A stretch of 64,000 nt of DNA from NCBI RefSeq assembly GCF_037975245.1, contig NC_092573.1, forward strand, positions 13,786,001-13,850,000, read 5' to 3'. Of this stretch, positions 1 through 64,000 are shown in pieces. Within the stretch, counting starts at the first letter, position 1. Each line of letters starts with the position of its first letter. The notes beneath the pieces are model-generated. The model was not told the origin of the DNA. It was given only the letters and a program-made list of their open reading frames with translations, and made no database searches. The stretch is from Apostichopus japonicus (Eukaryota; Echinodermata; Holothuroidea; Aspidochirotida; Stichopodidae). The position numbers and the translations under genes were made by a program.

Positions 1-1130
1 ACAGTAGAAATCCACTCCTGTCCTCATGCCTATGGTATTTTGCTTTTACATTGTATAGTACATATTACATACTGAGTATTGATGTAATGATGTGGACTAA
101 ACATGTACCGTTCATCAAAGTACTCCTAAATTTATAGAAATGCTGCAAATCACACGATGCTTAATAAACTTCATGATTACTGCATGTCCTTGAAAGTCTC
201 CACAGTCCACTATGACAAAACTTTAAGTAGCGCAAAAATTGGATTTTCTATGATTAAACTGACTTTAGGCTTCTGTGATGACCAACTTGGCCTCTGTTCG
301 TAATAAGGTGAAGAGGTTCTGTGAGTAACTCTGTTTATATATACTGTAGAAATGTATTAAAGATTTCTTTTAAGTTATTGTTCACTCTCTATGATAATAA
401 TATATATCCAGAGGGAAGTTCACTGTACAGTAGAGGTTGAACTCAGTCAGTTCAGGGGGAATGTTCATTTTGTGGCTGTAAACAAATACTGTAGACATCT
501 ACTGTACCAGAACCAAATCCTACAATTCCATCCCTCCGAGTCATCAAGACCTTTAAAGGATTTTCTGGTGGCTGAAATTGATTGCTTAGCAAAAGTGGTG
601 ATAAAGAATTTTTCTGAATCTTTCAGGCGAAAACCATATTCTCATTACTATTTGGTATCCCGAAGATATACAATTTTTCAAATTTTGTGTTATTTGTAAT
701 TATGCGTCTGGCAACAGTAGAATGGGTGATGTCATCAGGGCACCTCAGATGCAAATGTCACTGTTTGTCTTCATAACATGTCAATCACTTATCCACAGAG
801 GGAAAAATAATTCTACACAAAAGACACATACATTTCGAAGTACAGAGAACTATGACAGCTTTGCCAATTTTTATAAATGTATCAGCTGGTTTTGAGGATA
901 GATCAATAAGAAGAATATAATAGCCCAAATAAAGCTTTTTGAGGAGCATTTGACCATATGACATCAATGACCCCCTACTTCCTGGAACAAATAGATAAGA
1001 AATCCTAATATTTGGCCAAAGTCCAGAATATAGTTGTTTAAGAACTCCTTTGTTTAAAGAGCTGCAATTTTTATTCAATTGTAAAACTTCAAATGAATTG
1101 TGATAGGTTTTATATATTTTTTTATCAGAT
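1..1130. other. Left part of the UBE2R intron, no recognised feature
   Basis: AT-rich DNA below the third UBE2R exon. I looked on the minus strand for the next expected E2 exon (after the WNPTQSVR segment) and did not find it, so it probably lies left of this window. Open frames here resemble no family I know. Confidence 0.4.
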
Positions 1131-1637
1131 AACATCTTGTATGTATTGTTTTAATATTGTATTTAATTACTCGTTTTTATAAATATGTTTATATTTATAT
1201 TGGAATACATCAAATGAATTGAATAATGGGAGTAGTTGAACTTTGAAGGTTAGGCAACTAACATCTTGTATGTATTGTTTTAATATTGTATTTAATTACT
1301 CCATTTTATAAATATTTTTATATTTATATTGGAATAAATCAAATGAATTGAATAATGGAAGTAGTTGAACTTTGAAGGTTAGGCAACTAACATCTTGTAT
1401 GTATTGTTTTAATATTGTATTTAATTACTCCTTTTTATATATATTTCTATTTATATTGGAATAAATCAAATGAATTGAATAATGGGAGTAGTTGAACTTT
1501 GAAGGTTAGGCAACTAACATCTTGTATGTATTGTTTTAATATTGTATTTAAGTACTCCATTTTATATATATATATATTTATATTTATATTGGAATAAATC
1601 AAATGAATTGAATAATGGGAATAGTTGAAGGTAGGCC
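1131..1637. repeat. Tandem repeat, ~129-bp unit, about 4 copies
   Basis: The unit begins AACATCTTGTATGTATTG. Copies start at 1131, 1260, 1389 and 1516, so periods are 129, 129 and 127. Each unit ends in a segment like GAATAATGGGAGTAGTTGAA, and the last copy is cut after that. Variation is mostly in an internal TA-rich tract. It is AT-rich, lies in the UBE2R intron and shows no coding potential. Confidence 0.9.
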
Positions 1638-2503
1638 AGTCAAAATACTAGGTTACATTCAATCAACCATATCTGGAGTTAGACACAAGACATTGAGAAG
1701 CGGCTTTCAAATAGCAAGATGGAATATTTTTCTCTTCATTAAAATTCACATTGTTTTTTACCAGAAAATCCTCTTTTTAATCAGGGCTTGCACATCAGCC
1801 TGTCCAAATCTTCCAGGAACTGTATGACTCAAGATTGGGAATTAAACAAACTCAAACACAAGGCTTTGAGATATTTTTGCCAACTGTTGGGTAATGAGTG
1901 AGTGATTAACCCATTCCACTTGATACCGGAATGTTTGCCACCTGGACTTTCGTCAAAATATTAAACACAAATTTTACGGTAAACTGGGATATTGTAAAAG
2001 AAAAATTTAAAGGAGAAATAAACCCTAGTTATTTTTGCATCCATTCTTACGTTTTGACAGATGGTCTTTCCAGTAAAAGCAAAAGAAAAGCATAAAAATC
2101 CCTTCTTTGAGGTGAAAAAACGATTTGAATGTAGTTCATGTGTCGCGCCATTTTGTTTGAATTGAGCCAGTACCCGGATGTACCATTTCAAGACAAAATC
2201 GTTGCCAATCCCTAAAATAATTAGAATTGTACTTTCAACAATAGTAATGAATAAAATATCGATCAAAAATTATCTTTTGTCTTTATTGATCTGTAAAAAT
2301 GCTTAAAAAGTGTGTGAAATTTGTTATTGTAACGAGTATCAGTAGAAATATAAATTTTGGGATCTTTTCAAGGATTTGATTTTTAACGTGTTTAAATTAG
2401 ATTGCTTTCAACACGCAAACCGTACTCAGTCCTAGCGATAGCGTTACTTACGTCCATCATTGCACTCCAATTTACTGTAGAGCAAATATCTTCAAAAAAG
2501 AAA

Positions 2504-2900
2504 ATGGAAGCCTTTGGATTGGAATCGTATCTTTTCGAACCAGAATATTCAGAGGAAGAACTGAGACATCGAGAGGAGGAGTTTGTGCAAAGAATCAGTC
2601 GGCGACTGTTGGTGATGTTGGGTCGAATTCCGTTGCTGATACGAATACCGGTTCCGCGAGCCACTGCGAAGAATGGTGTCTGTGTGCACTCTCTTCGCCA
2701 TTGGAAAGCGACAAGGGGAGGGTATGCTGCTATGGATTGTTCGCGGAAAAAGCTCTGTTGAACGCAGGAGAATGTCTGACCAACAGACCTGAATTCTCCC
2801 AGATATTTTTGCAGCCAGTTCATTTAGAACTCTGTTTTGTAAATTTCTTGAGGTACAAGGAGAATCCTTTTCCTACGGCTGCTGAGAACATAACGAACAG
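2504..2900 (+). pseudogene. P2X7-type intracellular (zinc-binding) domain fragment, frameshifted
   Basis: The ATG at 2504 (context AAAATGG) opens a frame with ESYLFEPEYSEEE followed by an acidic Arg/Glu stretch, like the start of P2X7-C-type domain proteins that are numerous in marine invertebrates. The frame must shift by one base near 2590-2600. It then continues open with CEEWCLCAL, VCCYG, AGECLTNRPEF and ENITNR, giving the family's pattern of paired cysteines, an aromatic/His-rich core and a terminal ENRxYR-like segment. A possible splice donor (AG|GTACTG) lies at 2900/2901, but I see no following exon. The fragment sits inside the UBE2R intron on the opposite strand. A decayed gene copy is most likely; a sequencing error in a live exon is possible. 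Any function is inferred from the family only. Confidence 0.55.
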
Positions 2901-3979
2901 GTACTGTACACCTCAGTGAAAGTTCACTCTTTTCCGGATATTTTATTCCATCTGGAATAACGAAATATCTTTTTCCTTTTCTGCTCCCTCTTCCCCTCTT
3001 CGGTTAACACAACCAAAGGCTTGGCATTCGGGCATTTTAACCGGTGAAATAAGCGAAGCAAGATGCTCGAACATAGTGTGAATAGACTATAACTCGTATG
3101 CAAAGCTTCATTGTTTTGAAGTTACGATGTGGCTGGTGTATGTCACTTTTGAAGCGCCCCCAATCCTCATTTTAACAAAATGGCCGTTGTTCAAATGGGT
3201 AAAAAAAAATAATTGGAAAATTCGCGTAAAATTCAGGGAAACTATATTTTGCTTAGTAATTTCATAAATGGTATCAGAAAAATATCCCCTACCGCATGTA
3301 CGCTCCAAAAACCCAGAGTTTATTTCTCCTTTAAGTTTAACTTTGACACTATTTGGAATGAAAACTGAACAGACTGTCAGCAAATAACCTACATTTTATA
3401 GACTTTTTGTACCAAACAGCATCAATGTTTGTCAAAATCTTATCCAAATGTTATATTTAACCAGCTTTTTATGAGATTTTAATGAAATGATTTCAAGAAG
3501 GCACATATTATTGTGTGGAGTATGAAGCAATGTGTGTTACTCAACAATTTTTCTTTTTGGATATTTTAGACTAACCTGTAATATAGGGAAGAGTTTTGCA
3601 ATGCTACTTTAATCTGGCAATAAAGATGATGTTGCCAGCTCTTACCTTTTTAAATCATTAACGAGATAATCCATTGTTTTATAATCTGTTATTAAACACA
3701 GATCATTTGTAATTGACATGGCCCCTGCCTAACATTCAGAGCATAAAATACATTATTAGATTGTTGCATTAATATCACAACTGTGTAGAGTATTAAAGCG
3801 TAGTGACAGATCACCAGTCCGACGTGATAGTGAAACGGCAGCATAACAGTAAAAGGTTCAGCATGTCACTCTAAAAAACACACTGAGGATAGAGTGAGTG
3901 TGTTTCAGCTATGAGGAGACAGGTAAGCTGAATCTGATACAGTGTCAATCACTGTACATAATGCAGCCTATAAGCTTAC
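2901..3979. other. Intronic DNA, no gene seen
   Basis: Nothing coding was recognised, and no downstream exon for the P2X7-type fragment was found. A 17-bp motif at 3318-3334 (GTTTATTTCTCCTTTAA) is the exact reverse complement of 2007-2023 on the other side of that fragment. Confidence 0.4.
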
Positions 3980-4077
3980 CTGACACTCTGTGTAGGATTC
4001 CATCTCTCTGATGCCAACTCCCCACTTCTAGGGTCGTCTACGGGAGGATGGAGTATAGATATACAAACGTCGCCACT
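3980..4077 (-). CDS. UBE2R2: UBE2R coding exon 3 with the catalytic cysteine
   Basis: 98 bp between acceptor CTGCAG|AG and donor CAG|GTAAGC. Encodes SGDVCISIL with the active-site Cys92, then the [12 protein letters not shown] acidic loop typical of CDC34-type E2s, and ends WNPTQSV plus two bases of an Arg codon (phase 2). The next exon was not found in the window. Confidence 0.93.
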
Positions 4078-7000
4078 CTGCAGGGCAAGAGGAATACTTT
4101 AGTAAGAAAATATACAACTGTTTGTACGTAATAGTTTGATCCTCATACTGAAATATCCAACAATATAGTGCAGACATAACTTATGGTAATGATTGTTCAT
4201 TCAGTTCAAATGTTTGACACTCGTTAAAATTCAAATTCAAGATATTATTTATCAAGATTAATCCTTAATAAAACTATTCAAGAATATCTCTGATTGAGTG
4301 TCAGCAGATTGACTATTTAATACCGGAATCACAGAAGCTTGCAGCAAGGCCGATCAAGTGTTCAGGACCAACTTTCTCGACACAGTTTGCATCTTTCAAA
4401 ATCGAGTGCTATTTAAGAACGTTGTGTTTATTGGATTGGAAAGAATTTTAAGAAAACCCAACATTTTACTAATTTATGGTGTATTTCACAAAAATAGTTC
4501 AATTTTATTATAATGTATTTTGTTTTTCTTCTAACAGTCCTGTTTTATCTACCAATAGTTAATGTATTAAATATGAACCCCACTCAATGCCTCTCACTAT
4601 ATACCTCAGAGGTTGATTGTGTTGCCTAGATGCAAAACTATCACATAACGATTCCAAATAAAGCTCAAACATTGACTTTGGATACCACTTGATAGATGCC
4701 CCCAGTACATATGAATCAGATTTGCTGGCAGTATGATAAACCTAATCAAAGAATACAGATGAATACCATTGGAACAGAGGTTCGTCTAAATAGTGCAGTA
4801 GTACTTAACAGTGCACAGCTTGAGTTGATAAATCATGTGGTACAAAGATGCTCATGGTAACCTATGGTGTAACAGACAATTTTTGGACTGAGTAAGCTTT
4901 TATCTTTGCCACAACATGTCCTGTTCTGTAGTTTGAAGTGCACTTTGATTTTTCCTCTTTGAAGTCACTATCTGTCATTAACCTGTACAATCAAAACGTA
5001 TAGTATAAAGGTCTGCTCTCTCTATAAGACTTCTGTTGGCAGTTGTGCTAGAAGGAAACCTGTTAGCTTTAATAGCTTCGCTTTTTCTTTTTGTTATTAA
5101 TCTTTTGGTAAAATAATCACCTCACAGAGTACAAAGTCAGTGAGATTAAAAGAACACAAAATATTATTTTATCTAGCATGAGATGGCAGGAAAAGACCTG
5201 GTACTTTGCAGTGTAGCCAATGTTACACTAAATATATTAATGTGAAGCACTGCATATAGACTTGAGACTACATACATTCATGTCATACTGCATACAGACT
5301 TGATACAACATACATTAATGTGATAAAGCATACAGAGTTGAGACTCAACATTAATGTGATGAAGCATACAGACTTGACACTACATACATGAATTTCATAC
5401 CCATACAAACTTGATACTACATACATTAATGTGCTGAAGCATACAAAGTTGAGACTACATACATTAATGTGCTGAAGAATAAAAAGTTGAGACTACATGC
5501 ATTAGTGTGCTGAAGCATACATAGTTGATACTACATACAGTAATGTGATGCTGCATACTGTACAGAGTCGAGACTGGTACATTTATGTTATAATGCATAC
5601 AGAGTTGAGAATCTTAATACAAGGCAGTAAATCAAACAGTGTTTGACTAGGTTCCAGCGTAGATACTGTAGATATATCTAGCTATTGGATATGGTTTATG
5701 TATTCTAATACACTTAAATTCATATCACTGAGTACTTGCTGCTGATTTAGCTAGATACAGTAACATCTAAGACATTGGCAAATTTGTGAACTTCTTGAAG
5801 ACCGCCTCACCTGGATTTTTAAATCCACTACATGGCATGCTCGAAAAAAGTTGCATTCATCTTTTAAAACGGAACAGAACAGAACAACATTTACACAAAA
5901 CTGTAGACAAGATAAAATGATTAAAATGATGTTTAATCTGCCAATTTCGATGTTGGAGTGTACACTACTTTTTCCACAAAACTGTGGAATTATGATGACA
6001 GCTGATCTACAGTAGCTCTAGAACTTACATCATAAATATTTGGATGCCACATTTTCGTCAGGAATCTGAATGACGGTGGTGAATAGGGATAATCGTGAGG
6101 AAACTTCATTTCAGCCTGAAAGAGACAAAAACAAAATTGATTAAATGTTTCAGCAATGAAAATTCCCAGTAGATTATTTATAGATTATTTATTTATTTGT
6201 TTGCCACAAAAGTACAAAGTGGAGGAAGTCTTCCATCAAGCTTAAAAGCTTAACAATGTGGAAGACTCCCTGAAGAAAGAAAAGAAAAGAAAAGAAAAAA
6301 CAAAATATATATATGTGTATGAATACATACATAGATATAAGTACAAATTAAATGTTCAATATATATATATAAAGTAATTACATACAGGTATAATTTAGTT
6401 TTAGTCAGTAACTAGCTATTATTTCCTTACAAAACCACTTCTTAAAGGATGTGACTGACTTTTTACTCTTTAAATCGTTCATTAGAAGATTCCAGTAAAG
6501 TATAAATAGCTTATATAGGGTACAATCTACGATACTTATATGTCTCCTATGAACAGACACCCTTTGGTCTCTACCTAGTCAAACAAGATTGGTCACTTTA
6601 ACATTCCGTCCCAATGATCCCACAATTGGGTCATGACCGCATCTCCCCTTCCTCCATGGTCAAATTTTGTTGGACTACATGTAACTACAAGTGATATGAA
6701 ACTCCATTTGTTGACAGGAGACAAGTAGCAGAGATAGTTAAGGAAATATAGCTGGATTGACACAAGTAAAACTTGTGTAAAGTAAGTTGGCCTGACGTAT
6801 TGATCCTAGCAGGATCTTCTTCAAAGGCTAAATGACAAGTAACAGTAACAGAAGGGACAAAAACACACACAGAATACAGGCAGGTTAATGAGCATGGTGA
6901 ACACAAAGAGATAGATGTAAGGGGATTAGTAGACAAGGAATGGAGAGAAGAAAGAAACCAACAGCGGGAGAGGAGAGGTAGGAGATAAACAGTGGAGGGA

Positions 7001-10000
7001 CAAAGGGAGGATTATGGGAAGGGGGTAGAAATAAACTGGAGAAGGACAAAGAAAGAAAGGTGTGGGGAAAAGGGTGGAAGAGAGCTATGTGAAGAGGAGT
7101 GATGGGGAGGGAGGGCATGTCTTTCCTGAATGTTGAGCCCATGCGGTTGAACAAATAAAACTTCAAAGGTGAAAAAGGACTGTCAGTTGCATAATTCTTT
7201 TAAGGGCTGTCTGTCAACTGATCCCACATTTGATTTCACTGATGCCAAAATGATTAAGTACTAAGATTTGTTCACACATACAGTAATAACATTCATTAAA
7301 TTATACAGAGAACAGAAAGCTGGTGCTGTAGAGCTGCATATATATGTACATGACATGTCCATCAATGTTACCACATATGCCATAATCACATACACATACT
7401 GTAGGTACCTACAATATAGGTACAAGTACAAAACATTGAGTGAATTCCTCTTTCCATCTTCAAAGGTTGAAGATATATTTATTCCTAGCAGAACTCAACA
7501 GGGAGGAGGGAAACTTGGTAGAGACTTGCCACCTAGATGATTTAACTAGGGTACACTTTATAGTAGACTATGACATGAATTTAACACACATGTACAGTAA
7601 TATACTCTATTCAAGTAATAATAACAGGCTGCTTCTGTGCTAGGAAGTTACATTGAATGCAGATGATAGCTAAAGTCACCACCTAATCAACTGGCGTTTC
7701 ACTATAGGCCTACAAATAGCTAATATTACAGTTTGTCAGATACACAATATTATAGTTTATATGTAATGTAGGTGTGTACCTGTACAGGTTAATGTCCTTA
7801 GAGTAGAAATGAACTCCTTATGACATCACAGTCTCTTAGGCACTTACACAAACGTCCTAACAGCTAGCTACAACACATTTATGAAAACACTGGTCACATT
7901 TCCTGAATGTTGTATGTGAACTGTTTTGTAATGTAGCTATACAGTAGAGTCAAAGACAGAGTGGAAAGCACAAGATTACATCAGCCTGAGTTATGTCATT
8001 ACTTTAGCTATGATGGGTTAAAACAGTTTTGAGTAGAGTTTGATCAATCTGTTGATGAGCTGTCCATAGACCTCAAATCTCATATCCATTCTGTAGATCT
8101 CATTAGCTTGACTAGTTAGCCACGTCTTTTTTCAAAATTGAGGAGCAAAAGTTCAACATTTTGAAATGTCTATGTAGTTTTAATTAAACTGTGTTTGCTA
8201 TTGCCACTATGAAAAATGGCCAGACAAATGAATCAAGTTTTTTACCTAAACACTTTTTTACTTGTGAACCTTCACTTTGTAGAAAAATCTTGTAGAGAGT
8301 GTTACAGTAGTTTGATCAAATTTTAATCTTTTATTGAGTCACCAGTCAGTTTGGAAAGATTTCTGATAAATCTTCAAAAAAGAGCCTTTTGTAGGGAGAG
8401 AAACTGTATAAATGCCCCAGTTGGTGTAAGGAATGAAAACAGTCCCAAGTTAAACAGCCCTATGTTGTTACCTTAACCTATTGTAGAACTTGGCAAGAAT
8501 CACATTGTGAAAGCCTTGAGAATAGGTCATCACAATATAGAACATGTAAACATGGCCAGTACTGAATAACAAAGCTTCCTTCCTTGCAAACAGATTGTCA
8601 GTTAAATCATTGATTGCTATACAATGTACAGCAAATAACACATGGTCGTCAACTGTGTACTTCAAAGACGCAATATGTAATAAAAAACAAGGTCAAGGAA
8701 AAAGCACACCTTAAACTTTCCTTTCTTCCCTAAAAGCCATATTAACGTGTACACACGCTTTTAAATTGCTACAGACATCTTTGAATCCTGTTTTTACTTC
8801 TGAATAATTTCTCAAGTTTGTGATGATGCACTTTATAAGTACATGTACATCACGCTTGCAACTTTCACTGTAAGACCCCAGCAAACAAAGAGCTACTGCA
8901 CAGCTGACATTTAACGGTCATGTTTTACGTAGAAATAAAGACCATGTAGAGTAACTATCAAGCCTTGCACACAGTGACTTGTGTCAATGCTATGTATACA
9001 TGCTGTACAGTACTGTAGGTCTTACAAGCATGTACCGTAGAAATTAAATCAGGGAGTTGTTTAAAAAATCAACAAAGCAAAAGAGGAAACCATGAATTTC
9101 CCTCATATGTCACTGATCTCGTTTTAGCCTGAAGTACTTTGCACTCTGTCGTATAATTAATTTGTAACATTGCACATGGCTGCAATCATGTCATGTTTAC
9201 ATGTTATAGGTAGGGCACTCGAGCTCTATGGGACTACACAGTTAACAGATCTATTTAATACAGAACTGCATGTGGGAATAACATCAGACTGATCTTACTA
9301 TTGAAGGGTGTGAAGACTCCCGCAAAAGAAACGTCTAATGCCGGTAATCTGACCTACTGTAGTTTCGAATGAGGTGTAACAGAAGTGCTAGACACCACCA
9401 TCAATCTCAGAAGTACACACACAGCTTGCTACCGTCGGTAATTAGACGCTAACTAGTGTACAGTCAGTACATACAGACGGGTCAATACCCACAGCACAGT
9501 GTGCACACGATACAGCGATGGACATCTCAGGTCCAGCTAAAGATAACAAGGTATCACGTTTCATTACTGTCTGGCAGTGTCTGCATTTTGTAGGGGCACA
9601 AACAAAACGTCACTTGCAAGCAACAGAAAGTTAACTTTTTCAGATGGCCACACGCGGTTTGGGGCGAGTCTTCAATGCCTTGAAACCTGCAAGTTTACTG
9701 CAAATGATGTACAATAATTCTTACAGTCAATGCTTCATATGCAACCCTTTGAACTGGAAGGAATGGAGTTGAATAAATTACCTTGTAGTAACATGTGTTG
9801 TTTAATGGGTAGTGATACTATACAGGGGAAGGTGTATGGGGTGGTGCGTTAACCAACGATGCGGACCGTGTTATTGACCACCGTCCTGGGGAACTAATCT
9901 AATTTTGTATAATTATAGGCGCTATTTGCGACCATATCGAATTATTTGGTTACATTTGACAGTTTGTGTCATGGGCGTCAGCAGGTTTCAGAAAGTGGGG

Positions 10001-13000
10001 GGGACACTATACTATCTAAGCGGAGCGCCACCATTGGTTGGCGCGTAGCGTACCAGAAAATTTTGGGTACATAAGACCCCCTAGATCGCAGGAGACGGCC
10101 TTCCTGAGTCGTTTTTAGTTACATCAGAACCAGATCTGTGAGGAGAAATTTTGTCTCACAAAACTAAATTCCGACAGAAAGTACTGGTAGAAAGATGCCG
10201 TTCTGACACCAAGGGAAACGAATTACACAGCGTCCATCTCAAACGAAATATTTTCGGTAGTTTGGTATCATATAATACCCTGCATACAGGCAGAATACTG
10301 TCTGTAGGGCCTAAAATATATGATATTACCTTCCTGGTGGGGTCTTCGACTTGTTTTCAAGTTGAAATGCGTCGTTTTCTCTGATTCACAGTGTAGGGCA
10401 AGGGGAATTCCATTTCTGGCGAGAAGGGGTGCTTCCACAAAACACTCTAAAACATCGTTCAAACATCGCACAAACTTTTATCAGAGGTCTCGGACGAAGC
10501 GGGGAGGGTGAATATCGGAGGAAGGGGGATAAAGGGCCAAGCACTGTTCTAATTTCCAGTGCAATTTATTGATAATGATTCTTAAGTTAGATTCTACTTG
10601 AATCAGCTCAGCAATTGTGATAGAAAATCGCGCATATGCATGTGATTTTTTTAATAACTGCTCTGAAAAGTGGGGGGGACAAATGATATGATATCCCCTC
10701 CACTTTTGAAAGTGGGGGGGACATGTCCCCCCCGTCCCCCACCTGTTGACGCCCATGGTTTGTGTCAACGTCCCCCAACCCTCAACTCGCACTGCGAGTG
10801 ACTATTCCCAACACAAATAACTGGACCAGTGGAACTTGAGGGTGCACATTGTAGCTTGCTCTGTTGCTCCCCTAACCCCCCCCCCCCCACATATGGGGTT
10901 ATGCTATAACTTATCTTCTTCTGACTGTTAGAATACTCAATGTTACCATTACTAATAGACTGAAAATTCAATCCAAAATGCATCCTTCACAATACACTAC
11001 TGAGCTGTACTTACCAAGATTTGCTTTGTATACAGTACGTTACTAAATTTACCTGTGTTCTTTAAGCACAGAAGATTGAGGAAATTCTAACTGTAAGAAA
11101 TAAGAAATTATTAACCGTACGAAATAGGAAATTCTAGCAGTAAGAAATAGGAAATTCTTAACCGTACGTACGAAATAGGAAATTCTAGCAGTAAGAAAGA
11201 GGAAATTCTTAACCGTACGAAATAGGAAATTCTGTAAGTGTAACTAATATTACAGCTCTCCTGCTGTTCACCGAATTCAAACTTTGCCGACAATTACCAC
11301 ACGAGATAACTGTGAGCAACACACATACAATGAAAGGACCACTGGTGTAGTTAGTATTGTATAGTGCACATTATTCTCAGTCTCTGGCAAGTTCCTGGAG
11401 GAACAATAGACATGGAATTACCCTTTTGGATTCATGAACTACATATTTATCTACATATATTTTATTTAATTTACTTGTACTGTACCATAACTTCCAAGTT
11501 AAGTGAACACTAAAGATGGAATGTCAACTATTAACAAAAGTCAAATTTAATAGGGACTTGCTTTAAACCAAATTTATAACTTGCATGACTGTAACTGAGC
11601 AAAGCCTACCACCTACCCCCCCCCCACCCCAAGAAAAGAGGAAAAGATCTACATATATAAACAATGTGGGCTCAGCTGGAACTATTTAAACAAAAGAACT
11701 CTTTGACCAATTACCTTTGATATGGTATGATAAAACATGCAACAAAAAGATCAAAATATATGTTGAAACCAGAAAATGCCATGAACATTATGTACTTCAA
11801 TCAATTCCTTTAATACATCCTAAGCAAAGGAATATTTATTATGATTAAAATCATCTCCCAATCACGGTCTCGGTTTACAATTTTTTGTTTAGCTCACACA
11901 CTAACAGGAAGAAAGGTTAAGAATGCTTACTCATATTTGTACATCATCAAGAATTTCCAGGTTTAAACAGAGCAATCAAAAGCAATGATTTGTGTGGCAC
12001 TACTGTGCAGTTACTTTACTACTCATAGTGCTGAATGTGTACTATATTGTTCTGTACAGTATTGTGTAGATGCCACTACAGTAAACAGTAACTGCAGTGT
12101 ACAGTACAACATTGTTCAACATACAGTGTTGTACTGTACTGTAGAGAACTGTATTGTGTGGATGCCACTACAGTACACACTAACTGCAGTGTACAGTACA
12201 ACACTGCTCAACATACTTTGTTGAACTGTACATGTATGTATATACTGTACTGTAGAGTATTACATTGTGTGGATGCCACTACAGTACACAGTAATTGCAG
12301 TACAACTCTGATCAACATACAGTGTTGTACTGTACATGTACTATACTGTACTGTAGAGTGTTGTATGTTATGGATGCCGCTCCAGTACACAGTAACTACA
12401 GTGTACAGTACAACAATGTTCAACATACAGTGTTGTACCAGGGAGTTATGACAACTCCCTGGTTGTACTGTACATGTACTATAATGTACTGTAGACTGTA
12501 GAGTACTGTATAGTGTGGATGTCACCTCCGTGCACAGTAACTGTGCAGTGTACAGTACAACACTGTTCACCATACAGTGTTGTACTGAATTGTATTGTAC
12601 TATTAGTATCTATCACCAACTAACGACCTACAGTATATTGCACACAAATTGACCATGAAAGTATTACTGTGACTTTTATTTATGACTTTCATTCAAGAAT
12701 GGTCTATAAAACATTTTGCTCATACCATACAGTGGATGTTAATTAAGCTAGAAATGGTACATTATACACTGTAGGGGACAAAATGATGTGAATGTTAATA
12801 GATACATGTACATTGTCCATCTAATGTATGTATGTTGCAATATCCAAACACAAGTACTGTAGATCGTCTATACAAACTACCCACAGTAGACCATATATAT
12901 TTTAAGTTTTACCTTTGGGTCATTGAGTGAACATGATTGTTTCTGCTGATTCATGGTTGGATAAGAGTATTGCTTCAGAATAATTGGGTTCAGCAGACCA

Positions 13001-15936
13001 CAATTCATAGTGTTCTAAAGAATTACTGTATGCCTGGGCCCTGAGGACAGCATGCAACTCCTGGAGTGCATCTTACCCAACTGCTACCACTGGGAGGCAC
13101 CTTTACACAACTGAACTTTACACTTATGAACAGAATTCAACTGCTGTACATGTGATCTGTATGCACACATTGTCTTGTAAATTTTATTATAATTCATTTC
13201 TAAGTAACACATTGAAAACATGACTGTTTTATTTAATGTTCACTGCCAACACCAACATTCACCGTGTACGTACAGTACTATCAACTTATATCTTGATATG
13301 ACTAATAAATGTTTCTGGGAATTTATACAATAGTGGGACCTTTGACACCCACTTAACTTTTTGTGTATCTCCCATGCATGTATATACTGTTAGCTCTTTT
13401 GTGATATTGTTGGTCTGTTGTACTGGTGTTACAACACTATACAAACTTGCATGTATGTTCTAGTTTCAACTTTTTAACCTATGTACAGGGAGACTGCACC
13501 TAAATAAAGAAATTGCACACTCACAAGTAATTAAATAGGAACTCCTTTAGTTACTGTACAATGTGACTTAGTTTGCCAAACAAATTACCTTCACAAAATG
13601 TTTTCAATAAATACCCAGAACTTTGTGATGTCTATATACCCATTTATGTTGCAATGATGCATTTCCCTTGTATAGACACTGTATGCTATATATTTATTAA
13701 TTGTTCACAGTCATTAATCAGCACTATTAACAAAGACATTAAAACATGTGCATTCGAAAGTACGCAGATGGAGGATGTTATGCACATTATCATTTCTGTA
13801 TATAGAGTGATGTGAAGCACATTGTCTAGATATTGACTGTAGACAATAGACAATGATGAGCAAAAAGGGATTTTGTTTTATTGTTGTTAATAACAAACTA
13901 CAAAAAGTTTTGAGTTAAATGAATTTTGCTTGACATAAGAAACTGATATTTTCAAGTAAACAGTAACTGGATAGATACAGGATTTCCACTTGTGATCATG
14001 CAGCAACTTCCACAGTTTTGCATTGCATTTTTCACTACTGTATGTATATTATTAAACCAGATCAATTGTTCACTAAATAAACTAAACAAAGTGAAAGGTA
14101 TGGAAATACCTGTAGCAATAAATATATATTGGTACAGGTATTTGAAAAGATGACGGCATTATGATGCACTCTGAAAATTAAGCGCTCCAGAAAGACAACA
14201 TGCTTACAGAAAAGTGTTAGTTAAATCATGGAGTTTCATGGTACTTTAACGGTACCAGAGGTTCAGCATAAAAAAAATGGAATGGCTGCACTGCGGAACT
14301 TATGAAAGTAGCACAGCTGAAGTGTGTCCTTTATTCAATGTAAAATGTTCACACTGACATAGCGGATATAACAAGTTGATAAGGCTGAATTGCTAGGACA
14401 CAAGTGGTCCGCGGGGGGGGGGGGGGGGGGAGAATTGGCATCACATCAAATTGGAGGATAAGGAAATGACTAATTGAGATGACATGACAAGATGACTTTG
14501 AGCTGCTGGTCTGTCACGAAACACATTTCCAAGCTTGACTGAAACCTGCAAGTGTCAAATATGATGTTGATAAATTAACATACTATACACGTTATGCAAT
14601 CAACGAGAAGTCATGCCAGATATCTAAGTAACCTAGTAACAAGTGGAGTGGCAATTGTAATTATGCTCGATTTTGAGCATGTCCCAAATAACAATGTTTA
14701 GTCTGTTATTGTGGGGGAGGGAGGGGGGAAAGCTTAGCTGTAGGGACAGTGTGTAGGAGTTGACTGGCAATCAAGCAATGCTGGGGGACCCAGAGCAGTA
14801 TTCTGCTCATTCACTTGCATTTGTAATACTTGTCTCAGAATATACATATTACAATTAAAACTGAGGGTTAAATATATAAAGAATCAGTAGCCTTATCCAT
14901 GTTGTGATAGGTTGTAAGTTTGCTAATTTCAACACTTTGTCTTAGGAGAGAGGGTGTTTGGGATGTCAAGACCTAATTACTTCTTCATTCCTGGCTAGAT
15001 GCCACTGGTGGAGGTGCAATGATCAATTTGCCCTGAGGCCATTAACGCCGGCAGTCTGCCTCTGCCATAGGGGCAGAAAAGTGAATTATCTTCACTGCGT
15101 ACTTACTCATCTGGGTGATAGCTACTAGCAATGGTGAACGAATGTTTATAAATAGTATCTGTTGAACATGCATTAGAAAAAGTGAATTTTGCGTTTATGG
15201 GGCAAATTTGGTAACGACTATTGTAATAAAATATATGAAGCATGCCGGCAAAGTACAGGCCTACAAATGTTAACTAGTATGCTGTTGAGAATTCTAAGTG
15301 AACATGTTGTGAACGAATTGTCTGAAATAGGAAGTAATCACATTGTTATGAAAGACAGTGCATTATCATCAGTAGGCTTAACACTAGGCCATATAAGTTA
15401 ATGTAGCCTACACCCTGGCAATTGATGACTCCACTGAAGATAACCAATATTTTCTGTACGTTCAGAGTAATTAGTCAAATCCAATACTATTGGTATCCCT
15501 ATGATCACAAAATCCACTTAGTTTGCCAAAGCAGTATACAACTGGCTCTTCAGTTACCCTAGATGCCTAATCACCTATTACTGTTAGTATTTGTGTGAAT
15601 ATAATACATAATACTAGCCCAACTTAGCCCTAGCCTTGGACCAGTGTCTCACTCATATTCATAAGCTAGGCCCTCACTGCAATGTTGGATTTCAAAGGAA
15701 TCCTATCAATAAAACAGTACATGAATGACCATTTAATGTTTCAAGTTGAATGACCCAATTACCTTGAAGTATCCTCCTTGGTACAAAGTATCTGGAGGCC
15801 CAAAGATGGCTACTTTCCAGTGAAACAAGTTATCGTCGTTTGTGCTTACAGTAAACCCTTCCACTGGCTCTTCTTGGAGCTTTTTGAGTTCTAAATTTAA
15901 GGTACGAATGGCAACCGTTGGTGGAGTCTTCGCCAT
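3980..15936 (-). CDS. UBE2R2: Ubiquitin-conjugating enzyme E2 R (CDC34/UBE2R), 5' part of the gene
   Basis: Class of E2 that carries ubiquitin as a Cys thioester and extends Lys48-linked chains with SCF/cullin-RING ligases in cytosol and nucleus. Coding exons on the minus strand are 15936-15763, 6115-6029 and 4077-3980, joining without frame error into about 119 residues of the ~236 usual for the family. Visible signs: LQEEPVEGF near the N terminus, AIFGPP, the DYPYSPP segment, HPN at residues 82-84, catalytic Cys at residue 92 in GDVCISIL, and the acidic-loop insertion [12 protein letters not shown] that marks the CDC34/UBE2R/UBE2G group. The start is chosen at MAKTPP (context CCAAAATGG); an upstream in-frame ATG at 16194 would add residues unlike the family. 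The remaining UBC fold and acidic tail lie off the left edge. CDC34 versus UBE2R2 cannot be separated, so the symbol is approximate. Confidence 0.9.
5236..5606. repeat. Tandem repeat, ~38-bp unit, about 10 diverged copies
   Basis: Repeating pattern of GCATACAGACTTGAGACTAC followed by ATACATTAATGTGATGAA, with frequent substitutions and small indels between copies. It lies in UBE2R intron 2. Confidence 0.85.
6029..6115 (-). CDS. UBE2R2: UBE2R coding exon 2
   Basis: 29 codons between acceptor TTTCAG|GC and donor GAT|GTAAGT. It encodes residues 59-87 with [15 protein letters not shown] and the HPN triad (82-84) that stabilises the oxyanion in E2 catalysis. Phase 0 at both ends. Confidence 0.93.
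6116..9300. other. UBE2R intron 1, proximal part: no gene seen
   Basis: Low-complexity stretches only: a GAAAA-type run near 6270-6300, TA repeats near 6306-6372 and a purine-rich (GA/GGGA) tract about 6900-7110. Open frames on both strands here are unlike any family I know. Confidence 0.4.
9301..9600. repeat. Dispersed repeat, copy 1 (no palindrome insertion)
   Basis: Aligns with 19563-19860: shared GTGAAGACTC, GAAACGTCT, GCTTGCTACCGTCGGTAATT, GCGATGGACATCTCAG and CACGTTTCATTACTGTCT, with small indels. In this copy the 7-mer ATCTCAG (9524-9530) occurs once. In the other copy it is duplicated around a 25-bp palindrome, so this copy is the uninserted reference. Confidence 0.85.
9970..10757. 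mobile_element. hAT-like non-autonomous DNA transposon, 788 bp
   Basis: Terminal inverted repeats CATGGGCGTCAGCAGGT (left) and ACCTGTTGACGCCCATG (right) match with one difference. An exact 8-bp duplication GTTTGTGT flanks it (9962-9969 and 10758-10765), as expected for hAT transposition. The interior has long G and C runs and a conserved module (CTAAGCGGAGCGCCACCAT, about 10016-10070) seen in two other elements of this window. No transposase frame was found, so it depended on a transposase encoded elsewhere. Confidence 0.85.
11079..11240. repeat. Tandem repeat, ~24-bp unit alternating in two versions
   Basis: About seven copies of AGGAAATTCT, followed alternately by AGCAGTAAGAAAT or TAACCGTACGAAAT. 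It lies in UBE2R intron 1. Confidence 0.85.
12035..12600. repeat. Hairpin-forming satellite, ~100-115 bp unit, 5 copies
   Basis: GATGCC or its variant recurs at 12069, 12161, 12272, 12373 and 12518. Most units hold inverted arms GTACAGTACAACACTG and CAGTGTTGTACTGTAC, with at most one mismatch and a ~9-nt loop; the third unit has lost much of its left arm. The 145-bp spacing between the fourth and fifth marks is explained by a 30-bp insertion (palindrome plus 7-bp duplication) at 12439-12468. CTGTAC/GTACAG motifs dominate. Open frames through it are repeat artefacts. Confidence 0.9.
12439..12461 (-). mobile_element. Micro-palindromic element, copy 1 (23 bp)
   Basis: Arms CAGGGAGTT and AACTCCCTG around a 5-nt loop, flanked by exact 7-bp repeats GTTGTAC (12432-12438 and 12462-12468). 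The preceding satellite unit has a single GTTGTAC at 12324-12330 with no insertion, so the pre-insertion state is visible in the same array. Strand is set by comparison with the 25-bp form, whose loop reads GTTATGG. Confidence 0.85.
12601..15762. other. UBE2R intron 1, distal part: no gene seen
   Basis: AT-rich intronic sequence with an uninterrupted G18 run at 14413-14430 and a GGGGGAGGGAGGGG tract near 14713. No family recognised in any frame. Confidence 0.4.
15763..15936 (-). CDS. UBE2R2: UBE2R coding exon 1
   Basis: 58 codons, from the ATG at 15936-15934 to GGYFK; donor AAG|GTAATT. It encodes the N-terminal helix and the first beta strands ([11 protein letters not shown]). It ends in phase 0. 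Confidence 0.9.
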
Positions 15937-16097
15937 TTTGGCAAGGCTTATCAATGACAAAATAAAAAATAAATCAAAATGGTTCGAAGCCGGCGAGAAA
16001 GCCGGGCTTTTTGATATCAAATGCCTGCTCTTCTTATTCTGACGACAATTCTTTGCTTGCAAGTTGCAGCTCAGCTGTGTTATTTGTTGTGGTTTTA

Positions 16098-16105
16098 TGA
16101 CGTCA
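16098..16105. promoter_or_regulatory. Perfect CRE palindrome upstream of UBE2R
   Basis: TGACGTCA, the consensus full site for CREB/ATF bZIP factors, about 160 bp upstream of the UBE2R start codon. It may lie in the 5' UTR or the core promoter, as the transcription start is not visible. No clear TATA box was seen nearby. Confidence 0.5.
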
Positions 16106-16523
16106 CCTGTGTAAGAGACGAACACGGAAGACTCAATCAACAGATAAACCTCTTTGTTCTCCGTTATCCGGACATAAATCATAAAACTGAACACGTTTTC
16201 TGGTTGGAAAAAATGCTTCGAGTGAAAATTTCATTGGTGACTGAAAATCTGAAGACAAAATCTCGGTTCTTTGTCACATTGGCAACCACAACAGTAGTAC
16301 TGCGGTATGCGGAGCTGGCTGAAGATTGTATTGGGTACTTCAATGCAATTCACGTATGCAAAACAATTTGTCATACAGTGTGGTATCTGTGGCAATTTCT
16401 ACACAGGCATATACACACTAACCTAGTCTGCTGTACACAAAAGTGAATATACTGTGAACCAACGAATACCAGTATGTGTCATCTGTGCTGAAGGCTCTAT
16501 TTAGGTTTCCCAAGTAAACACAA

Positions 16524-16531
16524 TGACGTCA
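16524..16531. promoter_or_regulatory. Second perfect CRE palindrome upstream of UBE2R
   Basis: A second TGACGTCA about 590 bp upstream of the start codon. Two full palindromes within 430 bp are unlikely by chance, which supports bZIP control of this promoter. This is inferred from sequence only. Confidence 0.45.
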
Positions 16532-17756
16532 TAATAATTCCGCTTTCAGCATGCATCATATCACCAGCGAAGCCGATTATTCATACGAAAGTCACAGTTT
16601 CTTTAGTCTTTGGCAGTGTTCCGTTCCGCTCTCACAGAGAACAATGTCTAGATAGACAGGGTAATGCAAGGAAGTTTATTCTGGCTAGTGCCGTGAGTAA
16701 TATGTTAAAACCAAATAAGGAGACTTACGCAAACGTCAAAATAAAGGGGAATTCATTGCACTTGCGAAATATTCTTATCGGTTCAAAACTACAAACTGTC
16801 GGTTTCAACCTTTCCTGAAAAGAACACCCAAGGCTCAGACGATCCTAGTGCAGGTTCACTGTTTGTATATATGTGGTGTAAGGTGTATACATGGGAGGGG
16901 ACCGGGCCAATGGTGGCACAACACTTTCTTTTGAACTTGGGAGGGGGGGGGTCCAAACTCTAAGGTGATTGGTGTCCTCTGCCCTTTGAGAAATTTTGGT
17001 AAAATGGACGGTGCATGTTTAGATGCCAAATGGTGCTATATTTGACAAGTTTTGAAATGGACGTTGATTAATTTTCGACTGTTTAGGGTGGCATATACTC
17101 TTATTAAATCTATATCAATCCGCCCGAATGTTCTCCTAGGTGAGGAAAAGTGCCAAAATGCAGTAGGAATACATCTATATGGATACGTTATCAATAATGA
17201 TCTGCATGTTTCTTGTGGCTTACATGTTGAAGAGCATGAATGGAAGTACACGTGGTGCAAAATTTGGGTCAATTGAGGCAATTTTAAACCCCGCCTTTAG
17301 GCCTCCCAGGAGCAGCTGGCGTACGAAAATTGTTTATACTACTGAGTGAAGAGTTTTGTTTACAAGTGACGAAAACTTCCGGCTCGGATAGCAAAAAATC
17401 TGCATGGTCATGATACGGAAAATTGATGGTGCCATGAATTAAAAGGCTATACTTGTCATCAATCCAGTGATGGGTAGCGTTTAGCTAGTGAGAAAAATCT
17501 ATCTAGACTAATTAAAGACCACATTAATGTTGTGATTTAGCTAGTGTGTAAGACTGTAAGTCAAATGGGCAGTATGCTACCTTAGGTAATTTTACCGCAC
17601 ATAATTATTTTATGTACTGTACAAAAGGATCTCTTTAAATTATTATTCTGTCTGTCAATGGAGGAGGGCTGAACTCCAACAGTGATGTTTTGTGGGAACT
17701 GAAGTGTGCCCCGCTCGAAGGGTACGCGATTATGGCCTGAACGGGGCGGGGATACA
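16532..17756. other. Intergenic DNA upstream of UBE2R
   Basis: No gene recognised. The overlapping sense and antisense frames at 17036-17281 are not family-like. About 16985-17050 shares TTTGAGAAATTTTGGTAAAA and a following GGTGC...GGTGCTAT pattern with 45359-45420, so both are pieces of one dispersed repeat. Confidence 0.4.
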
Positions 17757-17989
17757 CAGGCGCGTAGCCAGGAATTTGCCAAGGGAGGGGCGAAACTGTA
17801 GATTCGGCATTGCAAACTATCTAAGCGTAGCGCCACCATATTGGCGCGAAGCGTACAAGAAAATTTTGGCTGAGAAAGCCTCCCAGATCGCTGGAAATGG
17901 CACTTCCCAAAAATTCCATTCCAAAAAAAAAATTGCTCAAGGGGGGGGGGCGGCTGCCCCCTTCGCCCCCCCCCTTGGCTACGCGCCTG
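17757..17989. mobile_element. hAT-like MITE, 233 bp
   Basis: Termini CAGGCGCGTAGCCAGG and CTTGGCTACGCGCCTG are inverted repeats (one mismatch). An exact 8-bp duplication GGGATACA flanks it (17749-17756 and 17990-17997). It contains the CTAAGCGTAGCGCCACCAT...AGCGTACAAGAAAATTTT module shared with the elements at 9970 and 45466, and a G run facing a C run that would pair in a foldback. Non-coding. Confidence 0.88.
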
Positions 17990-17997
17990 GGGATACA

Positions 17998-18895
17998 TCG
18001 ATCTGCATGATATGGTACGAAATACATCTGTACAATATGGTAATGATGAACGTTATATACCTGGGTAAGTCGATCGAGGAGGTGAATTTAATGTCATCAG
18101 TATACTGACAATTATTACAGGCTAAGAATTGCTAAAAAACGGGAAGTACTTTCCTGGTAGTTGTTCACACATCATGGGTGCCATTAAATGTAGTCATAGG
18201 TCCCAAATTATAGCACGCTATACTTGTTAGAAGTTTTCAAAAAGGTACTTTCCTGGAGGTCTTTACTCTCCAAATGTTTTTCAGACATTTTTAAGGAACA
18301 CATAACTTGAAGATGACTGAATGTCCCAGTGAGGAAAATTTTCCTCCAAGGTTGTAATATAAAAAGTTTAAGAATTTTGGCCAGAGGTGACCATATTTGA
18401 AGATCTAGCATATTTGTGGCCAATATAGCATACCTTTGACTGCTGGTTTGTGATCAAATTGACGAGTAGCTGTGAAAGTTGTGTTCGCTAGGGTGACAAC
18501 ATTTTCCATCTAACCGTGGAACAATACGGCTTGATTTGGTAGTAAAGCTGGCGATCAAAGTTCAAATATAGGTGTCATTTCAATACCGTATGTGGTGTTC
18601 AGTGATTCACACTGCAGGCAGAAAAGGTGAAAACGACATACATAATGTAACATAAAAACCTAACACAACTGAATTCACTCTCAACCCCAAATGACATGCC
18701 AGTGGCATTAAGGCATGGAGCAAAGGGCCCCGGACCGGTGCACTAATGTCAATTAGAATATCAAAGGAGAGTCCGTATTCACCTAACGGCCAGTGATTTG
18801 GGCTTGGGCATGCAGTGAGCAATTACGGGGCTTTAGGTAATTGAGGGCAGGATTTCGTTAGAATTCCCATTCAATGGTGACGGTATAGGCCTATT
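17998..18895. other. Intergenic DNA, nothing recognised
   Basis: AT-rich sequence without a recognisable gene or a repeat boundary I could define. Confidence 0.4.
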
Positions 18896-19160
18896 GTGAG
18901 AGACCTGTATGTATGTATAGATCCTCCTGCAAGCAGGAACTCGCGAAGAAGTTTCGTTGGCTTATCAAAGCCTCAAGCTGACCGAAGTCAGTCTCTTACA
19001 TTCATATTTAATTATAAATATAATTATGAATTGTTAATTGTCAACAACTCTGTAATTAGACGACATACATTAATCTGGGAGTGACTCGAACCGGGGACCT
19101 TATGATTGAAAGGCACCGGCGTTAACCACTGAGAGCTAACACTCCAACTGGGCTAACACT
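18896..19160 (-). mobile_element. tRNA-derived SINE, copy 1
   Basis: The minus strand carries a tRNA-like head with A-box TAGCTC...AGTGGTTAACG and B-box GGTTCGAGTCACTCC (about 19158-19075), then a body ending GCAAGCAGG and a TATG-rich tail. It shares its whole length with the copy at 50842-51489, apart from an insertion in that copy. RNA polymerase III transcription and LINE-driven retroposition are inferred. Confidence 0.75.
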
Positions 19161-19562
19161 GTACTGATGCAGGACCGTGTTTAAGAATAAGATCAAACGT
19201 TTTGATTGTTATAACTATACGGTCTCCAATGGTTGTAATAAAAATACCAAGGCGCTGTAACCGTAAATACAGTACCGTATGAGACTCGACATATAGTGCA
19301 CGTGTCGGAGTACGGGTAATGTATACGTGTTCCTTAATGTTGGGCTGTTGTATACCTGTATTTGAACAGTGTCCCTAGAATGATATCCAGTGAAATCATG
19401 CAGCACATTAATGAAGCAAATGATTGCTTCATAACATTGATATCTGCTTAATTGGCTCCAATTATAGCATCCTATGGCTAGGAAAGTTTAATGATTACGT
19501 AATCGACCTGACACGGTCGTAAATCCACCTGCAGGCTCTAAGTTTAGCCTGCATAGCTTAAT

Positions 19563-19860
19563 TAAAGGGAGTGAAGACTCGCGCACAAAGAAACGTCTGA
19601 TGCCGGTAAACTGACCTAGTTTCGAATGAGGTGTAACAGAAGTGTTAGACACCACCATCGATCCCAGAAAATACACACACAGCTTGCTACCGTCGGTAAT
19701 TAGACACGCGTGTACAGGGGATACCCATCAACACAGTGTACATCAGCGATGGACATCTCAGCAGGGAGTTGTTATGGAACTCCCTGATCTCAGGTCCAGA
19801 CTAAAGATCACGTTTCATTACTGTCTGCATTTTGTAGCGACAAGAAGAAAACATTTGAAC
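19563..19860. repeat. Dispersed repeat, copy 2 (carries a micro-palindrome)
   Basis: Second copy of the repeat at 9301-9600, in the same orientation, with small indels. It differs by a 25-bp palindrome plus a duplicated ATCTCAG at 19755-19793. Confidence 0.85.
19762..19786 (+). mobile_element. Micro-palindromic element, copy 2 (25 bp)
   Basis: Arms CAGGGAGTT and AACTCCCTG with loop GTTATGG. Exact 7-bp direct repeats ATCTCAG at 19755-19761 and 19787-19793. The paralogous sequence at 9521-9540 has one ATCTCAG and no palindrome, which is direct evidence of insertion with target-site duplication. Confidence 0.9.
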
Positions 19861-20592
19861 GCAAACTTCGTACTCAGTTTAGAGTAACAGATGTTTCGAT
19901 TATTTGTTTCTCACATCATGCATGTATTATTTACAATAATCAGAGAGTCATAAAAAAGGAATAAAGGAGATATGATGTGAAGTGAGTAGAACAATAAACC
20001 CTCGTGGGCTTGACGAAGTGCCATACTCCCTATAATTTAAAGTATTGGAAAGAACTATTACAGTATTGAATAACAACTTGAAAACAAAAACACACACATA
20101 TAAAACGACTCCCAACCTCCTGCAAACTCTATAGGTCTATCCCAATTGAATGTCAGACCGAAAATCTACCCATCAACCACCATTTCCATCACGGCTGAAT
20201 ACCTGCTTCCATACAATAAAGGAGTGCAGGGTTTCATACAGTCTGATTGAAAGTATATATACGCATACAAATGATCAGTATCGATAAGACATGAGGTATG
20301 ATTTACTCAAAATATATCTAAAAGATCTTAAACTAGGTCTGTCAATGAATGCCATGTGTAAGGAGTGCAAGTAATGGTTAATGGCACTAATATAACCATT
20401 CCTGCCAGCCTATAGTAGTACATATATGATGCAGTGGAAAGACACTATAGCAAGGTAAGTGAGGAGACTACTAAGGAAGTTTAACAAGAAAACTTGTGGA
20501 ATAGATGTCCCCGGAGAGCAAACTGAACAGGCAAAAGCCTTAAGGAAGAGAAATTGAGTAAGACTACTGACCATGCAACAAAAAAGTAAATG

Positions 20593-20947
20593 ATACCCCA
20601 CCACGCTCACCCAACCACGCTCACCCTACCACACTCACTCCACCACGCTCACTCCACCACACTAACCCCACCACGCGCTCACTCCATCACGCTCACTCCA
20701 CCACGCTCACTCCACCACGCTCACTCCACCACGCTCACCCCACCACGCTCACCCCACCCCCACTCCACTACGCTAACCCACCACGCTGACCCCACCACGC
20801 GCTCACTCCATCACGTTCACTTCACCACGTTCACTCCAACCCCACCACGCTCACCCCACCACGCTCACCCCACTCCCACGCTCACTCCACTACGCTAACC
20901 CACCACGCTCACCCCACCACGCTCACTCCACCACGCTCACCCTACCA
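20593..20947. repeat. Minisatellite, 14-bp unit
   Basis: About 25 units of CACCACGCTCACTC or variants (ACCC, CACACT, GCGCTC), with a longer second-order repeat of roughly 120 bp around the TACGCTAACC variant. Frames through it encode only Pro/His/Ser/Thr repeats and are not genes. Confidence 0.93.
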
Positions 20948-21127
20948 TGTACAACCGCAGTTAGGTTTAAATAAGCAGAAAAAGACTTGCAGGACACACT
21001 GGACCCTGTACGGATGTAGGCTGCATATCGAATACCTGCTTAAACTACGTACGTGAATATCTTAAAATGGTTTTACTGCAGGCTAGGGCTAAATGTCATA
21101 TAATTTCATAACAAAAATTCACACATT

Positions 21128-21450
21128 CAGTCCTCCGCACACTGCACAGGCTGCCTGTTCGCTAGCACACTCTCTTCAAAACTCTCCTCCCTGTTTTTCA
21201 TTCTCTTCATGGCACTTCACATTCATACATTCAAGAACTCATTCATCCGTACCAACATACACGACAGCTTCGCTCCACCAACACAGGGCTTTTGCACATT
21301 CCACGAAGACAACACTCTTGGGGACACCGATCTTTTTCTGCATCTGGGCCATCCCTCTGGAACTTGCTCCCTCCTAGCCTTCGGCGGGAAAGCTCCGTCA
21401 CCCACTTCAAGTCTCAACTGAAAACTTTCCTTTTTGTCAACGCTTAACTA
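21128..21450 (+). mobile_element. Decayed LINE (L2/CR1-like) reverse transcriptase 3' end
   Basis: One frame gives RTLHRLPVR, the TLHWLPVR signature near the end of L2/CR1/Rex-type reverse transcriptases. A second frame downstream gives HFKSQLKTFLF, the usual last motif of such ORFs. Frame changes and stops lie between them, so it is a dead 5'-truncated copy. Confidence 0.6.
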
Positions 21451-21885
21451 TGTTTGATTAACTCTATTATGCTACTTTTCATATCATGCCGAGTCTGTAC
21501 TGTATTATAGTTCAAAATCTTTCTCATTACCTGCACCAGGAGTGTCAAGTTGACAGATATGACGCGTTACAAGCCGCCACTTTATTACATACTTTCCCAT
21601 CCACAGTTGAAAAAAAAAGATTCCAGGCGGACACGATAAAAAAGTTCTACACTTCATGTGTCACGTGCCCCATATGAGAATAACTGAATCGTTTTGGTTT
21701 CGATGATAATCGTTAACCTATGCATTCATGCAGGCGGAGAGTGTATGTGTGTATGGGTGTGTGTGTGGGTGTGTGTGACGCCTCGCTTGTAAACACGATA
21801 TGGCGAGTAGGGAAGCTTGGACCAATCTAATATTTAATGTATATGAGTACCACATTGAATAGATGTGCCCTATTGTTTTTGGTGC

Positions 21886-22642
21886 CTCTGAAGGTCACCA
21901 AAGGTCAGTTAGAGGCCAAAAACCAAAACATTCAAACAAGCAATAACTCCCAATTGACAGGGTCCGACATGGTTGATATTTTGGGACTAGTTGTGAATGG
22001 GATAAGGGATCGTTTCCAAACATAACGGTTATATGATCCAAGGTCAACAAAGGTCAATTAGGGGTCAAAAACTAGTATTTTTGCAATAACTTGAGAGCCA
22101 AATGTCCATCAAGATTGAGATTTTAGGACAGAGTGCACATCATCAAGGGGAACATCTTTGATAAAAACTATTAGGTCATCCAAATCATACAAGGTTGCTT
22201 ATGTGCAAAATCCTGCCAAATTATGCTACGTTTTGCAACAAATTCTAGTCACGAAGTCTGACATGGCTGATATATTGGAACAAGTTGTGAATGAAGTAAG
22301 GACACATTTTCCAAAATAACCGTGTTGTGATCCAAGGTCACCAAAGGTCAATTATGGGTCAAATGTTGTTGTTTTTTTGGCAATAACTTGTGAAACTACC
22401 ATTGACAGGGTCCGACATGGTTGATATTTGTGGACTAGTTGTGAATGGGGTAAAGGATCATTTCCAAACCTAACAGTCATGTGATCCAAGGTCAACAGAG
22501 GTCAATAAGGGGGTCAAAAGGTAGTATTTCTGCAATAACTTGAGAAACAATTGTCCATCAAGGTTGGGAGTTACGATATTGTAATCCAATAGTCGACCTG
22601 CATTTGGGTGACCCTTCACCTCAGGTTGACCTCCAGTGACCT
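21886..22642. repeat. ~150-bp diverged tandem repeat with DR4 motifs
   Basis: Five diverged units of about 150 bp, each with GACATGGTTGATATT-like and CAATAACTTG-like segments and a pair of AGGTCA hexamers. Four units hold AGGTCA-N4-AGGTCA exactly (21892-21907, 22041-22056, 22335-22350, 22489-22504). The reverse form TGACCT-N4-TGACCT follows at 22627-22642. The array lies 0.7-1.5 kb upstream of CCT3. Confidence 0.8.
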
Positions 22643-22909
22643 GTATTAGCTTCTTTCAAGTTGATCATTTGAAGTTTCGTAGCCATATTCCAATCTAAAT
22701 TGTCCATAAGTTGACTCCCCTGCAACCTTAATGTGCGAAGTTATTAGAGATCAAGGTTTGGTTTGGTTTTGTAATACTCGGTGTATGGATTCATAACATT
22801 GAGTACAAGAACCCTATTGTTTTTAATGGAGGTGTGTATAGCCACGTACAGTAGACTGACCTGTGTTATCATGCCATAGTGTTATTGTAACAGCTAATTC
22901 TGGTTATTC

Positions 22910-22933
22910 CAGGGAGTTGCTATGGAATCCCTG
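22910..22933 (+). mobile_element. Micro-palindromic element, copy 3 (24 bp)
   Basis: CAGGGAGTT, loop GCTATGG, then AATCCCTG: the right arm has lost one base. Flanked by exact 7-bp repeats GTTATTC (22903-22909 and 22934-22940). Confidence 0.85.
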
Positions 22934-23273
22934 GTTATTCTAACAAGCAGAAGTCTAGTGCATTGAAGTCATCGAAACCTCAATGCATTTTGCATTCTGG
23001 TTTCTGGAGTGGTCGCTCTGTAAGTTCGCGACCCCTGAAATGACATGAAGTTGTTAACTCTTCAAACTATCTTTAATTGCTTCCGGGAGATTCATGTAAT
23101 CTATAATTTGATAAATTACCTTTTATTACCAAAGTGGATCTCTCTTTTTTTTTAAAAAGACGGCTTTAAATGAATATGTTAAGCTAAAATATTTCATTCC
23201 AAGAAAGTTGCGATATCAAAAGGACATGATGTCAGTTCTCACTCAAACGGCCACTCATAAGATCGTCGAATAA

Positions 23274-23281
23274 TTCTAGAA
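23274..23281. promoter_or_regulatory. Heat-shock-element-like core upstream of CCT3
   Basis: TTCTAGAA (TTC-NN-GAA) lies about 75 bp upstream of the CCT3 start codon. A third GAA at 23268-23270 is one base out of the ideal spacing. Chaperonin subunit genes are HSF1 targets in mammals, so the site is plausible, but a two-and-a-half-unit element is weak evidence. Confidence 0.35.
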
Positions 23282-23356
23282 AGTACTATAGTCATAGTAC
23301 ATGTACAGACAGTACAGTATACAGTACAATAGAAGCGTGTACCATACAAAGTCAAG

Positions 23357-23393
23357 ATGAATCGTGGAGGTAACGCGCCCATCCTGGTTTTAA
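23357..23393 (+). CDS. CCT3: CCT3 exon 1
   Basis: Start codon in context AAGATGA. It encodes [12 protein letters not shown] plus one base of Asn13 (phase 1); donor A|GTAAGT. The PVLVL/PILVL start is typical of CCT gamma. Confidence 0.93.
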
Positions 23394-26300
23394 GTAAGTA
23401 TGATAATAACTCTTCTTTAAGAAATTGAGCATTTAAAAGCAGTTTTTATTTTTTTTAATTGTTTGGTTTTCCACAGACCAGAACACACGAAGAGAAAGTG
23501 GGAAAAAAGTACAACTTGGAAATATTGCCGCTGGAAAGGTCAGTACATTTTGAACGTTAGTGTTGTTAGGCTAGACTGTACTGTTACTGTATGAGCCAGG
23601 TTTATTCAGTCAGTCATGGTTACAGTGTACCACGTGGGTGATGCGGATTAACACTGTTAGGATCGCGAAGCCTAGTCTAGGTTGTAAATTGTGATGCTGG
23701 TATTACTTATACTAGGCCTATGAGTAAAATGTAAAGACTAGGTCTAGGCTAGTAATATTGCTAGACAATAGTAAATACCAGTAGTGTACTACTGCAAGGC
23801 TAATAGTAATACTATTGGCTTGGAGGTGCCAAATTTCGTTCACCTCTGCTTTACAGTATTTTTCCTCTGACTCAGTCTGAGACTTTAATGAGACTGGGTT
23901 CATGCATGTGCTAACTCAGGAACTGACAGTTTTTGTACATTGTGGTGCACATTACAATAAATAACAGTAACACATAGGCATTCGTATGGTAACTTAGGGC
24001 TAGTAGAAGTATTCAGAAAAATTATGTTTTGTTGACCTAACAGGGAAGCTTGAAGTAAATTTTTGTTTCTCTGATGACTTATTTTAATCACAAAGGCTAG
24101 TCAAAATGCATTGCTAATGCTACAGTCCAGATACATTCCAACCTTTTCTAAATGAAATGAATTTTAAGTTCTGAAATTTTGAATTGTGTTATTTGAAATG
24201 TGCTTAAAGCAGCATTTTGCGTCCTTTTCTATGATTTTTCTCAACCTCACTGATTCCACTTTGCCATAACGAAATACATAGCTAGCTAATCTATTTATAT
24301 TTTTCTTCAAATGGTGGCATTAAAGTCGAAAAATTTGCAACTTCCAACTTTGTTGTTCTCCAAGATATTTTCTGTTGGGAACCCAATAACCTTGCCCATA
24401 ATATGAATATTTAAACACTACGAACGTCATTGACAAATACGTAATATAACACCACGCTTGATTTGTGTACAGTCTATATGGCAGTTGTACCAGGGAGTTC
24501 CATAACAACTCCCTGGTTGTACCAACACAAAGTCTTGAATCTATTTTTAGCAACGGCTCATAACTAAACCTGCATCTCTGATTGGTTGAATTCAAACTAA
24601 TGGGTTTGGCGGAATTGTATGCGATTAATTTTAACTGTGGAGTTTGTCGAGGACACTCTTCTCATTATCGACATAAATCCTTAGTTACTAGCTAATTAAC
24701 GCTCTTGGCAGGGTGAAACTTGGATGGTATCTTAGTTTGCTGTTTTATGATTGATACATGTAAAAAAATTGATGCACTTGTTATAAAGGTGGAAAAAAGC
24801 GACCCAATGCAAAATGCTGCTTTAAGCCTAGCCAACTCATTTCACAACATTGTAAAAAGAATGTTGGGTGGATGCCAGGAGCAAACATCAATTTGAAGCA
24901 TTTAATACTAAATGCAAAAATCATGAACTGTAACAAGAACAAGACTATCACTAGCCTATGCTGAAGAATCCAACAGTTAGGGTCACCCACTTTTCAGAGC
25001 ATGTATGCATTCAGTTTTACCCTTCTTTTATTAACCACCTTCCTGTTTCGATTGCAGATGATTGCAGATGTGATACGAACTTGCCTTGGGCCAAGAGCAA
25101 TGTTAAAGGTTTGACAATACTTTTGTAAACTCTTCCAAATTATAGTCATTAGCATTGATGTATCCTTGATGTTCACTGATATTGCAGGTCCATAACTAGT
25201 TCATAAAAATAAACCCTATGAAGAATTTCTTCCAAGCACAACAAGGTTTCCTTAAAGTTCCTATTGAGCCTTGTTAATTGATGGCAGTCACAAGTTGGCT
25301 GTGAGGTTTCAATATACACATTTCAGGAAGCATAGATACACTTATTCATTGAAAACGTTTTTTGCCTAACATTTTAGTAAACTTGTGTCTTGAAGTTAAG
25401 CATTAACTCTGGCATAAATTTACATGATATTTTTTGGTCAAAGCTCTGCAATTATGTGATAACATTATAAGTGCTTGCTTTAAGGTTTATTTCTTCAAAT
25501 TTGATAATCACCACATTACCCTTTTACAGATGTTGATGGATCCCATGGGAGGCATTGTGATGACTAATGATGGGAATGCCATTTTACGTGAGGTAAGTGT
25601 TTAATTGCAAAGTGTACATATGTGGTCTTTGATCGCCAGTGGCACCAGCTAAGGCAATCTGAGGGGAGGGGGGGGGCAACTAGGGGGAAAGGCATATTTT
25701 TTAAATTATTTTTGCAAACACATACAGTAGCACTGCAATTTTACGTGAAGCACACTACGTAACAATACACTGAAACAACATTTCGTGTGAGCGCATTGAC
25801 ACTGCGTAATGAAGGGGTTACCTTGGAGGACCAACTGAAAAATATCAAATGGGTATCAGGAGCAAACTTTTGGACTGTTCTCATGACTAATTGTTAACAT
25901 ATTTGAAATCATAATGGTGCTCGCTCCAATTGACTGTGTCCTTTCCATGGTGGAGGCAGAAATAGTAGATGTGGGTGTCCAAATTCTTACCACTTGGGGC
26001 AACATGATGCTGAAGGCATTGCTATCGCCAAGCGATTGCCCCACACGGCGGGGGTCAAGGGGGCCCGTCTTAGCGGCCCTTGTGGGGTTTCATGGCGCAG
26101 TGCCACTTAAAAACTTTTTGAGGTATGGGAGGGTTAATTGCAAGCTGTTTATTTAGTCAATACAAGATTTGATAGGTGAAATTAGGGAAAGTCTCTAAAA
26201 AAAAAACCCAAACATTTTCACCGTTGTCTTATTTCTGTAACTCTGTATATTTAGTGAAAACTTTTCACAGCTTCATGTATGTTTTGCAAGCTGTGCACGG

Positions 26301-29300
26301 GAAAAAAAGCCGTCATTTTATGAAACAGGCCGTGTAGAGGACGGCTGGACGCTTTGGTGGCTAAACCCCTGGTCCTTCCCTGTGAGGAACCGAATTACTG
26401 CACCATTCGCTATACTGGGTTAACTTATATTGTTCCTTTAATCAATTGGTCTTAGGTCTAATAATGAGAAGTTAAAAGTAAAAGTCTGAATATGTAACTT
26501 GGGATAGAAAGTAGTTGTTTTGTATCTATGTCTGTAATGTTGTTTAATGATTGAAAGCAACTTAAACGCCTGAAGCCATCCGCACATAGTTTGAATGAAC
26601 CCCAAAGAGTCCTTGCTCTAACTTTGAAAGTTTTCGATCAAATCTAAATTAACATCAACATCATGCTTGAATGTGAACTGAAGATGAACAAAGATTCTTT
26701 GGCATCTACTATGATTCCACATGTTATGAAATCAATTATGCAAGAGGTCTAAAGGTATTGGTCAGTGTATGAACATTGATGTCCGAACCCATATATATAT
26801 ATATATATATTACAAATGTTTGTCTAACCTCTGCGCCATTACAGATCACCGTGCAGCATCCTGCAGCCAAGACGATGATTGAAATCAGCAGAACGCAAGA
26901 TGAGGAAGTCGGAGATGGCACAACCTCTGTCATTATTCTAGGTGAGCATAATAAATTGAAAGTTTAATTACTTGGAAGTCTGTAATACTTGGAAACATCA
27001 AAATAGAAAGCAAGGTAGGCCTTTATCTTACTTTTTGAAAAGGTCTTCATAATAAAACTGATATCTTCATAGTGGATCATGTATAAAGATTTGGTATAAT
27101 TAATTTGTATGAAGTATTCATGAATATTCATGCCATGGACAATACAGTAGTAGAGCCATTGGGAGCTTTAAAATGCCAAATTCAAGAATTCAAGTTTTTC
27201 TTTGATAGATATAAACACTATTGACTTCTGTGACACAATTGCCTTGTACGATAATTTCCACAACATTTTAGTGAAGTGTGGGCTTTAAACCTGGAACTTT
27301 GATAGAAACTTTTATTGGATGTATCTGTTAATAATATTGCATGGCCTGTAAATTATCTCAAACCTGGATCCTGATGTCTTGGTGTATATTTAGCCTTTCA
27401 GAAGTTCTGATGTCGTGAGCGTTGCGGAACCCCTGAACTGCTGATCCTGTGCGCCGTTCGTCTTTTAGTTAAAGATCTTTCATAAGGGGGTTTGATGCGC
27501 ACCAAACCCCATATATTCGGTTCAACAGACATGGTTAGCTTTAATTATATGCCTCATATGATCCATCCCAGTTGAGTCTTTTGTTTTCATTTATTTGAAT
27601 GTGTCTTGCCCTCTGTTCGGTCATCATACCAAAACAATTATAAGTCTGTTAATTAAGAATTGCCAAAAGGACCACCCTTACATGAGCATCATATTATCTC
27701 TTGTTTTGTCATAGCTGGTGAGATGATGTCTGTGGCCGAACAATTCCTTGAGCAACAGATGCATCCAACTCTGATCATTAGTGCCTACCAGGAGGCCATG
27801 GAAGATATGCTGGAATTAATGAAAGAAAAACTCAGGTCAGTGAAAAGTATTTCATTAAAAATAAAAAATAATTGAAGCAATGATTTCACCTCGTACCAAT
27901 GAAGAGGCTGCTAAACCGTTTTGATTGCAGTGAACAGGTTTTGATAGTAGAGTGTCTGGAGTGCATCTCAGCTAGTTTCATATTACCCATACATGTGCAT
28001 TTGGAATCATGACATTTAACTTGTGTAAGAAGACCAGAATAGGGTTGTTGACCAGCTGCGTGAAGTATTGCTCTCTACCAGGAAAACATGTCAAGACGAA
28101 TCCTTTGTCTCTGTATCCATGTTCCAGTCTATTTACAGTGTACTGAAATTATTCATCAAATTCCATCATTTTCTGAAAGTCACAAAATCATAATCTTAGA
28201 GCATCTGTTTGTATTTATTATGGTATTTTTTCTTTAAGATGGATTAATACTCAAATCTCATAACAATGCAGATCATTATCTTGGAAAGAAAATACTTTTA
28301 CCAAAATATACACTACTAAAAGGAAAAACTGTCAGTTATGAAATGTTAGCTACAATATGAGCTGTCCTTCAGCTAGTTAAACATTTTCTTTTGGCAAAAG
28401 CAAGTATTACAAGCCTGTCTCATAAATGGAACCAAAATCTTAGTCATTATATCAGCACCATCACACCAAACGTTATTTAAATGCTTTATTTGATTTGGAA
28501 CCTGAAGTTTCTTTTAATCTTTCTTATTTCCTATTTACAGCATCAAGGTGGATGTAACTAACCGAGATGAGATGATGAAGATTCTCAAGAGCTGTGTCGG
28601 TACCAAGTTTATTAACAAATGGTGATTACATTCGTCAGTCTAAGCCCTTCAATTAAACAATTGTCTTTACTTTGATATGGCAGTGATCTGGAGGAAGGAA
28701 GACGGGGGGGGGAGTGGGAGGGGGTAGGTTATGGAATGGAACATAGGGGGAACTACCGGTGCCCTCAGGGGTACCTGTCATTTTCTATATTGAACCTCAA
28801 GTTGTCGCTAATCTTTTGTTTCCTATTGAATTCACTTTTTGCTGGTGAATTGATGGAAGAGAAAAGCAAGCAAAGCAAAAATGAATCTTCAAGAGTTCTT
28901 TGAATCTATCTCTAGTAATTTCATGACATCTTGGCATTTTAAGCCATCATGCAGTTTTGCAGGTTACCAATTAGGATCTTAGTATCATAAATTGTTGACA
29001 GTATCCCAGGATCCTTAAAGAGATTGTTCATGGGGACTAGTGCTAATGGGAAGGTCTAAAACAAATAAGACCAATATAGGTGTGTTCTAGATTTGAGGAA
29101 TTTTTTTCCTTCAAATTTGGCCAGAATTGCCGGATGTTCGGGTATCTTACAATGTGTCATAAATATTGAAATCAGAGTCCATAAATCATAAATATTGGGT
29201 CATAAATATTGAAATCAGAGATATTCCTTGTGTGAAGTCAACTCATGTCAAAGGAAGACTATCTTTCAATCATAAACCCATGGATGATAATAACATGAAT

Positions 29301-32300
29301 GAAGACTGTTTCGCCCTTCCTCCCCCCCTCCCCCCCCAACTCCTCCACCCACTAAAATCTGTTGGATCACGTTAGGTTCCAAAATCAAGCCGGAAGTAGT
29401 GGCTGAATCTGGTATCTGGCCAGATTTGAGATGCCAAATCCGGAGCATCCCTAAATATGTATACTTCCAGGAGGTTGTGTGTAGCGCCTGCTGGTGATGG
29501 GATATTTCAACATGTAGGCAGATGGACAGTGAGCATCTAGAATTATCTGATTTGTTTTCCATATTAATAATTTAGAAGGGTTAAAATAATAATAGTAATA
29601 ATAGTAATATTTTTGGTCACAGGAGGATGTACGGTACATCTTGTAAGTGTTACGACCAGCTTGATTGATTACATTAGTTTCAGTGGCTGTAAGATAGGAT
29701 CTTGTACCCCACCCCCCCCCCCTACCTCCTACTGGTCTCAGACATGACTGATGGTTTTGATTTCTCTTCTGTAGGGGTGACTTGGCATGTCAGATTGCAT
29801 ATGATGCTGTCAAGACAGTTTCCTTTGAAGAAAATGGCAGGTTGGAAATCGACATTAAGAGATACGCCAAAGTTGAAAAGGTAAGCATCTGAACGAGAAC
29901 ACTTTTACTTGGAAATGAAAATAACAGGATTATGGTTTCCAATTTGTTTTGCAGTTGACAGATTTATCAAGCTATTACCCGGTGTAGTCTACAGGAACCC
30001 TAAAGTTGTTTTGACCCAGCCAGATTCACACACGGTTACAACTGAGTGAAATATTCAGCACGAAGGTACAAATCTGTGACCGTTTCCTGTTGTCTCGTTT
30101 TCTCTTCAGGTCCCAGGAGGTATTATTGAAGATTCCAAGGTGCTTAACGGTGTTATGTTAAACAAAGATGTCACTCACCCCAAGATGAAGAGGAGGATAG
30201 AAAACCCTAAAATCTTGCTCCTTGATTGCTCTCTGGAGTACAAGAAGGGAGAAAGTCAGGTCAGTGAAGCTATCATGACTTGAGATGGAACCTGGGATCA
30301 GAATAGTGCAATGGCTAACAAAGTGGCCTGTAGTTAACCCTGCCTATAGGGCAGTAAAGAGTCTGATAGAGATGGGGTCTCAAAGTAGTCCTTGATTGAA
30401 TGAAATGTACACTGGAGTAGGTGGGTCAGAAATTTTTAGTCAACACTGTTTGTAGGGCAGTAAAGAGTCTGATAGAGGTGGGGTCTCAAAGTAGTCCTTG
30501 ATTGAGTAAAATGTACACTGGAGTAGGTGGGTCAGAAATGTGTAGTTAACCCTGGTGATCGGGCAGTAAAGAGTCTGATAGAGGTGGGGTCTCAAAGTAG
30601 TCCTTGATTGAGTAAAATGTACACTGGAGTAGGTCAGTCAGAAATTTGTCTTTTCTTAGAAAAATGATACATAAATATATGTGGCTCTTTTATATATTAT
30701 AGGTGGATGTCATGTAGGCCCATTTGATCGATACAAAACTACATTGATAATTGGTAACCCTTCTAGTACTTTGGTTTGGTTTTGTTTTTTCTTGGGAAGA
30801 ATAACAGCTATATAGTCATAAGTAACTGCATAATAGTAGTGCAATATTTTCCATCAGATAGAAACCCTTTTCTCTAGGTCTCCTATATCAAGTTTGAAAG
30901 TTCAGTGGTAATACTCGGTATGTTGTAGTTGACGTCCAATGTGCCTCATCTGTATCTCGTGATTGCTTTGTTTTCATCTGCTATGCTGGGTTATTCATTT
31001 CGAGCTATTTGCATTTCCCTCATTGTAATTTCCAGAAATAGTAAAACAAAAAGGGGGGGATGGAATGGGGTGTTGAAGGGGCTCAGTAAGATGGTATCTT
31101 CATTGGGAGATATTTTTTTGATTCACAGACTAATCTTGAGATGAGTCAACAGCAGGACTTTTCAAAGATACTTCAGATGGAGGAGGAATATATACAGCGT
31201 ATCTGTGAGGATATTATCCAGTTTAAACCAGACCTAGTCTTTACAGAGAAGGGCATCTCTGGTATGTATATAACTTTCATGGCAATCACTTCCTTCCTCT
31301 CTATATCTCCCCCCCCCCCACCCACCTCTGTCCCTCTATTTATTGGGAGGAATGCTGCGAAAAATTTAGTGTATCAGTTTTGAAGGCTCAGGAATTTGCT
31401 TGTTTTTGACAGTGCTCAAAAATGGTGAGCAAAATCACATCAGAGGTTCTGAAAACCATGTAAACATATTAACTTAAAAAGGGAAGCTTGAATAGATCTC
31501 AAACTTTCTAAGGGAATGGCTCTCTTTTGAGTTCAAGTTCACTATTTATTGTTTATATTGGAGACCAAAAGGGCACTTGAGATCATAAGCCTTCAAAGGC
31601 CAATGAACCATGTACACAGTATCTCGAGCAGGGAAAATTCATTGTACCCTATATCCAGAATATGGATTGCCCATACTGAATGGATGGCCATTATTGTTTT
31701 TAATCAAAGTCAAAGGTCGTTTGAGGTTTTTAGCCGTCACAGATCTTTTAAACCCTTTTAATCGAGATACTTCAAGAATGGAATATTGAATGTATCTCAT
31801 CTTTACTGATGTGATCTGCGATAAGATAAATCTAACTTGTCTTATCTTGTACCGGTGCTGTGGCCGAGTGGATAAAGGCGGTGGCATTTGAAGCAATGAG
31901 GCTTAGCAATGGGGAGGTTCAGGGTTCGATTCCTGACCGGGTCGTAGTAAGGTGGGTTTTTCATCCAAGAGCAATCTACGGTTTTCCCATCTGAAATGAC
32001 TTTCTAAATTGAAAAGATTCCAAATTTGAGTTAAAATGTTGAATAGGAAGCCACCCAAAGTGTAAGTTGTATCCCATAAGCCCTTGCAGGTTTCTCCCAC
32101 AGTTGTGGTCGCTTAAGCATCGTAAATATAACTGCTGATTATTATTTTTTTTTTTATTAACTGCCAAATTTATAACTAGTGTTACTCTTTGCACTGGCTT
32201 CCTGTTAAATCCTGCATCAATTTCAAAGTTCTCACAACTTTCAGTCGCATGCATGGTTGCCCCATCTACTTACAGAGTCATGTTCTCGGGTACAGCCCAG

Positions 32301-35300
32301 CCTGATGCCTGCGCTATAGTTCTAAAATTTGTTACCCTTACTCTAGGCACAAAGTCTTATAGGTCATCAAGTTTTTGTTCTTCTGCCTTCCTGTGGAATA
32401 GTCTTCCATTCCAAGTTAAATGAGCTGAATCGGTGTTTTTAGACCTTTACTTACAGTAGGACTCATCTGTGATCTATGAAATAGCTTTTCTTCCTGTTTT
32501 CTCAGTGCAACAGGAATCTGTGTTGCACTATATAAGTATATGGTATTATTATGATTATAATCTTTGAATCCTGAAGAACCATAATCTGGCAGCTTACCCT
32601 CTTGGCATATGAAGCAAAACAACAAAAGACAGAAATTAACAAAACCCAGCAATTCTCTATTATTCGTGTAAATTGTAACAATATTAAACTTGCATTATCT
32701 GATTTATTGTCTGTCCACAGATTTAGCCCAGCACTTTCTTATCAAAGCAAATATTACTGCTCTCCGTCGGGTCAGAAAGTCAGACAACAACAGAATAGCA
32801 AGGTGAGAGAATTTATAAATACAGCTCCTTCCAACTCCTTGAAATCTGGGTTTAAGTTTGTAAAGAAGGCTTGAGATATTCATTTATAATTAGCAAGATA
32901 AAACTTGAGTGGTTCTAGGAGGCTGAATGATGTAACTGTTAAGAGAATTGATATTCCCATCAATTGTATTAATTGAATCGCAGTAAATAAAGAAAACCAT
33001 TTAATAATTCAGGCATATATGTGGCTTGATAATGTCATGTTGAGACTTGATCAAGCCCTCTGTCTTTTGTGTGATGGAATTTCTAATACTGTCAAACTTC
33101 CAAATGGAATAAGTTTTAAATCAACTGCTTGGGAAGTTGTTCATGCAAAGCATTGCTTTCTAATGATAGTGATGGTTGGGTTTGCTTCTGCTTCAGACCC
33201 ATTATTATTATGATTGTTGTTGTTGTTGTCATGTTGCTGGTAAACAATACCTGATTTTGTGGGAGCACTAATGCCAAACCAGTATTGATACAACACTATA
33301 GATGATATTCTGATCATCTTCCAAGCCACGTTTCTGTTGAGATAGCCACTAATATTTGTCATTGCAATTTGTTGTGCTTGTTGTCGTTGTCGTGTTGCTG
33401 GTAAAGCAGGCCTTGTTTTTCTTCTGAACATCTTCCAAGCCACATTTCCATTGAATAGTCCATTTGAGTGTTGTGTGAGTGGATTATAGAGTATTGGCTT
33501 GGTTATACATGATTAAGCCATAGAAACAAGCATCATTCGTACCCGAGCCCTTCCTGATGTAATTTAATGTAATTCAGGCTAGCGTCACATTTCAACACTG
33601 ATACAAATTGTTCGACAAGTTTGTTGTAGCAAAATCATTTGTCATGCACAATGATTCTTTTTCTAATGTCTCAAATACAAATTAAATGCTGTGAGTATAC
33701 AAAGAAAAAAAACATAAAAATGTTTCGTTATCAAATCACCCTCACCATACCTGCTGGCTAGATCAGTTGCATATTCTGTGTTTCATAGAACAATGTCCTA
33801 TTGTCTAGGTAATGATAAACGATGACATTGTTTGATAATTGAGCTAGTTCCAAGTGCCTATGTTGTCTTAGAATTTACATACTGTATTATTAATGGTTGA
33901 TTGTTACATGCTTTATAGAAATTGTAATTACTGCGTACTATCTAAATATAACATATCTGAGGAAGTTCAAAAGTTTATGACCCCTGATCTTTCTTAATAT
34001 TTTCATATTTAAACGTATAAGTGAATTATGACACGTTGGCATAGGGGTAGTGTAATTATTTCTACTTTGATCAATACATGTTGGTGGTTTACCAGAAGAA
34101 TGCAAGTTTTCAAACCTCATTACACTGGACTAATTATTTTGCATGGATTATGATACTGTTTTATCATGTTATCGGGGCATAGACTTTGGCTGTCTGCAAA
34201 CTTGGCAGAAAAAGCAGATGTGTCTGTAAGAACTGATAAATTCACCTCAAGTACATTAAATTGTGATTTGACAGCTCACATTTTGCATTGAAAAGCACGT
34301 CTTGTGTGGATAAACCATTATCTCGCCGTCCACAGTAGTTTGCGTGTGTATATTGGAAATATAATTCCCTCTGCTATTCTCTTGATTTCAGAGCGTGCGG
34401 GGCTACGATCGTTAATCGCACAGACGAAATCAGGGAGGAAGACATTGGAACGGGAGCTGGCTTATTTGAGGTGCAAAAGTTTGGAGATGAGTAAGTATTT
34501 GATGTGTTTCATGTACTCTCATATATACATACACGCATACATACATGCATACAAATACTAGTGTTTACACGGGTCCAAAAATTGTGAACCAGGTACTCGA
34601 GAGCCGTTACCCGTCGGGTATCCAGGTACCCGGGGAAAAAAAATTGTTTACCCATGTGTATCGCGATTTTCGAGAAATTACATATTGGATGCTATACTAG
34701 ATAAATGATATTCTCCAATGACAATTATTTCATGTTCAAATAGGTTTAAGATAAGGTATAAAGCCTTCCTCAACAATTTCTGTGTGCTTTTATAAAATTG
34801 ATTTCGGTAAGAAACAACTGTTTCTTTGATTAACTTGGCAATAACTAATTAACATCACACTGCCGCGGCTGCTTATGTTTGCTCTCCACCTCTATTGGAT
34901 TAGACCATATAAATATCCAATTTAGATCTTAAACAGTTTTACTACTATCTATTATGCCTGCCAGGGTCGCATTACCCGCGGGATTGCGCGATTCCCGCAG
35001 TTTGATCGCATTTGGAGTAAAAGTTTAGTAAAAAGCCACTTGCGATTATTATGTTTTAGTTATCCCGTCTATAATCCATTAGTAACATAGAGTAAATTCC
35101 GGTCTTTCCTTCTATGAAATAAACGAATGGAAATATAATAATTGCGAGAATTCTTTCACTTTCTTCCACATGGTAGCCTAACACCACACTAAGCCAATGT
35201 GAAAATCTTGCCTAACCATCAGTTTGCAAAAAAAAAAAAATCACACTTTGTGTAGGATTGGGGTAATAAATTAGGAACTGGGTAGTACCGCGTTGGGTGG

Positions 35301-38300
35301 GTACCCGGGTACCGGGATACCCCGTGCAAACACTAACAAATACGCATACATACATACATACACCCATTCATCACACGTGCATACACGCACACATTCACAA
35401 GTGCACGCATACACGCATGCCTACATACATAAGGTAATTCAGTTTATTGACATCTTTGTATTTTGTGTGTTTAGTTCTCATATTTGCATGTAACAGAAGT
35501 TGCTCATACACATGTACAGTGTTCCATTGAGTGTTCTCATTTAAAATGTGGCAAAGAATCACTAATCCTGTTGCCTTTCTGGTTTTGACCTCTGACACTT
35601 TCTTTTCTGCTTTTTTTTGTTTTTTTGTTGCTACTTTGCAAAAATCAAAATTCAAGCGCAGCGTTTATATCTCTGTGGTTTGAAAATCAATTTTGGTCTT
35701 TTTATCTTCATAAAAAAAAATTAAAAAATGAGCCGAACGTAATTAACAAAGGACAGATGGTGTCGCTTAACAAGTTTCCGACCTTGAGATTTCTATTGAT
35801 ACAGACCTTTTCGTATCTGTCAATATTTGATGTGGTATTTAGAGGTACTTTGGGGAATTTATAATATCTGCACAAGGGCAAGGTTTAAAGTCATATTTTG
35901 GCTATTGATGTTGCCGTGCTGATTATGCAGTTCAGTACTAAATCCCATAACAATATAGTTTTAAGGTATATTCCAGTGGTAGACAGCACTTATCTTAGAA
36001 CAAAATAAAAAATTGTATGCTGTTACCCACAAACCCCTTTTCAATATCTTGTTTCTAAACTTGAAATATGATGGATTGAATGTAACCCTTTTTGTTATTG
36101 GCCAGATGGTTTATTCTTCCAGTGAGTTGATCTGTGATGTCATCATAGTAGATGTACTTCATAACCTTTACAGTATCTTGTACTTCCTAAATTATAATAC
36201 TGTGGATTTATCCTTGAAATATGAGACATTTGGAATGTTTGCCATTGCTCTCTGTAGCTAGAATTTCATCAAAATGCTTTTTTTTTTTTTACTTTCGAAG
36301 AAATATTACTTTCCACCATGGATTATTAAGTTGAATAATAATGTAAAGACAAGAAAACATTTCCAGCTGAATTACCACGATGACATCATTCATTCTGCTG
36401 TTGCCAGAATGCAGTCGCAGACAGGCATTAGCTTTTCCCGCAAATTCGCGGAATATCCATGATTTCTTTTCTACCTCCGAGATTTACACCTCTCAATTTC
36501 CGTGAATTTCTAACAACAGCGTTGTATCATTTGATCCGTTGTTTGCATGTTTTTCATTACCTATGGATATCAAACCTGCAGGGGGACACAAACTATTATC
36601 CTAACACACTGTAGCATACGCAAACTGGAGCCTATACCGTGATTTTTTGCAAAGTTCTGTGATTTTTTTTTTACCCCAGGCTCATCCATGCACATTTTTT
36701 ACCCCAGGCTCATCCCTGCACAGAATATCACCAACTTTCAAAATTCAAATATTCGCCCTACCAAATGCTCTGTGCATATATGTGGTTCTGACCTAAATGT
36801 GCAGAAAGTTTCCAGCAGTTTTTATGTCTATTTAGATGCAGTTAAGACTCTCTCTTGCCCTCCCTACTTAACCTTCATGTTTTTGCAATTTGTATGTTAT
36901 TTTAGTAAGTAAAAAAAGTGTCTGGGGAGAGTTTTGCCAGAGTTTAAAAGATTTTTAATTTACTCACTACCGAATGATTGACTTGATGACGAAATCGTTG
37001 AAAATTTCCCTGGTTTGCCCTTCTTATTTATGGAGTTACGCTTGTAATGCGTCAATCCGGGTTTTAAATCTGAATGGGACAAATTCTCAAACCAATGGCA
37101 TCCTTGGTCTGCCATGCTCCAAAGTCAACTTCGTTACTATTTAGTTTGGTTGCCCTCTATATTCCTTTCAGTGTTCCATTTTGCAAATTTGTGTATATTC
37201 CAAAATACATTTTGGATGTGATTTCATTTCACTGTTTGACATGTTTACCTTGCATTTATTTTTGATGGAGATGGAGGAATAAAAAAATAGGTGAAGGGAT
37301 AAAAAGAATAAAAAAATGAGGATTTGAAGGCTCACTGTTGTTAAAAAACAGGTTTTGAAATAGAAAAAGAAAAAACATGCAAATACTATATTCAATTGCC
37401 TTTATATAGACTCTGATTAGGGATGTGCTCAGAGCGGTAGGGGAGCGAGCGGGGCGGCCGCCAGGCATTTTTGAATGCCACCCAGCACAAACAGTATTTA
37501 AAACATTTCCGCTGCCACTTTTCTTGATAATTAATTTAACAAAACCATTACCAAAACATGGGTGAATACTTGGCACAGAAGTTAGTGCCAGAAAAGGGAA
37601 AGGATAGCACCATTTGTCATCTAAGCATTCTTCATTTGCAAACATTTTCCAAAGGGGAAGGGGGATCCCCACCCCTTAGAACCCTCCCCCAGGACTTGGC
37701 TCACACTACAGCAGCAAATTTGCCTGGCACTCAAATATTCCTGAGCACATTCCTGTATGACGGCATTAATCATGCTCAAAAATGTGCAACTGGTCAGTCA
37801 GTAGCCGATTGCACAGCCTTCCAGTTCTACTCTAGTGCATATAGTAGGCTGGCCAATGTATATATAGAATGCTACAAAAGTGTTCCTTGCTAAGGTTTTC
37901 GTACTTTTGGTGGAAGGTATAAAACATCTGGTTTTATATTTTTCAAGGAAAGTAGTAATAATCACTCTAAAACTCATTCAATAACTTTATTTGCAAACTT
38001 CATATTGCAAACCCACATCAGCTATTTAAGGCCGACATGTACAATCTATTGACACATGTGGCTTCTGTTTCTATTTACATTTTGGGAAGGTTTGTTTGCA
38101 AATGGAGACAAAAAAATTACATGAATCAGCCTTTCTCTTTAAATCGAGTATCATTCTATTGTGATAGTGGTATAGGCCTTAATGCTAACCTAAATTTAAA
38201 TATCTGTGCGATTCTCACGATCGGAAAGTAGGGCAAATGGATCGGAGAGATTTGTAGGTGAAAAATTGCAAGTGTTTGGTTACATGTTCTACATGAATCG

Positions 38301-41300
38301 CATGTTCTACATTAATCGACTGTTAAATTGACCCAGTTTACCTATTTAAAATGAACATGAGTTTCTTTCGTCAGGTGCACATGTGCGCCTGTGTAAACTG
38401 TGCACATGTGCGTATAAATTTCTAATGGTAAATCTTACCGAGGGTCAAAAAAGAAATATTTTGTTTTTACACAAAAAGAGTAAGGAAGATAGGCATTGGA
38501 TATTATTTCTATATTTTAAGAGTTATGGTTAACAACTACATGAAATATCATGATTGAAGAATTTGACATTAAAAGTCGATGTCCCTCTGGAGAGATCCAT
38601 TTCCTGCTGCAGCTACCAAATGTTCATGAACGAATGCAGTCGCAAGTTCACTAATACTTGTTCTCGTAAGACATTTGACAGTTCTATAAATCTACTACGT
38701 TTCGTCTTTGTCTTTACAGATACTTTACCTTTGTGACCGAATGTAAAAATCCAAAGGCTTGTACCATTCTGTTACGGGGAGCCAGCAAAGACATTCTCAA
38801 CGAAGTGGAGCGAAACCTTCAGGATGCCATGAACTCCGCCCGTAATGTCATGATAGAACCTCTCTTGGTTCCGGGAGGCGGAGCTGTGGAAATGGCGTTG
38901 ACACATGTAAGTCACTACGGTGGGCTGTCGGCTGATTCAAACTCATTGACAGATGAAAAGCAATGTATAAATGTTAATGTCATAGATAGATCAATTATAT
39001 GGAAGAAACCTCGGTACAGAACCTCTTTGGGGTGATTTTAAGAGACAAAAAATATCAATGCTGTTTGATACTAAAGTCCTATAACAATGTATTGTTTATT
39101 TACTTTTCTTGTCAAGATTTGATTTCAAATAGTAAAGTGAAATTAATGGAATACCTTGATATTTTATTAATTGCATTTAAAACATGTTTATTGAATGTTT
39201 CCATGGAAAGCAGCCAGTGATGCAATGACAAGGAGTGAATCAAATTCATGAATTACTCGCTTGTTAAAACTTTATTTGTTGAAAGCGTCTAGAAGGTTAT
39301 GGTAGGGTGGTCAGATGATCATTTTGGGTAATATTTTGAAGTATATCTTGAAGGTTGACAATCCACATTGATCAGAAATTCATCATTTAATTTTTTTTTT
39401 TTTGGTCATTCAAGACTAAATTTCATTTTCCTTTCCAAATGCACATTTCCCCGAGTGTGTTATAACTTGTGTTTTGCCTCCACACCAGGCCTTGACCGAA
39501 AAAGCTAAAACGATCACAGGTGTTCAACAATGGCCTTACAAGGCAGTTGCATCGGCGTTGGAGGTCATCCCTAGGACCTTGATACAGAATTGTGGCGGTA
39601 ACACCATCAGGACATTGACTGCTCTTAGGGTTAGTTTTATTCCTACATTATCAGATTAACTCCACTTATTTAAATGATCAAGCTCGGTGCAAAATGTGAA
39701 GTTTGCATTTTTGGATGGTGTATTTGATATCATTATATCTGCAATAATTTATCCATTGTCGCATAGCAAATTGACATTCAAATTGCTTTACAGGTGCATA
39801 TATTTATAGCTGGTTGTAAAATTGTTCTAATGCTAATACCACTGTATACTGTACTCCATATTATGCTACAAAGCACTTGTACTGTAAGTATGAACAGTTC
39901 TGAACCTTAATCTAATAGAAAAGGGATATTCATACTGCTCGTACTGTTGCTTAAAGGTGCATTGAAGCATGACATGCAATTATAGTTTATAGAAATTGTC
40001 AAAGTAGATGTATAAGAGACTTTGGAATGAATGAAAGGGGTTATATGTTACTTATAAGATTATCTTGCTTTAACCTAGGCTGTGTGAGACTGGGAACCCT
40101 ACATGCAACATGGCATATTATTTAGCAATTACCTGATGATCAGAACTGAATTTACCTTGGAATATTGTGACGACCAAAACAGCATGATAGAAGTTTGCAA
40201 ACACCTTGTTTTATGTAATAAGAACAACTTTGGGGATCATTCTTTACTATGATGCCAAATTATGCAGACCAACCAACTTTCCCATCAGGCAGCCGTGCAA
40301 GAAAATGATTTTTTTTTTTTTTTTTTTGAGCGACTTCCTTCTAATGAATCTAGAATAGCCCTGTCATATGGTTCGGGTTGTAATTCTCAAAATATCTTAA
40401 TGCTCACTGATGTTAGCAGCAGCTACCCAATCTTGAAAATGATAATGGACTTAATACTTTCTAATTGCAGGCTAAACATGCTGACCCTAGTAATTTCTGC
40501 TGGGGTATCGATGGGGAAAAGGGCACCATTGTAGATATGAATGAGCTAGGCGTCTGGGACGCCTTTGCAGTGAAAGCTCAGACGTACAAGACCGCTCTGG
40601 AGGTGAGTAAGACTTGATGCACCCTTGAGTTGTGTGTCTAGATGGCTTTAGACACTGTACCTGCTACTTAAGGCAGCATTTTGCGTTTGGTCGCCGTTTT
40701 CTACTTTTTTGACATGTCCATCAAGTTTTTTACATATATCAATCACAAAACAGCAAACTAAGATATTAGCCAAGTTTTTCCCTGTCAACAACGTTAATTG
40801 GCGAGTAATTAAGGATATTTGCAGATAATGAGAAAAGTGTCCACGACAAATTCCACATTTAAAATTAATCGCATACAGTTCCCCCAAACCCACTAGTTTG
40901 AATTCAACCAATCAGAGATGCAGGTTTAGTTGTGAGCCGTTGCCAAAAATAGATTCAAGACTTTGCGATGGTACAACCAGGGAGTTGTTATGGAACTCCC
41001 TGGTAAAACTGCCATATAAGTTGAAAGTTGCAAATTTTTCAACTTTTATGCCACCATTTGAAGTAAGATTTAAATAGATTAGCTAGTTATGTATGTCGTT
41101 ATGGCATAGTGGAGTCAGTGAGGTTGAGAAAAATCATAGAAAAGGACGCAAAATGCTGCTTTAAAAGGGATATTCTGGTCACTAAAGTTGATTACTTAGC
41201 AAATATTGCTGAAAATTATGATATTTTGTAATGTATTTGGCAACATTAGAATGGAATATGTCATCAGGTCAATTCAACTGAAAATGTCCTTGTTTGTCTT

Positions 41301-41753
41301 TGCAATATCAATATAGCATCAGCAAAGAAAAATTGAAGACAATAACTTAGCTCATTTTTCCTTCGGAGGGCTGGCATTTTTGAATAAGTTTAACCTTCTG
41401 CCAAATCTCTTCCACTGTTGTGTCAAACAGTTCAAACTAACTGTTAACTAGTTAAACAGTTAAACTACTATAAGCTTCTTATTTTGTTGTTTATTATGTA
41501 TTTCTGTTGTGATGTACATGGCCGCAGATATAGAAAATAAAATATAATCAATTTAATTAACCTTTGTTGGGTTCAGTCAGACTTACAAGTTCATCACTGT
41601 TTTTTTTCTAAATAAATCAAACTTCTCTCCATCTTGCAGACCGCGATGCTGTTATTGAGGATTGACGACATTGTGTCCGGTTCCAAGAAGGCATCCGGGG
41701 GTGAGGGTCACGGTGCCACCGCCCCTACAGGACCAATGGAGGGTGGAGACTGA
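23357..41753 (+). CDS. CCT3: T-complex protein 1 subunit gamma (CCT3), complete gene
   Basis: Subunit of the cytosolic TRiC/CCT ring chaperonin, which folds actin, tubulin and many WD40 proteins using ATP. Sixteen exons join in one frame to 551 residues plus stop (human CCT3 is 545): 23357-23393, 23477-23538, 25058-25108, 25530-25592, 26845-26941, 27715-27835, 28541-28621, 29775-29880, 30110-30259, 31129-31261, 32721-32802, 34392-34490, 38720-38906, 39489-39629, 40471-40602, 41640-41753. All introns are GT-AG. ATP-site motifs are intact: LGP (43-45), TNDG with Asp64, GDGTT (94-98), catalytic Asp396 in NLQDAM, and GGG (413-415). The [12 protein letters not shown] block and the [16 protein letters not shown] segment near the C terminus fit the gamma subunit. 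The tail is Gly-rich. Introns carry MITEs, a SINE and a LINE tail, but no coding exon is interrupted. Confidence 0.97.
23477..23538 (+). CDS. CCT3: CCT3 exon 2
   Basis: Residues 13-33 with [12 protein letters not shown], matching the conserved QNTKRESGRKVQ of the gamma subunit. Acceptor CCACAG, donor AAG|GTCAGT, ends in phase 0. Confidence 0.96.
24208..24821 (+). mobile_element. TTAA-flanked MITE in CCT3 intron 2, 614 bp
   Basis: Inverted ends AGCAGCATTTTGC and GCAAAATGCTGCT sit inside TTAA duplications (24204-24207 and 24822-24825), the target site of piggyBac- and Kolobok-type transposases. It is related over its length to 40672-41160 in opposite orientation, with about 125 extra bp in this copy. 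It contains a micro-palindrome. Confidence 0.85.
24491..24515 (-). mobile_element. Micro-palindromic element, copy 4 (25 bp), inside a MITE
   Basis: Identical in the reverse sense to copies 2 and 5. Exact 7-bp repeats GTTGTAC flank it (24484-24490 and 24516-24522). It occupies the same internal position as the copy in the second MITE, so it entered before that MITE multiplied. Confidence 0.88.
25058..25108 (+). CDS. CCT3: CCT3 exon 3
   Basis: Residues 34-50, [17 protein letters not shown], including the LGP nucleotide-binding turn. Two tandem ATTGCAG strings precede possible starts. Use of the first (exon from 25058) keeps the conserved [10 protein letters not shown]. Confidence 0.95.
25530..25592 (+). 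CDS. CCT3: CCT3 exon 4
   Basis: Residues 51-71, with [18 protein letters not shown]. Asp64 corresponds to the nucleotide-site Asp of GroEL (Asp52). Phase 0 at both ends. Confidence 0.97.
26845..26941 (+). CDS. CCT3: CCT3 exon 5
   Basis: Residues 72-103 plus one base of Ala104. Carries the chaperonin signature GDGTT at 94-98 preceded by [11 protein letters not shown] microsatellite lies just upstream in the intron. Confidence 0.97.
27715..27835 (+). CDS. CCT3: CCT3 exon 6
   Basis: Residues 104-143 plus two bases of Ser144: [17 protein letters not shown], then a helical segment. Donor CAG|GTCAGT. Confidence 0.96.
28541..28621 (+). CDS. CCT3: CCT3 exon 7
   Basis: Residues 145-170 plus two bases of Trp171 ([13 protein letters not shown]...[10 protein letters not shown] across the junctions). 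This is the intermediate-domain region, more diverged from vertebrates than its neighbours. Confidence 0.93.
29775..29880 (+). CDS. CCT3: CCT3 exon 8
   Basis: Residues 171-206 with [13 protein letters not shown] and [13 protein letters not shown], matching the family's IDIKKYARVEK. Ends in phase 0. Confidence 0.96.
30110..30259 (+). CDS. CCT3: CCT3 exon 9
   Basis: Residues 207-256, start of the apical domain: [39 protein letters not shown]. Phase 0 at both ends. Confidence 0.97.
30340..30655. repeat. Tandem repeat, 106-bp unit, 3 copies, CCT3 intron 9
   Basis: GGGCAGTAAAGAGTCTGATA recurs with exact 106-bp spacing (GCAG at 30351, 30457 and 30563). Copies differ by only a few bases, so the expansion looks recent. 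Confidence 0.93.
31129..31261 (+). CDS. CCT3: CCT3 exon 10
   Basis: Residues 257-300 plus one base of Asp301. Apical domain: [20 protein letters not shown], then [13 protein letters not shown]. Confidence 0.97.
31853..32158 (+). mobile_element. SINE with a tRNA-Ser/Leu-like head, CCT3 intron 10
   Basis: The head at 31853-31946 has A-box TGGCCGAGTGGATAAAGG and B-box GGTTCGATTCC, with the extra-long variable arm seen in class II tRNAs (Ser/Leu). A non-tRNA body follows, ending in an ATT/T-rich tail near 32140-32158. It is not a functional tRNA: the acceptor stem does not close. Confidence 0.75.
32175..32560 (+). mobile_element. LINE (L2/CR1-like) 3' end fragment, CCT3 intron 10
   Basis: One frame gives [16 protein letters not shown], the conserved end-of-reverse-transcriptase motif. 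Stops follow. The 3' end has GCACTATATAAGTATATGG and a TATTATTATGATTAT tail, typical of L2-type elements. It is 5'-truncated and inactive. Confidence 0.7.
32721..32802 (+). CDS. CCT3: CCT3 exon 11
   Basis: Residues 301-327 plus two bases of Arg328: [18 protein letters not shown] followed by [10 protein letters not shown]. It is preceded by a SINE and a LINE tail in intron 10. Confidence 0.97.
34392..34490 (+). CDS. CCT3: CCT3 exon 12
   Basis: Residues 328-360 plus two bases of Glu361: [20 protein letters not shown] and [14 protein letters not shown] hAT-like element begins 69 bp after its donor. Confidence 0.97.
34559..35335. mobile_element. hAT-like non-autonomous transposon, 777 bp, CCT3 intron 12
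   Basis: Ends TAGTGTTTACACGGG and CCCGTGCAAACACTA are inverted repeats with one mismatch. An exact 8-bp duplication ACAAATAC flanks it (34551-34558 and 35336-35343). Subterminal GGTACCCGGG-like repeats occur at both ends. No transposase frame. Confidence 0.88.
35344..38719. other. CCT3 intron 12, remainder: no gene seen
   Basis: CATA-type simple repeat at 35344-35430, a poly-T tract near 35610-35630, otherwise AT-rich sequence. The minus-strand frame at 37256-37672 is unlike any family known to me. Confidence 0.4.
38720..38906 (+). CDS. CCT3: CCT3 exon 13
   Basis: Residues 361-423. [20 protein letters not shown] and catalytic Asp396 (NLQDAM), then VPGGGA at 411-416, the ATP-site glycine loop. 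It follows the longest intron (34491-38719). Confidence 0.97.
39489..39629 (+). CDS. CCT3: CCT3 exon 14
   Basis: Residues 424-470: [20 protein letters not shown], then [20 protein letters not shown]. Equatorial-domain helices. Phase 0 at both ends. Confidence 0.97.
40471..40602 (+). CDS. CCT3: CCT3 exon 15
   Basis: Residues 471-514: [12 protein letters not shown] with Asp492, the position of the nucleotide-contacting GroEL Asp495, then [18 protein letters not shown]. Acceptor AATTGCAG, donor GAG|GTGAGT. Confidence 0.97.
40672..41160 (-). mobile_element. TTAA-flanked MITE in CCT3 intron 15, 489 bp
   Basis: Ends GGCAGCATTTTGCG and CGCAAAATGCTGCT inside TTAA at 40668-40671 and 41161-41164. It is the inverted relative of the MITE at 24208-24821 and carries a micro-palindrome at the corresponding place. 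Confidence 0.85.
40978..41002 (+). mobile_element. Micro-palindromic element, copy 5 (25 bp), inside a MITE
   Basis: Same 25 bases as copy 2. Flanking 7-mers are GTACAAC (40971-40977) and GTAAAAC (41003-41009), one substitution apart. Copy 4 has the unmutated pair in reverse complement. Confidence 0.85.
41640..41753 (+). CDS. CCT3: CCT3 exon 16 and stop
   Basis: Residues 515-551 and [23 protein letters not shown] closes the equatorial domain. The last ~20 residues form the flexible Gly-rich tail that lines the ring floor. Confidence 0.97.
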   Translation, partial: TAMLLLRIDDIVSGSKKASGGEGHGATAPTGPMEGGD

Positions 41754-42186
41754 TAATCATACCAAACCTCACCTTTTTGTGCAAGTAGTCGTCTGTGTGT
41801 AATATCGCCGTTGTCCTGGATGTGACATCCCTTTTTTGCTGTCCGTTTGCCAAAATGTCCTCCAAGTTTTAATAATGTCAGTAGAGGATGGATGTCACCT
41901 CTCATAATTTAGATATCTCGGAGATAAAGCACCATGCAGTTTACGACATTGCTCTGTGGGTCGTATTATATAAGAATGTTTACTGACAATGCAAGCTGAA
42001 GTTTCCATAAGTCTTGAAAACCCTTCATGAGTTGAAGTTTTTGTTAAACATAGTAGGACAGTTCATTCCATTTATGGTGTTCATTCTGTTCATTATACAT
42101 GTACAATCAGTCAATCGAAAAAATATGTCACATCGTCAAAATCAGTTATACAAGTGTGAAGCTGTTATTATTGAAAGGTAGCACAG

Positions 42187-42192
42187 AATAAA
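42187..42192 (+). terminator. Candidate proximal CCT3 polyadenylation signal
   Basis: AATAAA in ACAGAATAAAG, about 430 bp after the stop codon. No strong GT-rich element is visible just downstream. Confidence 0.35.
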
Positions 42193-43803
42193 GATAAAGA
42201 GCAACTAACTATGTGACTGGAAGGGCTTGCTAATCAAGTAGCTGTAAGCAAAATACCATCATAGATTTATTTCAATGTCCTTTTGTTATGGATGGGTCTC
42301 ATGGAAAAAAAAAGATGACTTTTGAAAATTTCAGTAAGACTGTTAAGAGACATACTTCTGAGAAAATGTCTAATGTAATTGCCGTAAACAAATTGAGAAA
42401 GAATCTTCAACTTATAGATTGGTTTTGTGATCGACATTGTTGACTTTAAAGTGAGATTACAGGGTTTGGCTCAAGAGTAAAGAATCATGCAAAGAACCAC
42501 TCGTAACGATGGCAGTATCCGAGAAGAACTGATGCTGTATTCAAAGCTCGGAAAGTTTGCCAAAATATGTGACAAGTTAAAAGAAATGTCAGTCAAAATG
42601 TTATTTTTATGATAGTAATATTTGTAAAAGCCAACAATTATTAAGAGGCTGCTTAATATCCTTCTCATGGTGTTACAATTCAGATTCTCTGAGGTGAAAT
42701 ACAAGATACGACTGTTTCTTTGTAAAACTAAATCTTCTGCATTATGCAGGAAACTATCGTATTGGGGATTGGGAGTCAAGCCCTAACTTCTCCCCATAAG
42801 TATTGGTTGTGCTACCAGTACTGTGTAAGGTAATATTATCCAGCATTGCAACAAACTCTTTACTTCCTCTCTGGATATTGATAGCAGCAGTGTATCAATA
42901 TATCCCCCTCTCATATCAAAATCTTTTCATGAAAACACCAGTCTTTTCTTTTCTGTTTTAAATGTGTCTGATTCTGCACTTTAAATACTGATTTCATGTC
43001 ACTGAAGTACTGCATTATAATCTTTAACAGATTACATGAATGGCATTTAATCCATTTGTAGAGTGAAAAAATCAACCAATCAAGGCTTAAAACTGAGATT
43101 TGTGTTATTTCAAGTTGTTGCGGTCGATATTTATAAAACAATATTTACTAAGCAATTTCAACTTTCATCACATTCTTTGTCAAGCCAGGACTTTTGTAAC
43201 GAATCGGTTAAGTGGTTGCATTTGAGATTGGTTGGGAAAACTTCAAAATTGAATGAAAATGTAATAACGAAACTTTCATAGCTCCTGCCATGGCGTTCAT
43301 TTCGAAATGAACTGACATGGTTAGAGGAACCTACATAAATCAGGGTAGATAGAAAGCTGTTGAGCTATGTGTCATGTTTGTCATAAACTTACCTCATTTC
43401 ACCTTTAACTTTGTGAGCTTATTGTTTGTTTTTTAATTAGTTGGACAACATTTCAATGTAAGTTGGCCCGCTGGTCTCTGCTGTCGTGTTTCTTGTGACT
43501 GTACAATGTTTCAACTTCTAGAAACTGCATTCCTCAAATGAAAATTACCCCAGAACAAACTAATTCCCTTTAACCGACATATGCAAAGTTGACTGGAAAA
43601 TGATCTTGTCATGTTCCACTAGAAGTGTTAAACATCTAATCATATCAACAGCTTCCTTCCTTTCTGGGTTTTTTCTTTTTTAGATTTTGTACTGAATATG
43701 CAGTGTTTTCTTTGTGATGCTAATGAGGTGTTTCTTCCCTAAAGAGACGAAATATTTCAGTGTACTTGATGTTAAATAATTGTCCATTGGAAAACAATGA
43801 AAT

Positions 43804-43809
43804 AATAAA
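43804..43809 (+). terminator. Candidate distal CCT3 polyadenylation signal
   Basis: AATAAA in AATAATAAAGTG. It is followed 25-50 bp later by TTTGTTTGA and long T tracts, the expected downstream element. Confidence 0.4.
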
Positions 43810-44719
43810 GTGAAGCTAGAAGCTGCAAATATTGCCTTTGTTTGATTTTTTTTGTTTTTTTGAACATGTTAAAGATGGGCTTAAATGTTGTTTGTTACAA
43901 AGTTATCAAACAGTTTCAGAAAACACTTTCTGCCAAATCCACCATGAAATAATTGTTGTGGCCAGCCATATCAATATGTGCATTTTTTGAAAAGTCTCTG
44001 TCTGTGAAGGACTGGCTTTGTATACAAGAAGGAGACACCCGGAATGAATCACTCCATGCAACTGTCTAGCACCTTTTGTTTGGTTTCTTGGGAAAACATG
44101 GCACTGCTTTTTCAAGTGTGTCATTTCGTTTATTGGAAAAATGTTTGAAAAAAGTCCCCGAAACAAGTCGACAAAATACACATAAATAAACACAACAAGA
44201 CAATGTAACAGTACAATGGAAAAGTGTGAAACCGTTATTGCCCTACTCTAGGAAACATAATTTCGGCCTCTGGCGTTTTGCGAAAAACCAACTTAACATA
44301 TTCTCGGAACAAGAGCAGTGAATACGTTAAAGAAATTGTTATTCATCGGCTCCGCAATTCCCCTCCCACCTCCTTTAGTATATTTATTGGTTGAAGTACT
44401 ACGAGAGTGAAAAGAACAAACTCCCTTACATGTATATATCATGATAGATAATTCTAAGATATATTCTTTTATAGATCATGGAATTGTCTATCCTCTTGCC
44501 GTTGAACACTTACGAAATAGTTCAACAATCGTTTAGGTACCTTGCTGGTTTGAATAAGTAAATTTTAGGTAGTAATACTTGTTGCATACTTATTGTTATC
44601 TACCCAAGTATAAACACACTTAACTGAATTAAGACTGGCGCCCTCTACAATGGTTTCGCTAGCGCCATACATAGACGGTTCTGATCTGCACAATCTAAAC
44701 AGATTTGGTTTGGTTTACT

Positions 44720-45074
44720 CAGTGGCGTAGGAAGGTACTTTTGAGTGGGGAGGGGGGGCTGAAGACTGATGGCCGGCCTGGGGGAGGGGTCTAATTCCTT
44801 TGGAATTTTTTGCATTTCCAGGTGGCCTCAGATGCAATTTGGTGCAATATAGCACACTTCAACACCCACTCCATTTTGTAAACTTAATTTTGTATTTTCA
44901 CCTGGCCTTAGATGCAATTTGGTGCTCCAAATGAGATTTTTTTCTCATTTGGAAATGAAAAAGGGGTTTTTTGACTTGCGAAGCGGGGGGGGGGCGGAAT
45001 GATACTTCCGCCCCTCCACATTTTTCACCGGGGGGGGGGGCTGGCGCCCCCAGCCCCCGGTTCCTACGCCCTTG
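44720..45074. mobile_element. hAT-like MITE, 355 bp
   Basis: Ends CAGTGGCGTAGGAAGG and TTCCTACGCCCTTG are imperfect inverted repeats. An exact 8-bp duplication GGTTTACT flanks it (44712-44719 and 45075-45082). G runs and C runs are internal. Non-coding. Confidence 0.85.
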
Positions 45075-45465
45075 GGTTTACTTGATTTTATACAAAATGA
45101 CAAACGCCTATCGCTAGAAATTTGACAAGTCAAAGTAGGCTACTGCCTCAACAATTAGTGCTTGCGTAATGTCATTGTATGGCCTACCCATTCCAAGAAG
45201 ATTTTGAAGTAAATTGTTTTCTTATTTCTTATATTTGTTAGTAACAGGATCCCTGATAAACTCATGTTTATCACTAATATGTGTGTTTGTGGGTGGGGGG
45301 TAGACTGGGTTTCCTCAGTCCCCCCCCTCAAACCCAGTCCACCCCCTCCCCCCCCCCATTTGAGAAATTTTGGTAAAATGTAGGGTGCTTGTAGACACAA
45401 TACGGTGCTATGTTTTGCAACTTGAATTTTTATTTGTTTAGGTTACACAACCCATATATAACAGT

Positions 45466-47203
45466 CAGTGGCGTCGCCAAGGGGGGCCAGGGGGGGGGGG
45501 GGGGCACGTGCCCCCCTGGAAAACCTAGTGCCCCCCGAGTGCCCCCCCCCCCCATCTGAGATTTGGGTTGGTAAAAAAATATATATATATTTTGTTATAT
45601 TCAACTCCCATCATCTGAGTTGGTTTTTCATAAGGACAAAGAAGCACAGTAATTCGTATTTTCTTCAAATGAGCTGCGAAAAAATGAACAAGTTTATCCT
45701 TGAACGTCGGGTATCGAAGTCGTAACCCGCGCCATCACAACAGGTGTCGATATTTACATTGAATGTGTCAGTACTCACGCCATACCAGCGGATATACAAG
45801 TCCGCTTCGCGAGCTACATGACTGTGAGAAGGGAGGGTACTGCAATATGTTGCCTTGGTCTGAGGTTGACAGGTTAGGAGCTGACGAAATGTGAGAATGT
45901 GAGGGTCCGCAGGCACCATACTTGCCTATATTTGTGGACCCATATATTAACCCTGTTGTGTAGGGGGTGCAGAGGTCATTTGAGGTCAGATGCTTGTAGG
46001 AACAAATGGCGAATGTTCACACCTGCATACTGAGCCATACTCGATGTGTGATCAAACTTTGGATTGCATGGTGAGATCCCTGATAAGAGCCAATAACGAT
46101 GCTGGAACCTGTTACATCTTAATAGATAATGGGCGAAAACGAGAAGGACAAGAAAGGAGTCGGGGTCATGCACACATTAATTCAACAAATGTAGGTTCTA
46201 TTGATAGGGTTAGGCATAATATCGACAGCATGTGGTTCATATCCTCTGCAAAATTCTGCGCCTTGTTAAAATCATTACCTCAAAAATAGCAATTTCTGGA
46301 GATATCTTCAGATCGAATTTAGCATCAAATGTGGCAGCATTTTGCATCTAGCCCATCCTCCGTATGCGAAAATTTTCCAAAGGGGAGGGGGGGGCAGTGA
46401 CGGCGGAACCGGGGGGGGCTTGGGGGCTCAGCCCCCCAATGAAAAAGTTGAGGGGGAAAATGCATGATAAGCCCCCCCCCCCAATATTTACCAAGGCTCC
46501 GAAACGTGCATCTGCCCATTTTTCAATGCATACTTGTCGATCTGTCCGATGCACACGTATACTATATAGGTGTAATAATTTTAGTAAATGCTGGGGGGAC
46601 CCTCGGCCTGTCCCCTGGCTATAGACCATATTGTCACCCCAACCGCGTCTTCACGCCCCGTGAAAAGTGGAAGCAGTGAGTGTGAGTACCGGTAAGCGCA
46701 ACACAACTTCGTCTTAGGCCAATGACTTGCTTCATTTCAGCCAGTTCTCCAACATCCCCTCACTACACTCAAAAACGTCTTTGCGAGTACACTACGAGTA
46801 ATAGCTACTCTCTTAAAACACCATCGAATATACAAATTACAATGTTTTTACAGACTTTTACGTGCAATCTGAGAAATTGCAGGCTTGAGACCCATATTTT
46901 AGGGCTAGGTATTCGCAGCATAAAACACTCGGGAAGTGCCGTTTCCGGCCATCTGGGGGTTTGAAAAACCCAAATTTTTCTTGTACGCTCCTCGCCAACC
47001 GATGGTGGCGCTCCGCTTAGATAGTCTCCACACATTAGCCGCCCCCCCTAATAATTTTTCCGTTCCGCCGCGCCTGGAGGGGCACCCCCTCCCCAGAGAC
47101 CCCTCCCCAGGACGTTGATCCGTATCCACCTAAGTGCCCCCCCATCAAATGCTGGTGCCCCCCCTGTGCCCCCCCCAGACTGAAAAGTCTGGTGACGCCA
47201 CTG
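45466..47203. mobile_element. hAT-like non-autonomous transposon, 1738 bp
   Basis: Ends CAGTGGCGTC and GACGCCACTG are perfect 10-bp inverted repeats. An exact 8-bp duplication ATAACAGT flanks it (45458-45465 and 47204-47211). The CTAAGCGGAGCGCCACCAT module is present near 46968-47035 on the minus strand. The internal part (about 45600-46350) is not G/C-rich and may be captured sequence. No transposase was recognised. Confidence 0.87.
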
Positions 47204-47211
47204 ATAACAGT

Positions 47212-49190
47212 CCGGTTTACTTGTAAGGACATATCCTATAGAAAGTGCATTTCCATGAGCAAAAGAACACAACATTCATCTTGTATGTCCTTCACAAACA
47301 AGAACATTTCCCATGGCTATATAGCCCCTGAAACTCATGGTCTTTTTACTACCAAGGATTCCACTGGCGCAAGCACGTAAGCCCGGCAAAGATGAGACAT
47401 TGTAAACCTAAATGACGTTCACCTTTTAAAGATTCAAAACTTTACCCACAGACAGTTCCCATCATTACAAGGGATGATTCCATTTTCAAGCAGTTATTTG
47501 CGACTGGTCATCAAATTTTTAGAAATGCTTCGAAACCCCCTACCGTGCATTTCTTTGTTATCAAAGGTCACCAAAATTAATGTTCATTGCAGCGAGTTAT
47601 CAATTCATTTGTAAGACTTCATCAAACACTTTCTCTTAGAATATTAATCAGATTTAGAAAATCAAATCAGAAATTTGCAAAACATTTTGAATTATTCTTC
47701 ACTATCTGATTATGTATAATAAAACTGCATTGTTATAGGATTTTTACAACATTAATCAACCGAATGAGTTGTTTTACAAACTTAGGCACAGTTACATTCA
47801 ATGTCGTTTGTCAGATTGCCTTTTCGACCATAAATGTATATTTGCATACATTATAACTGCGCCTTTATTCTCCCCACATTACGGAAATCAAACTTGTGAT
47901 TCTATACAAAATAAATCAATTTTAGGCTACAAATATGACCTTTCGTAACCCGGAATTTAATTACTCGTGAGAGACAAAATTAGCCCCAAAAAATAAATAA
48001 ACTGTAAGCTCTCGGGTTCTCACACAGGTCGTCACTGTTGTGCAAAGATTAAAATTCAAAGAAATTATCTATACTGTAGTAACAACAGCAACCAAATATG
48101 AGCACATTCCACACAATAATCGATCACTATGCACGGACGTAGGCCTATCTATGACGTCAGCAAACATATTTTCCTTTCTATTGTTTCAAGTAGAAAACAA
48201 GGTGAGTAAATAAGTGCATCATGACATCCGGTTAAAACTGTATACAAGGAAGGAAGTACAGGTTGTGTGTGGGGGGGAGGGGGGTAAGAGACCCCCCATC
48301 CCCCAATAATAGTCTTGAATCTTCAATAGTTGGAAAATCGGTGGTCAAAACCATGGCAGTTGGAAAGTTTCTCTTAAAATAATTTAAGCTGATCGCACTC
48401 TTGGCGTGATGATTCTGATTTCTGAGTCAACAATATTATGCTATTTCTATTATTTTAGGCTTACATTATCACAAGATTTGACGAAATTCGAACTAAGTAT
48501 TAACCGCAACTTGTTTCTAACTTCTTTAACAACCAATAATAAAGTTGAAAATACTACAAACTAACTTTAAAATTGTCTGAATATGGCCAGTTGGCGTTCG
48601 ATTTATTAATACCTTTGCATATTACTGCAAGTACCCGGTATAGCATATTTACGGTACAAAGAATTGACAACCCACCCAGTTGGAAAAATATGATTCTGGT
48701 TGGAATATTATGATTCTACACCCCTCCCCCATCCCCATGAAAAAGACCATAGTAACGTCCTATGACTGTATAGCCTACTGTTAGCATGATTGAATATAGT
48801 AAAAGTAAAAGTAACTACCTCGCATAAGCTATATTGCACCGACCAACATCACCATGCAGCCCTGACCTTTGCACGGGAAAGTTGTAGGAAAATACGGGTA
48901 AAATAACTATCTGAGAAGTGAGTCATGTTTTTAAACGATGCTTTAAAAACTGTTTACCTCCTACCATCTTAAATGGGCTAATGTTAACCTACCACCAAGT
49001 AAGAACCCACCCCACCCCCTGAGATAAAGGGGCGGTGGGTAGGTGTGATGAAACCACTAATAGGCATGCATTACCGAAGAAATCCGCTTATATGTGCTTT
49101 GTTTACCTCAAATTGGCAAAGACGGTTTGGAGTCAAGCCCCGTCCGTACTCTCGTCAAGTACTCCCCCGTTCCCTCATCTCCCCTTATTT
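47212..49190. other. Intergenic DNA, nothing recognised
   Basis: AT-rich with a G run near 48271-48288 and one TGACGTCA at 48152-48159. I see no gene. Confidence 0.4.
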
Positions 49191-49194
49191 GTTA

Positions 49195-50443
49195 AATATA
49201 AGGCCTTCATTCGCGAGAAATCGAAACCAATATAGAAACACCATCGTTAGAGTTTGGAAGCAGAGGACTTCAAAGAAAGCATAGTAAGAAGTGTACGACA
49301 CAAACGGGAAAGGCACGTATAGGCCCCACAAAGAATGAACGAAAAGGAAGAGAAGGCCCGCTGCATAAGAAGTCTATGCTAAACTCGACGTTTATAGCAG
49401 ACAGGCAATGGGACAAACGGAAGAGGGCTCGAACCTGTTATTGCCTTTTCTTGATCATAGTTTGATGAAATGTGATTTGGTGATGTTATAACTTGCATAA
49501 TTGTGTGGGTGGTGGGGTGGGGTTGGGGGGGGGGGGAGTTCCGGTTGATGAGGTTCTTCTTGCAGTGTCTCGTGTCGTGTCAATTAATATCTCAAAGTAA
49601 GTTTATCGCATTACCCAGATAGTGCTTCCCAACACTAAATACCGCCGATTGAGTTTCGCTGTTCAATCAAATGACCATATACCCCCATATCTCGATTGAG
49701 ATTAATTAACGTCTCTATCTGTTTATATTCCGTACGAATATTTTGAATTATTTCTTGTCGCACAGAAACGTTCACATGGCTGTAAAGTAAAACTAACATG
49801 ACAGGTTTATAACCTAAAAACGCCAGCCTCGATTTTCATATTCAAATTAGTCTAGACATATATATAAATATATAATGCCGATCTGAATATGACATCACTT
49901 TAGCACGATGATGAATGACCGTCAAGTCTCACAAACCAGGGACGTAGTTAAACTCCTTTTTTGCGGGTTGGGGGGGGGGGGGGTTAACACTTCTCTACGG
50001 GAACGTAGGCAGAGTGTATACTCGCACCTATTATCTAAGGAAGGACAGACAAGAAGTTCTACTCCTCCCCCCCCCCCCCCCCCACCGTAGCTACCCCACT
50101 CTTCACAAATGAAATCGGTGTGTAAAACCTTGCCGTATTGTTAATGTGGTGACCAATACGGCGTAAGTTTTCTTGGCATTACTGTATCAGTAACTGTGGT
50201 CCTATAATACACATGATGTAAAGATGTTCCAGAGTCAGTTAACGTTGAAGTGAATGTTCTTTATAACGACATACCAGTATAATCGCTGGTAATGGTAGGT
50301 TTTGAAGTTGTCTATGTATATGACCAATTTTGTCAGTAATTGAAAATTGGGATCCTCGGCCTCATTAAACCCCAACTCATCCCGACAAGTTGTCCCTTCC
50401 TTATTCTGTCCATAATAAATGAAAAGTTGGCAAGGCAAGGCCT
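49195..50443. repeat. Local tandem duplication, unit A (~1.25 kb)
   Basis: Runs from AAGGCCTTCATTCGCGAGA to the AATGAAAAGTTGGCAAGGC end. It is repeated head-to-tail as 50452-52572 with high identity (GAAACACCATCGTTAGAGTT, AGTTCCGGTTGATGAGGTTC, CACAAACCAGGGACGTAGT). It holds long G and C runs at 49969-49984 and 50068-50083. Confidence 0.85.
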
Positions 50444-50841
50444 TCATAAGGCCTTCATTTGCGAGAGATCGAAACCAATATAGAAACACCATCGTTAGAG
50501 TTTGGAAGCAGAGGACTTCAAAGAAGGCATAATAAGAAGTGTACAATTAACACAGACGAGAAAGGCACGTATAGGCCCCACAAAGATGAACGAAAGGAAG
50601 AGAAAGACCGCTGCAATGAGAAGTTTATATACTAAACTGGACGTTTAGCAGACAGACAACGGGACAAACGGAAGCGGGCTCGAAACTGCTATTGTCTTTT
50701 CTTGATCATAGTTTGATGAAATGTGATTTGATGATTCTACTTGCATAATTGTGGGTGGTGTGGTGGGGTTGGGGTTGGGGTTGGGAGAGGAGTTCCGGTT
50801 GATGAGGTTCCTCTTGCAGTGTCTCGTGTCGTGTCAATTAA

Positions 50842-51489
50842 TTTGTATGTATGTGTATGTATATTATATCCTCATGCAAGCAGGAACTCGCGAAGATGCC
50901 TCATTGGCTTATCAAAGCTGCAAGCTGACTGAAGTCAGTCTCTCACATTCATACTTAACATCCATGATTATGAATTGTCAATTGTCAATAAGGGGTTAAT
51001 CAACGGTCTAGCGTGCGTTACTCACAGGATTAATGCACGATCGGGGGATAATGCAAGCGATGCACGAGGGCGGAGCCCGAGTGCATCCAGCGATAGCATT
51101 AACACCCGGAGTGCATTAATCATGTGAGTAACGCACGCTAGACCGTTGATTAACCCCGTTCATTCATACACTACCATTTGTGTGGGGGAAAAATCATAAA
51201 ACAAAACATTTTTGGTTACATATAACCAAAGATTTATTAAAGTGATGCCCCGTAATTTTACCGTGCGTTACTCACAGGATTAACCACGGTCAGCTGACCT
51301 GAATGGACCAATAGGATTTAGGAATCTTTACTAAGTATGAATGAACAACTCTGTAACTGGACGACATACATTAATCTTGGAGTGACTCGAACCGAGGACC
51401 TTATGATTGGAAGGTACCGGCGTTAACCACTGAGCTAACACTCCACTATATCCACTCCACTATCCACTATACCACTGAGCTAACACTCC
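50842..51489 (-). mobile_element. tRNA-derived SINE, copy 2, interrupted by a foldback element
   Basis: Same SINE as 18896-19160: tRNA-like head on the minus strand near 51446-51375 (GGTTCGAGTCACTCC B-box) and a GCAAGCAGG body end. The tRNA-like end is followed by a short duplicated ACTATCCACTATACCACTG stretch. It lies in unit B and is absent from unit A, so it inserted after the duplication. Its middle is split by 50989-51346. Confidence 0.75.
50989..51346. mobile_element. Foldback (hairpin) insertion inside the SINE
   Basis: 47-bp inverted arms at 50992-51038 and 51111-51157, starting GGGGTTAATCAACGGTCTAG, differ by one base. The 72-bp spacer is itself self-complementary (GATGCAC...GGGCGGAGCCC...GTGCATC). 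A third partial copy of the arm, GTGCGTTACTCACAGGATTA, lies at 51263. A second inverted pair, GTTCATTCATAC and GTATGAATGAAC, closes 51158-51346. The other SINE copy runs straight across this point. Confidence 0.7.
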
Positions 51490-52572
51490 AATATCTCAAA
51501 GTAAGTTTATCGCATTACCCATGCAGATAGTGGTTCCAATAGGACTAAATACCGCCGATTGAGTTTCGCTGTTCAATCAAATGACCATTATACCCAATTC
51601 TCGACTGGGATTAATTAACGTCACTATCTGTATATATTCCGTACGATTGTTTTTATTTATTTCTTGTCGCACAGACGCGTTCACATGGCTGTAAAGTTAA
51701 ACTAACATGACAGGTTTATGACCAAAAAAACGCCAGCCTCGATTTTTATATTCAAATTAGTCTAGACATATATATAAATATATAATGCCGATCTGAATAT
51801 GACATCACTTTAACACGATGATAAATGACCGTCAAGTCTCACAAACCAGGGACGTAGTAAAACTCTTTTTTTTTGTGCGGGTGGGGAAGTCGGGGGGGGG
51901 GGGTAACACTTCTCTACGTGGGCACGTAGGCAGAGTGTATACTCACACCTATTATCTAAGGAAGGACAGACAACAAGTTCTACTCCCTCCCCCACCGTAG
52001 CTACCCCACTCTTCACATATGAAATCGGTGTGTAAAACCTTGCCGTATTGTTAATGTGGTGACCAATCCGGCGTAAGTTTTCTTGGCGTTACTATGTATC
52101 AGTAACTGTGATCTTATAAAACACATGATGTAAAGATGTTCTTCAGGGCCAGTTAACGTTGAAGTGAATGTTCTATATAACGACATACCAGTACTATCGC
52201 TGGTAATGGTAGGTTTTGAAGCTGCCTATGTATATGACCAATTTTGTCATTTTTGGGATATTGATTTTCTTCTCTAACCTCTGCAAAAAAAAACAACAAC
52301 TATTACGTCACTTTGACGCCAATTTGAAAAACGTAAAATTTTACCTGGAAGAGCTGCAGTCTACTTCCCAACACCCAGTACCGTACCGGAGTAGATGAAA
52401 GACACATTTACCGTTATAGTAGTAATGACATGCTACCTGTATGGAAATATAGTTTAGAATAAATTTGGAATATTAAAATTTGTTTTCCTTGGCCTCATTA
52501 AACCCCAACCCATCCCTACAACTTCTCCCTTCCTTATTCTGTCCATAATAAATGAAAAGTTGGCAACGCAAA

Positions 52573-55500
52573 GTATCCCCCCACCCAAAAAAAAAAAAAA
52601 AAATTCCATACACAGTCAAATTACGTCATCGTTCTGTCCAAAACTTTGTTTGATAATCACCAATTCAGATTCCTGTTATGTATAGTATTGTATCATTTGA
52701 AATGAAAGGTCGAAAGTATACTAGTATAGTGAAGTCCTTCAAGTGGTCTTTACCAATTACGAGGTGATTTCACATTTTTTTTGGCTGAAAGTGTAATATA
52801 GACTTGGCAGGTTTCGTAACGAGTGTTAACGCTAACAACTCGTGCAATTATGTCAAGGTAATCAGAATTTCCCCAAATTTTAGTTTTAAAAAAAAGGGAA
52901 AAACAAGCTCTCTTCCGGAGATTCATATTCTTCTACTTTTTCACTGAATTATGCAAGCGTGTTACAACATACATCTCGGTATGTAAAACTACGCTAAATC
53001 GAGTGACAAGAAAATGTATGATCACGAGTGACCATATCTGAATTTCTACCATATTTTGGGGAAGTCCGGATTGTGAAGGATAACTCCTAATTGTGTTGCA
53101 TGTGCTAAGCGAAAGCTTCTTCAGGCTGGAGGGGAATTTAGCCAAGAGCAAAGAAAAAAATATGATGAAATTTTCGGTATTGGCATAAAACAAAAAAGTA
53201 ACAGTGAGGCATTAAAGAGGCATTAAAAATTAGAGACATTAGAGGCATTAAAAACAAGTCAAGGACCACGAGAATGTGGACGGGGACGCTGGCTTTATTG
53301 AACTCTGCCCCAGACCTGACAAAGCCCATACTTCTATAGTGAAAGGCCACACCCCCCTCTCCATCCCCATCAAAGTGTTCTTCACCACGTGTTGTCACTC
53401 TAGCCCACGTGCCAGCGGCGTAACGATGAGTCTGCAGGCCCCTGGGTCCAAGGAAGGAAGGGCCCCCTGGCTGCTGCGGAGAATCAACAGATGTGCGCGC
53501 AGCGCACATGACGAGCGCGGAGAGCGAAGTCCCAAAGGCGTGGGTCCAGGGCCCGCCTTAGGGCCCTGGAAGCTCTGGGGTTCTACAAGCTCTCTGGTGC
53601 AATCTAAGCCGTATATATGTAACATTTCGTGGTGATTTTATCGACTGAGATTTTGGGGAAAATCTGCGTTCATAGACACATTTTTGGTCCGCCTTGTCTG
53701 TCATACTGGGAACATGAAAAATGTGTTGCAAAGCTAGAATACATTAAGAGATTGAAAGGACAATAAGACCAAATGACCAATGTCCAATTAACATAAACAT
53801 GTATATTTCCACCCGTGGCAAAATATCAGCAAAACGGTGGAAAATATGCCAAATTCGATTTACTGTCTGATACGGAAACATACAAATCCACACACAAATC
53901 TTAGGCATCGGCGATTTGGCCGATAGCTGAGGAAAGCATCAGCCAAAGGGGTTCAAAATATGCCAAATTTGTGTCATTTGGCCAGTTATCGGCCAATGTC
54001 ATGTAGCAAAAGTATTGTATAGAGTGCGTGGAGTGCTTGCAGTATTAGGAAGAACTTTTCGGTTGTTCATATGTTATTTTTTTTGGGGGGGGGGGGGGGG
54101 CAGACAACACACCAGGGAGTATAGTCTGTAGGTACTTACAAAGTGAGGGAGTTGGCTACGCTGCTAGTCTTTGAAACTCCGAATGTCAAGCGAGTATATG
54201 AAACTTTAAGTTTAACGTCCAGTCATGTAGGTATCATCCACTGGACCAGTAATGCCAATATTGTAGCGCGCACGCGCACGACAATAATTAGCCGGACTGG
54301 AGCCGCCGTGGAGTAAACTTGGCTAAACCCCGCCCACGCACACTGGTTCGACTGATCTCAGAGCCAACTAATTCCACCGTTGTTACGTGGAAAATCTTCG
54401 GAAAATCTTTATTCGTGATGACTCATAGCCCTACGACTGACCCCCTTTCCACATCAACCTACTGATCGGCGCACGTGACAACGACTGTCTGCTGTGAACG
54501 ACCGGGAACTGGTTTAGGTCATATCAAAGAACTAAATGGGTCAAATACAAAGTTATTAAACCCGTGATTGGTTGTATTTGATAAAAACTGTACATTTTCA
54601 GTCGTGAGACCGGCCCCCCCCCCGCCCCTTACCGCACACTGCACGACTGCTATAGTCGGGAAAACCTGTACTAACCTACAGAACATAGGCTATTCCGTAT
54701 TCCGTATGCAGCACAGACCAAGTAAAAAGATGCACGTTCGTCCAACTCCCAAATATATAGCGTGATACGCTGTTGCATGAGACATATCATTTGGAAGCTT
54801 ACTCGATCATTTGTTATATCTTCGAATGTTAGAAAATTTGCGTACAAAGTTGTGAATGTCTTTGTATTTTATAGCTGATGCATGTAACTATAGCAACCAT
54901 TCGCACTTTCGGTTGCTTTTCAAATGTTAATGAAGTCACCAGATTAGAAATATTTCATACCAGCAGAAAATAAGTTCCCGTGACACAGTTGAAGAATGAT
55001 GATTTTCAACGGTTATACTGTATGCATCACTATAAATAGAAAAAAAAATCAATTTGAATGGAAAGGGAGAAACCAATATGTTTGTGTAATCCTGTATTTG
55101 CACCACATCACAGGTTATTGCACATGCAGTGTACTATTAACATTCAAAGTAAATTGCATTTCAATATGTTATACCTAAACAACAGAACAAACAACAACAT
55201 CGAGACTGTATCCCTGTGCTTCCTTTATGTACAAGATCAATATTATGTTTTGTCTATGTTGTCATTTGACATCGTGTTTCTTGTTTCGACCTGAAATTCT
55301 AAACCATAACGCATGTGAAAAGCTTATCGCATCTTTATGATCACATGTGTTTGGTGATAAATTGTAACGGGAGGGGTTGTTTTGGGGCTAAAGGCAAAGG
55401 AAGTCTTCACTCATGTGGTCTCAGTGTTAAGCTCTATATGCTATATTCAACTTTACTCAGAAACTAGTTTTTTTTTCTGTTTGTAGTTGGCAGAACGTGA

Positions 55501-55690
55501 ATCAGTTTCCAATTGGAAGTTGTACACACCACATTAGTTAGACCACAAAAGAGCTAGGGGCGCGGGGCGATGGGCGGGTGGAACGGGCGCGATGAAGGTG
55601 GGAAGTGTGAGGGAAAAACGGAGAGAATTACTTTTGTCAGTACCTGTGTAGGGTTCAATCGCGGATCAATTTAGGTTAGAATTCAATTGT
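52573..55690. other. Intergenic DNA, no gene seen
   Basis: Contains an A run near 52590, a GC-richer patch about 53400-53640 (frames here lack family similarity; possibly a decayed MITE beginning AGCGGCGTAACG) and a G run near 54085-54101. Confidence 0.4.
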
Positions 55691-55740
55691 GTGCATATAT
55701 ATATATATAGCCTATATATATATATAGCCTATATATATAT

Positions 55741-55866
55741 ACAATTGAAAATCGTAATGAGTTGGAAAATCAAGAACAATGAAAAAACTTCCAGCCTCCA
55801 CCGGGATTCGAACCCGTGCCTCTCGCTCTATACGCGGACACCCTAACCACTAGGCTGTGGATGCTG
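55741..55866 (-). mobile_element. tRNA-derived SINE head
   Basis: The minus strand reads GCATCCACAGCC, TAGTGGTTAGGGTG (A-box-like) and GGTTCGAATCCCGG (B-box). The acceptor ends pair at 6 of 7 positions, but the anticodon stem is poor, so this is a SINE or tRNA relic rather than a gene. TA repeats follow on its 3' side. Confidence 0.6.
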
Positions 55867-56050
55867 ATTGTATGTCCAGAGGTTCGAAACCGGTAAGGAA
55901 GGCCATAATTCCACTGTAGGCGCTTGTCACCTGTATCGAACTATAGATATATTTGTTGAGGACATTCCGCGGTGGTGGTATTGCAGTGGTGTATTGGGTT
56001 TGTTCCTATCGTCTCGTGTCATTGTGTTACGTAATAGTTCTAGCGGTATA

Positions 56051-56194
56051 ATGGCGTTTACGCCTGCAATAGGCAGACCTGCCCTGTTAGTTCTTAGGAA
56101 CGGACTATATTTTGTTGTTGTTATAGTGTGTTCTTTGTATATTTCATGTGTATTTTGGTCTAAGGAGCCGACGACGAGTCCGACGCCCGTACTA
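56051..56194 (+). CDS. Possible first exon of a single-pass membrane protein
   Basis: ATG in context ATAATGG opens 48 codons: MAFTPAIGRPALLV, then a strong hydrophobic segment (about residues 23-37), then a Lys/Thr/Ser/Pro-rich stem ending at a good donor (CTA|GTAAGT). This short-cytoplasmic-tail, membrane-anchor, stem layout is that of type II Golgi enzymes. No downstream exon on this strand was recognised, so it may be spurious. Confidence 0.2.
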
Positions 56195-59100
56195 GTAAGT
56201 TGTTTATAGCTTTACTTTACAAGGATGTACCTGTTCCGTTCCCCGGTCAATTCCCCGCTTCTTGTTTTAATGATATATGTTATCCAGGAGAATAAATTAT
56301 ACTTGTGTGTTTCATTGTTACTTTAACGTTTGCTTTGTGTACGTAAATGTCCTTCCTTCACCGTAACAAAACTTCATTAATTTACGCCTGCATTGTTTCA
56401 TATAGACCTTCATTTTCATCTCTCTCTCTCCACCCCCCCCCCCCCACCCACCCCTTTCCTCTCACTCTCTGTCGTAGTTCCTTAACCGTAGACACACGGT
56501 GAATGATCTTACCTGAATTCATTGGGAGTTACAAAACACCGAAAATAAAAGGAATAAAAAGAATAACACACAAAGAAGACAAACTGAGTAGTTTTTGGTT
56601 TTGTTTTTGCTGTTTATATTCTATTATTTTCTGTTAGTGAGGTAGAAGGTACAAAAGTGTCTTATAAATACCAATAGGTTTTGTTCGTTTTGATCCGAGT
56701 ATCGATGGTTCCTCTAAGTCGATGCATCTTTATAAATACTTCACAGACAAGTAATTAACTTGTTGTTTTTCTATCGTTATTTACCACAAAAAAAAAAAAA
56801 ATTACCCCAATCATGAAATGTTTAATAATAATACAGTATGAAACACTAATGGTAACAAGAATAAAATAAATACAAATATCTTAATTATCATTGCACATGC
56901 TCTGGTGTAAGGCACTCGCTAACCCTCCTTCTTCTTCTTCTTCTCATCGCTACACTTTAATCACCGCCCCAAACACCTTCTTACTCCACTCCGCCAATAA
57001 AATAAACATAAAAATCGTCGTTACTTGACGTTTATCTCTTCCTCTCTTACAAAGCTAAATGATTTATGCTTCTTTAAGTTGTTGTGAAAACCTTTTTTTT
57101 TTGCGCCGTTTTAATTGTGAAACCATTTTGATTAATTTTTTCATCTGGCAATTTAGAAACAGTAAAGATGAGATAAATTCACCAACAGTTATAGAACCAA
57201 GCAGGATATCAAAATGAAATCAAAAAGTCAAATTAAGCTATAGGTAGAAGTTCCCTTCAACAGTATATATGCCAAACTTGAATAAGTATGGTTAAAGTTT
57301 AAAGTTATGTACTAAAGTCTGTATGATGACGTAACCAGATCACAGACGGTGGAAGGGACAGTAACTAATTTTTTTTTTTAAATTTTAACGTAGTTTTCAC
57401 ACATGGCTTCTAGGTATTGATTAACTGTGTTAATATATGTTATTTCAAACTTTTATTTTCAACTTGGAGGAAAAATTGAAAGTAAAAATATTAAAAATGA
57501 AACTTAACTCAAAAAGGGAATATCACAAAAACGGACCGAAACCAATACTTCATCACTTAGAAAAATATAAGAGAGGGGAACAATTTTGATGAGAGAATAA
57601 ATTAAATCATAAACAAAAAAATATGACACAATGTTACATACATTGCACCACAAGATAAAAGTGCAGATTACTACGTAAATTTATGTCAATGAAATTTCTT
57701 CCTATACTCAGAAAGGTTGAAAGGTAACCTTATTTCTTAGAATCCGCTAAAAGATTTTGAAAAAAAACCACGAGAAAAAAAAAAGGGTTGACATCTTTTC
57801 ATTAGTTATAAATCAAACAAATGCTGCATGACAGGTTAATTTCGTTCGCGACCCTCCACCCCCCCCCCACACTCTTAAAGTGTAAGTTCCTGGTATATGG
57901 TAAGTGATCTATCAATCACATCATAACAGGGTTTATACTTGATTACATACTGTCAGTACTAACCGAAGTCGATCTGTTATCTTTCCTTTTATTACCAGGG
58001 ACCTGTTATCAATTAAGTTCATATGTATCACATCACCCTGCTCTGCTTTTCGTGCTTGTTTGGCTTCAGAACGTGGAAAGACCCTTTGAGGGGGTTTCCC
58101 TGGAATTTTTTAGTTTCCTTGTTTCAGTATACGTATCTCTACGATATGACATGCTATATATCACTTCCTCTTGTGGTATTCAACGTGACGTTTTTACTAT
58201 AAGATTACGTTACTCATATCATAAGGAAAAAACATGAACCTATAACCCAGGCTGATTAACCTGAATTAAGTTCTTCCCCCCTTTTTTTTTCATTTTATAG
58301 AATTAGAAACATGTACACGTCCTTCGATGTGTAAATTGAATAAGAAACACTGTTTACTGTCAATGGACATAATATATAGGTTCAGTATATAGGAACGTTT
58401 ACAATGCAGCAACATACATAGCCATGGTCTCTCTATTAGACCCGCTCCTCTTTTGCTTATAATAAAAGCCGCAGTATCGGGACGGGGGGGGGGGTAGGAG
58501 GACCGGGCCCGTTGCTAAAGGTGACCTGTAGCTTATAGAGAGAAAGGGTTCACTGGGGTCTTTGAGGGATGGTTCGAGCGAAACCGAAGCACAGCTGGAC
58601 AATACCTTTGACTTGATGGCTATTGGCCAACATCTAGTCAGTCTATGCGCTAAATGTTTGTGGAGGTATACCTGTTACAGTATAGGAACCTCAACACGGG
58701 TCAATAAACTACTTAACAAGTATTTGAACGTGTATGACATATATTATGATATTACGGAGTATTATCAAAACCTCTTTGTATTAATACGGATAAATAATAT
58801 TTTCGAAAATAACACCTCCACCCCTCCCGAAAGAAGTTATTTCATAATATTTTGAAAATATTAACTGATATTTCACGAAAATTTTTCAATCTTCCTGATA
58901 ACATCCTATTCACTTAACTCGAAATGAACATACACAGTTTCTAAGAACAAGAGTAAATCAATTAACTTTCGGAAAACTTTCACTCTATTATTATAACCAA
59001 ATACTTGAAAATGAAAGTGGAATTACTTTATGAAAGCTAGCCATACAATGGGAATGATGAAACTTGACAACCTAATTTTTTTCCTTTGACCTTTTAGGGT

Positions 59101-61430
59101 GGAAATGGGTGTCACAATTCCCAAGAATACAAGGGCGTTTTATCCGAGACTCACTGTGTCTGACAAAATCTGAAAAAAATATATTTCGCTGAAGAAGAAA
59201 ATTAATGGTTATAGACCTTCATTTCAGCTGGTGAACTAGACATGAGAATAATATATAACTATACAACACATGCGGACGGACAAGAACATTCTTAAAATTC
59301 CTGGTACAGCCTATATATGAGAATTCATTACACTACTGTATCATCCATTTACACCCATAAACGTCTCCAATCACAATTCCTTATACAAAAAAAAAACTTC
59401 TCTCTCGATAGAACTTCTAAACTCTTTGGCAATTAATTTCTGAAAAGACATACCGTGCAAGCTTTCTTAATTTAATACCAGCAAGATCACCACTTTAGGT
59501 GACCATGCATAATCTTCATAAACTTCCGAATTTGACCATTTAAATACAGAAGTCGTTTGAAGTATTTTAATTCGTGGTCAAAACAGTAGTCTCTATCTAC
59601 CAGTCGTTCCTTGTATGAATAAATATCTATCAATGACTTTAATTGGTTTTCATTTTGAAAGATAATTGCTAACCGTTGAAAGAGTTTGTTATACTTATAT
59701 TACACGATGACCAAAAACTTTCGACTCTTTTAAGACTCGAGCTGTATAGTTGTGGCCTAGTCTTTTATCATGCGTTTCAGTAGCTTGATTGCTCTATCAG
59801 CTGTTGTTTTAGTCTGCAGAGGGAGTTGTCCTCAGCAGTCACGGGAAGCGTCGTACTAATAATGATTCCATCGGCTTGATTATGGGCTCATCTTTTATTC
59901 GTAACTGTAGTAGTAATAGTAGTATTAGTACACATAGCGATGCCGTATAAAATGTTCTGTTTATGAAGATATCCACGAAGGCCTACTTCGTCCCTTTAAA
60001 TCGGCTTCAGAGAGGCTGTGTCGTCTGTTAACAAGGGCGACCTATCGAAGATTTAAAAAAAATACATATAAATATACATATATGGATAGCTTTATTCACT
60101 AAACAATAAAACACGAATTTCGCTATTCTTGACAATACCATATACAAGTCCTGACGGGCAAGAAAGCTCTAGCTGAGACAGACTATTTTAAATTCAAGTA
60201 AGTTATTATGCGGATCAAGAATTTACTTCTGAAGAGGAAATCAGTAATATTAGTTATCATGATATACCATCAACATTTTTTCATTCAATTCTTGTCTTTT
60301 ATGTTTATGTATTGTTAATTTTTTTTCTTTTTTTCATACTATTCTTACACTTTTTCGTTATTATTATCTCTGATTCCTAAAAAGTTTGCCGACTTATTAC
60401 TTCAAAGTCCTCTTGTTTCTTCATTATTGCCATCATCAAATTTAAAAGGGAAACAAAAATCAAGAGTGCATGTAGAATGGAGACAGGTAAGAGAGGAGTA
60501 AAAATAAATACATAAAAACCAACAGATAACCTATATACGGTGAAAACCATCACCACCACCTTCACTGAGCCATTTTCGTCAATCAAAATTGATATATTTT
60601 CTTCCATGTCTGGGAATTATTAGATTTTTAAGGCTTTAGGGACAAACAGGAGAGTATTTAATAACCGGAAGTGTATCTATGATTACTCTCCAATGTTCGG
60701 GCTTTTTATATTGTCTTTATTAACAGTCGAATTTTCATGACTTTCCCTCGTTTTACAAAAAAAAAAAAAATTGTATGTACAATTCTTAACGTTGTATGCA
60801 ATCACGAAAATAAATGTCCATATAATCTAGTTCGGAGAAAATCATTGTTTACTTAACACTTTTCCAAACCTATATGGTACTTCAGCTGTAATTTTTGTTT
60901 TATACTGTAGTCTGTAGTGTATGCGTTGTAGGAGTATACTGCAGTAATAAATAGATATTTGCACAAAGTGACAACTTTCACGTATCTGTCATATTTAATA
61001 CATTACTAGGATTCAACAGCTGCTCATAAATCGCGTATGAACAAAATATTGATTGTTCTTTTTTTTCTCTCGATAATTGCGCAATATATATCATACATCG
61101 AAAGCATGATGGGTTTTTTTTTCTTGGTGCATTGGTAGAATTCATTGCTTAATAAAGCATGTAAAGGAAATATCCCTAGCTATGTTATTGTAATATTGGC
61201 AGAATTAACTGGGAACTTATCCGGGTAGGGGTGGGGAGGAGGAGGGGGATAAGAATGGTGGAGCAAGGTGAATATAGTAAATCCATTTAACCAAATGACC
61301 TTGTGACACATGAAATATGGGGAAAGCCAATTCAACATGGAACAGAAAAGTAGCAGGCCCACTGCCATTCCCTACACCAAGTATCCCCTTCACAACCCCA
61401 CCTATAAACCCCACCCATCTCGTGGGTAAT
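56195..61430. other. AT-rich intergenic or 3'-flanking DNA, no gene seen
   Basis: Many A and T runs. A last KSR exon with stop codon is expected somewhere here on the minus strand, but I could not identify it. Confidence 0.4.
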
Positions 61431-61586
<156 letters not shown>

Positions 61587-61641
61587 TGTTGACATGGTGC
61601 TCGAGAGTAAAAGTGTAAGCAATTAACTATAAAAGTCTTAC

Positions 61642-61722
61642 GTTTTGGGAAAGCCGGGCGAGGATTGATGAGAAAGAAGGTCTTCCCTCTGGCTTTAAAG
61701 TCCAGCAGTCTTCATGTACTTT
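61642..61722 (-). CDS. KSR: KSR-like exon, helix H-I
   Basis: 27 codons, acceptor AATCAG|AAA, donor AAC|GTAAGA. VHEDCWTLKPEGRPSFSSIL: CW...RP is the conserved end of TKL kinase domains. It is too short to stand out as an open frame and was identified from splice signals and motif. Confidence 0.72.
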
Positions 61723-63275
61723 CTGATTAAAAAAGACACAAATGGAAGGAAAATTACTATTTGTCATGACTACAAATACATGTAAACAGAGATGCAATTC
61801 TTTGCTTTCATTTTATCAATCGTAGAGTATGTATGTGGTTAGTATCTTCATATATGTTTACACACCACAGCGAGAGAGAGAGAAAGGACAAATTCATACA
61901 GATTATACTAACATCTAAACTGCTTATCACTTCTTAAGAGAAGATTATCTCGCATCGAATGTTTGAAAGTCATTCAGAATGTCATACAATAGTTCTCTAT
62001 ACATGGAATAGGGCTTTACAATTCGTAATCAAAGACCAGACCAAAGATAACCTTCAACTTTAAGAAAATTATGATTGTTCACAAAAGCTCACCTTAATTG
62101 CCGGTGGACAACGAACACCATCTAAACTTGCCCTTTGACCCTTGCCGACCTTGTAGACTATGGTTTCCAGGCATTCCTTTTGAAATGGGAATCTTCCCGC
62201 CAATAACTCGAACAGTATCGTACTGCAAATGAGAACATCATACAGGTAATTATGCAAATTATGCAAATATGCATATTCATTATTTGATTTGTACATAATG
62301 CATATTATACATATCATAAATTTTCAGCAATATGCACAAACTCAGACATATTACTTCTTTCAATATGGAGACTCACATGTTTGTATTTATACATTTTCAA
62401 ACAGTATTCGTCTATCAAAGCACAAACTTTGACTTTACTCTGGTTAATTAAACTTACCCAAATGCGAATACATCTGAGGCGGGTGTCTTAGCGTTGTTGT
62501 ATTTCAAGTTTGGGGGATGCACCGCCGCTCCTCGTAACGTTTCTGGCGGTAGGTATTGTATTTCGCCTTTCTGTAGGCATGCATAATTTGGTCTGTGTAA
62601 GCAAGAAGAAATAGCACATACATTTATAAGATTTTCCTTCATCCAACCTTTCCTTTTGCAATTTTAAGACTGGTTTTTGTTTTCTTCTTACATTTAACAT
62701 AGACTTGATGGTATGTGGCAAGTAGATGAATTTTCTGCATTGCTTATGTATCTCTCTGTTTTAGTTGGATGGGTGTTGCCAGTAGATGGACACTATTTAC
62801 ATATCTCTGATGGGGTGTGGCCAGTACATCTCCGCTGTTTTTTATATCTTCTTGTAAACATATCAATATACTCTGTACTATGTTCATGCAGTCTTCATGC
62901 TTGTCACTATAGCAACCAAGTAACACTGAACGGTATTAAAATGTCACATTTCATCTTAGATTTTTTTTTCAACTTTTTCAAAGTAATTAATATATTAACG
63001 ATATGACAACAATTTATACATATGCATCATTTTTGTATGTAAAGCTGTACCTCTCATATTCGTCCGTTAAACAATGAGCATCTCCCATCATATCAATCTT
63101 GACCTTTGCCTCGAGGAAAACTGTTCGTGAACTCAGGTGGGGCACCATGATGTCTTTAGCATGGAGGTAGCTCATACCCTGGGCAATCTGTCTGGCCACG
63201 TTTACCCTGGATGATAGGGACATTTTACCGCACTCCACATGAATCCGTTTGTAAAGGGAGGGACCTTTATGGATG
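61642..63275 (-). CDS. KSR: KSR-like pseudokinase (kinase suppressor of Ras), C-terminal lobe
   Basis: KSR scaffolds Raf, MEK and ERK at the membrane in Ras signalling. Four exons join in frame on the minus strand (63275-63051, 62592-62458, 62222-62093, 61722-61642) to about 190 residues of a kinase C lobe. Family marks: ARQIAQGMSYLHAKDI, PPETLRG as the APE-like motif, SDVFAFGTILFELLAGRFPF, ETIVYKVGKGQRASL, and CWTLKPEGRPSFSSIL, each close to fly or human KSR. Unlike human KSR, which keeps HKD, KSKN and DFG, this protein reads VPH at HRD, SSRT at the catalytic-loop Asn, and MMG at DFG, so phosphotransfer should be impossible. The CA1-CA4 regions and N lobe lie off the right edge; the final exon was not found. 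Another diverged TKL pseudokinase is the alternative. Confidence 0.75.
62093..62222 (-). CDS. KSR: KSR-like exon, helices F-G
   Basis: 130 bp, acceptor TTTGCAG|T, donor AAG|GTGAGC. TILFELLAGRFPFQKECLET then IVYKVGKGQRASL, matching fly KSR's WFELLCGEF and IIWQVGRGMKQSL. Confidence 0.78.
62458..62592 (-). CDS. KSR: KSR-like exon with the PPE activation-segment end
   Basis: 135 bp, acceptor ACACAG|A, donor TTTGG|GTAAGT. GEIQYLPPETLRG, then a PPNLKYNNAKTPASDVFAFG stretch, with the insertion before SDV typical of KSR. Conserved Asp of the F helix present (SDVFAFG). Confidence 0.78.
63051..63275 (-). CDS. KSR: KSR-like exon with degenerate catalytic loop
   Basis: 225 bp between acceptor CACAG|C and donor AGAG|GTACAG. 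KGPSLYKRI aligns with KGRTLYSFV just after the KSR hinge, followed by YLHAKDIMVPHLSSRTVFLE and KVKIDMMGD. HRD and DFG are both lost here. Ends in phase 2. Confidence 0.78.
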
Positions 63276-64000
63276 CTGTGATTAACAAAAGGGGGAAGAA
63301 AAAAATAATAATTGTTGGAAATGTCATGAACGAGTTTAAATATATGTCAGTTTGTAAATATGACCAAAAATCCCCCATAATATAAAGAAAACATATATAT
63401 ATATAAAATAATAAGTTTCCAAAAAATAAAATGATTTTATAACATTGGATTCACCTATACGCAGACATATTGTGTCATGTTGCTTGGGAGGGTAAAAACC
63501 CTTTGTAGTTTTTTTTTGTGACACAAAAGGACAGCATATTTTGCATTTCAAGTGTAATTTTCGAGGCGGAACAAGCTCGTTATATCTGTTAGAACTACAA
63601 CCCCGAATAAATTTCTAACCCGCGTATATGCATAGCGTGTCAGCCGAGATGTAAAATTTGGACATGTGTGATGCAACATTTTACATACGTTTATACTCAA
63701 ATTGAAATCTGTACAACCATTTAAGGTAATAGCGTCGTAATATTGTCGAGGAAGAGTATTTTCTCACGTTTTACTAAATTCCCACACGAATATCCAACCT
63801 AATTCCAGCCCATTTGTCGCCAACACAGGCCCTAGGTGTTATACTGCCCGACAATCGCTTTGAATATTGTATAACGGAATTAATCGATAACATAACCATG
63901 GAGTAAGAGACTCCATGATATAACCAAAGTTATACGCAGGCAGCGTGTTTCTGTGATGAAATGTTATTTGACTGACCATAATCTACCTGATGATTGTAGC
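63276..64000. other. Upstream intron of the KSR-like gene
   Basis: No N-lobe exon (glycine loop, VAIK/VAIR or hinge) was seen, so the preceding exon should lie beyond the right edge. Confidence 0.4.

Follow-up and report, generated by a model that had tools for sequence, protein, structure and literature searches.

We conclude that the short palindromes dispersed through this sea cucumber genome are very probably end-joining footprints of a P-superfamily transposon that duplicates 7 bp of target and is excised by a staggered cut of ~18 nt, rather than copies of an ultra-small mobile element, as the original prediction had it. On this reading we call them scars below. All five palindromes reported for the window (the whole 64,000-nt stretch of Apostichopus japonicus DNA analysed) are found where they had been placed, at 12439, 19762, 22910, 24491 and 40978. 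Their flanks also read as first claimed, with exact 7-bp direct repeats at four of the five and a 6/7 match (GTACAAC/GTAAAAC) at the fifth. They do not, however, represent five independent events, as the palindromes at 24491 and 40978 are the same one in two copies of a larger repeat. With 3 mismatches allowed, the 25-bp pattern matches the window 3 times, whereas 100 shuffles gave 0.01 matches on average. The features of the window that bear on this are the following, families A and B being larger repeats discussed further below:

9513..9537, + strand: family B copy with its target site unfilled (one ATCTCAG, scar absent)
12439..12461, no strand: putative scar of 23 bp, 7-bp duplicates GTTGTAC at 12432-12438 and 12462-12468
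19762..19786, no strand: putative scar of 25 bp in abundant repeat family B, duplicates ATCTCAG at 19755-19761 and 19787-19793
22910..22933, no strand: putative scar of 24 bp, duplicates GTTATTC at 22903-22909 and 22934-22940
24204..24826, + strand: family A copy with scar, matched stretches 24204-24350 and 24475-24826
24491..24515, no strand: putative scar of 25 bp in repeat family A, duplicates GTTGTAC at 24484-24490 and 24516-24522
40667..41164, - strand: second copy of family A
40978..41002, no strand: putative scar of 25 bp, the same as that at 24491, in the second, inverted family A copy, flanks GTACAAC/GTAAAAC (6/7)

The two family A copies are joined by inverted matches of 352 nt (88%) and 147 nt (93%), which hold the scars at 24491 and 40978 at one position, and three of the five window scars lie inside larger repeats. 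When compared with repeat families A–C, the flanks of the scar at 12439..12461 resembled none of them. The unfilled family B site at 9513 and the filled one at 19762 are ~10 kb apart, and the junction at 22910..22933 can be read as an 18-nt end with one substitution followed by 6 nt of the other end. Further along the window (61429-61586) there is a long, near-perfect, loopless inverted repeat in many shifted registers, which is probably a simple repeat tract.

The whole assembly (671,581,487 bases in 35 contigs) was then searched. The exact 25-bp arm pattern occurs at 695 sites and its reversed counterpart at 0, and the same arms with a loop of 0-30 nt (18-48 bp in total) occur at 1981 sites, copies carried along by repeats included, while the reversed pattern with such a loop yields 1. 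Scoring by script covered 70 two-armed sites (at most one substitution per arm) in the window and in fetched loci, which make up a non-random sample, having been retrieved by patterns for the scar or the scar end; the scar at 22910-22933 was left out because its right arm fails the rule of the script. Judged by flank strings, 17 of these sites belong to family A, 7 to family B, 9 to family C and 37 to none of them, although L103, counted among the 37, is similar to family C. When the flanking 7-mers were tabulated, as the original prediction had suggested, they proved identical in 25 of the 37 sites outside families A–C, matched at 6/7 in another 7 and matched more poorly in 5, whereas mispaired flanks reached 6/7 in 37 cases out of 1332. 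The 25 exact duplicates reveal a target preference of (A/C/G)TnnnA(C/G/T), with T at position 2/A at position 6 in 94%, in a profile that was counted on both strands and is symmetric by construction. Unfilled targets are abundant: the family B site without an insertion is present in 3038 + 3079 copies within 3 mismatches genome-wide, and five of the 17 seemingly "empty" family A places are plainly unfilled. The remaining 12 were discarded, as they end in CCA(A/G)(A/C/G)G(A/C), which is the ending expected of a mutated scar. The palindromes arise by insertion with a 7-bp duplication, a claim confirmed by the unfilled sites together with the flank statistics.

Copying of larger repeats accounts for a share of the sites. 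Among the first 24 exact 25-bp sites of the 695, all of which were fetched, 14 occupy one position of family A, 3 belong to family B and 7 to neither; family C (L079 and its kin) carries a 33-bp form, and one family B copy, L094, has a scar of another form. It could be argued that every copy sits in a larger repeat family and was merely copied with it, and this does hold for the 17 sites just named and for three of the five in the window. It is hardly credible for the whole set, given that 7 of the 24 and 37 of the 70 sites lie outside families A–C, with varied duplicates, and that more than 6000 family B copies are unfilled, and it was rejected as a full account. The same figures bear out the claim that the palindromes are dispersed through the genome at many sites outside any one larger repeat. 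Some scars were thus multiplied by copying along with larger repeats, while the rest are unexplained by copying; for those of families B and C, either copying with the repeat or repeated insertion at one place may apply. In five family A loci (L003, L010, L013, L014 and L023) the two duplicates are reverse complements of each other (GTTGTAC on the left, GTACAAC on the right), so that the palindrome is extended, as though a hairpin had undergone correction against itself. At C13:7714020-7966164 and C20:30323269-30578519, ends followed by AACAT recur tens of kb apart on one strand (L109 was read); at the six sites that were read, end plus AACAT belongs to the 33-bp form, and the spacing suggests large tandem duplications on these two contigs.

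The scar forms align as a single ~18-nt end, CAGGGAGTTGTTATGGAA, variously trimmed and joined to its own inverted copy, with a total length of 21-36 bp. Arms of this end extend to ~18 nt at most: at sites where the arm reaches 18 nt the next base varies (C, T or A), and an arm of 19 nt is possible where that base is C. With a loop of 17-47 nt (35-65 bp in total) the arms occur at 45 sites in the whole genome, as against 1981 at 18-48 bp. Of these long-loop strings 27 were classed by eye, as 9 neighbouring scar pairs, 3 joins of 18+17 or 18+18 nt (35 and 36 bp), 2 near variants of these and 10 joins with insertions, while 3 (on C3) fell into none of these classes.

Junctions vary from site to site. 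Fifty of the 1981 loop-pattern sites were listed, and 34 of them are plain joins of trimmed 18-nt ends, the other 16 carrying a mismatch or filler. The commonest exact string, of 25 bp, was present at 10 of the 50 listed sites (4 in family A, 1 in B) and the second commonest, of 28 bp, at 7 (flanks read at one). An untrimmed 18-nt end allows 18 possible joins, and exactly two of these, the 25- and 28-bp forms, use a 2-bp (AA) microhomology, which explains why these two recur; the 26-, 27-, 29- and 30-bp forms use 1 bp. Not predicted by microhomology, and less well explained, is the recurrence of the 33-bp form (present at all 6 sites fetched, with five different duplicates) and of the form GGAACGACTCCC / CAGGGAGTTGTTATGGAACGACTCCCTG (L084, L090, L092 and L095). 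Insertions that copy the end were seen in L083 and in strings among the long-loop sites. Excision scars should vary, the original prediction had argued, and these palindromes do vary, in trim lengths, insertions and one-armed forms.

Of 62 loci retrieved with one-end patterns (L025-L054 and L079-L110), 7 are one-armed. In five of them (L028, L043, L048, L052 and L053) the insert consists of 15-16 nt of the end, directly abutting an exact second duplicate, and in the other two the duplicate matches at 6/7 (L040, with 15 nt, and L099, with 18 nt). Such sites fit a break that was cut at the boundary on one strand and inside it on the other, with one tail lost, and they do not fit a mobile palindrome. 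A non-autonomous element of 23-25 bp, moved as a unit by a transposase binding both arms, is accordingly very unlikely. It would gain from the identical 25-bp, 33-bp and GGAACGACTCCC forms found at unrelated sites with 7-bp duplicates of their own, the latter two forms having no microhomology to account for their recurrence. Against it stand the one-armed copies with proper duplicates, the many junctions made from one 18-nt end, the scarcity of sites longer than 2 x 18 bp and the insertions that copy the end; 25 bp would also seem too small for an 18-nt staggered cut. The mobile copies of a MITE or ultra-small element possess both inverted ends, and here copies with one arm are flanked by duplicates. 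The view that a 25-bp unit spread as such thus had to be given up. A MITE derived by internal deletion was also rejected, as no common internal sequence was seen and few sites exceed 2 x 18 bp.

One-armed forms would be produced directly by abortive integration, in which an element end is joined to the target and then clipped, leaving end fragments between the duplicates. The 34 plain joins among the 50 listed sites nevertheless carry parts of both ends and would need two facing cut ends, and we regard this explanation as extremely unlikely.

We propose instead that the palindromes are excision footprints formed in the following way. A P-superfamily DNA transposon with ends CAGGGAGTTGTTATGGAA... 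would insert at (A/C/G)TnnnA(C/G/T), with a 7-bp duplication of the target. The transposase excising it would make a staggered cut, at the element boundary on one strand and ~18 nt inside on the other, so that each side of the donor break would keep an ~18-nt single-stranded copy of the element end. End joining would then fuse the two tails, using short microhomologies where these are on hand, to leave the duplicate, up to 18 nt of the end, up to 18 nt of it inverted and the second duplicate. The few insertions copying the end would reflect an alternative (polymerase-theta-like) route, for those joins at least; only the insertions point that way, since microhomology of 1-3 bp is typical of classical end joining, as described in the parts of the fly study consulted (PMC2895639). 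Scars inside other repeats would, at least in part, have been multiplied as those repeats were copied. We infer the polarity of the cut strands and the repair enzymes, as well as the parentage of the element on contig C3 described below, or of its kin.

The end followed by G or T occurs at 203 sites genome-wide, and among the 100 of these that were listed, ends face each other 0.1-15 kb apart at three places. Two of the places, on C2 and C12, are candidates of ~4.5 kb known by position, each with a second copy of the end exactly 225 bp inside one side; neither P profile (PF12017 or PF21787) matched inside them. On C3, exact 19-mers face each other at C3:19626415 and C3:19638456, 12,042 bp apart. 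A profile search (56 matches) placed PF21787 within this pair at C3:19630435-19630869 (E 1.1e-27), in a 628-aa frame without stops; a further 628-aa frame lies at C17:23631930, beyond the end sites listed. A P-type transposase domain, of the RNase H type, is thus positioned between facing exact ends, the assignment to the C3 pair being by position. Placing the 100 listed positions at random 20000 times gave at least 3 facing pairs in 0.015% of cases, compared with five pairs observed at three places, in a test that treats the sites as random points, although scars may cluster more. A pair enclosing a P match arose in 0 of 20000 trials, with 10 of the 11 matches that these contigs carry taken into account, the extents of C6 and C11 guessed and C13 ended at the last listed site. 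The C3 element, a candidate known by position, is probably the parent.

Facing scars can mislead in such a search: a facing pair on C15 (8.1 kb) was rejected as parent because it proved to be two separate 33-bp scars. The end was absent from the 10 kb around each of 12 PF12017 loci, apart from a 29-bp scar in L077. Intact copies appear to be few, because the sequence beyond the end in 15 loci lacking a full second arm shares no common match starting at the end. The larger transposon with the same termini that the original prediction advised looking for is probably represented by the C3 candidate, by position; the C2 and C12 candidates are without a P profile match.

Other P-like elements were encountered on the way. 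L072 (C17:17638700-17648699) contains a P-like element of 8.0 kb, at 63-8062, which is bounded by 8-bp duplicates ACCGAGAA and has inverted ends of 20 bp, CATAGAGCTTAATAATAAAC, that match perfectly; its open frame of 764 aa carries PF12017, PF21787, PF21788 and PF21789. Used as a control for scars, it gave no support, since 4 sites fit the reversed pattern and 2 look like scars; one of these 2 consists of 9 nt plus the full 20-nt end. A second P-like family (L067-L071, on C13, C16 and C17) has copies ~84-98% alike in matched stretches and begins CACTGATCTACACTA in L067 and L070. The left flank of L070, GTGTTAT, has a form like that of the 7-bp scar targets.

The P superfamily is marked by 7- or 8-bp target duplications, a palindromic target preference and ends in CA...TG, the last generalised from Drosophila P and Pdre2. 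Here the duplication is 7 bp (exact in 25 of 37 sites), the target has T2/A6 at 94% in the both-strand count, and the ends read CAGGG...CCCTG. Target duplications of hAT elements are 8 bp long; the original prediction had rightly doubted a hAT origin on this account, and hAT was rejected, the duplicates here being 7 bp. Dada elements make 7-bp duplicates on inserting into multicopy small RNA genes, according to the portions of the source seen (PMC8869645), and the diversity of scar duplicates and flanks speaks against insertion of this type. Excision scars left by a transposon of some other superfamily with 7-bp duplicates and a long stagger, rather than by a P-type element with CAGGGAGTT ends, are unlikely. 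That reading draws on the C3 candidate being known by position, and on the chance that the long staggered cut, which to our knowledge is known only from Drosophila P, occurs in other groups as well. Against it are the P-type RNase H domain that facing exact ends enclose and the palindromic 7-bp target preference, which is shared with Galileo of the P superfamily.

If the palindromes are P-type footprints, a single genome provides many natural examples of how one kind of cut, with the same ends, was repaired in different places, and a record of repair from an animal outside the usual models. The case would also illustrate how a family of scars may be taken for a mobile element and wrongly annotated as a tiny MITE. 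Scars outnumber candidate intact copies by hundreds to one (1981, hitchhiking copies included, vs 3 places among the 100 of 203 end sites listed). It is conceivable, if distinctly improbable, that the parent was excised so efficiently that excision was a regular, perhaps developmental event, the element being retained in certain lineages or stages and removed in others, with scars as its sole trace over most of the genome. Should the retained end of ~18 nt be confirmed, the unusually long stagger of Drosophila P would extend to a deuterostome relative with 7-bp duplicates.

In the literature searched, as far as its accessible text goes, a genome-wide scar family of this sort is not described, which is no proof of absence. 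The closest parallel is Drosophila P, whose transposase cuts 17 nt inside on the 5' strand, according to the sections consulted (PMC7776569); the ends retained here, as judged from junction sequences, reach 18 nt. In Rad51-deficient (spn-A) flies, with and without polymerase theta, one 2-bp join made up 14 of 68 independent P excision junctions, and blunt joins, templated insertions and long microhomology collapsing the scar onto the duplicate were also recovered; in the same extracts, 1-3 bp microhomology is given as typical of classical end joining, and longer microhomology and insertions of >3 bp are tied to polymerase theta (PMC2895639). As far as those extracts show, the footprints are alike in their order of duplicate, end tail, inverted tail and duplicate, and in their recurrent 2-bp joins. 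They differ in that tails are 17 nt and duplicates 8 bp in the fly, against ~18 nt and 7 bp here, and in that the fly junctions come from laboratory animals, whereas ours are about two thousand sites, part of them repeat copies, in one assembly.

Zebrafish Pdre2/THAP9 is, like the element proposed here, a P-like transposon in a deuterostome, but it has 8-bp duplicates and 13-bp inverted repeats, CATACCTGTCAAC, according to the passages seen (PMC10983969). Galileo, a P-superfamily element of Drosophila, is described in the parts of two reports consulted as making 7-bp duplicates with the palindromic preference GTANTAC, and 8-bp duplicates in three D. willistoni copies (PMC4168063, PMC2775673). 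It differs from our case in its long inverted repeats, and those parts describe no comparable scar family for it. The likeness lies in the 7-bp duplicates with a palindromic preference, (A/C/G)TnnnA(C/G/T) here, and the P superfamily, with Galileo as a 7-bp-duplicating member, fits the palindromes better than hAT.
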